Part shown: one piece after another, positions 1-42,386 of the stretch | Position numbering within the stretch: position 1 is the first letter of the stretch | How the letters are laid out: each line of letters opens with the position of its first letter | DNA from: Acrasis kona | Lineage: Eukaryota > Heterolobosea > Eutetramitea > Acrasida > Acrasidae | Reading direction: 5' to 3' | DNA: 42,386 bases | Assembly: GCA_026419775.2 (NCBI GenBank) | Contig: JAOPGA020000814.1 | Coordinates: forward strand, 1-42,386 | The notes under the pieces: model-generated | Told to the model about the DNA's origin: nothing | Database searches by the model: none | The model's input: the letters and a program-made list of their open reading frames with translations, nothing else | Position numbers and translations under genes: made by a program

Positions 1-43
1 GCAAGAGAAATGATTCATAACAAAAAAAAGCAACAAACACAAC

Positions 44-568
44 ATGTACAACAACGGAATGAACGGAATGAACGGAATGAACGGAATGAACGGCTATGGT
101 ATGCAAGGAAACATGATGGGCAATGGAATGAATGGAATGACTGATTTCAACCGCGATGGAATTCCTGACCAAATGCAAGGAGCTATGCCAGTCACAGACT
201 ACAACCACGATGGTATCCCAGACCAACTCCAACCAGGAATGATGGGCAATCGTGGAATGATGGGCAATGGAATGATGCAACCCGGAATGATGAACAACGG
301 AATGATGGGAAACGGAATGATGCAACCCGGAATGATGAACAACGGAATGATGAACAATGGAATGATGGGAAACGGAATGATGGGTCGCCCAGGTGGAATG
401 ATGGGAAGAATTGATCTCGACCACAACGGCATCCCAGATAACATGCAGAAGGGCGGTATCGTTGGAGCTGCAATCACTGGATTTATGGGTGGTGACCGTA
501 ACAACAACGGAATCCCAGACGGCATCGAAAAGCACTTGCCAGGCCACAAGCACCACGGTTACTATTAA
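44..568 (+). CDS. Met/Asn/Gly-rich protein with four calcium-type DxNxDGIPD loops
   Basis: Uninterrupted 174-aa frame starting at the first ATG. The N-terminus repeats GMN, and the middle is built from GMMNN/GMMGN/GMMQP units. Four loops of the form DxN/DxD/NGIPD lie at about residues 34-42, 52-60, 124-132 and 151-159. They resemble the calcium-binding loops of dockerin and thrombospondin type 3 repeats (family knowledge). The tail is HKHHGYY. No signal peptide is visible. AATAAA lies at 582-587, 14 nt after the TAA. I do not recognise the gene. Calcium binding is an inference from the loop pattern; the Met-rich part could bind metal or form a flexible adhesive segment. Only 43 nt of upstream sequence are visible. 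Confidence 0.75.
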   Translation: MYNNGMNGMNGMNGMNGYGMQGNMMGNGMNGMTDFNRDGIPDQMQGAMPVTDYNHDGIPDQLQPGMMGNRGMMGNGMMQPGMMNNGMMGNGMMQPGMMNNGMMNNGMMGNGMMGRPGGMMGRIDLDHNGIPDNMQKGGIVGAAITGFMGGDRNNNGIPDGIEKHLPGHKHHGYY

Positions 569-1394
569 ATTTTTGTATCAAAATAAATTAAGTTTGTATA
601 GTTGTTCTCAACACCATTATTTAGTCGTGCCGGTAACTATCCAATCACGAGACAGTCAACCGACGAGCTCACACCCTTCCCTACGAGAGAACACCGACCA
701 CACCATGGATGCAGGAAAATAAGCAGCTCTATAATTATTAGGAACAAGAAAATACATAAGCTATGCAGATACTATAACGGAAACAGAAGAATGTTAATGT
801 ACACATTAAAGCAAATAAATTAACGTTGTTATTCTAATATTCTTGAATAAACAGTATTTGTGTGATGGGTTTTTCTTTTTCTTGTGTATCTTACATCCAT
901 AAAAATCTTTCGGGCTGCACATTTTTTAACAGTAACATATGCATGCACCATGAACAAATCTTTTCTCGCTCTCATCTAATTGTGTATTATCAGTTTTTGT
1001 ATTTTTGCATTTATATCCATGTTTACTCAAGGTGTTTGTTTGCGTGTTGATGGTTTGTCAAAGCCGACGAGATGAAATTTATATTACAATTTTGAAGTTC
1101 AAGTACACAGGTTAGGTAAGGTCAAACTGCAAAAATTTATTATTGAGGTTTTCTCTATGATTTTGAATGCTTGTTATTCGTACATGTTCGGATTTTCTAC
1201 TTTTGTCAGTTTTCTTACCCAAGTCGTGGCTACCGGTAGCTATTTTACAAAAATAAAAATAAGGGTGTTGAGATGTATGTCTTCAGGTAATAAAATAATA
1301 ACATTTATTAATGTTTGGTGTCGTTCGCTGTGAAAAATGTAATGGATGCTGGGATAGGCTGCAACCATCAGAATATGTTGTTTTTATTGAGGGT
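569..1394. other. Intergenic, no supported gene
   Basis: AT-rich sequence between two convergent genes. Short open frames at 602-823 and 862-1050 (+) lack coding character. AATAAA occurs near 817 and 848. A 12-bp perfect palindrome (GCTACCGGTAGC) lies at 1229-1240. The poly(A) signal for the minus-strand gene (AATAAA on the minus strand) is at 1383-1388. Confidence 0.5.
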
Positions 1395-3545
1395 TCAGAT
1401 TCCTTTAGATTTTAACATACCAAAAATATTGCTGTTAGCTGCATTCTTTGAAGCTTCATAGATCGCATCCGATGTTACTCTTGAATCATTTATCAACATT
1501 GAAACAGTTTCTGTATTTGATCTTCTTACAGCTTCTATCAGTGCTTCTTTGATTGCATCCGATGTTACTCTTGGATCATTCATTAATATCTTGAAGACAT
1601 TTGCTTTTCTTGAATAACTTGCAGCTTGTACCAGTGCTTTACGGATCGCATCCAATGTTAATCTTGAATCATTCATCAACATTGAAACAGTTTCTGTATT
1701 TGATCCTCTTGCAGCTTCTATCAGTGCTTCATAGATCGCATCCGATGTTACTCTTGGATCATTCATCAACATTGAAACAGCTTTTGTATTTGAATATCTT
1801 GCAGCTTCCACCAGTGCTTCATTGATTGCATCCGATGTTACTCTTGGATCATTCATCAACATTGAAACAGTTTCTGTATTTGAATATCTTGCAGCTTCCA
1901 CCAGTGCTTCATTGATCGCATCCGATGTTACTCTTGGATCATTCATCAACATTGAAACAGTTTCTGTATTTGTACTTCCTGCAGCTCCCACCATTGCTTT
2001 ATTGATCGCATCCGATGTTATTCTTGGATCATTCATCAACATTGAAACAATTTCTGTATTTGTACTTCCTGCAGCTCCCACCATTGCTTTATTGATCGCA
2101 TCCGATGTTATTCTTGGATCATTCATCAACATTGAAACAGTTTCTGTATTTGTACTTCCTGCAGCTCCCACCATTGCTTTATTGATCGCATCCGATGTTA
2201 CTCTTGGATCATTCATCAACATTGAAACAATTTCTGTATTTGTACTTCTTGCAGCTTCCACCATTGCTTTATTGATCGCATCCGATGTTATTCTTGGATC
2301 ATTTATCAACGTTAGAACAGCTTCTGTATTTGATCTTCTTGCAGCTAGTACCAATACTTTGTTTATTGTATCCGATATTACTCTTGAATCATTCATCAAC
2401 GTTGAAACAGTTTTTGTATTTAGATATTCTGCAGCTTCTATTAGTGTTTCATTGACTGTACTTGCCGACAGTATGTCAAGCATATCTTGGATAACGGATG
2501 AAGAATTGTATTTTTTGATAATGTCGAGGAACAAATCCCTGACAAGTAATTCCGGCGCTCTTTTCAAAAGTAGTTTACACAAGTCGGTGCAAGTTTGTTT
2601 TGCCATATCTTTCCCAAAAATCGAAATTAAATTTGAGGCAAGCTTCTGTTCGTCTTCTTCGTAAACGACAAGTGACATGACCAAACCAAGTACCCTCTCT
2701 TCTCTCGATAGCTCGTTCTTCAAAAAATACTGCGGCTCAAGTAAAGGTTTTGGTCCGGTCTAAACAATGTAAGTACTAAATCGTAATTAATTTACAATTT
2801 CCAGTCCTTCTGCAGTCAACTCTTCTGCCTTGTTTGTTATAAAGTAATAATTGGATTTGTCCTCGTTTTCACCGCGCTGTATGACGGGGAAGCTTAACTT
2901 TGATATCAACTCTTCTGCTTTTGGTACAATGTTTTCGTACGTCACGTCCTGATTACCTTCTTCGTCAAAGCAAATGATACTTTGCTCTTCATCATCCGAG
3001 TTTGATGAGCGGAGTTTGATGATATCGATCTAAACGTGTTACATTACAAGTATTGGTGCGTTTACCTTGTGCTTCTCACCAAGAAGTTTACTATACTCTA
3101 AAAGTGCCTCGACTACAATGTGTTCATCTCCAGATGAGATGAGAAGGCAAATACAATTCCTCCACACACACTTGATCAATTTTCCGAAAAGCACTGGGGC
3201 AGAGGTTAATATGGCGGAATTAAGGACATTCCCCTCTAAACGAATCAGTTTCTCTACCAACTTATTCAGATTATCAAAAATGTTGTTTGCAGAGTTCAGA
3301 AAATCGTTAACTTTTTCTAATGTTCCAGGATCTGACGATATGGCAGGGACAGCTACTGTGTCAATGACAGGTTCTGTGTTTAATAAGGGTGGATGGTCTG
3401 TGTTAGGGGCATTCCTTTGCGTTTTTAAATATAAAAACATTAAAGATGCGCCAACACTACCAACTATCATACTTGCAGCCGCAACTTTATATGAAAAACG
3501 TAGACCCTCTTCTCTATGTTCCTCTCCTCGGGGCTCCTCTGCCAT
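1395..3545 (-). CDS. Membrane-anchored protein with near-identical 30-aa ankyrin-like repeats (3 exons)
   Basis: The exons are 3545-3066, 3029-2796 and 2759-1395, separated by two 36-nt introns (3065-3030 and 2795-2760). All phases close (480, 234 and 1365 nt), giving about 692 aa. The N-terminus has a hydrophobic segment at about residues 20-40 (VAAASMIVGSVGASLMFLY), then a helical stretch and an acidic middle. The C-terminal third carries about eleven 30-aa units of the type NTETVSMLMNDPRVTSDAI, which match the 'LLNDPRV' style of degenerate ankyrin repeat seen in protists (family knowledge). A single membrane anchor with a cytosolic repeat scaffold is inferred. Without splicing the two halves look like separate frames, because both introns contain in-frame stops. 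Confidence 0.75.
1400..2460 (-). repeat. Tandem 90-bp coding repeat
   Basis: The hexamer gcatcc (plus strand) recurs at 1465, 1555, 1648, 1738, 1828, 1918, 2008, 2098, 2188 and 2278, with a variant at 2368. Spacing is 90 bp except for one 93-bp step. Units at 1738-2277 are almost identical in DNA sequence, which suggests recent duplication or gene conversion. It encodes the ankyrin-like repeats of the host gene. Confidence 0.9.
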
Positions 3546-4201
3546 TTATTTGAATTTTTGCAAACAAGTCAACTAGGGACTTTACTGTAAAAAACTAAAC
3601 GTTCAGAACGTTATTATTGTAAATGATGCAGAACGAATCATCCCAATCGTCGAGCAACGTTCCCTAACAAAAGTGCTCGTCAAAGCGCTATTCAAATTAT
3701 GGCCGTGTGAACAATTACGTTAAAAATACTCTTTGGGAGTTTTTGTAGAGGATGTTGCTGACTTAGGGATTACTCTACTTGTATTAGGGGAAACCAATTT
3801 TGTTTTGGACATAAAATCTTTATTTATTAATTTTTGTAATGTATGTCCGGGTAACTTCCATATCGGTCTTCATTCTTCGGGCATCGTCAATAATAACTGG
3901 CATTCTCTCTTTGTTTCTCTTTGTCGCGCTTATGTTTTTTTTTTGATACTTGTCATGGGTAAGGAGCAGGAGCATCATGGTGAATTTGCATATCTATTCT
4001 ATTTGTTTCAATATGGCCACAATCTCTATCACGACATATCCAATTACCAAGCCATTCATTAGTTACTTAACGTGCTGGGTTCATTATCATGTGTCCCTTC
4101 GACGTCAGTTCGTGTAGTTCGTGTTATCTTACTTCCAAAACAATTTTTGAATAGCCTAAACAATTTTGGCTATGCCCAAAACAAAAATGAATTACCCTCT
4201 G
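3546..4201. other. Intergenic; 15-bp palindrome and a weak 52-codon frame
   Basis: A perfect inverted repeat AACGTTC-A-GAACGTT lies at 3598-3612, about 55 nt upstream of the divergent ankyrin-like gene start, and could be a regulatory site. On the minus strand 3978-3820 there is a 52-codon frame starting with two Met codons and ending just before an AATAAA. It could be a tiny gene or a remnant of the transposase-like gene upstream. No family is recognised. Confidence 0.35.
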
Positions 4202-5540
4202 TCAAATAGAGCAATTCCCAAGGCAGACAGTTTCATCATAAACATGAATAAAGTGCTTCTTGTCCCATTTCGAAGTAACATCGAAAATGTACTGATTTCG
4301 CTTTGATGAATAGTATAGGTGATTTGCTTGTACTCTATCCATTGGTAGTGCGGCATTTTGTTTGAAATCAAAAGAGAACACTCGAAGGAGATTATGTTCC
4401 TTAACCATTCCATTTTGTATCATTATACCAATCCGATTGTTTTCTTTTAATAGCATTTCATATGTACTACTTGTATTGCAAACTCTTTGGATAGTGAGTA
4501 GACAATCGATTTTATACCCTCTTCGGCGATGCACCGACTGCGAAAAATGTATGTTGAATTTCAATCGCTCTGATTCGTCTAGGTCCTCAACTTTTTTAAT
4601 CCCCTTGGACATCATAAGGTGTCGAATACTTGTACAGTAATTGCAAGCATCCTTGATTGGGTCTAATATCATGACATTTGGGCAAAGTTTCTTGAACTTG
4701 ACAAGGAATGTATTATACGTGCATGTTTGACTGCCATTTAGTGTTTGTTCTGCAACAAACCTATCATATACCTCTTTCAAGTTTGTGTTGGCAGGAAGTG
4801 GGAGGTCCTTGCCCTTACAGTAAGCGCATGGCCAAGGCTCAGGGTCCAACCTGTAGATGAACTGGATTAACTGCTCATTAAACTCTTCCGACTTTGTAGT
4901 TACAGGTTTCATTCCGCTTCCTCCGTGCGGAGCGGGTTGTGTAACATATTCGACAACAGAATCTGTAGCCATATTGTTGATGCGCTTCCAAACGTATTTT
5001 GAAACACGTAACAGCATGTCGTTACCAACACGCAGCCGTTTTTTAATTTTGTCTCTTGGAATCTTCCAACTTGTCATAAATTTAGGCTGTTTTTTTGAAC
5101 ATACAAGCTTATTATATGACTTGTTTGGCTTGATACTTTGAATACATCCCATAACAACAATATCACGCTGTTGTCTTGTGAGATTTTTATGAAATTCCAT
5201 AGCTGTTGGTAAGGTATCTTCAACAAAATTTGAGAGATTTTCAAGATTAACCGTATTGATTTGAAAATCANCATTAAAGGTATGTTGTACGATTTGGATT
5301 GGCTTTGGTGGTTGTATTTGAACTTCATGAATTTCGACATCTTTAACTGATTTGTTAACTGCTAATTTGATGTTCTTAATAACGATTGCTTTAAGATCTG
5401 TGGGTGAAAGCTTTTGTGATAATGGAACAATGGCCTTTCGTAACTCTTCTTGAATGACTTTAATAATGTCCTCAAACTCTCGATTGTCAGTCCTATATAA
5501 TATAGATGAGCATGATAGATAGACGAGTGTTTACTTACAT
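4202..5540 (-). CDS. Transposase-like protein, probably truncated at its C-terminus
   Basis: The frame is open from exon 2 (5492) to a TGA at 4202. A 46-nt intron (5538-5493, gtaagt...tatag) would split the start codon: AT at 5540-5539 joins G at 5492 to give MTDNREF. Internal motifs include paired Cys sites (WPCAYCKGKDLP and ACNYC) and YYSSKRNQYIFDVTS followed by HFIHVYDE. These resemble uncharacterised DDE-type transposon proteins of animals and protists that continue with a second acidic block after a '(Y/W)(D/H)E' motif (recalled family pattern). Here that block is missing and the frame breaks near 4215-4190, so a decayed copy is likely. Base 5271 is ambiguous (n). No terminal inverted repeats were identified. 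Confidence 0.6.
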
Positions 5541-5717
5541 TGAGTGCTGTGTCGTTGATTTAGTTCCCAAATAACTGGAATTGAATTATTTTTTAGTCAA
5601 CTAATTTTATTGAAGTACAAAAATAAACTAGATCACCCTTTAGGAAGTGTCCTGGTTTCTAAAATTTCTATTCAATTTTAAAAAAGTGAATTGAATAAGC
5701 TCTTACAACAACTTACA

Positions 5718-7493
5718 ATGGGAACCAAACTCAACTCTATCAATTATAGAACCCCTTCAGGCAATGCCGACCATCAACAGTTCGTCAAAAAGCTTAAAAC
5801 TTTTCAAAATAGCAACAATTATCTTCCTCAAGACTTTTTCGAACTCGAAGATCAACAATTACATCAACTTGTTGAAAAGAACCTTGAACCGAAAATAGGA
5901 ACAGACATCATTGCATTGAGATGGATCGAACTGTTATCATTATCAATTCGTCTAAGGCGGATGTTAATGAGTGACAATATAATTAAACGGTCACTGAATT
6001 TACTTATGAAGAAGAGTGTTGACTCGGAATCACAAGATCTACTACTAAAGTTCTTTGGACGCTGTTCGGTATACATAACAGATAGTTTAGACAGCTTAAC
6101 AAATCCGTTTAACAACCAAAATTACATCGATTCAATATTCAAGTGTATTGTGTCGCGAAGGAGAAACATTGAGAAGAATGCCGAGGTTGTAGCTTATGCT
6201 ATAGCCTCATTAGTCGGAACAGATGTGCCCAAGTATTTTGAAACCAGAGACGATGCAGCTGGTGTTTTCCTCGACGCCTCCGTACAAGCAGTACAACATT
6301 TTGAGCACCCTGGTTGCTGCGACATGGTCGTGGCCGTCTCATCTCGAGTTTTCCGTTTTCGATGTGAATTGACTTTAAATTATGATGAACCAGAACCCTC
6401 ATGGTGGGGCGAACTAGCTCGAAAATTAGTCAAATCAAAGTACTTTGATATTTGTTTTAACCATATGGAAGAAAACAACGACGGATCTACGCTTCTTTCA
6501 TTTAATGTTATTAATGGATTTGTTGGTATGAGTCCTGAACTTGTGGTGTCCTCAGGACTCCACAATAGAATCTTTCAATTAATAAAGAAACATAATCGAC
6601 ACAATTATGCGATTGAGAGCATTGGTAATCTGTGGCACATGTCTAATCCGTTAGTTGAACCGCATATAAGTGATGTAATGGTCAAAGGTTTAGACGAGTT
6701 GATTGGAGGAGATATTGTAAAGGCCGTGGTGCCTTACTTACAAAAACAACCTTTGAGTGGTTTTGGCTCCGAGTGGAGAGCAGTATTGAATAGTTGTCGT
6801 GTTCTGAAATCCGTCATGTATTTCCCATTGAGAAAGAACATGGATCTTGCATCATTCTTAGTGCATGCTGCTAAAAACATTCCTGATGTACTTTTTAAAA
6901 TGTGTCTTTTGTTAAAAACAATTAACTCTATCAAACTAATCAGCAATGAGCTAGTAGATGCTTCGAAATATATTTTTGCGAGTCTATCAACTTGTCGTGC
7001 TTATATTACTGATGTAGATGCGTTTACTGACTATTTAATAAACAATCAAATATTAGAATGTATAATAGATATGGCACACCTCTCAAAATCTCTAAATACC
7101 GAGATTGCTGCAGTTGATGCTTTTTGCTATTTAACGGAAATGGACCCGCTCAAGATATTTGTTTATCTGGAGCATTCAGAAGACAGATTTAAATTGTACT
7201 CTGATTTAAAACAAAGTGTTAGTAGGTATGAGGACGACGAAGAGTTCTTGAAGAAGTCTCAACAATTTAATAATAGAATAAAAAAGATGGAGGACCAATT
7301 CTATCATTGTGCTTCTTGTAGCTCAATTGAGGCCAAGTCCAGATGTTCGAGATGTCGAGGTGTAGTGTATTGTAATTCTGAATGCCAACATAACCACTGG
7401 GCAAAGCACAAAATCGATTGTAAAAATCCTGTCATGATGGATCAAGAGGCAAGGATCAAAAAGTTTGTGGAGACCTATAGATTTGATGAATGA
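5718..7493 (+). CDS. MYND zinc-finger protein with a large helical N-terminus
   Basis: Single-exon 591-aa protein; the ATG at 5718 is the first Met in frame. The C-terminus has a MYND finger: CASCSS, then RCSRCRGVVYCNSECQ, then W..HK.DC, at about residues 532-570, with all zinc ligands present. The first ~500 residues look all-helical and armadillo/HEAT-like but without a clear repeat. MYND fingers bind proline-rich peptides and are common in cytosolic or nuclear adaptors. There is no SET domain around the finger, so this is not a SMYD-type methyltransferase. It shares a short divergent promoter with the transposase-like gene. AATAAA lies near 7590. Confidence 0.85.
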   Translation: MGTKLNSINYRTPSGNADHQQFVKKLKTFQNSNNYLPQDFFELEDQQLHQLVEKNLEPKIGTDIIALRWIELLSLSIRLRRMLMSDNIIKRSLNLLMKKSVDSESQDLLLKFFGRCSVYITDSLDSLTNPFNNQNYIDSIFKCIVSRRRNIEKNAEVVAYAIASLVGTDVPKYFETRDDAAGVFLDASVQAVQHFEHPGCCDMVVAVSSRVFRFRCELTLNYDEPEPSWWGELARKLVKSKYFDICFNHMEENNDGSTLLSFNVINGFVGMSPELVVSSGLHNRIFQLIKKHNRHNYAIESIGNLWHMSNPLVEPHISDVMVKGLDELIGGDIVKAVVPYLQKQPLSGFGSEWRAVLNSCRVLKSVMYFPLRKNMDLASFLVHAAKNIPDVLFKMCLLLKTINSIKLISNELVDASKYIFASLSTCRAYITDVDAFTDYLINNQILECIIDMAHLSKSLNTEIAAVDAFCYLTEMDPLKIFVYLEHSEDRFKLYSDLKQSVSRYEDDEEFLKKSQQFNNRIKKMEDQFYHCASCSSIEAKSRCSRCRGVVYCNSECQHNHWAKHKIDCKNPVMMDQEARIKKFVETYRFDE

Positions 7494-7626
7494 ACAGGAA
7501 GAAGATGAACATTATTATCTCTGCTCTGATTGTTATCACCCTCTCACTCGACATAGTGTTTTGACAGAATAGTTTTACTTTTTGAACAATAAACAGTTTA
7601 TTTACTAATAACCTTAAATATTTCCA

Positions 7627-8116
7627 ATGGAACTTTTAGTTGCGGGGGTGGCATTGGGTTTGGACTGGTACAAATGCAATGTAACTAAGGCAATCTTTAA
7701 AGACGACAGTGGTTCAGAAGCAGAGGAGGTTCCAAAAAAGAGTCCATGAAGTGGCAGCACTTGAGGAAGGGGAGAAGCAGCTATGCAAACACAAGAGTCT
7801 TCTGCTTCAATGAATACGTCAAGAAGTTGCGAGAGAAATACAAAAGTAACACTCAAGTTCTTCGTGATGAAATACAAAGCCGCGCTGCTGAAAAATTCGT
7901 CAAATTCAAGCTGCAAGACAGGAGGAGCAGAGACTTGCTGCGCTGAAGGACGCAAATGCGAGCAGGGAACGTGTGTACTCATCCATGGAAAAGATGATCG
8001 AAAAGCTTGTCTCAGCAGATCCCAATAATGACAGGCTATCGAAAATTGAAACGACTTTAGAGAAATTGGTAGGTGTCAATAGCATCAAAAGGAAATTCTG
8101 GATAGAACTGAAATAA
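7627..8116 (+). pseudogene. Decayed coiled-coil gene with three frame changes
   Basis: Coding-like sequence runs through different frames in succession. Frame 1 from ATG 7627 stops at 7749. Frame 2 (KKRVHEVAALEEGEKQL) stops at 7811. Frame 3 (NEYVKKLREKYKSNTQ) stops at 7944. Frame 2 again (RQEEQRLAALKDANASRE to a TAA at 8114-8116). The shifts lie near 7735, 7809 and 7916. No intron with gt...ag ends fits any junction. The joined sequence would be a Lys/Glu-rich coiled coil. AATAAA follows near 8174. Pseudogene or sequence error are both possible; three shifts in 300 nt favour decay. Confidence 0.55.
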
Positions 8117-8428
8117 AACTTGACATTTGTATTAATGATCGAATATTTGAGAAGCCTTCGCAGCAGCCTCAATAAATTGCAAATAACTGTGCAACAGAAA
8201 TTNTGTCCCAATTTGTTATTTTATCCTTTCCCGCTGTTATTAATAAATTAGAAGAGTGAATTTCCAAACATAAGTTCGGTGCAATCAAACAACGTGTGTT
8301 GACGAACGACGCACTATTATACCACCCATACAAATAATACACATCCACATTTAAATACACTTAAATTTTATTAAAGGTAGATTTAATCTGAATTAAGTAT
8401 AAAATCTCCATCTTCGTGGTTCTCAAGG
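8117..8428. other. Intergenic, AT-rich
   Basis: No gene is visible. It contains the ambiguous base at 8203 and a minus-strand AATAAA near 8373 serving the kinase gene. Confidence 0.5.
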
Positions 8429-9370
8429 TCATCTCAAGGTGTGTCTAAAATCAGCATCTTCGTTGATGGATTTGCGAGCCATTTGTACAGTTACAGTATT
8501 GATCTTGCTCTTAAAGCGATGCTTTTTGCTTCGGCATGTGGAACACTCTGATCCATGCGATTTCATATCCTTCAGGTATGTTTTACACTGTTTTAATGCA
8601 GGTGTGTCATACAAGACACATCCAAATGACCACATGTCAGTTAGTGATGAATATGGTTTTTGTGATTTCATTTCGAAACTCATGTAGTCTTCCTCTCCAG
8701 CGACGCTTCCTCTGCTAGTAATACTGGATTGATTTCTTGCTAGACCAAAATCACCAATCACAAGTGATTGGCCCTGTGGAGTGAGGAATATGTTCTTTGG
8801 CTTGATATCTCTATGGATGATACCATTGTCGTGGATGGCCTTCAACCCCGATGCTAATTGGTATGTGATGAGGAGAACGACATTTGCGGGAATATAAGTT
8901 CTCTCCGCTCTAGCCTTCTGGAGGAGTGCCTCCATGTCGCCTCCTTGGTAGTGTGGTGTGACCAGGCAGAATGTTGCGCTGGCAGAATTTTGAATAGTAA
9001 AGTAGTCCAAGATAGTAATCACGTTCACATGCTTGATGCTCTTCACATTGATGCATTCTTTCATTCCCAATTCGACATCGCTTGCTACGATCACTGAATA
9101 TGCCTTGACCACCACCCTGTCTTCATTCTGATCCTCGCACAAATAAACCTTCGCCTGTGCTCCATGTTCCAGCTCTTGGATAATCTTGTACTTTCCCAAC
9201 GTATTCGCTTGAACTCTTTGAACAGGAGCAGGTCCATTCTTGAACTTTTGAATTAGTAATCTGGCCTTGTGCTTGTATTCAACAGGTAATGCATCTTGTT
9301 GAGCGGTCAAGAATAACTCTTCTTGTGCATCTTTTAACAAGAGTTCAAGTTTTACGTGTTGGTTTTCCAA
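8429..9370 (-). CDS. Truncated NEK-like Ser/Thr kinase (no C-terminal half of the C-lobe)
   Basis: Intact 313-aa frame from ATG 9370. Residues 1-55 are a helical extension. The kinase N-lobe has a degenerate glycine loop (LEHGAQAKV, about 67-75) and VVVK with Lys89. The C-lobe has HRDIKPKN (186-193), DFGLA (207-211) and DMWSFG (245-250). The APE motif is altered to SFE, and the fold ends right after subdomain IX: the last 55 residues are a Cys/Lys-rich tail with no subdomains X-XI. No intron restoring a full kinase could be found downstream. The catalytic residues are present, but the truncation makes normal activity doubtful. It sits inside a region of decayed genes, so it may be a degenerating paralogue. 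Confidence 0.75.
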   Translation of the reverse strand: MENQHVKLELLLKDAQEELFLTAQQDALPVEYKHKARLLIQKFKNGPAPVQRVQANTLGKYKIIQELEHGAQAKVYLCEDQNEDRVVVKAYSVIVASDVELGMKECINVKSIKHVNVITILDYFTIQNSASATFCLVTPHYQGGDMEALLQKARAERTYIPANVVLLITYQLASGLKAIHDNGIIHRDIKPKNIFLTPQGQSLVIGDFGLARNQSSITSRGSVAGEEDYMSFEMKSQKPYSSLTDMWSFGCVLYDTPALKQCKTYLKDMKSHGSECSTCRSKKHRFKSKINTVTVQMARKSINEDADFRHTLR

Positions 9371-9637
9371 TGTTGTTGTTAAAATTTATTATATAATATC
9401 TTTATAATTTATTTTATGATTCCTTTCGTGTCAGAAAATTCATCTTGCTATACTCTATTCCCATTAGAGAAATGAAAATACATTTTTACTTACGTTCGGA
9501 AAATAATTTGCGGAGGCTACTGCCATACTCAGTTGGTGGCGAGATTAATGGGTGTAACTATTCCGGCTATGTATGCAGGACCTTTATTGGATTGGATGAA
9601 CATGGAAATCCATCTGTGACCATGCGTGTTGTATCCA

Positions 9638-9952
9638 TTAGTAGCTCAGACTTGAAAATGTTTGTGTAGGCGGCATGATTTTACATTGGACGAAGAATGT
9701 GATGCGTTTGTTGTCATTGAAAGTACTTGTTGTTATCTGTGCACAGTCCAAAGTATGCCATTTGAAGGTACTTGATTTGTGTGTTCACGATTGTTCCACA
9801 CAAATGATCGAAGTCTTTATGCACAACCTTTCCGCCAATTCCGGCAGAATCAGGTTTGAATGTGTAAGGTACCTATCTGTGATAGTTTGTTAACGTCAAG
9901 ATAAAGTGGGTTACTCACCTTCTTTATAGGGTGTACTTGTCGGTTATGGCTT
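9638..9952 (-). pseudogene. 5'-truncated gene remnant with one frameshift
   Basis: Minus-strand coding-like sequence contains GGKVVHKDFDHLCG and QIKYLQMAYFGLCTD. It then shifts one base near 9718 into KRITFFVQCKIMPP and reaches a TAA at 9640-9638. A minus-strand AATAAA follows at 9588-9583. A plausible 46-nt intron (9918-9873, gtgagt...atag) joins an upstream HPIKK segment in phase. No start codon remains upstream. I do not recognise the family. Confidence 0.4.
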
Positions 9953-10023
9953 CAAATAGCATACGGCAGGTTCTCGTATGTAACAAATGACTGATTGTAA
10001 CAACAAGACAATCAACTTTAACC

Positions 10024-10570
10024 ATGTACTTCAATGGTGTCACTCTAGATACAAAGTCTCCCCTCAGCAAAATGGATCAACAAGAGCTAAAGAAGAGAAA
10101 GATATCAAACATATCTGTGCAAGACTCATCAGGGTTTTTAACACCACCAAATTTCAAAAACTTTGTGCAACCTAGAATTGGTTCAGACGAACCAAGTACT
10201 ACTATTTACTATCACTAACTTTTCAAGCGTTTATCAAGTGGAGACCAAAAAAAAATAAATCACTATCCATGGTGCTTGAGAACAAACTTGTTGAAGCCTA
10301 CCCCAATGTGCTAATGAGCTTGTTGCCTTGTATGAAAGAAACACTCAGTATGGATTCCAAGTACCTATTTTGTATGGAATTGTGAGTAACTTTTTCAGCA
10401 TTGGTTTCTTACGACTTTGTGTGGCAACTGCTAAACTTGAGGTTGTTGACCCCATTCCGATTATCGATTTATTCGGAAACAAACCTCTTAAAGCATCTTC
10501 ATGGGCCGTGCGTGAAGGAGTTACGATGATTAAGAGACGCAGCGAATACGGAGAATGGGATAAATTATAA
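10024..10570 (+). pseudogene. Small unknown gene with one intron and one frameshift
   Basis: ATG 10024 opens a basic N-terminus (LKKRKISNISVQ). A 32-nt intron (10196-10227, ending cactaacttttcaag) joins it in phase to PTFIKWRPKKNKSLSM and LENKLVEAYPN. A one-base shift near 10305-10316 is then needed to enter ALYERNTQYGFQVPILYGIV and reach the TAA at 10570. Later motifs are EVVDPIPIIDLFGNK and KRRSEYGEWDKL. The family is not recognised. It may be transposon-associated, since a probable LTR lies 500 bp downstream. Confidence 0.4.
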
Positions 10571-11075
10571 AAGATGGCGACATTTATCATAATTTGAAAG
10601 ACTCCACCAAGCCTCGCCAAACGCCGATTTTAACTCACCCAGACAATTGTAGTAGTAGGTTGGGGCCCTTCGTGATTAAATGCTTTTTATAATAAACTAT
10701 GTAATTAGGATTGAGTACCAAGACTTTTGTCACTAACTATTAAAAGCCGGATCTCATTATCGGCTTGAGAAATTGAGTTATATGAGATGGTAGATTGTGT
10801 AATCACTTTCTAATTAGATCATGTCAAGTCGCATTCTTGTTCAATAATTATGTATTTTAAAATCTGATTAAAAATGGGTGAGACGTATGCTCCTTAGTAA
10901 GCATGTAGAATTTGTGATCTCATGCTCAAGAAAAAGCGTTCCAAAATCAGGTATTGTAACTGAACAGTTTTATATTCCTTGTAATATTAGTCAACTTTTA
11001 ATTTTGAAGCATTGGATGAACACATGAAGCAATGCCCATTATTGACGAGTACAAAGGGGATCAACGGTGTGTATT
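10571..11075. other. Intergenic, no supported gene
   Basis: AT-rich. A possible zinc-finger-like remnant around 10990-11060 (EALDEHMKQCPLL on the plus strand, behind a possible 40-nt intron) is too short to call. AATAAA occurs near 10690. Confidence 0.4.
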
Positions 11076-11080
11076 GATGA

Positions 11081-11289
11081 TGTTGTAATCGGATAATACT
11101 GTAAGGAATATATATTACCGGTTACAGAAGAGACCAAAGGAGATAATTATAATAAGAAAGAGGTTTGTATAAATATAGGAGACGAGCCAGGTATAAAAGG
11201 GCTCAGTCTCTATGTGAATAAATAGTTAGAAATATATTGACAGCTTAACGAGTGTTACTTTACTCTAGTGTCTTTAGTATTTTACATCA
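11081..11289 (+). mobile_element. Probable solo LTR of a retrotransposon
   Basis: A 209-bp unit starts TGTTG and ends ATCA (TG...CA termini). It is flanked by a perfect 5-bp direct repeat GATGA at 11076-11080 and 11290-11294, as expected for a target-site duplication. Inside, a TATA box (TATAAAAG, 11192-11199) is followed 18 bp later by AATAAA (11217-11222), the usual U3-R order. No second copy or internal gag/pol sequence is visible nearby, so it would be a solo LTR left by recombination. Evidence is structural only. Confidence 0.55.
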
Positions 11290-11294
11290 GATGA

Positions 11295-11709
11295 TCCAAC
11301 GCATTCCGCCCATCAGACCACTGTTCTTCGTATTACTGGACTTTACATCCTTCAGTTAGATACGCACTATTCAAGTTACTGGGCATTGCAAACGTGATTT
11401 AGGGAAAAGGTCCTTTGGGAAGAATAAATCACTGCTTATTAAATTGTAATTGTACACAACTCTAATATTATATATTAGCCCATCATCGAGCATTTTTGGT
11501 TTTTTGTGATCCGGACATATTCAGTGTGTTTAGTTTCGATTACCTTTTTAATATAGAAGACAAGGTGTCATCATTCAAGATTCCTTGTGCGTTTTAAGAT
11601 CCATCCTCTAACAAGGCATCGATTACCGAAGTAATTTAGGTCGAAGAGATCTCAAAGACACTAAAATAGAATTTTACTTCTCGTTCAACTCAAAAGGATC
11701 AAAAACAAT
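11295..11709. other. Promoter-proximal intergenic region of the Zn2Cys6 gene
   Basis: No coding sequence is seen. It is the likely upstream region of the gene starting at 11710; no clear TATA box could be chosen. Confidence 0.4.
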
Positions 11710-12345
11710 ATGACAGAAGCATCGGAACAGTGTTCTACCCAAAAGATGAATGATAGTTGTTCAGAATGTAGAAAATCTCACAAGGCTTGCGATCGTGGAA
11801 GGCCGTGTAGCAGATGTGTGTCGCTGAATATACAGGACAAGTGTTCCAGTTCGTACAGAAAGAAAAGGAAGCAATGTAAAAAAAAGTGGTTCAACCTGAG
11901 TGTCACAGACTGCGATGGTCATTTGAAGATAATGACAAAAGAGGACTCGTACGAAGGTGGATTGTTGGTAACAATGACCAAAGATGCCCCAGAAAAATTA
12001 ACACCGTTAGCAGTGCCCAATTCACCGTTGTCGCCAATGCAATCTCCCACGTACACACCAATGTTCTCACCTGCACAATCACCAAATTATAACAACAACT
12101 ATATACTACAAACACAATTTCAGAGCCCTTGCCAACCAGTAAATACATACCAAGGGGTGTTATATGATAACGGTCCTAAACTGCCTTCGTTTTCCGATAT
12201 ATTTATTCCACCGCCATTTGTGCATGTTGAAAATCCTATCCCTAGAAGTCCAGTATCAATAGCGAAGCACAGAAAGAAATCATTCTCCGATTTATGTAAT
12301 ATTAATTGGGATAGCGTGCTTGAAAAGAATTTTCCTGAGAATTAA
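11710..12345 (+). CDS. Zn(II)2Cys6 (GAL4-type) transcription factor-like protein
   Basis: Single-exon 211-aa protein. Residues 17-45 carry a binuclear zinc cluster, CSECRKSHKACDRGRPCSRC, followed by a sixth Cys in KCSS; the C-x2-C-x6-C-x5-C-x2-C-x8-C spacing fits the fungal-type cluster. A basic linker (RKKRKQCKKK) follows. The rest is Ser/Pro/Asn-rich with SP-rich segments (SPLSPMQSPTY), typical of an activation or phosphorylated region. The C-terminal HRKKSFSDL looks like a phosphosite context. It is short for the family and lacks the fungal_trans domain, as is common outside fungi. AATAAA lies near 12374. Confidence 0.85.
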   Translation: MTEASEQCSTQKMNDSCSECRKSHKACDRGRPCSRCVSLNIQDKCSSSYRKKRKQCKKKWFNLSVTDCDGHLKIMTKEDSYEGGLLVTMTKDAPEKLTPLAVPNSPLSPMQSPTYTPMFSPAQSPNYNNNYILQTQFQSPCQPVNTYQGVLYDNGPKLPSFSDIFIPPPFVHVENPIPRSPVSIAKHRKKSFSDLCNINWDSVLEKNFPEN

Positions 12346-12417
12346 TATCCCATATAGTACTGGTGTTCATACAATAAAAGTCTTGATTCTGTTTTAGTTG
12401 ACTATTGATTACAAAAC

Positions 12418-13550
12418 ATGATGAACAAGAACAGTCAGGATGAATCAAAGTCTGTCGCATCTAAAGCAAAATTAAACCAAATGAGATTTTTGACAACGGA
12501 ATCAGGATTAAAGCCTAGAATTAAACTGAAAGATAACAAAAAGACTCCGTCAACTAGGAAAGTAGCGCTCTCTTCAAAGCCATCCACAGCTTCTCCTATA
12601 AATAACGTAGCACTTCTTTTTAAAATCCACTAACAATCATTAGCCATCGTATCAAAAAAACCCTGTATTATGGCATGCAATAGCCATGCAGCAGGAGCTA
12701 TCTAAGGCATATAAAATGGAGGGGAATAAACCAAAGGGAAATAGTAGGACCAATCTATCTCTTGGTAAACGTTACTTCGATTAATTTTCATTCTTTAGCT
12801 CAAAAACTTGGGATTACTCCGAAACCAGAAGCTCCGCTATCAAATGAGCAGTGGAGGGCCGTAGAAGACAAAGCAGTCTACAGAGCTCAAGACATAATGG
12901 CATGCCCTATTTGTATGGAGGACTTTGGCGTCAACGATAAACAAGTCATACTGAATTGCACTCACGTGTTTCATAAAGATTGCTTGAGATCTTTTGAGCG
13001 CTTTGTACAAACGAAATGTTGTCCTATGTGTAGAAAAGAAGACTATCAAAAGAAAATTACTCACACCAGCAAAAATGTAATTTTGAATAACGCTGCCTCT
13101 AGAATTCAGAAAATCTGGAGAGGATACACAATCAGAAAAATATACAGAAAAGCACTTTTGGATTTAAATCCCACAAGAAAGAAAACATACTACGCTAATA
13201 AACTATCCGAATTAAATGAGAGGTGGGCGAAATGGGAAATCCATGACACAAGAAGAATTGATAACTTTATGAACAACCTTGATGATTCAATAAAGATCTC
13301 TAGGCTCATGTACCTAACGGATCAAGACTGGGACAACATACGCAAAAGAGTCACTGAGAGGGAAGAAACAATATGCGCCATATGTATGTGCGAAATTGAT
13401 GGACAAGGTGAGAAACAATGTTCAATAACGAGTTGTGCACACTGCTTCCATGAGCATTGCTTGCAATCATTTGAGAACTTTTGTTCAACCCCTACGACTC
13501 ATGTAATGTGTCCTGTGTGTAGGTCATTCTACAGAAAAATAAACCTGTAG
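12418..13550 (+). CDS. RNF32: RNF32-like RING-IQ-RING protein (3 exons)
   Basis: The exons are 12418-12606, 12644-12764 and 12799-13550, with introns of 37 and 34 nt and matching phases (353 aa). The second junction restores SLAQKLGITPKPEAPLS, which matches the LAQKLG start of the conserved region of human RNF32. Domains in order: RING-H2 finger 1 (CPICMEDF ... HVFHKDC ... CPMC, about 139-182), an IQ motif (RIQKIWRGYTIRK, about 205-217) and RING finger 2 (CAICMCEI ... HCFHEHC ... CPVC, about 305-347). The double RING with central IQ is diagnostic. The predicted role is an E3 ubiquitin ligase with calmodulin binding; animal RNF32 is linked to sperm. AATAAA lies just after the stop. Confidence 0.88.
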
Positions 13551-13620
13551 CAATATATAATCAATAAAACAAGTAGATAGATGGTCAATAAAATTAGAAT
13601 ACAACCAATTAGAGTTTATT

Positions 13621-14997
13621 TTATACAAGGCACAATACTGCACAAAACAAGATCAAAAACACATTTGCTCTGTTAGATTGCGAAGAGGAGGTAAAGATAC
13701 TCCACCATGGGGCTTTCGTTGTTTCTGGAGCATTGGTGGTGGTGGTTGTAGTGGTGGGGCTTGCACTTGTTGTTCCCGATCGAGTTGAAGTTGGTGATGA
13801 TGTTGTTGTTGCACTTGTTGTTCCCGATCGAGTTGTAGTTGGTGATGATGTTGTTGTTGCGCTGGTTGTGTAGTTATTTGGTCCGATGTATGTTCCTACC
13901 CAACTTCCTAACCCTGTTACAAAGTCATAATCAACCTTGCAATTATAGCGTAACGATGCTGATGGTGTTTCGGAGTAACCTTGTGTGATGTCTCTAAATT
14001 TGATGGATCCACTGTAAATGCTGGCTACGGTCAAGACAACGCCGGTTTGTGCGGCTCTTGCGGCAATGATGGGACATGAGGCCGAAGTGCCTCCCATAAG
14101 TTCCCAATTACCCTTTGTGTATACTGCAACTCCTGTCGTGGGATCTCCGACTGATGACAAGTCTGGTACTTTTCTGAAACCTGTTTTATCCAATGCTCTT
14201 ACCCTGGGATCTGTGAGTTGAATGTTTGGGGCAGAAGAGTATGATGAGACTCCTCCTCCACTTCCTGTCCAACCAGTCTCAACAATGTTGTCTGTTGATA
14301 AGTAAAGTGACGTTCCTCCAACTGCAATCACGTTTGGGCTTGATGTAGGATAATCAACACCCGGTCCGTAATCTCCGCTTGCGCAAAAGTAAGTAACATT
14401 TGGTACTTTGAAGTAAGTATTCTCGTATGTTGGACTGTCTGAATCTTCTGGGAATCCAAGGCTCATACTAACATAATCAGAGTTTTTTGCTGCATAGAGA
14501 ATGGCCTTTAGCACGTCTACAGACGATGAAGTTTCCGCTAGTACTAATAAAATCTTGGCACCTGGAGAGATACCATGGACCATTTGTACGTCAAGCGAGA
14601 TTTCTCCGATCCAGTCCTCATCGTCCGGTGCTGTTGGTATTGTACTTGAACCTGTTTGTCCTACTTTTTTAAAACAACCATTTGCTGTGGTACATGGTGG
14701 AAGACCAAACATGTTACTGTACACTGCCAACTCTTGTTCAATACTTGGTGAGTCATAGCATGCCACAATACCAACCGTCTTGCCTGACCCAGCAGCCATA
14801 CTTGTGTTATAATTGTACGCCGCTTTGAGTTCAGCAGGTGAAAAGCCACTGACCATTACCCCTCTCGCATCTGGAGCTGCCCTTGTTCTACGTGGTGGAT
14901 TCCTGTTGATTATCGCATACGATCTGGCTTTTCCTCCAGTGGATACTGCAACCGCAATTGATATTAGCAGCAACAGAAGCACTGAAAGGCTTTCCAT
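13621..14997 (-). CDS. Secreted sedolisin (S53) peptidase, likely GPI-anchored
   Basis: 458 aa from ATG 14997. A signal peptide (LLLLLISIAVAV) is followed by a short basic segment, then directly by the catalytic domain. The triad is visible: Glu132 and Asp136 in WIGEISLDV, and Ser305 in GGTSASCP. The oxyanion Asp209 is in CASGDYG. The C-terminal calcium-site pattern (DITQG ... YDFVTGLG) is also present. Sedolisins normally carry a long (~180 aa) prodomain; only about 45 residues precede the catalytic core here. After the core come Thr/Ser-rich repeats and a hydrophobic tail (NVFLILFCAVLCLV) that fits a GPI-anchor signal. The predicted role is an acidic serine-carboxyl endopeptidase at the cell surface or in the lysosome/phagosome. 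AATAAA follows the stop directly (13620-13615, minus strand). Confidence 0.88.
   Translation of the reverse strand: MESLSVLLLLLISIAVAVSTGGKARSYAIINRNPPRRTRAAPDARGVMVSGFSPAELKAAYNYNTSMAAGSGKTVGIVACYDSPSIEQELAVYSNMFGLPPCTTANGCFKKVGQTGSSTIPTAPDDEDWIGEISLDVQMVHGISPGAKILLVLAETSSSVDVLKAILYAAKNSDYVSMSLGFPEDSDSPTYENTYFKVPNVTYFCASGDYGPGVDYPTSSPNVIAVGGTSLYLSTDNIVETGWTGSGGGVSSYSSAPNIQLTDPRVRALDKTGFRKVPDLSSVGDPTTGVAVYTKGNWELMGGTSASCPIIAARAAQTGVVLTVASIYSGSIKFRDITQGYSETPSASLRYNCKVDYDFVTGLGSWVGTYIGPNNYTTSATTTSSPTTTRSGTTSATTTSSPTSTRSGTTSASPTTTTTTTNAPETTKAPWWSIFTSSSQSNRANVFLILFCAVLCLV
13763..13858 (-). repeat. 48-bp tandem repeat coding a Thr/Ser linker
   Basis: Two near-identical 48-bp units (13763-13810 and 13811-13858) plus flanking partial copies encode SGTTSATTTSSPTTTR units in the sedolisin stalk. 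Such stretches are usually O-glycosylated. Confidence 0.8.
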
Positions 14998-15215
14998 TTT
15001 CTTTTTGGTGACAATTTGATTTATGACAAACTATTTGATGCGCAAATGGAAGACGTTCGGGCAGATAAAATTGAGCCTTTGGATAAAAGAGATGAAGTGT
15101 GATGGGTGCTGAAAACAAGATTTTACAACATTATATGGCACACAATAGCCCACACCAAAGAAAGAGTAAAAAGCGTAAAAGTTTCGTTTGATAAATTAGA
15201 GTTACAATGTTTATT

Positions 15216-15677
15216 TTAACAAACTTTACCCATCTGGATTTTCAAAAGTTTTTCTAGTGTTTTTGGTGGAACACCTGGATGCTCGCAAACTACTAGATAT
15301 TCTTTAGTCCAGCCTTTGTCATCACGGTTTTTGTCGTGCTTCTTATTGTGCTTCTTGTGATGTTTCTTGTGGTGCCTCCTTCCATGTTTTTGGTGCTTCT
15401 TGGAATGCTTCTTCTCATGTTTTCCATGCTTTGAATGCTTTTTGTTGTATTTTTTGGCTTGCTTTTTGTGGTGCTTTCTATGATTTTTTCGGTGTTTAGA
15501 TTGCTTGTGTTTAATGGAATGTGATTTTTTTGCTGAACACTTGTTCAAAAGTGCTTGTAGGGAACTTTCGGCTTGTTCTACGTCGCTAGCTAATTTATCA
15601 GATGGGTGAGGTGCCGTCTGGAAGCTTCCACAGACAAACACAAGAACGAGAAGAAGCACGACAAAGTATGGCTTCAT
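15216..15677 (-). CDS. Secreted His/Lys-rich protein
   Basis: 153 aa. A clear signal peptide (VVLLLVLVFVCGS) is followed by a short region with Asp/Glu and one Cys, then about 70 residues built of KHxKKH/HKK units (for example HGRRHHKKHHKKHNKKHDK). The C-terminus is a small non-repetitive module with two Cys (VVCEHPGVPP ... MGKVC). No family is recognised. The His clusters could bind zinc, copper or heme, and the positive charge could bind polyanions or microbial surfaces; both are inferences. It lies next to a secreted protease on the same strand, but the genes have separate promoters. Confidence 0.75.
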   Translation of the reverse strand: MKPYFVVLLLVLVFVCGSFQTAPHPSDKLASDVEQAESSLQALLNKCSAKKSHSIKHKQSKHRKNHRKHHKKQAKKYNKKHSKHGKHEKKHSKKHQKHGRRHHKKHHKKHNKKHDKNRDDKGWTKEYLVVCEHPGVPPKTLEKLLKIQMGKVC

Positions 15678-15788
15678 CGGGTCCTCTTTTTTAAAACTGT
15701 GTATGAGTTGTCAATGTCAACGAGTTCCTGCTTTCAATTGTCACTACCTTACAACAAGAAGGCTAAAAATATAACATGTCATATTTAG

Positions 15789-17228
15789 TTAATGCTTTTT
15801 ACTTGCTTTTGTTTTAGCTTCCCTCTTTTTAATAGCACTCCTACCAAGCTTGATGTTTCCATCAACCCCAGGCGCCCTTCTTTTTGTCAATGACTTATTA
15901 CAAGCCTTACAACTGGATGAAACAGGCTGCTCAAAAGAGCAATGTCCACAAATCATTCGGTTTGCCCAAGCCTCACCCGTCATTTCGCTGCAAGCCTCTT
16001 CGTGACATATATCACAAGGATATGCTTTACCACAACAAGGAAAACGCAACCATCGTTGAGAATGTTTATAATGTTTACACGTTCCATGTTGTGGAAGCGT
16101 GCTGCCAAGTGATATAGTAGAATTGGCAGTTTTTTTTTTGGCCTTGTTTTTTTTTGCTGCTAGAGCTTGTTGGCGTTGATGTGGAGTCAAACCTTCAGAA
16201 TCCAAATTCTCTGCAAGTATTTTGATGTGAGTTTTTTGAATTTGTGTGACTACAAGAGATAGTCCAGTATGGCACTTTTCACATTCAAAATCGTTTAAAG
16301 CACGAACCCTGACGCTACCAATGTTGGTAACATGAGAACAATCGAAGCACATTACAGCAAATTGGCAGGTTGGAAGAGTATCAAAAACACTGCAACCAGA
16401 GCATTCGATTTGAGCGAACAAATTTTGTGGTTGAATGGAGACGGACATGACGGCATGAGGATAAAAATGGACTTCTAATGGTTTTGTACAAACAGAACAA
16501 TCAAGAATAAAATCACTAGTTGGAGTTAAATTTTTCACGTCCACTGAATTTTGACAGCGAACACAATGTACAATAAGATTAAGTTCTGTGCATTCAAAGA
16601 CAGATATTCCTTTTAGATCAACACCCTCAAATAGCAAACCAATGTCATTCGGACCAGCATGGGTACTTAGGGAAGGAGGTTTCACACGCAAGCTATAAAG
16701 TGCACTATCGTCTTCCTCGCTTTCGTCTTCGTATGATTCCTCATCCTCTTCGCCTGAAGAGGATTCAGGCTCGGGTGTGTCGTTGATGAATGAAAATCTT
16801 CTTTTTGATGATCCGTCTGGATTGTCTACTATGTAGGCTTGTAGGCATTTTGGGTCATGTGTTATTAATTTGTTTGCATTTTTCTGTAGGTAATTCATTA
16901 GTGTTAGGAGTGTTGTATTTCCTTCTTTGTGATTTTTTTTGATTTGCTGCAGGAGTTGGTCTTTGATGTAGTTTTTCACTGAACTGGGAACCGATCTTCC
17001 ATTTGCCACCTCTTCTATCTCATCTACTGACGGGGCAACATCGGGATAATCTTCTGGTACAGAGAAGTGTACTTTTAATCCATCGAAATCAACATTGAGG
17101 TCCTGATCGGGTATATAATCCACTGAAAATTTAAATGGGAAAGTCGTAGATATGTTTTTGAATTTTTTAAATTTCTGCTTGATATTCACAAGCTCCTCCC
17201 TCACTGCTCTCTTCTTATCTTCTGACAT
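15789..17228 (-). CDS. CHY-type zinc-finger protein with RWD-like N-terminus
   Basis: 479 aa from ATG 17228. Residues 30-110 have an RWD-like pattern (DFDGLKVHFSVPEDYPDVAP). An acidic Ser/Glu/Asp-rich stretch follows (about 155-175). The middle has several CxxC pairs (HCVRCQ, DCSVC, ECSGC, CFDC, CEKC). Near the C-terminus is the CHY finger: GTCKHYKHSQRWLRFPCCGK, then PCDICHEE, then MICGHCSFEQ and CKACN. CHY fingers occur in RCHY1/PIRH2 and in fungal Hot13. The order RWD-like then C-terminal CHY is known from fungal and amoebal proteins. The tail is Lys/Arg-rich. A RING domain is absent, so an E3 role is not supported. Confidence 0.82.
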   Translation of the reverse strand: MSEDKKRAVREELVNIKQKFKKFKNISTTFPFKFSVDYIPDQDLNVDFDGLKVHFSVPEDYPDVAPSVDEIEEVANGRSVPSSVKNYIKDQLLQQIKKNHKEGNTTLLTLMNYLQKNANKLITHDPKCLQAYIVDNPDGSSKRRFSFINDTPEPESSSGEEDEESYEDESEEDDSALYSLRVKPPSLSTHAGPNDIGLLFEGVDLKGISVFECTELNLIVHCVRCQNSVDVKNLTPTSDFILDCSVCTKPLEVHFYPHAVMSVSIQPQNLFAQIECSGCSVFDTLPTCQFAVMCFDCSHVTNIGSVRVRALNDFECEKCHTGLSLVVTQIQKTHIKILAENLDSEGLTPHQRQQALAAKKNKAKKKTANSTISLGSTLPQHGTCKHYKHSQRWLRFPCCGKAYPCDICHEEACSEMTGEAWANRMICGHCSFEQPVSSSCKACNKSLTKRRAPGVDGNIKLGRSAIKKREAKTKASKKH

Positions 17229-17480
17229 ATGTTTGGTTTGTTAGAATCTATTTTTAACTCTGTCCACAACAAGTTGAACATAGGGGTGTCTAGTGGGTGG
17301 TTATATTAATAGAATCAAAACAAAAGTGGAGTTTAAAACCTAAACGTACAAACCCAAGTTGTGGACAGTAAAAACAAATTCAATAAAGAATACAAGTGGA
17401 AAGTGTTTATTTTGTTCAGCCTGTGATCGCTCCGAGATCTACTTCCTATATAGTGTTTAATGTTGACTTCTTATACATCG

Positions 17481-17933
17481 CTAGGTATCATTGACGTTTC
17501 CGTCTTCAATTGAAGACTCTTCCCATTTCGAAATGGAATTACATCTTTTCCGCTTTCTACTCTTCCTTCGTTTCTTTTTTACTTCTTTCTGATTCAAGTT
17601 AGTTGGTGTGTCCGAATTTACATCAGGAAGCTTAACGCTGCTCTTTTTTTCTTTTTGTTGTGGTGTATTGTGGGCGTGTATATTTGGTAGTATTGAGACT
17701 GTTATAGTGGTTTCTATCTTGTTCTCAGCCGTCATGTCAGTACTTTTTCTTTTTGCTACATGTTGTGATTCTATTATTTTAATTCCTTTTATAAGAGCAG
17801 ATTCGTTGTCTTTTCTGTTGTTGGCATTTATAGGAACAGATTTAACAACTCGTCTGGTGCTTGATAGGCTTGGGAAAAGAGGTTGGGCTTGGCGGTTCTC
17901 AAGAGCTGGTAGGATGGAGTGTGTTATAGTCAT
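17481..17933 (-). CDS. Small basic protein of unknown function
   Basis: 150 aa if translation starts at the first Met codon in frame (17933). It is low-complexity and charged, with a strong nuclear-localisation-type cluster near the C-terminus (KKKRRKSRKRKR) followed by an acidic end. No domain is recognised. Minus-strand AATAAA lies near 17414. The alternative is that more coding sequence is spliced from upstream. Confidence 0.5.
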   Translation of the reverse strand: MTITHSILPALENRQAQPLFPSLSSTRRVVKSVPINANNRKDNESALIKGIKIIESQHVAKRKSTDMTAENKIETTITVSILPNIHAHNTPQQKEKKSSVKLPDVNSDTPTNLNQKEVKKKRRKSRKRKRCNSISKWEESSIEDGNVNDT

Positions 17934-18165
17934 TAGTGGTGGAGAACATACGTGACTACAAGTCAATATGATATCAACCGCACAGATTTGAGACCTATTG
18001 AATGGTCACGTTATCAAAATATAAATTTACTGTAAATGTCCATTGTAACACCAATAGAAGACGAAATTAAACAGACGCAACCTTATGCTATACACACAGC
18101 AGTAGGAGATATTTATTATAATTCAATACATTATTTATTTACATGCATTCAAACGAACAATCTAA

Positions 18166-18654
18166 TTACATAGAATTTATCCTCTTAACCATTACTTTGA
18201 ACTTCCTTTTCTCATGCTCGGATTTATACTTTGTGAATAAGTCAATGTATTGTGGATAATTATCGATTAACTTTTTGGTGTCAACAACAGCCTTTTTGTC
18301 ATTAATGTCAATATAGATGCCTATATCTCCTGTTGACATCATGTCTGGGGGCAGTGTTTCGTTCATCTTATGCTTATATCTCCGTACTGCAGGCACAAAG
18401 CAAAAAGGTGTTAGCATTTTAATGTACTTGACTTTCCCGTGTATGGAGTGATGCCACCTTATAATATATTCTGATAGTTGGTAATATTGGTTTATAACTT
18501 GGTTAATTCTATCCAGGTCAAATCCACTCGATTCGTTATTCATGAAAAAAACTTTCTGCACTACAGGAGATATTAGTCCTTCGAAATGCACATTACTAAA
18601 CTCTTTGCTAGGTATATCTCTGCTGTGAAAATCTTCAGTTATGTGACTGTCCAT
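18166..18654 (-). CDS. Unknown 162-aa protein
   Basis: Intact frame from ATG 18654 to the TAG at 18166. Composition is soluble and Lys/Asp-rich, with a Tyr/Trp-containing centre (QYYQLSEYIIRWHHS). There is no signal peptide and no recognised motif. Minus-strand AATAAA lies near 18115. It is divergent from the C39-like peptidase gene and shares its 141-nt promoter region. Confidence 0.6.
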   Translation of the reverse strand: MDSHITEDFHSRDIPSKEFSNVHFEGLISPVVQKVFFMNNESSGFDLDRINQVINQYYQLSEYIIRWHHSIHGKVKYIKMLTPFCFVPAVRRYKHKMNETLPPDMMSTGDIGIYIDINDKKAVVDTKKLIDNYPQYIDLFTKYKSEHEKRKFKVMVKRINSM

Positions 18655-18795
18655 ACTGTTTGCGGTGGAATGGAAAGGTTTATAAATTTGATTGAAACGG
18701 ACGTCCGATCCGCTTATAAATAAACCAAAAAGTCAGAAGTCACGATAACCACAGTCAATCAATCAGATGCGGGGAATTGTAAATCCAAACCAATT
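18655..18795. promoter_or_regulatory. Shared divergent promoter with two TATA-like boxes
   Basis: TTTATAAA near 18679-18686 reads as TATAAA on the minus strand, about 30 nt from the 18654 start. TATAAATA at 18715-18722 lies about 75 nt before the plus-strand ATG at 18796. Each is on the correct side for its gene. Confidence 0.45.
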
Positions 18796-19524
18796 ATGTT
18801 GGTAGTCTTCTCCTTGGGCAACATCTTCACATTTTTACTGCTGGCACTGGTGGTATTGGGAGATCCATCTCCAAATGCTGAGCTTGAGGCCACTGCAAGA
18901 TTAAATGTTAGAACTCAGCCCTGTACAAGTGCTAAAATAATAACCACTGCTTCTGTTGGTGCGAGAATGACTTTTATGAATAATGTGACTGCAGGATGTG
19001 GCTATACTTGGTACTCTATAAAAGCAGAAGACTTCGGAAGGGGTTGGGTGGCGAGCAGTTATGTTAGAACCGCATCTCACAAGTCCTACCCACTATTCAA
19101 GCAGTGTGATACAAAGTGGGGCGGAAATAAACTTGGAACGTCTACAGTGTGCAAGATTGGTTGTCTTATGAGTTCAGTTTCAATGGCCTTGAATGGCTTC
19201 GGTAGAAAAATTGATGGCAAAGAGTCAAACCCAGGTATTTTGAATGCTTACCTCAGCAAACATGGTGGATACCAAGGAAATCTTTTCATATGGGATAGTA
19301 TATCAAAATTTGGCTTTCATTATGTAGGAAAAATAAGCGACAAGAAGCAAATGAAGAACTACGTTAAGCAAGGCAAGGTTGTTGTTCTCAATGTAAGAAA
19401 TGGAGGCCACTGGGTCCTTGCTACTGGTGTGAACGGAAATTCATTTATGGTAAATGATCCAGGATTCAGAGTTGAATCATACACCGACTCACAAGTTGTT
19501 GTGGCAGGTGTGTACAGTGTATAA
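18796..19524 (+). CDS. Secreted SH3b plus C39-like cysteine peptidase
   Basis: 242 aa. A signal peptide (FTFLLLALVVLG) comes first. An SH3b-like domain spans about residues 30-92 (TARLNVRTQPCTSAKI ... GWVASSYVRT). A peptidase_C39_2-type domain covers 100-242. Its nucleophile Cys123 is in GCLMSSVSMALNGFG, which parallels the GCGPASLAM motif. The His205 site is in NGGHWVLATG, and Asp221 is in VNDPG. This pairing is common in bacteria, where SH3b binds cell wall and the peptidase cuts peptides. In a phagotrophic protist it suggests bacterial cell-wall digestion and possible horizontal acquisition (inference). No intron is present although most neighbours have them. The start was chosen because the upstream ATG at 18769 is in another frame. 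Confidence 0.85.
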   Translation: MLVVFSLGNIFTFLLLALVVLGDPSPNAELEATARLNVRTQPCTSAKIITTASVGARMTFMNNVTAGCGYTWYSIKAEDFGRGWVASSYVRTASHKSYPLFKQCDTKWGGNKLGTSTVCKIGCLMSSVSMALNGFGRKIDGKESNPGILNAYLSKHGGYQGNLFIWDSISKFGFHYVGKISDKKQMKNYVKQGKVVVLNVRNGGHWVLATGVNGNSFMVNDPGFRVESYTDSQVVVAGVYSV

Positions 19525-19547
19525 CAAAGGATGATTAAAAAATGTAT

Positions 19548-21144
19548 TTATTCATTCTTCTTATCGCTTTGAGGTTCTTCCTTCTTTTCTTTTTGTTCCT
19601 CTTCCTCTTCGACGAATAAATGTCCAAACCTTCTCTTTAACTGGTTGGCTACAATCTTCTGTCTTTCGTTTCTCAAACGGTCACTGGGTGCGTAGTATTT
19701 CAAATAGCCATCCCAACTCAAATTAACCAGACCTGCCTATAAAGGGTTAGAATTGAATAATTTTCAAGTTTACTTTTGCAGAAATCATTTTTTGTATGCG
19801 GCTTGCAAAGTCGATGGGTGATTCCTTCTTTCCCTTCTTCTCAGGTTCCAAAAACCAAACGTCAGCTACCAAGCACCACGACTTCATCAATCTCATAATA
19901 TGTCCAACAAATGACTCATCTTTGGAAGACCAGTAGGGATCAGAGAATGTTTTGTTGTACTAGGAATGTTAATCATACAGTTTAGGTGAGGACTTACTTT
20001 GATGGCAATGGGACATATTTCAACGTCATCAATTTCGAACACTCCCTTCTTGAACATTACACAATATTCGTTATTGACGCAAACACCTTCAGGGAAGATA
20101 AGGAGAGGTGGGTTGGTAGTGTCATTAATGTGATCCTTGATGCGCTTGGCAACCAACGAACGATCTCTACTTTCGAATCTTTCAAACCAAATGTTGCGTA
20201 GTGGGGCGATGACTTTGTTTTGAAGGAAACCAACTAATCCAGGGTGCTTTTGACCAACAGTGGCCACGCCACAGTGTTCCGTCAAGACAATAAAATCAAT
20301 CAGACTAGTGTGGTTGGACACAAATATTTGGTTAGGTCTTCTTGGTGGTGGTGCATTATGGTACTTGATAACTGCTGACAACGAGTAGAGCCAGACGGAA
20401 CTCCAGACATTGAGTAATTTTCTCTTAATGTGTGTTAGTTTATGTGAGAAGTAGGGTACTTACAAAGAAGGCATCTTTGCCTTTGCTTGGGGGGACCAGG
20501 AGCAGGATTAAATTAACGAGAATGAAAATTAATGTTCCAAGTAGCAAGAATAAAAAGCGCATTGGGAATAAAACCAAGTATCTGGGTTGATGTTGGATTT
20601 GCATTAAACAAATTACAAAACGTACCTAACTATAACGCCAAGAGTCCAAGTGAAGAACAAAAAAATGTTCCAATTCCAAGCATCAGGCGCCCTTGGTCTG
20701 AAGCTCTCCGTAAAAGAATCCTTTACTACAGCATCTACACCCTCGACAACAACGGGTAGTAAGTCAGAAAAAATGTTGAAGGACTATTATTATTAGACCA
20801 AGGTAAAATGATAAAAGATACTTACATCTTGCCCACTAGCCCTCAATCTACTAATAATGTGATCTTCTATTTCAACGCGAAGATCGTCTGTCCAAACCTG
20901 TTCCTTGTCAGTTGTAAAAAAGCTACTTGTAGCATCTGCTATCCCAACAAATGGAAGAGTCTGACTGTTGGGGTGAATATTAGTAAATGTGAGGAAATTA
21001 CTTCTTCTCAAGCGGTGCTGTAATTCGAAATCCATCCACACTTTGAACTCTCTTTATTAAGCTTTTCTTTTGTTCGTCATTAAGATGAGCAGCGGGGGAC
21101 ATTGGCGTCGATGGTGTGACAGACAACAACCCTGAAGCTCGCAT
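19548..21144 (-). CDS. Glycerol-3-phosphate acyltransferase, GPAT3/4 type (7 exons)
   Basis: The exons are 21144-21002, 20964-20826, 20783-20626, 20581-20464, 20423-19998, 19959-19774 and 19736-19548. The six introns are 37-44 nt and all phases close, giving 452 aa, close to human GPAT3/4 (434-456). Two hydrophobic segments precede the catalytic part (IFLFFTWTLGVIV and FLFLLLGTLIFILV). Acyltransferase motifs: NHTSLID (HX4D), WFERFESRDR and FPEGVCVNN. The C-terminus matches the GPAT3/4 end (SWCLVADVW; LVNLSWDGYLK) and finishes in a Lys/Glu-rich tail. It catalyses the first acylation step of glycerolipid synthesis at the ER. The stop TAA lies inside AATAAA (19552-19547). Confidence 0.92.
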
Positions 21145-21455
21145 TTTTTTCAACCAACCAACACTATATTACAACAAGCCTTTTTTAGCAGTCCTCGGGT
21201 TGTTCTTAATATGTCAATAAAATTACTGTACTAAAAGTTCAGAAAAGATTTTTAAAATCATATTCAGCTGTGTTCACATCATCTGAGTAATCGATCTGTT
21301 GACTTCAACAAAAAGTGCATGAATCAAATTTTGTCTTTTTAGAAGGTTCAATTGAGTAGTTTGTTCAATAAAGTAGTCACTTCCAACCATCTTGACTCAT
21401 ACTTGATCAAATTTCGATACTTGCAATCCTAAAAAAAACTTTGTAATACGTCAAA
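21145..21455. other. Divergent intergenic region
   Basis: 311 nt between divergent starts. AT-rich, with no coding sequence and no repeated motif that I can support. It presumably holds both promoters. Confidence 0.4.
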
Positions 21456-24400
21456 ATGTTGCCTGCCATCCTTAGCATGATTCCAGACAGCAAACCCGGG
21501 TCAACATTGAATAGTCTCCCACGAAAGAAAAATATACCGGCTCTAGAAAAGCTAGTGGATACAGTTGCTCAAGAAAATCCAGACGTTAGTAATTTGGATA
21601 AGAAGATCATACCGTACATCTTCAATGATACAATATTTAGTGGTGGCGATACATACGAAACAAAAGACAAAAAACTGCGTTACGCAGGTGCAGTTGTCGG
21701 CTCTATCGTCGCGCACGGTCATCTTGGAGGTTTGGAAGAACTTGGAAAACATCTCAACTTTAAAAATCACAAATCAACAACCATCAAAAGAGACAAAATG
21801 TTTTTGTTGGGGACAAATGTAATGTTTGGTCGAAGTAGTTCATCATTCAAAGACATGATTCACAATTTATTGCACTTGAAAGATTTCGGGGATGCTAGAT
21901 CTACCGCTAGAACGTAAGGTTCGTCATATAACAGCAGAAATAATGTCAGGTACAAAAAGAAGGATTTAAAAGTTCAACAAGAACAGCACGACACATTACA
22001 TTACCTACAAATTTTGTACATTAAAATGCTAGACACAAAGGATCTTGATTCATATAGAGATGTTAGAAGCATATTCAAGCAAGTATCAAAAAAGGTATGT
22101 TGCATGAAACGAATGCACGACTAACACGAAAAGAGAGGAGAAGAGAACTTGATGGGGGTCAAATTAAAAGAGTGCATCGAATCCATGCTATCGTTTAAAT
22201 TTAGGTTCATAGAAGACACGTAACATTCTAACATCATCATCATGATTAACTTTTAAGTGAGTTTGAAGAATCCTTCAACGACTATTTTGAGACCGTTCGG
22301 TTGAGAGTGCTAAGAGCGTATGTAACATTTTTCAATTGCACCAACACACAATATAGACGCGTGGCCACCAGCACCGTACAAGAATCAGACTTGACGGAAC
22401 CAATAGCACACAGCATAAACACGCTACTCAGCGGCAGACAAGTACCACTTTACATTCATCGCCACTCACATCGTGTCAGCAATACATTCAATTAGAGTTC
22501 CTCAGCATACACAAAAAATACATCAAGATCAACAACATCCAACCATTAACGACGCTGTTGGAGGATCTAATGAAGCACCTGTGTCGCACCATATCGCCCA
22601 CACATCAACCGTCGCTGGACAATCTAATCAATTGCATGAAACTTTTAAGCCATTGTCTACAAAATGGCGGAAGAGCCGACGTTGTCCATGAATGCGAAAG
22701 CATACTCACGAAATGGTCAAGTCGCATCAGTCTAGTCTCCAAAACCATCAAAGTGCTCGGATTCAGTCACGGTAAGTGCTTCATCACCATCATCATCGTC
22801 GTCACATTAGAACATGCAAAACAACACGATCAAAAAAGAATCACATTCATATTTGAAAACTTTCTAACCAAGAAATTACCAAATATTTTATCGTTCTGTA
22901 GGGATCGTCATTCTTTTCCGTACAAATCCTACCGCGAAATCCTCAAAGGAGTGCTTCATGTTTCGAATCATGATTTATTACCGCTTGTGTTCGGAGAACC
23001 AACATCGACCAACAAGGATCCAAGCGAGATGGATTTGATCGTAAGCCACGAAACGAAACGTCTCGCTGACCATTTTAGCACGACCATGATTTTCAATTAT
23101 TGCATTCGAAGGCCATGTTCATCTTCGTCCAAGAGTATCATAAATCATATTCGCACGATGAACGCGCGATGAATCAATTGAAATGTAGCATCTCGAATGC
23201 AAAATCAGATTACACGCAACAATCGGCAGCATTGTCCATGATGTACGTCGTGATCCATACATGATAATTAATCCACCACAGCGTATGCACCAATCAATCG
23301 CATCCGTTCCAACGATTGATCAAGACGAACGGACCCATCAGCACCATCATTGCAGCACAATGCATTCCTTATGTAGATCGCAAGGATGAACTGGTGAATG
23401 ATGTCTGGTCGTTCTGCGAGTCCACACTGTTCAAATGGGCACACGAATCGCCACGGGATCAAAGCATACTGGATCAAGTGATTCGAAGTAAATTATTCGA
23501 AACTAGATTCGTGGTGATGAATTCGATCGGCAATTCAAATTGTCGAATCAGTCACACGTTGGATCGAATCGAACGATGGAGTCATCGAGTGCATGAATCG
23601 AGGGCGAACGAGAATTTGCGTCCCGGTAATCTTGCGTTGCGTTTTGCATTCTAATCAATACATAGTGGAATTGACCCATCTACAATACGTTTCCAACGCC
23701 ATCAATGTATTGTTGATTAGATTATTGAGCAACGAGAACATAACCGATCAACAATTCGAGATTGCATCGCGAATCATGTGTGATTTTGAATTTGTGAGCG
23801 TGGATGACGAGGCAAAGACGAAATTATTGAGCATGCTGCCATCTGCTTGTATGGTTGATGATTTGGATGCGAACGATGCAGATGACTCCAGGATTTTGTT
23901 CTACTTGAAGGCATCCAAATATTGGATCGATGGCTGTAGCGATCAAGCGATGAAGAAGATGATTGCCTTCATGTTTGATGTGATGAAGGTAATTTGATTT
24001 TGTTTCTTTATTTTCACTCTTCTAGTCCAAAGCATCCAATTCCATTTTGATTCGTTATTGTCATGATTTGTATTTGGAGTTCTTCATCATCAATCATCCC
24101 ATTCGATTCCAATTGGTTCCCTTTTATCTTGCTTGTGTCGAACGGAGCTTTGCTAGGAATAGCAAGAGGAAGAAGCAATTGCATGATTGGTTCGTGCTTC
24201 ATTTTAATGTTTTTGCTTCTTCGCTGATCGATCGTCCCGATAGCGATTTGCGCGTGATTTACTTGTTGGCATCTACGCTCGAGAGGATCGTCACCAGTGC
24301 CAAGGATGCAGATGTGTCCAAGAGGTCTAGAGATGCTCAAACTGATCGTGCCGATGGAATCATGTTGTGTTTGGTGAAGCTTACTCAGTTGGTTCCTGTG

Positions 24401-24577
24401 TCATCGCTTGATGTCATATTGGAACACATCAAGACAGCGATCGAAAAAACTCCTCAACCACGCCGTGACTTTTATTTAAAGTTATTGTACAGCACTGTAT
24501 CGAATTCGTTGGACTATTCTAGAAAAGCAAAGTGTACAAACTTTTATCTTGAGGTGACGAAGAGTTTGAGCAAATAA
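21456..24577 (+). CDS. 925-aa helical protein of unknown function (10 exons)
   Basis: The exons are 21456-21913, 21950-22094, 22134-22219, 22258-22441, 22480-22771, 22811-23040, 23079-23242, 23282-23625, 23666-23988 and 24026-24577. The nine introns are 36-40 nt and every junction keeps phase (2778 nt in total). Read unspliced, the locus looks like seven unrelated short frames. The protein is all-helical in appearance, Leu/His/Arg-rich, with HEAT/ARM-like spacing (for example LTHLQYVSNAINVLLIRLL and LRVIYLLASTLERIVTSAK) but no motif I can assign. It has no signal peptide or TM. The 3' half is more GC-rich than the 5' half. The 39-nt intron 22772-22810 has no in-frame stop and could be retained. 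AATAAA follows near 24590. Confidence 0.8.
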
Positions 24578-24600
24578 TCTCATTTTGTAATAAATATATT

Positions 24601-25850
24601 TTATTTGTGACCTCCTCTGCTGTTATTGTATTGGCCGCCACCACGTCCCCTGCCTCGTTGAACGAAATTACCGCGCCCTCTTCCGCGATGCGTATCGCTG
24701 CCTCTTTGGTTATCGTTCTTACTTTGCTGGTACTTTTCTTGTCGCTCTGCAATCTTTTGTTCGTGTTGTTCTTTTCTCTCCTGAAATTGTTTCTTCTTTT
24801 CTTTTCGTTCATTGATGCGATCTTTTAATTCTTGTAGAGTCTCTTGAATTTGTTCTTGTGTTATGACTTGATATGATTGTTTTTCGCTTGGAAGCACGAC
24901 GTGTATGATTGGAAACTCGACCACGATTTTATCGACAAGAGAGTTGCGTAAGGATTTCGAACCATCTAATTCATAATACAGGACCTCGTTTGGTTTGGAG
25001 CTGGGAGGTTTTCTTTCCACAAGCATGAAGAATGAGAATGGACATGTGCTGGTGTTGTTTTCTGCGAGACGGTCGGTGTAGTTTTTTAACTTGTCACGTG
25101 TGGTTGCATGTGTTATTAGGGTGCTTGTACCAACAGAATCTCCAGTCACGCTGACCGAACTTGCATCAATGTATTGTAACAGAAAAGTGTTCAAACTAAC
25201 ATTTTCATCCACGTGCTTTTCGTAAACTTCCACCTTGTTGTTGTTTTCATCCAACTGTTGGTCGAATATTAATTCAATCCTCCAAAATACTTTATCTTCC
25301 TTGTTTTTGTATTGGGTTGTGTTTCGTTCTCGCCTAGTCATTCCTTGTGGCATTAGTTGCATGTGTATGGAACGTTCATGTATTCGTCTTTGTACGAATT
25401 TTACATGTGCAGGATGGAACTGGAATGTGTGGTCGTCAATGTTATCGGCTTTTCTACTCCTTTCGGAACGATCTGATTTGAGCTTGGCGTCTTCAAGAAA
25501 TTGATAATCTAATTTGTTAGTAAACCACGTGCTCATTACTTACCACTCCTTAGTGTATTCAAATCAAATTTGCTCAACTCGACAAATTTTGTGACGTCCC
25601 TCTTCCCTGTACATTTAGTATCCTCTTTGTGCTTCTTAGAGCAAGATAGATTACAAAAATGAATAGAGCAGCCAGGGCATGTATATTTACTTTCATTTGT
25701 TGAACAGACTTGGCATGGGCCTAGTCGATTCTTTTTGAGTGGTGGTTCTTTCTCAGTATTGATTTTTTCTTCGTTTTGTTCTTCATTAATGTTTGTGTTT
25801 ACATTAATATCAACCTTCTCCTCAGTATTGTGTGGGATTTCGTCGGTCAT
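24601..25850 (-). CDS. ZNHIT6: BCD1/ZNHIT6-like box C/D snoRNP assembly factor (2 exons)
   Basis: The exons are 25850-25544 and 25508-24601, with a 35-nt intron (25543-25509). The junction restores LRSDYQFLED, which corresponds to the conserved 'LLSDYxFLED' after the zinc finger of BCD1. 404 aa. A HIT zinc finger lies at about residues 46-85: CQVCSTNESKYTCPGC ... FCNLSCSKKHKEDTKC. A BCD1 core follows (HPAHVKFVQRRI, the Pro/His-rich 'mPxGMxRR' region MPQGMTRRERN, and YYELDGSKSLRNSL). A Glu/Lys/Gln coiled coil comes next. The end is an RG-rich tail (RGRGRGNFVQRGRGRG) for RNA binding. The role is biogenesis of box C/D snoRNPs in the nucleolus. The stop TAA overlaps AATAAA (24605-24600), and the gene converges with the orphan gene only 23 nt away. 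Confidence 0.9.
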
Positions 25851-25898
25851 TGTGAATTATTCCGTTCGATATTTGAACTGTTTACAATAACAAACACA

Positions 25899-26863
25899 AT
25901 GTTCATACTTTTGACATACCTTTTCCTGCTATTCTTTTTTGTGTATGTTGTCTCAAAAGCAACAGGACTTCTTCTTTTATTGGAGAGGAAGATTTACGAT
26001 GTTAGACATAAAGAAAACGTAAATGACGAGGGTAAGGTAGTTGTCGTTACAGGCGCAAGCAGTGGTATTGGAATGGAACTTGCAAGAGTGTACTCCAAAC
26101 GCAAATCCAAAATCGTTGTTGCCGCTAGGAGATTATCAAACCTTGAAGAGCTCAAGAAGACTTGTTTGGATCTTGGAGCATCCGAAGTATTATGTATAGA
26201 ATGTGATGTCTCTATCGAGGAAGACTGCAAGTAAGTCTAATAATATATAAAAAACTAACGTGCGTTAGGAATTTAATTTCAAAATCAGTAGAAAAGTTTG
26301 GTGACAGAATCGATTATTTGTACCTCTCTGCAGGTGTGGGTTTGGACCAACCATTCTCTGAAGCTAAAGATCTCAGCAATTACAAGGCCATCATGGACAT
26401 TAACTACTACGGTGCGATTGGATGCACGCTGCATGCTTTGCCTTACCTAACCAAATCGAATGGTCACATTTGTGTTGTAAGCAGCCTCCAGGGTAAATTC
26501 GCACTTCCACAAAGGTGTGGATACTCTGCATCAAAACACGCAGTAAATGGTTTCTTCAATTCCTTACGCGTTGAGATGAAGGGGCAAATTAAAGTAACAA
26601 TTGTATGTCCCGGCTATGTTTGGACGGAATTCCAAAACTCAAGATTATCAACAGGAGATACCAGAGAAGTCATTAGGAACAAGTCAAAATTCATGACCGT
26701 AGAACAATGTGTCAAGGAGACAATGGAGGCAGTCAAGTACAATGAACACGAATACATCATGACCACGAAAGGAAAATTAGGAGTCGTAGCACAGGCCATC
26801 CTTCCACAGTCGTGGATTGATTACATTGCAACCTCATCAAGCAAAAATGCACAAAGAAAATAA
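25899..26863 (+). CDS. Membrane-anchored short-chain dehydrogenase/reductase, DHRS7-like (2 exons)
   Basis: The exons are 25899-26230 and 26269-26863 (38-nt intron gtaagt...gcgttag), 308 aa. The N-terminus is a TM anchor (LLTYLFLLFFFVYVV). The Rossmann fold has the cofactor motif TGASSGIG and an Arg-rich AARR loop suggesting NADP(H). The catalytic Ser is in VSSLQGK and the YSASKHA motif gives Tyr and Lys. The order SSLQGKFALPQRCGYSASKH closely follows DHRS7/DHRS7B. It probably acts at the ER membrane on retinoid, steroid or lipid carbonyls; the substrate cannot be read from the sequence. AATAAA overlaps the stop (26859-26864), with a second copy at 26865. It starts 48 nt from the divergent BCD1 gene. 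Confidence 0.88.
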
Positions 26864-26878
26864 AAATAAATTTATATA

Positions 26879-27985
26879 TTACAGACGCCTATTCTGCTGC
26901 GGTGGAACATTCTCCTTGTCTGTCCTCATCATATTTGTATTCGCAGAAGCGGTTTTGTTATTTCCGAACTTTGTGATACTGCTGGTATTCACAGTCATTA
27001 GGCATATTCTAGTCTTCTCCTTCAGCTCCAGCTCTCTAAACTCTTTACAATGTGTTCTTGACTGGAAGTAGGAATGTTGTAGGGCATCTTGTGCAGTTGC
27101 AATTCTTTTATTGTAAAGATCTTTAATCAACTTCCTCAACCTGATGGATTGTTTTTTGAACTGAGTGGTGCAGGCATGACCAGAGGCAAATACTTGACTC
27201 ATGTCGTTTTTATTTTCAATCTTTCTACCCAAAGCAAGTTCAGCAATGACAAAAGAGAAATCCTGCAAATCTTTAAGAGCACAACTGCGGAACTGAACGA
27301 CCTGGTCAGACTCAAATTTGATGGCATGCTCAAGACCACATAACTTTACATTCTTGTCTTCGCCTGCTAAAAATGCAGAGTGAAGCGAAATGTTATTGTG
27401 AACGATAAACCGTGAGTGGCAAACGCTGAGGGCTCCTAATGACTGTCGTAAAAATTGACGCATGCGTGTGAAGCGAGAATCAAGAATGTCAGAGTCAACC
27501 TTTTCTTCTGATAATGCATCAAGTCTTCCTATGGTTCTGTTTATGGGGCTTGCGTAGTCATAAAGTATCACGTCGTCCCATTCACCTTCATATTCAGACA
27601 TATCAGGTGCTGGCAAAACTGGTTGGAGAATGTATGGATGTCTTGGACCAAGCATGCTAATGATATTTTGTTCTATTTGAATAAACGAGCTCTTCTTTGC
27701 TAATAAATCTTTTGTATCGTCGTCCACTTCCATCCTTATTTGTGACATGATGGTGTCGTGTTGGTCATGGAAAAACACTGTTCCCATATGCTCATATGTG
27801 GATGCGGGCAATCTTTTCCGTTTGTTAGATCCGTCTGGTGAATTCTGTTCATATGTGCCAAAGATTTGGGTGTCAAAAACAGAGTGCGAGATATCATTGA
27901 ATAGCGATGGCGAAGTAGTGGGTGATGGTAGTTCGGAATATGAAGTTCTTTGCCTCTTGGGGTCTTTGTTAGCCTCTATCTTCAT
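26879..27985 (-). CDS. Nuclear pseudokinase-like protein with a KEN box
   Basis: 368 aa, single exon from ATG 27985. The N-terminal 60 residues are Ser/Pro-rich with KRKRL. A kinase-like fold is suggested by MRQFLRQSLGALSVCHSRFI, followed by VHNNISLHSAFL in place of the HRD loop (HRDxxxxN becomes HNNxxxxS) and KLCGLEHAI in place of DFG. It thus lacks the catalytic Asp, the metal-binding Asp and an obvious VAIK lysine. The C-terminus reads TDKENVPPQ, a canonical KEN degron with downstream prolines, recognised by the APC/C (motif knowledge). A cell-cycle-degraded pseudokinase is an inference. The kinase assignment is tentative because only the HRD/DFG region is recognisable. Confidence 0.6.
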   Translation of the reverse strand: MKIEANKDPKRQRTSYSELPSPTTSPSLFNDISHSVFDTQIFGTYEQNSPDGSNKRKRLPASTYEHMGTVFFHDQHDTIMSQIRMEVDDDTKDLLAKKSSFIQIEQNIISMLGPRHPYILQPVLPAPDMSEYEGEWDDVILYDYASPINRTIGRLDALSEEKVDSDILDSRFTRMRQFLRQSLGALSVCHSRFIVHNNISLHSAFLAGEDKNVKLCGLEHAIKFESDQVVQFRSCALKDLQDFSFVIAELALGRKIENKNDMSQVFASGHACTTQFKKQSIRLRKLIKDLYNKRIATAQDALQHSYFQSRTHCKEFRELELKEKTRICLMTVNTSSITKFGNNKTASANTNMMRTDKENVPPQQNRRL

Positions 27986-28319
27986 CTATTGCGCCAAAAG
28001 GTGTGGACAACCCAATTAACGAATTTTGAAAATTTTTCAAGTGAACAGTAGAAAATGTCTATAAATAGGCATGAAACAAAAGGATTGTTTTTGCTTTTTT
28101 TCAATTGCATCAATTGACAATTGGTTCCGAAGAAGTAAAATACAACGATTACTGCTTTGCGATTCAAATTTTCCTCCTCTATTCTAGAATAGAATTACAC
28201 ACAATGTTGTGAGAACCTTTGCTATTATTGTCAGACTGTGTTTGTAGTTTGTGTTGTGTTGCCATTGAGCTTATGTCAACGCTTAAAGTTGTCGTTTAAT
28301 CAACCGAAGAGTATCAAAC
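27986..28319. other. Divergent intergenic region
   Basis: 334 nt. A TATA-like TATAAATA lies at 28060-28067 on the plus strand (TATTTATA on the minus strand, 75 nt from the pseudokinase start). No coding sequence is seen. Confidence 0.4.
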
Positions 28320-28714
28320 ATGACGATGAACAAAATTAATGAAAAGCAAAGGTGTGAATCAAACGCAATGTGGAGGCAAGGATGTGCTCAGCAACGTTAT
28401 TATAAGAAGGAGCTTGAAGGTAATTTTAAGACTGAGATGGTTGCATCTGTTAAATTGGAAACCATTATCGAGAAAACCGTCCCTAAGAAAAAGGCATTAA
28501 ATGTATTTTGATTTGCATTTCTTAATTTCAAAGGTGGTCTCGCACAAAAGTTACAAGGCAGAAATTATCTTTAGTACATGAAGAGGTCTGTGAGACTCCA
28601 AAAGTCCTTCCACAAGGAAAATATTGGAATGTACCTGATGTACGTAATCGAGCAAAAGAGAAAGAAAAAAGTAGTTCTAGTGGTTCGAAGAAGGAACAAG
28701 AAGGAACAAAATAA
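28320..28714 (+). CDS. Small basic protein of unknown function, one intron of uncertain acceptor
   Basis: Exon 1 starts at ATG 28320 (MNKINEKQRCESNAMWRQGC) and runs in frame to a gtatttt donor at 28501. A coding frame resumes downstream (KLSLVHEEVCETPKVLPQGK ... ending KKEQEGTK) and stops at 28712-28714. The nearest acceptor (tttcaaag) is out of phase. An in-phase join needs the cag before AAATTATC, giving a 59-nt intron that is longer than any other here; alternatively there is a one-base error. The product is about 110 aa, Lys/Glu-rich and without a recognised domain. AATAAA overlaps the stop (28710-28715). Confidence 0.5.
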
Positions 28715-28752
28715 ACAACAACTTTATCAAACCTATTGATTTACATTTATAA

Positions 28753-31700
28753 TTACAGTTGTGGAAGGAATCCTTCATCACCCTTCACCAACTTGTTCGC
28801 ACCCGACGATGTCAACGAACTCAATGTAGAGTGATTAGGTAAACTATTCATTCCTTGTAATTTCTTGACGGGACTACCCGATATGGCTTGTTGTCTAGCC
28901 TGTGTGACCGGATCCACAATCAAAGCCTTCCTAGGATAGAGCCGTTGTTTTGGATTTGGCAAATGATCAATCAACGAATCAAAGTTCATGCTCTGCGGTA
29001 GTTGCCTCATTCCATTCATGGTCCTGTTACACGATAAGCACCTGTAGTTGGTCTTTCCTGCCAATCCCTCTGCACCATCCTTGCCCTCTTGGTTACCACT
29101 TCGCGTCATCATGTCCTTGATGGCCTTGAACTCTCCACGATCTCCCTTCTCATCGATCAATCCCTTCAAGTACTCCAAATCCTTTGCAAACAAATCAGCA
29201 GTGTTTGCGTTGGTGATGTTGATGAACTCTGATAAATCCCTCTTTAATTTCTCCAACACATTATCCACGTATTCTCTTTCTGCTTTCCTGGCCACAATGT
29301 TTGCATCTGCTTTGACTTGATCGAGTCGATCGATTTGTTCCGATTTGTCGCTCAGTTCCTTGAACACGTCCACCTTGTCCGCTTTCATCTTGTACAATTG
29401 TTTGAGCTGACTGCTGTGGTTGTTGAGCGTCTCCTTGATCCTCTTGACAATCTCTGGATCGACAGAAGAATTGGTGCCATTCGCTGTTTCTACTACAGCT
29501 TGATTATTTACAGCTGTTCCATGATTAGACGAGCTAAATGATGATGATGATTTTTCTGGTGGAGGAGTGAATGGTCTAGCGTTAGCTGCATTAGCTTGTT
29601 GTAGCTCTGTATTGGCTTGATTGATTTTATCCATCATGCTATTCAATTCCTTCCTGTCGGCCTTCTTCAATAGTAGCTGTTCAATTTCATGAATTTGACT
29701 GGTGTTGTCCACCTGTGGCATGTTTGCTATTTTAGCTTTAATGTCCTCAATGCTCAACAGTAGCTTTTCTATATTCTTTGTATTCTTAACTGTGGTGTCC
29801 TTGTCTGTTTTTAGACGCATGTCATTCCTTAGTTTATTGATGGATGACATTAGAGCTTCATATTGAGCATCGTTAAATTGTTGTTGTTGCTCTGGTTGTT
29901 GTTGTTGTTGTTGTTGTTGAGTGGAATCTGCTGTAGCGTCGCCAGGTTGACTCTGTGGATTCTCTTGTGGAGCGGACTCGTTGTTTGGTCTTGTCGAGAA
30001 TGCTCTGGTGTTAATCAAATCTTCCAATTGATTTTGAATGTCATTCATCAAATTGTTGTGTTCGGAGAGTATGCCTTGTTGGTCATCTATTTGGCTGGAC
30101 ATTAACCTTGCTGATTCGTACGCATTATTGAGGTTCTTTTCTGTTTCGTCGTTGCGTCGTTTGAGCTCGTCCAAATCATTTTGTAAGGCATCGATGCGTT
30201 GATTCAATTCTTGCTCGCGTTCATCCCTTCTCTTGTCTTTGATGTTGCGCAATTGTTCCCGTTCTTCATCTTGTCCGTTGTTACCGGATCCGATACCATC
30301 TAATCTGATGCCCAAATTAGTAATGTTGTTTTCGGCTTCTTCTACTCGTCCCATGAGGGTGTTGAGGCTGTCTGAGAAGAGTTGTTTTGACTTGTTGTCA
30401 TCCTCTAGACGAGGAGTTGACTTTGGAGGAACGATGACTCTAACATTTTTGCCATCTGCCTCATCCACAATAATTTCCTCTTCTGTTTTACTGGATTTGG
30501 GTCGGCTTTCTTTTAGTTTATCGGCAATGGCAATCTTTTTGTTGATGGCGTCAATTTGCTCCTTGATGTGGTCGCAATTCTTTTTGAGGTTCTCAGTGTC
30601 GTATCCCTGCTTGTCTTTTACAAGTTTTAATTTTTGCTCCAAATCATTCATCTTGGCCATCAATGCACCCCTCACTTTGGCGATGTGTGCACGGTCGACA
30701 TCATCTTGTAAATCAAAAACGTTGTAAGTGAATGGAGATATTTTGGTATCTGCAGACTCGGGTTGTGATTCGTCATTTTTTGTTGTGATAAAGTCGATAC
30801 GGTGTTCGGGGTCTATAATTGCTGCTGGACTTATGGTAATAGGGTCCCCATTTCCGTGTTGTTGAAGCTCACCAAACTTTGGAAGCGACAACACTACGGT
30901 TTGTATGGTGCTGTTGTCTTCTGCTTGGTCGGGTTTATACAATTGAACAACTTTTACTTCCCCTAAGGATGACACCACCTCAATGTCCTTGACTCTCTTG
31001 GATGCATTCGATATGCGAGGTCTTGATGGTGTTGAACCTCTGGAATCGGATCTTGACTCCGATCTAATTTCAGTTTTTGAGTTTGATCTTTGAGGTGGTT
31101 CATTTTGTTTAGAACCTGAGGATGGTCTACTTTTTGGTTGTTCGTTGGAACTAGTCTTTGGAGGCTTTGATTTTTCATCCTTCTTGGATTGCTTTTTGGC
31201 AGAATCTTCCTGTTCAGATTTTACATTTTTAATTTCTTTACCCAACACCTTAACGGTATTTGCTAAATCTTTCACCTGATTCGCAAGTTCCTTCTTATCT
31301 TTTTCCGAATTCCTCAACAACTTTCGCAATTCGTCCAGCTCAGAACTCAAGTTATCAACTGGTGCCTCGTCAGTGTCTGAAATGTTTTGTTTCGCTGTAC
31401 TACCAGGTCTACTTGGAGGTGCGGATTGCGACTCTAATTCGGCAACCTTATTTTTCATTGTTTCAAACTCCTTTAGGCGTTCCTTTAAAGAAGCCAACTC
31501 ATCAGATTGCTTTGCCATATTTGCTTGTTGGTCATCGATGAGTTTTTGTAGTTCGGCATCCCTCTCCTTTCTGTGTCTATCTTCTATTTCTTTTAACTGT
31601 TGTTGTTCGGCTAATTTGTCTTCCTTGGCCTTCTTCTTGTTTTTCGCATCTTGTTCGCTAACATTCGATTTAAACGTTTTTATCATCGTCGAATGTTCAT

Positions 31701-31830
31701 CAACTTTTAGGACAATGTTTCGAAATAATCTAGTAAGCGGTCCGTACGTCACAAGTTCAGTTTTGTGCAGCTCGGAAAGAGTCTCTGATATATTGTCCCA
31801 GTCCAAGTCCATCTTGAAATGGGGCTCCAT
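28753..31830 (-). CDS. Large coiled-coil protein, QRICH2/DUF4795-like
   Basis: 1025 aa, single exon. The first true Met codon is 31830 (an upstream TTG is in frame). Long coiled coils cover most of residues 60-260 and 390-780. A Ser/Arg/Pro-rich linker (about 230-290) and a Gln-rich stretch (minus strand 29925-29875) interrupt them. The last 250 residues show the DUF4795 pattern of heptads (DVFKELSDKSEQIDRLDQ) followed by a CLSCNRTM knuckle near residue 930. Animal QRICH2 carries the same domain and is needed for sperm flagella. A structural axonemal or fibrous role is inferred. The gene end has no close AATAAA, unlike its neighbours. Confidence 0.72.
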   Translation of the reverse strand: MEPHFKMDLDWDNISETLSELHKTELVTYGPLTRLFRNIVLKVDEHSTMIKTFKSNVSEQDAKNKKKAKEDKLAEQQQLKEIEDRHRKERDAELQKLIDDQQANMAKQSDELASLKERLKEFETMKNKVAELESQSAPPSRPGSTAKQNISDTDEAPVDNLSSELDELRKLLRNSEKDKKELANQVKDLANTVKVLGKEIKNVKSEQEDSAKKQSKKDEKSKPPKTSSNEQPKSRPSSGSKQNEPPQRSNSKTEIRSESRSDSRGSTPSRPRISNASKRVKDIEVVSSLGEVKVVQLYKPDQAEDNSTIQTVVLSLPKFGELQQHGNGDPITISPAAIIDPEHRIDFITTKNDESQPESADTKISPFTYNVFDLQDDVDRAHIAKVRGALMAKMNDLEQKLKLVKDKQGYDTENLKKNCDHIKEQIDAINKKIAIADKLKESRPKSSKTEEEIIVDEADGKNVRVIVPPKSTPRLEDDNKSKQLFSDSLNTLMGRVEEAENNITNLGIRLDGIGSGNNGQDEEREQLRNIKDKRRDEREQELNQRIDALQNDLDELKRRNDETEKNLNNAYESARLMSSQIDDQQGILSEHNNLMNDIQNQLEDLINTRAFSTRPNNESAPQENPQSQPGDATADSTQQQQQQQQPEQQQQFNDAQYEALMSSINKLRNDMRLKTDKDTTVKNTKNIEKLLLSIEDIKAKIANMPQVDNTSQIHEIEQLLLKKADRKELNSMMDKINQANTELQQANAANARPFTPPPEKSSSSFSSSNHGTAVNNQAVVETANGTNSSVDPEIVKRIKETLNNHSSQLKQLYKMKADKVDVFKELSDKSEQIDRLDQVKADANIVARKAEREYVDNVLEKLKRDLSEFINITNANTADLFAKDLEYLKGLIDEKGDRGEFKAIKDMMTRSGNQEGKDGAEGLAGKTNYRCLSCNRTMNGMRQLPQSMNFDSLIDHLPNPKQRLYPRKALIVDPVTQARQQAISGSPVKKLQGMNSLPNHSTLSSLTSSGANKLVKGDEGFLPQL

Positions 31831-32555
31831 TTCGAAAATCAATCAAGCGAATACAACGACTGTTTGTTACAAAGGAAAAACAGTAGATATGTGGTTGACT
31901 AATTGTGATAACCGCGGTTCATATTTATTACAAAATTCGAATAGTTCTATTGAAGAGTTGTTTATTCATTCATTAATACATCTTGCTCTGAAGAATTAGC
32001 AAGCCCACCTATCGTGAAGTATTTACTAAAGAATAATTGTGAAGAGTGTTCATGTGCGTGGAGGTATGGGGAGACTTTGATAACTCTAAACAGCTCAATC
32101 TGTTTGCTGCATGCTTCGTTTACAAAATTGAAACATAGCATAGCCCTAAACATTATGACGAACCTACAATGTGAATTTATATTTGTAAAGTTAAAAAAAC
32201 CTTCTCTCCAACACGACCATCGCTGTTGATGTGTCCCCGTTATATGATAAAACTTCGAATAAAAAGTTCCCTCCCGCAAGTCCGTAAAAATATGTGAGCA
32301 TGTGTTTCAGTATTGTGTGTATGTATTCGGCGTCAAATGTTTTGGGGTTTGCATCTTTCCGCGCTTCTCTAATTAGTTATTAACGTACAATGGTGGTAGT
32401 TTTACATTTTTAAAGAAATATAATAGTAGCTTGATTCCAAAGTCTTGTGTATAAATGGTTGTTCCATCGCTTGTTGTAATTAATTTTCATGATTACAAAT
32501 TATTTCAACAAGAGCACAGTTGTTGCAACATAACATCAAGTGTCATTTAAAATGT
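31831..32555. other. Intergenic with weak ankyrin-like coding traces
   Basis: On the plus strand an ATG at 31890 opens about 36 codons (DNRGSYLLQNSNSSIEEL). A second frame at about 31940-32229 reads SEELASPPIVKYLLKNNC and then a Leu/Ser-rich stretch to a TGA. A frameshift or unidentified intron would be needed to join them. The 'IVKYLLKNN' piece looks like an ankyrin helix. The sequence 32230-32555 shows nothing. Confidence 0.3.
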
Positions 32556-32793
32556 TTAATAAGCTACTTTAATACAAGTCGGTAAGGTTTTCGCGAAGGG
32601 GATCTTTTCAGAATATGAAAAAGCTTGTTCACGGAGTTCCACTATGGCTTCAAATATTTTGAAGCGCTCAGGGAAGTCTTACGCCAGCACTATAATCAAT
32701 AGGCACAAGATAACAACTAACTTCATTTGTTATTCGTTTGAACTGTGATGACAACGCGTCAACATCACTAATATAATAAGATATGTGCCATTT
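32556..32793 (-). pseudogene. Gene remnant with one frameshift
   Basis: The minus strand reads KWHISYYISDVDALSSQFKR and YLVPIDYSAGVRLP. After one extra base near 32673 it continues ERFKIFEAIVELREQAFS to a TAA at 32558-32556. No start codon is present, and the next gene begins its 3' end 60 nt upstream. The family is not recognised. The amino-acid composition is coding-like on both sides of the shift. Confidence 0.4.
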
Positions 32794-32853
32794 TTAGTTA
32801 CCATTTGACTACAATATGTCAAACGATTCAATTTAAAAACGAAACAAAATATT

Positions 32854-34174
32854 TTATTCACTAGAGTACTGTATCAACATATCAACGATATCTCCATAAC
32901 CTTGATCCTTAGCAAGTTCGATCAAGACCTCATGGTTTATCTCAACTGGATTTGTACTCAACAAAAACTGCAACATCTTCGGACAATAATTAATACAGCA
33001 AGCTTCTAAACAATACTCACTGACCACAGCACCCTGTTCTAAAAACCTTTTTGCAATATCTAAATTCTCTGTGTGACAACATGTTTTAAGTAGGTTACTA
33101 TAGTTAGCATTTGGATGTAAGGGCAAGAAGCAATCCAATAGATCCATTCTATTTGTTTGTATTGCAACTTTTATAGCTTTACTATAAATGTGTTCATGTT
33201 TTTTATTCATAAAGTGTTTAATCAAGTCATCTGCGTCCACAGTGCATGCAATTGCTAATGCTAGTTTATCTACATAGGTGTCCTTTATGCCAGCACTCTC
33301 TTCAACAAATAGTACACATTCCAAGTTTCTACTCTTTGCTGCACATTTCATGTGCCTCATGTAAGAACGATAAGAGATGATATCCGATGCATCAACACCC
33401 TTCAACAGGTATTTTATGACATTCATATCACCACAGCACAACGACTCACAGAGAGCTTTTTTAGGGCTCCCTCCCATCATCAGAAAATGGTCTATGAGTT
33501 CGTAGTTCTTTCCTATACATGATCCTTCTAGTAATCTAGTGTATTCCTCTTTTTTTGTAGCAGCTTTTGGGTGTTTGTTCAAAAGATCAAAAACAAATTC
33601 TTTATTTGCATATTTACAAGCGTTTACAGCGCAAGTCAGCACGAATGCTGGAGTTACAGGAAAACAATTCAAAATGTCTAAAACAAATTTTTCATTTTGT
33701 ATCATGACTCCATGTCTAAGACACATATCTATTGCTGAGTTATGAGTCATGTTTTGAAGTTGTTCTGTGATACTCTCTTCATTTTTTTTCTATGACTTCA
33801 GGATTCTGAAACAAATTGACAAATTGATGGAATTGATGCACAAATGATATCTCTTCTGTTTTGCATAAATAGTGATAATAAACACTAATCAAAATTCGGG
33901 ATCCATACACATTGTGTTCATGATAGTTTTTTAAAAGAGATTTGTAGGGGTACATTAAAATAAAATTGTAGGCATGATGCTTGTAAGCGTCCTCCATACA
34001 TTGTTTGAAGTTGTACAATGATTCTTTTAGCTCGAACTTGAACATTTTTGCTGTAGCTTTGCACATGATAGAGTCCTTCCATGACTTTATTTCGAATAAT
34101 CTGATGGGAGCGAAATAATCAACTCCAGAGTACTGTGTACGTATGATCAGGTCATGGAAGTAAAAGTTGACCAT
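32854..34174 (-). CDS. Ankyrin-like helical repeat protein, frame interrupted at an A8 tract
   Basis: Two minus-strand frames, 34174-33779 (131 aa) and a downstream frame that stops at 32854, meet at a run of eight A's (minus strand, 33789-33782). With seven A's the reading would pass from NPEVIEK straight into NEESITEQLQNMTHNS and onward, giving about 440 aa. The C-terminal part has repeated 30-33-residue helical pairs (NLDIAKRFLEQGAVV, DLLDCFLPLHPNANY, DMNVIKYLLKG) like degenerate ankyrin repeats. Without the shift, the second frame could start at its own Met (33750). A real pseudogene, transcript slippage or a sequence error are all possible. The stop TAA overlaps AATAAA (32858-32853). Confidence 0.6.
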
Positions 34175-34223
34175 CTTTACAAGAATGCAAATTCGTCCGT
34201 GACGTCAAAGGGCCTCTTTTTGA

Positions 34224-34391
34224 AGGAGGTTATGGACACTTTTTTCATTCATTAAGGCTGCAATACAATTACTTAGGCAAGGAACCAAACATTATAAATC
34301 TAGAACTAATCTAGATACTGCAAGAAAATTTTTCGCTAAAACCGAACATGATTGTAGAGATGAATTATACAGATGGTATGTGGCAGCGTAA
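34224..34391 (+). pseudogene. Short coding-like fragment
   Basis: A 55-codon open frame without Met between an in-frame TGA (34221) and a TAA (34389-34391). It contains KAAIQLLRQGTKHYKSRTNL and ARKFFAKTEHDCRDELY, with strong helical coding character. It may be the end of a lost gene or an exon of an unresolved one. The sequence 34392-34663 holds nothing else. Confidence 0.3.
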
Positions 34392-34663
34392 CTGAAAACC
34401 CATCGAATATATGATGTCATGCAGACCATACATATTAAACCAATTCATTTATCATTTTCCTTCCACGTTCAAACTTGCTATCAAAGAATTCAATTATTAT
34501 GCCTTCTTCTGTTTTATATTACAATACTTTTCCAATTTGTTTTGAAGCAATCGTAAAATTCTTGTGTATTGTCATTGACAATATCAAATTGCACATACAC
34601 ACAGAATAGAACCCAATTTAGTCTAGCTGTTTTTGTAAAGAAGATTAAAGTGATTACTGTGTC

Positions 34664-37442
34664 ATGAGTACCAATGACTCAGATGACGAGGATGGAATGA
34701 CAATTCTTACTGTCTACATCATGTCTGAATCTAAAAAGAAGGTGATGGTGCGTGCGGAGGACAAAGTTCGGGTAAGTCGAACACAGATTGCGGAGCAGTT
34801 AACATCCCACAGAAACTATTCGATAGCATATGCCAAAAGTTATTACTTAAACAATATCAATTCTTTGCAATTTCCGAACAACTCATCGACGACTTCGGAG
34901 CACCTATCGGTACTTTGTGTGCATATTTACTTGATTGACCTTGCAGATCGATTTTTGGACTTTTCCAATACTATCGCAGAAGAAAATTTATCTTCAAACT
35001 CAAACCTATGTATATTCAAAGCTGAAGCATGTCAAAAAACCGCGCGAGTTAAACGACCCTGTTGCAGAACACCTACTATTTAAACATGTACAACAAAACA
35101 TTATACAAGAACTGTATCCGTGCCCCGAAAGGATTGCATGCGTACTCGCCGCCATAGAGCTTCAAAGTAAATACGGAGACAACGATCCACACAAGCACAG
35201 AACAGGTTATTTAAAGTATGAATCAAATTTTAATGCTACTTTGACTCTTTTAGTAAGATTGGACTTAGCGAGTTTCTGCCCCAAACGGTGTCCAGACATG
35301 ACTATGCTTATTGGCAGGAACGCTTATTCTCCATTCACAGAAAGCTAGCTGGAACTACCCAGCGCGAGGCCATTAAAAAGTACATTGATGTAGCTCGTCA
35401 AATTCCATATTTTGGTATGACATTTTTTGAGCTAGAGGACGACGTGAAAGCTAGGTTATTGCTAGGAGTAGCTGAAGATGGTTTATTTTTATTCAACACT
35501 GCTAATTTGGTATGTCGATTATTTTATTGATTCTCACTCTATTAGAGCCTTCTCCATTGCGTAACGTTCAGGTCTCTTGTAGCTTGGACAAAGAAGGATG
35601 TTGGATTCGACATCATGTTTGAGGAAGAAGATATCGTGCAGAGCTTAACTCTTATTACATCAGATGTGAAGCGCAAAGAGATTTTGGATTTATTGGATGA
35701 GTACTACGTGCTGCTTCCTGATGATTGGAGAAACTCCATGAAGAAACCCAATAACTCCAAACCAGTTGTTTTGGATCGCCCAGTGGATTATCTTCCACCA
35801 CAAAAAAGAACTTTTATGGGTAGATTTGGAAGTAGGTTAGAGTTTTTGAAGGGATACTATATGGAATGTTGTGCTCAGTCTAAACACATTCCTTTGAGGA
35901 GTATGTGTTGTCAAATTGATGCTTGTATCGACAACGAGGTACCGTTGAATAAGCTCGATCTTTGTGAATGCAACTTGGACAATCAAGGATTAGATTTCAT
36001 CTTGAAGTCAATAGGAAAAGCCTTGGCCTTCTCGTAAGAAGTTTTTTATATTTATTAACTAAATTATAGTCCGGAAGTCATTTTTCAATGGAAGGAAAAT
36101 TTAGATTTACAAGAAATTGATTTTTCTGATAACTTTATAAACGTCGAGGAATACAGGTTCATGTAAGAATTCATTTGCCCTGACTGCTTAATTTTTTAGA
36201 TTTTCTTTCTTGGATTTCTTTCCAAAGATGAAGCACATAAATTTATCTGGTAATTTGGTTGGAAACCAGGGAGCTATTTTGTTGTCAAAGTGTATTGAGA
36301 AGCTCAAATCAATTGAATCTATTAGACTCAATAATTGTGACATTGGCAATAAAGGGTTGACTGAGCTGCTGTCATCGATAAGAGGCAGGAGTACATTTAA
36401 AGTTTTGGAGTGTGCCAAAAACCGAGTTGCTGATAAAACATTATCTTTATTAGGAAAATTATTGGACGATACGTACTTGTCCGTTTTGAACTTGAGTGGT
36501 AATAAAATAGATGCTGGGATAATAGATGCTGGGATTTTAGGGTCCATATTGAAGCCCCTGGACATATCTAAAAGAATTGAAGTTGTTGACCTTAGCGATT
36601 GTAATCTCAACACAAAAGCTGGCATACGTATTGCATTATTTCTTGAATCGAATAAAAACATTCAAGAACTCCGGATATCTGGTAATAAGTTCAATTCAGA
36701 AGTTTTTGTTAAAATTGGACTGAGTTTAAGGACCAACACAAGTCTGGTCAAACTTGACTTGTCCAACAACATGTTTGGAGATAAAATTACAGACAAACAA
36801 ATAAAAGAGGCAATTGGTTTCGTGAGTAAACCAACATCTCAACTGGAGGAATTAAACATTTCCAACTGCTGTTTTGATTATATTTTTGCTGACGAATTTG
36901 CCAAAATTTTGACAACGAATAGTAAACTCTCCTCTATCAACCTTTCCCAAAATCCAATCTCCAAGGTTGGAACGCCACCTTCATCGTGGAAAGATGCTCT
37001 AAGTGCTGGTCATATAAAAAAGTTGTGTATGTCAAGATGCGATTTAACGGGTACTGGTCTACTCAATTTTATGGTGTCCATCGCTGGTGTTCAGTTGGAT
37101 GAATTGATTTTGGATGGTTGTGAGCCGATTGGCGACATTAGAATGTTACAAGAATTCTTTGCAAATTGTCGTTCGAAATTGCTAAGTTTGAGCGATTCCA
37201 AGATAACAGATGATCTGCTAGCCATGATTGGTCCTTCTCTAGGAAAGAATAGGAATATTGAGATACTGATTCTGAATGATAACCTTCTATCAAAAGATGG
37301 ATTGGAGAGGTTAACACATTCAAAAATTAATAAAAATTTGAGTGAGCTGCACATTTTAAGAAATCCAAGGCTTGAAAAGGATGCTAAAGTTGTTGCGAAG
37401 ATATTGATGGACAAAACGTTACTAAGGAAGGTCTTGATATAA
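34664..37442 (+). CDS. FERM plus leucine-rich-repeat protein (7 exons, one frameshift)
   Basis: The exons are 34664-34771, 34813-34909, 34947-35215, 35254-35509, 35546-36033, 36070-36162 and 36200-37442, with introns of 36-41 nt. Phases fit except for one extra base in exon 3 near 35025, where RFLDFSNTIAEENL must shift into KLKHVKKPRELNDPVAEHLL. The product is about 850 aa. FERM F1 (VRKLFDSICQKLLL) is followed by F2 (ERIACVLAAIELQSKYGD and WQERLFSIHRKLAGTT) and F3 (FDIMFEEEDIVQSLTLI), covering about 10-340. Ten or more ribonuclease-inhibitor-type LRRs follow (KHINLSGNLVGNQGA, LVKLDLSNNMFGDK). A membrane-cytoskeleton linker with an actin-regulator or scaffold role is likely. AATAAA follows the stop directly (37443-37448). 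Confidence 0.82.
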
Positions 37443-37537
37443 AATAAAAACTAAGATTGAATTATAGTCAACTAGTGTTGATGTCACACATGACTTTGAC
37501 AAATCTTGTAACAAATTTCTGAAGGTCCAGCAAGAAT

Positions 37538-40517
37538 ATGACGCAGCCATCTCTATTGATACCTTATGAATCGATACAAAAAAAGAAGGTTCTTGGACAA
37601 GGTGCCTTTGGTGAGGTATGTTTGTGCTCATGGACCAGAGAAGAGGAGGTTGTCGACGTTGCTGTAAAATACATGAATAATTTGACAGAAAGCATGAAGA
37701 AAGAATTCATGCTCGAGGTGGAGGTTACGAGGTAATCAACAAATTATAAAAATAAAATTAACCAATTGCCTGCATCAGCAAGTTAAAGAACGAAAACATC
37801 TGTAAAGTGTTTGGGTACTCTCAAAACGAGACTTGCTTCATGATTGTTTTGGAATATATCAATGGAGGAGATCTAAATGACATGTTCAACAAAAACTTGT
37901 ATAACCTACTATCGTGGGATAGAAAATGGAAGCTTGTGGAGCAAGTCGCTCTATCAATACATTATCTGCACACTCATGATCTTCCTATTTTACACAGAGA
38001 TATCAAAAGTCCAAACTTTTTGGTATGTTTTTTGTTTTGTAATGCTTACTTATTTTCAAGATAACCCGAGACCTCACAACGCTCAAGCTATGTGGTAAGT
38101 CAGTTGTGTGCACCTATCCTTATTTTAACAAATAGACTTCGGAATGAGTGATCTTGGTCTGAACCTTGAAAAGCAAATCCACGGAAGTACAAGATGGCTA
38201 GCGCCCGAAGTGCAATTTGGAGGGAACAAATGGAGCACAAAATCTGACGTTTTCGCTTTCGCCATGACAGTGTTTGAGATCACATCAAGCAAGCTGCCCT
38301 TTTACGAAACAGATGATCCTAATGCAGTCAGCGAACTAATCAAGCATGAGAGAGTCAGACCAGAGCTTGGTCAACAAGTCCCAGAAAAGTTCAAGACGCT
38401 AATGAGAAAATGTTGGGAGCACTCGTAAGTTTTGATTAAATACAAAATGGTTAAAAATGCAACAGAGCCGACAAAAGGCCAACAATGACTGAAGTTCTTA
38501 CTTTTGTAAATGCTGCCAAGGACAATGAAGACGCTGATTTTGAAATATCTTTTGATACCAGCGCCGCCCCAAGCAATCCACCTCTCACTGCCAGGGCCCG
38601 TAATTTAAAAGACAAGAGTAAGTTTTACATTCTCAAGCGTTTTAACTTTTGACAGGACTCTTCTTTGAGATTAGAAAAGACGACCTCATCAACTGTTGCA
38701 ACGACGATCAAATCACATACAAAACCAACCCACCAAAAGTCCCACCTCACATACTCGGAGACTACAAACTACCACAAGTACCAGACAAGGTCACCATCGT
38801 CAAACTAACAAGACAATTCTCCATCAATCCGCTGACCAGCAACAGTTACGCAACGGACATTTACCAAAGAGTGGAACTTTTATTCTTACGTTTCTTTGAC
38901 ACCGTCGGAACGACCAACAAGGTTCAACTAGAGAGCGTGGAGATCATCTTTAATGATGCATTGGAGGATCGTTTCAGAGCCAAGGAACAAATTCTACACG
39001 ATCGCGGAGAAGGCATCGAAGCGTTGAAGGACAAGTCACAATCAAAGTTAGGAAGACAGTACTTGAAGAGATTAATGATGAGCGACAATCTCATCACAAT
39101 GAGGAACAGCAATGGTTTGAGTGCTTGGCATGGAGCCAATCGTGAAAAATTAGAATCCATCATGTGGTACGGACTATTGAATTTGAGCAGCAGAGATCCA
39201 GGTTACTATGGAAAAGCCATTTACATGACGCAGGAACCAAGTTACGGAAGTTACTACACATCTCAAAAGGCCAAGGAAGAAGGTGAATTTGAACTCTTGT
39301 TGTGCTGGGCGACCATCGGAAGGCCTTACGCGGTTACGAAAGTAGAGTTGGGAAGACCTCAAGAAGAAGGTTATGATTCACATTATGTTGTTGTAAGGCA
39401 TAGACAGCCTGTGAGAGATGTTTTTGTTCATGAAGCTGATTTTAAAAAATTAGAAAATAACGGGGAAGCTCATTACCCGATTCGTAACTTTGAAGAAGAA
39501 AAGGTTCAAGGTGACGAGATTGCAATCTTTGATTCCGATCAGGCCTTGCCTCGTTTTATTGTTTCTTATAAAGTTTTACAAAATAATCTTAAAAGTACTG
39601 CGTCCAATCGCGATTCTAATGCTTACAACACCGTCCAAGCTTGTGTGAATGCTTTGAACTTGCACATTGATAACAAGGAAGAAGTTTGTACGGCCTCACT
39701 TGCTTTGAGCGAATTGTTGAGTGCCAGGACGAAACCCGGAGAGGAAGTAAGTTTCCGACAGGCCATGAAGATTGAACAGTTCGCTGTCGAGACTAGAAGC
39801 AGCGACGGATTGATTAGCTTAATAAAAGTTATGCAAAAACATTCTCTTGTGGAAGAGTTGATTGCGTCCGGAGTTCATGTATTGAGAGTTTGTGCTCAGG
39901 AAGATATTCCAAGTCGTGAAATTATACAAAAGAATAAAGGTATCGAGATTATCATTGGAAGCATGTTGCGCTTCTTTGATCGTGAAAGCATGTTGATAAC
40001 TGCGAATGCTGCCTTGTGGCATTTGTCAACTAATAAAGTAGAGCGTGTTAATATTGTGAAACAAGGCGGTATAGAGGCCGTCATTAACTCTGTTAAACGT
40101 TTTGGTGATAATTTAGAGTTGTTGACCGAAGCCATGGGTGTCATGTGGAAGTTGAGTGTGGACGAAGAAACACTTGACTCCTTCCAAAGGCATGATGGCG
40201 TGAGGTACATCGTCGATAGTATGAGGAAATTCAATGATTGGCATGATTTGTTAGTTGCAGGGAACGGTGCATTGTGGAATTTGGCAGTGGCGCCTGATGA
40301 CAAGGCATATGATGGTGTCCATAAAGACTTGGTGGAGAGTTTAAAAAGGTTGAAGGCAATCGAGGTTGTTCAAGATTCGCTACGAAGGTACAGTGATGTT
40401 CAGGAATATGCATTATTGCACAAGCAGGCGAGCGGAGCTTTGGAGGCCATGCATGGAGCAAAGAAGAAATCAATCTTGGGGAGGATCGCTAGTGCTTATA
40501 AGATGCGAAATAAATGA
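37538..40517 (+). CDS. TKL kinase - PARP catalytic domain - armadillo repeat fusion (6 exons)
   Basis: The exons are 37538-37731, 37779-38022, 38061-38094, 38136-38424, 38466-38617 and 38656-40517. The five introns are 38-47 nt and all phases close, giving 924 aa. Kinase, residues 8-290: glycine loop GQGAFGEV, VAVK (Lys44), HRDIKSPNFL, DFGMSD, WLAPEV and a complete C-lobe ending MRKCWEHS ... RPTMTEVL, a TKL signature. PARP-like fold, about 340-605: WHGA (His at about 462), GYYGKAIYM with its Tyr, and the closing strand GDEIAIFDSDQALPRFIV. Armadillo-like repeats, about 650-910: DSVKRFGDNLELLTEAMGVM-type units (ALWHLS, GVMWKLS, GALWNLA). It likely couples phosphorylation and ADP-ribosylation. 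AATAAA is formed by the last two codons before TGA. Confidence 0.88.
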
Positions 40518-40622
40518 ATGTAATTTTTCGTCAATTAAATTTCAATCTTTTTGTCTTGAGAATGGGAAAAGTACAACAACATTTCAGAAATAAATCATTT
40601 TTTAACTAATTAAAATTTACAT

Positions 40623-41150
40623 TTATTGTGGCTTGCCATATGGAACATCTGGTTGCAATTGTTGGGCCGGCTCTCTGTTATAAATATAAACACCCGGCGG
40701 TTCAAATGTCGGAGATTGCATAGGAGCTGATGCGGCTGGTATGTATGGATTGAAATCGTTTGGTGGCGCATTGAAGCCAGGTGCGGGTGGTTTATATTCA
40801 GGATACATTGTTTCTGCCATTCCACTACTGTTATTGTATTCTGGATAAACGAATGTGGGTTGTGTTTCTGTTGTCACAGTTATCACTTCGATGTCCCTAG
40901 ATGCACGGACAGCAGCTCTGTAAACATAATATCTTTGTATTGTTGCTAGTAGAAGCGAAAACGTAGTTATTAGCAAGAACACTAACACCCATAAGGGCCA
41001 TGCTATATACGATGTATCCGAACCATCTATTTTCACAGTTATCCATACAACATATAATACAATAAATGCAACTGTGGCTGTTATCGATAGAGCTAATATT
41101 ATTGCTGTTCCTATCAAAGACCTCTCTATCCTCTTAGTTGATGGTTGCAT
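40623..41150 (-). CDS. Two-TM protein with Pro/Tyr-rich cytosolic tail
   Basis: 175 aa. Two TM helices (IGTAIILALSITATVAFIVL and WPLWVLVFLLITTFSLLLAT) are separated by a short loop (WITVKIDGSDTSYIA). A tail of about 95 residues is rich in Pro, Tyr and Asn (YPEYKPPAPGF, PPGVYIYNREP) and could serve as an adaptor-binding segment. No family is recognised. The stop TAA overlaps AATAAA (40627-40622). It converges with the kinase-PARP gene. Confidence 0.7.
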   Translation of the reverse strand: MQPSTKRIERSLIGTAIILALSITATVAFIVLYVVWITVKIDGSDTSYIAWPLWVLVFLLITTFSLLLATIQRYYVYRAAVRASRDIEVITVTTETQPTFVYPEYNNSSGMAETMYPEYKPPAPGFNAPPNDFNPYIPAASAPMQSPTFEPPGVYIYNREPAQQLQPDVPYGKPQ

Positions 41151-41491
41151 GTCTGATCGTTTTGATTTTCAAAAAAGGATAACGGATCAATAAAAATAGA
41201 ATTTATTTTGGAACTTCGTGAAATACGTTATCTTCACTTACAAAGAAACTCTCCACACAATTATCGTTGACTTCATTCAAGACACTATGCAAACTAGCTA
41301 GTTAATCTTCCGAATGTCGATCAAACGTGTCCAACTGGTACGGTTTATCCATTCATTGCCGTTTCTCCCGTTGTTGAAATCTTCGTTGGCACTTCTTGAA
41401 CTTGGCAAGTAGCCGTTTGGTGAGTATTGCAATTAATCGTCTATGAAATAATGGAATACAGTACTCATGCATTCATTGGGACAAAACATCT
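41151..41491. other. Intergenic with weak coding traces
   Basis: Plus-strand fragments NFVKYVIFTYKETLHTIIVD (about 41210-41300) and TCPTGTVYPFIAVSPVVEIF (about 41315-41395) look coding. They lie in different frames without a convincing intron or start, so they may be remnants. Confidence 0.3.
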
Positions 41492-41578
41492 TTATTTACC
41501 GGGTTCACCTCCATTTCTTCTAGAAGCCAACACAAAGGTAGTGATGGCGAGCAGTAGCAGAAGTAAGGTGGCTCTCAT
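41492..41578 (-). CDS. Possible 28-aa secreted peptide
   Basis: ATG 41578 opens MRATLLLLLLAITTFVLA, a near-ideal signal peptide, followed by a ten-residue basic end (SRRNGGEPGK) and TAA at 41494-41492. AATAAA on the minus strand (41496-41491) overlaps the stop exactly as in six larger genes of the window, which supports this being a transcript end. The mature part would be about ten residues. Alternatively it is the last exon of an unresolved gene, or chance. Confidence 0.45.
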   Translation of the reverse strand: MRATLLLLLLAITTFVLASRRNGGEPGK

Positions 41579-41880
41579 GTTTTGTTATTCTTTCTACTCG
41601 TTGTTCGTTGCAATGCGTATTTATTTCTCCACCGTTAAATTCCGAGGAGCTTCTTCTACCAATGCATTGGAATAGGTTTCGACCCAAACTGAGAACTTAA
41701 ATTGGGTATGCAGCGGACTAATCATAACAAGAAATTGGTTCCAGTCCGGAGTCCAAACAAACAATGATGAAGACGCAGGTGGTGATGAAAGTCAATAATC
41801 ACAAAGGTTTATTATGTACGTAATTAAAAATTAGGAGTCCCTATTGCTCAACATCATCCCCACTCATTCTATCTTCATTT
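41579..41880. other. Intergenic, no supported gene
   Basis: AT-rich spacer between the possible peptide gene and the DUF4218 gene end; nothing recognised. Confidence 0.4.
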
Positions 41881-42386
41881 TCACCCGCATTCGCCCGCAT
41901 TCAACAAACTGTACCCCTTTGTAGTTTCTGCTTGAACAGTGTGGCTGTTGAATTTCTTGTTCTTATCGTAAGCAGCGGTACTGAACCATGTCCCGTTTAT
42001 ACTGGCCTTTTTGTACTCAATGAATCCATCGCTTACTAGTCCTCGACCAACACCATAAACCTTTGGAGTAAGCCTTCCATCCATGAATGTTTGTACCACA
42101 CCGGGTCTTTTTAATTTGCCAAGAAACGTTTGGGTTGCCGAGTCTGGAATGTATTTGTGCAACTTTTTTGTGCAATGATGACGGGCTAGAGCTTTTGGTG
42201 TACTTTCAAGCGCTTGATTGGTACCATGAACGCCTCTTGTCAAAGTGCTGTTAAAATCTTCCCAGGGAAAGCATGAAGAAGTCCATAAAGGACCAAATTT
42301 TCTAACACAACTCACAATATGCCTTAATAAATGGATGTTACCAGTGCATCGCTTCTCCCCTGCAAGTATTTGATACCACGACAAAA
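41881..42386 (-). CDS. DUF4218/CACTA-type transposon protein, C-terminal part, cut by window edge
   Basis: Open from the right edge to a TGA at 41881. Near the start it reads IHLLRHIVSCVRKFGPLWTS, then SCFPWEDFN and RGVHGTN. This matches the conserved block of DUF4218 proteins of En/Spm (CACTA) transposons ('HLLxHLxxxVRxxGPLWxxSxFPFExxN'). The following 110 residues are less conserved and end in a basic region and LLNAGECG. The N-terminal transposase part would lie beyond 42386. The visible part has no frameshift, so a recent or domesticated copy is possible. Confidence 0.8.
   Translation of the reverse strand, partial: LSWYQILAGEKRCTGNIHLLRHIVSCVRKFGPLWTSSCFPWEDFNSTLTRGVHGTNQALESTPKALARHHCTKKLHKYIPDSATQTFLGKLKRPGVVQTFMDGRLTPKVYGVGRGLVSDGFIEYKKASINGTWFSTAAYDKNKKFNSHTVQAETTKGYSLLNAGECG

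Follow-up and report, generated by a model that had tools for sequence, protein, structure and literature searches.

Does a single gene of the heterolobosean amoeba Acrasis kona join a protein kinase, a PARP-type ADP-ribosyltransferase and armadillo (ARM) repeats, is this arrangement peculiar to its host, and what could it be for? Phosphorylation and ADP-ribosylation are usually linked through separate enzymes, and a natural fusion in distant protists and one bacterium would be a direct system in which to test if one chemistry gates the other. The locus lies on contig C394 of the 37.35-Mb assembly, and the window analysed here (42,386 nucleotides) is the whole contig. Its predicted product (P0001) is identical to the NCBI entry “MAPKKK protein [Acrasis kona]”, a name which conceals the ADP-ribosyltransferase domain.

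Kinase, PARP and ARM parts in one gene

The gene lies on the forward strand and contains five introns of 38-47 nt, all GT-AG, with a GC content of 24-34% versus 42% in the coding sequence. Exon 1 (37538-37731) carries the start codon, the Gly-rich loop, Lys44 (37667-37669) and the alpha-C Glu60 and is followed, after intron 1 (37732-37778, 47 nt), by exon 2 (37779-38022) with the HRD motif (37993-38001), Lys141 and Asn144. Intron 2 (38023-38060, 38 nt) precedes the 34-nt exon 3 (38061-38094), the last base of which is the first base of the DFG Asp158 codon interrupted by intron 3 (38095-38135, 41 nt). The DFG motif, GSTRWLAPE and the C-lobe are found in exon 4 (38136-38424) and, beyond intron 4 (38425-38465, 41 nt), the kinase end and a poorly conserved linker in exon 5 (38466-38617). 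Intron 5 (38618-38655, 38 nt) separates this linker from the PARP part, so that all introns fall into the kinase and linker section, and exon 6 (38656-40517, stop codon 40515-40517) encodes the entire PARP and ARM parts without a break. Together, the six exons yield 924 residues, which bears out the single reading frame across five introns claimed in the preliminary description.

The genome paper states that roughly half of the A. kona genes bear introns (9-95 bp) and that gene models were based on protein and transcriptome evidence with hand curation (PMC11589745). Models were termed “reliable” there upon full RNA-seq coverage and/or presence of a Pfam domain; since either suffices, RNA support for this particular gene is not guaranteed (PMC11589745).

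Two adjacent genes, one for a kinase and one for a PARP-ARM protein, could have been wrongly joined. With intron 5 retained, the frame would run into a stop at 38652, ending a kinase-only product after 11 further residues, and a partial copy on contig C991 indicates that the region was rearranged or misassembled at least once. However, the first Met encoded in exon 6 is residue 445, which already lies within the PARP domain, the close relative P0002 holds every part in a protein of 933 aa (2,992 bases), and three further relatives (P0004, P0005 and the bacterial L052) each combine kinase and PARP in a single frame. Based on these reading frames and the joined parts of the relatives, the two-gene reading, already disfavoured, was rejected as highly improbable, and the sequence places kinase, PARP and ARM in one gene whose parts remain joined in P0002. 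A short kinase-only isoform through intron 5 retention is possible.

The copy on C991 corresponds to a 1,472-base stretch (39867-41338) spanning the ARM end of the kinase-PARP gene and the next gene, with 99.6% identity to positions 2781-4252 of L021 (C991:1-6000) and differing flanks. It could be a partially duplicated segment, an allele that has been rearranged or a join made in assembly; the arrangement on C394 is supported, as P0002 spans the break point. Upstream, the frame of an LRR gene (36192-37442, forward strand) ends 95 bases before the kinase-PARP start and has its own stop codon, marking it as a separate gene. Convergent with the kinase-PARP gene is a 181-aa open frame (40623-41168, reverse strand) with a hydrophobic segment and a tail rich in proline, for which Pfam returned nothing at E <= 1e-4. 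Elsewhere on the contig, frames encode ankyrin repeats (1398-2759, reverse), a MYND finger (5682-7490, forward), a subtilase (13624-15030, reverse) and RWD plus CHY zinc finger domains (15792-17240, reverse).

The kinase, PARP and armadillo domains

As the preliminary description had suggested, Pfam profile searches were run with PF07714 and PF00644. The kinase domain (37574-38502 including introns; residues 13-266, exons 1-5) reached 173.1 bits with PF07714 (cut-off 23.1, E 8.9e-51), and the catalytic residues of the K/E/HRD/DFG set are all present (Lys44, Glu60, Asp139, Lys141, Asn144, Asp158), confirming the complete kinase with Lys44, HRD, DFG and APE. Comparison with solved structures returned 2,639 matches, the best 60 of which are TKL and tyrosine kinases by name, among them TAK1, CTR1, ROCO4, MLT/ZAK, B-RAF and RIPK2. 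Judged by its sequence, the N-terminal part of P0001 is a kinase with a complete set of catalytic residues, most likely of the TKL group (TAK1/MLK/RAF-like); “MAPKKK” is a database label, and phosphorylation of a MAPKK is putative.

The PARP catalytic domain (38862-39572; residues 374-610) scored 45.2 bits with PF00644, above the curated cut-off of 26.7. A single-sequence search of solved structures with this part found no PARP; in the profile search, the best PARP match had an E-value of 0.0024, and 21 of the 22 weak matches were PARPs, counting ZAP, which we take to be PARP13. The structure model of the domain had a mean pLDDT of 50.6, and one of its 361 Foldseek matches had an E-value <= 0.001; all 50 matches listed of the 361 obtained with this low-confidence model were PARP catalytic domains. 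At E <= 0.1, Pfam listed none of the PARP regulatory, WWE, macro and ankyrin domains in P0001. These results point to a diverged PARP domain.

His463 (39129-39131), Tyr494 (39222-39224) and Glu592 (39516-39518) are invariant in all six aligned rows, P0001 included, and so are several residues flanking the His and Tyr. His and Tyr of the H-Y-x signature, as originally described, were upheld, and the PARP fold is probable. The third triad residue, which had been sought in the stretch EIAIFDSD, is most likely Glu592, aligning with the presumably catalytic Glu of PARP4 “DDEFVVY” (3.9 bits for the stretch by itself), and the H-Y-E triad of P0001 is then most likely intact. Comparison of the family with the PARP1-like domains of A. 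kona using hhalign gave 70.9% probability over 74 columns and ended before this Glu. Such a triad permits, but does not prove, the formation of ADP-ribose chains by P0001, which may just as well transfer ADP-ribose in single units.

The divergence of the domain in Pfam and structure searches, the weak match over the Glu and the early end of the hhalign comparison would also fit a kinase scaffold with a catalytically dead PARP that only binds NAD+ or ADP-ribose. We consider this quite improbable, since a dead domain rarely keeps all of the presumed triad and its flanking residues across six of six rows.

The ARM part (39672-40481) forms a solenoid of helical repeats, spanning residues of about 644-913 by structure matches. 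The full-length AF2 prediction is usable for this part only, being confident at about 751-880 and weak before residue 690; the kinase and PARP parts have no confident model. P0001 stays below the Pfam Arm/ARM_LRRK2 cut-off (24.0 versus 26.2 bits), and P0002 exceeds that of ARM_LRRK2 with 35.6 bits. Predicted fold and matches to known ARM solenoids identify the C-terminal part as an ARM solenoid, in agreement with the ARM-like repeats noted before, sub-threshold in Pfam as they are in P0001.

Relatives in protists and bacteria

The protein searches required shared 5-residue words and lengths near that of the query; absence elsewhere, for example from Naegleria, is therefore not proof. The first search, with the PARP region (902 candidates), yielded P0001 itself and P0002, the second (2,294 candidates) P0003 and P0004, and the third (7,996 scored) at least P0001, P0002, P0003 and P0005. 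P0002 shows the order kinase, PARP and ARM with complete kinase residues. P0003 and P0004 are both too short to judge an ARM part: P0003 comprises PARP only and starts within one codon of the A. kona intron 5 site, which may reflect a start at an exon border, and P0004 shows a kinase end (PF07714 positions 227-258 of 258, E 0.19, weak as short; BLASTP to the P0001 kinase E 0.006) followed by PARP. P0005 is the 627-aa EukProt sequence Phypoly_transcript_04368, whose prefix we take to stand for Physarum polycephalum, now filed by NCBI under Badhamia polycephala (Amoebozoa). It contains a kinase (E 4.5e-47) followed by a PARP domain (E 6.1e-15; 103/233 residues identical to P0001, triad kept) and ends 29 residues past the latter, without an ARM part. 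Its kinase keeps the Lys and DFG, but HRD reads HKG, so that the catalytic Asp is lost.

Across these relatives, PARP is the best conserved domain of P0001 (84% to P0002; 44-48% to P0003, P0004 and P0005) and the linker the least conserved part (13/35). The ARM part was seen only in Acrasis and its close relative P0002.

In a collection of 84,980 species genomes, a scan with two short patterns gave 67 pattern matches and two loci at E <= 1e-3. The first, L052 (Proteobacteria MAG LL7.bin68), is an 853-aa frame (164-2725) with a kinase (E 2.4e-55; HRDLKSHN and DFG) ahead of a PARP domain (E 2.5e-9) that keeps the triad. Its C-terminal region (residues about 650-853) has no Pfam name and recurs with 36-51% identity in four other genomes of 385 from the class, one of these matches holding a stop. 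This recurrence speaks for a bacterial source of L052 rather than a stray contig from an amoeba. The one genome with PF00644 among 8 of the L052 family, and among 42 of the order, was the L052 genome itself. The second locus, L053 from an uncultured Francisellaceae MAG, is a 1,129-aa frame (3972-7361) with a PARP of the P0001 type, TPR and a sub-threshold NACHT, and with no kinase among its 10 Pfam rows. A giant-virus origin was rejected after two viral-contig scans (queries A1 and A9; 84 and 47 stretches matching the pattern) revealed no relatives; as each scan used two short patterns, this is weak evidence of absence.

The preliminary description knew of no well-described kinase-PARP fusion of this order and suggested a search for it in other protists. 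Among the papers listed in literature searches, none describes such a fusion by title or opening of the abstract, and in a survey of over 1,900 PARPs in 249 species the text, as distinct from figures and supplements, uses “kinase” twice (MEK kinases; a reference) and never for a PARP-fused domain (PMC4245714). The same holds for the text, again apart from figures and supplements, of a further article, with both mentions in references (PMC2964712), and the accessible text of the Physarum genome paper has no match for parp (PMC4758236). The order itself is not unique: P0002 has all three parts, and the kinase-PARP order is kept in P0004, P0005 and L052. Overall, the observation of a kinase (probably TKL)-PARP-ARM order in one gene was confirmed, and the uniqueness of the kinase-PARP order has to be abandoned.

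Within the A. kona assembly, at least 11 PF00644 matches occur on nine contigs, and a kinase match is present on at least four of the nine (C394, C995, C467 and C625). On C995, C467 and C625 the kinase and PARP matches are 22-30 kb apart, and further A. kona kinase-PARP genes were rejected on these lists, which are lower bounds. On five contigs (C602, C995, C625, C693 and C467), the long frames surrounding PARP matches were inspected visually, without profiles.

A 12-row PARP tree, including five of the eight other A. kona PARP loci (C632, C467 and C625 left out) and subject to a long-branch warning for C693 and L053 among others, split the five eukaryote-type rows (97/97) from five other A. 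kona and two bacterial PARP domains. For the kinases, we used loci with frames >= 200 aa and matches over 220 residues, leaving out C330 (90.6 bits, stop within the match). In the resulting 17-row tree (14 A. kona kinases, P0001, P0002 and P0005), support for grouping the three fusion kinases is 54/24; once the bacterial row is included, two changes are required to account for the four fusions, and a single clade of the eukaryote-type kinases P0001, P0002 and P0005 is neither excluded (p-AU 0.33) nor demonstrated. Of the long-frame rows, the A. kona fusion kinase gives the Phypoly kinase its best score, by a narrow margin (96.6 versus 87.6 bits for L028). The A. kona fusion kinase itself scores higher with its own paralogues L014 and L015 (104.5 and 103.4) than with the Phypoly kinase (98.3), which disfavours close kinship of the two. 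The kinase trees do not discriminate between one fusion and several, and bit scores point both ways; from the shared order and the PARP grouping, a fusion common to the eukaryote-type rows is likely.

Possible coupling of two activities and comparison with known systems

We infer kinase and transferase activity, gating through the linker and partner binding by the ARM part. With somewhat less than even confidence, we propose that P0001 is one 924-residue signalling protein in which ARM positions partners and the kinase gates or directs PARP output. The ARM part would bind and position partners, and the kinase, responding to an upstream signal, would phosphorylate either such a partner or P0001 itself, in its variable linker or PARP part, and thereby gate or direct ADP-ribosylation by the PARP domain, the putative conserved output of the family. 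As the least conserved part, the linker would suit a regulatory hinge; it may also merely lack constraint.

Since HRD reads HKG in P0005, phosphorylation cannot be needed in every member, nor can dual catalysis be a family rule. This loss of the catalytic Asp is the chief argument that a dual-enzyme mechanism is not universal, and it speaks for PARP as the output that all members share. ADP-ribosylation could even be the sole essential output, with the kinase as an ATP-binding or phospho-sensing switch and phosphorylation dispensable; the Phypoly relative, which retains Lys, DFG and the full PARP triad, and the strong conservation of PARP agree with this. As P0001 and P0002 have the full set of kinase residues and the bacterial L052 retains HRDLKSHN and DFG, we regard such a role as rather unlikely. 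A broader proposal, that a previously undescribed bifunctional kinase-ADP-ribosyltransferase family of Discoba, Amoebozoa and associated bacteria was anciently inherited or transferred, that phosphorylation directly switches ADP-ribosylation within one polypeptide and that ARM was added in Acrasis, is a doubtful but serious candidate.

Defence and cell-death pathways involve TKL kinases such as TAK1 and RIPK2. The presence of both among the best 60 of the 2,639 solved kinase matches and the scattered occurrence in protists and one bacterium, resembling that of conflict genes, would be consistent with a self-contained defence or cell-death enzyme, in which infection or stress triggers the kinase and PARP activity then modifies targets or uses up NAD+. 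That the A. kona genome paper mentions neither PARP nor ADP-ribosylation in its main text speaks against this improbable role; armadillo and tkl have no matches there either (PMC11589745). The recurrence of the kinase-PARP order in other lineages suggests a family, so far little known, whose members may unite two kinds of signalling chemistry in a single polypeptide.

P0005 resembles P0001 in its kinase-PARP order and PARP triad and differs in lacking ARM and the HRD Asp. L052 likewise has a TKL-type kinase ahead of PARP and the triad, with its own C-terminal region in place of ARM and identities of 28% (kinase) and 26% (PARP). TKL kinases such as TAK1/MAP3K7, MLT/ZAK and B-RAF are among the closest solved kinases to P0001, which has their full catalytic set; we know of no TKL kinase with a PARP domain. 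With the PARP/ARTD family (PF00644; PARP4, PARP12, tankyrase), P0001 shares the catalytic domain by Pfam and the likely H-Y-E triad, differing in its low similarity, a long stretch ahead of the last strand and the fusion to kinase and ARM repeats. With ARM-repeat proteins such as beta-catenin and importin alpha (11-18% identity), it has the fold alone in common.
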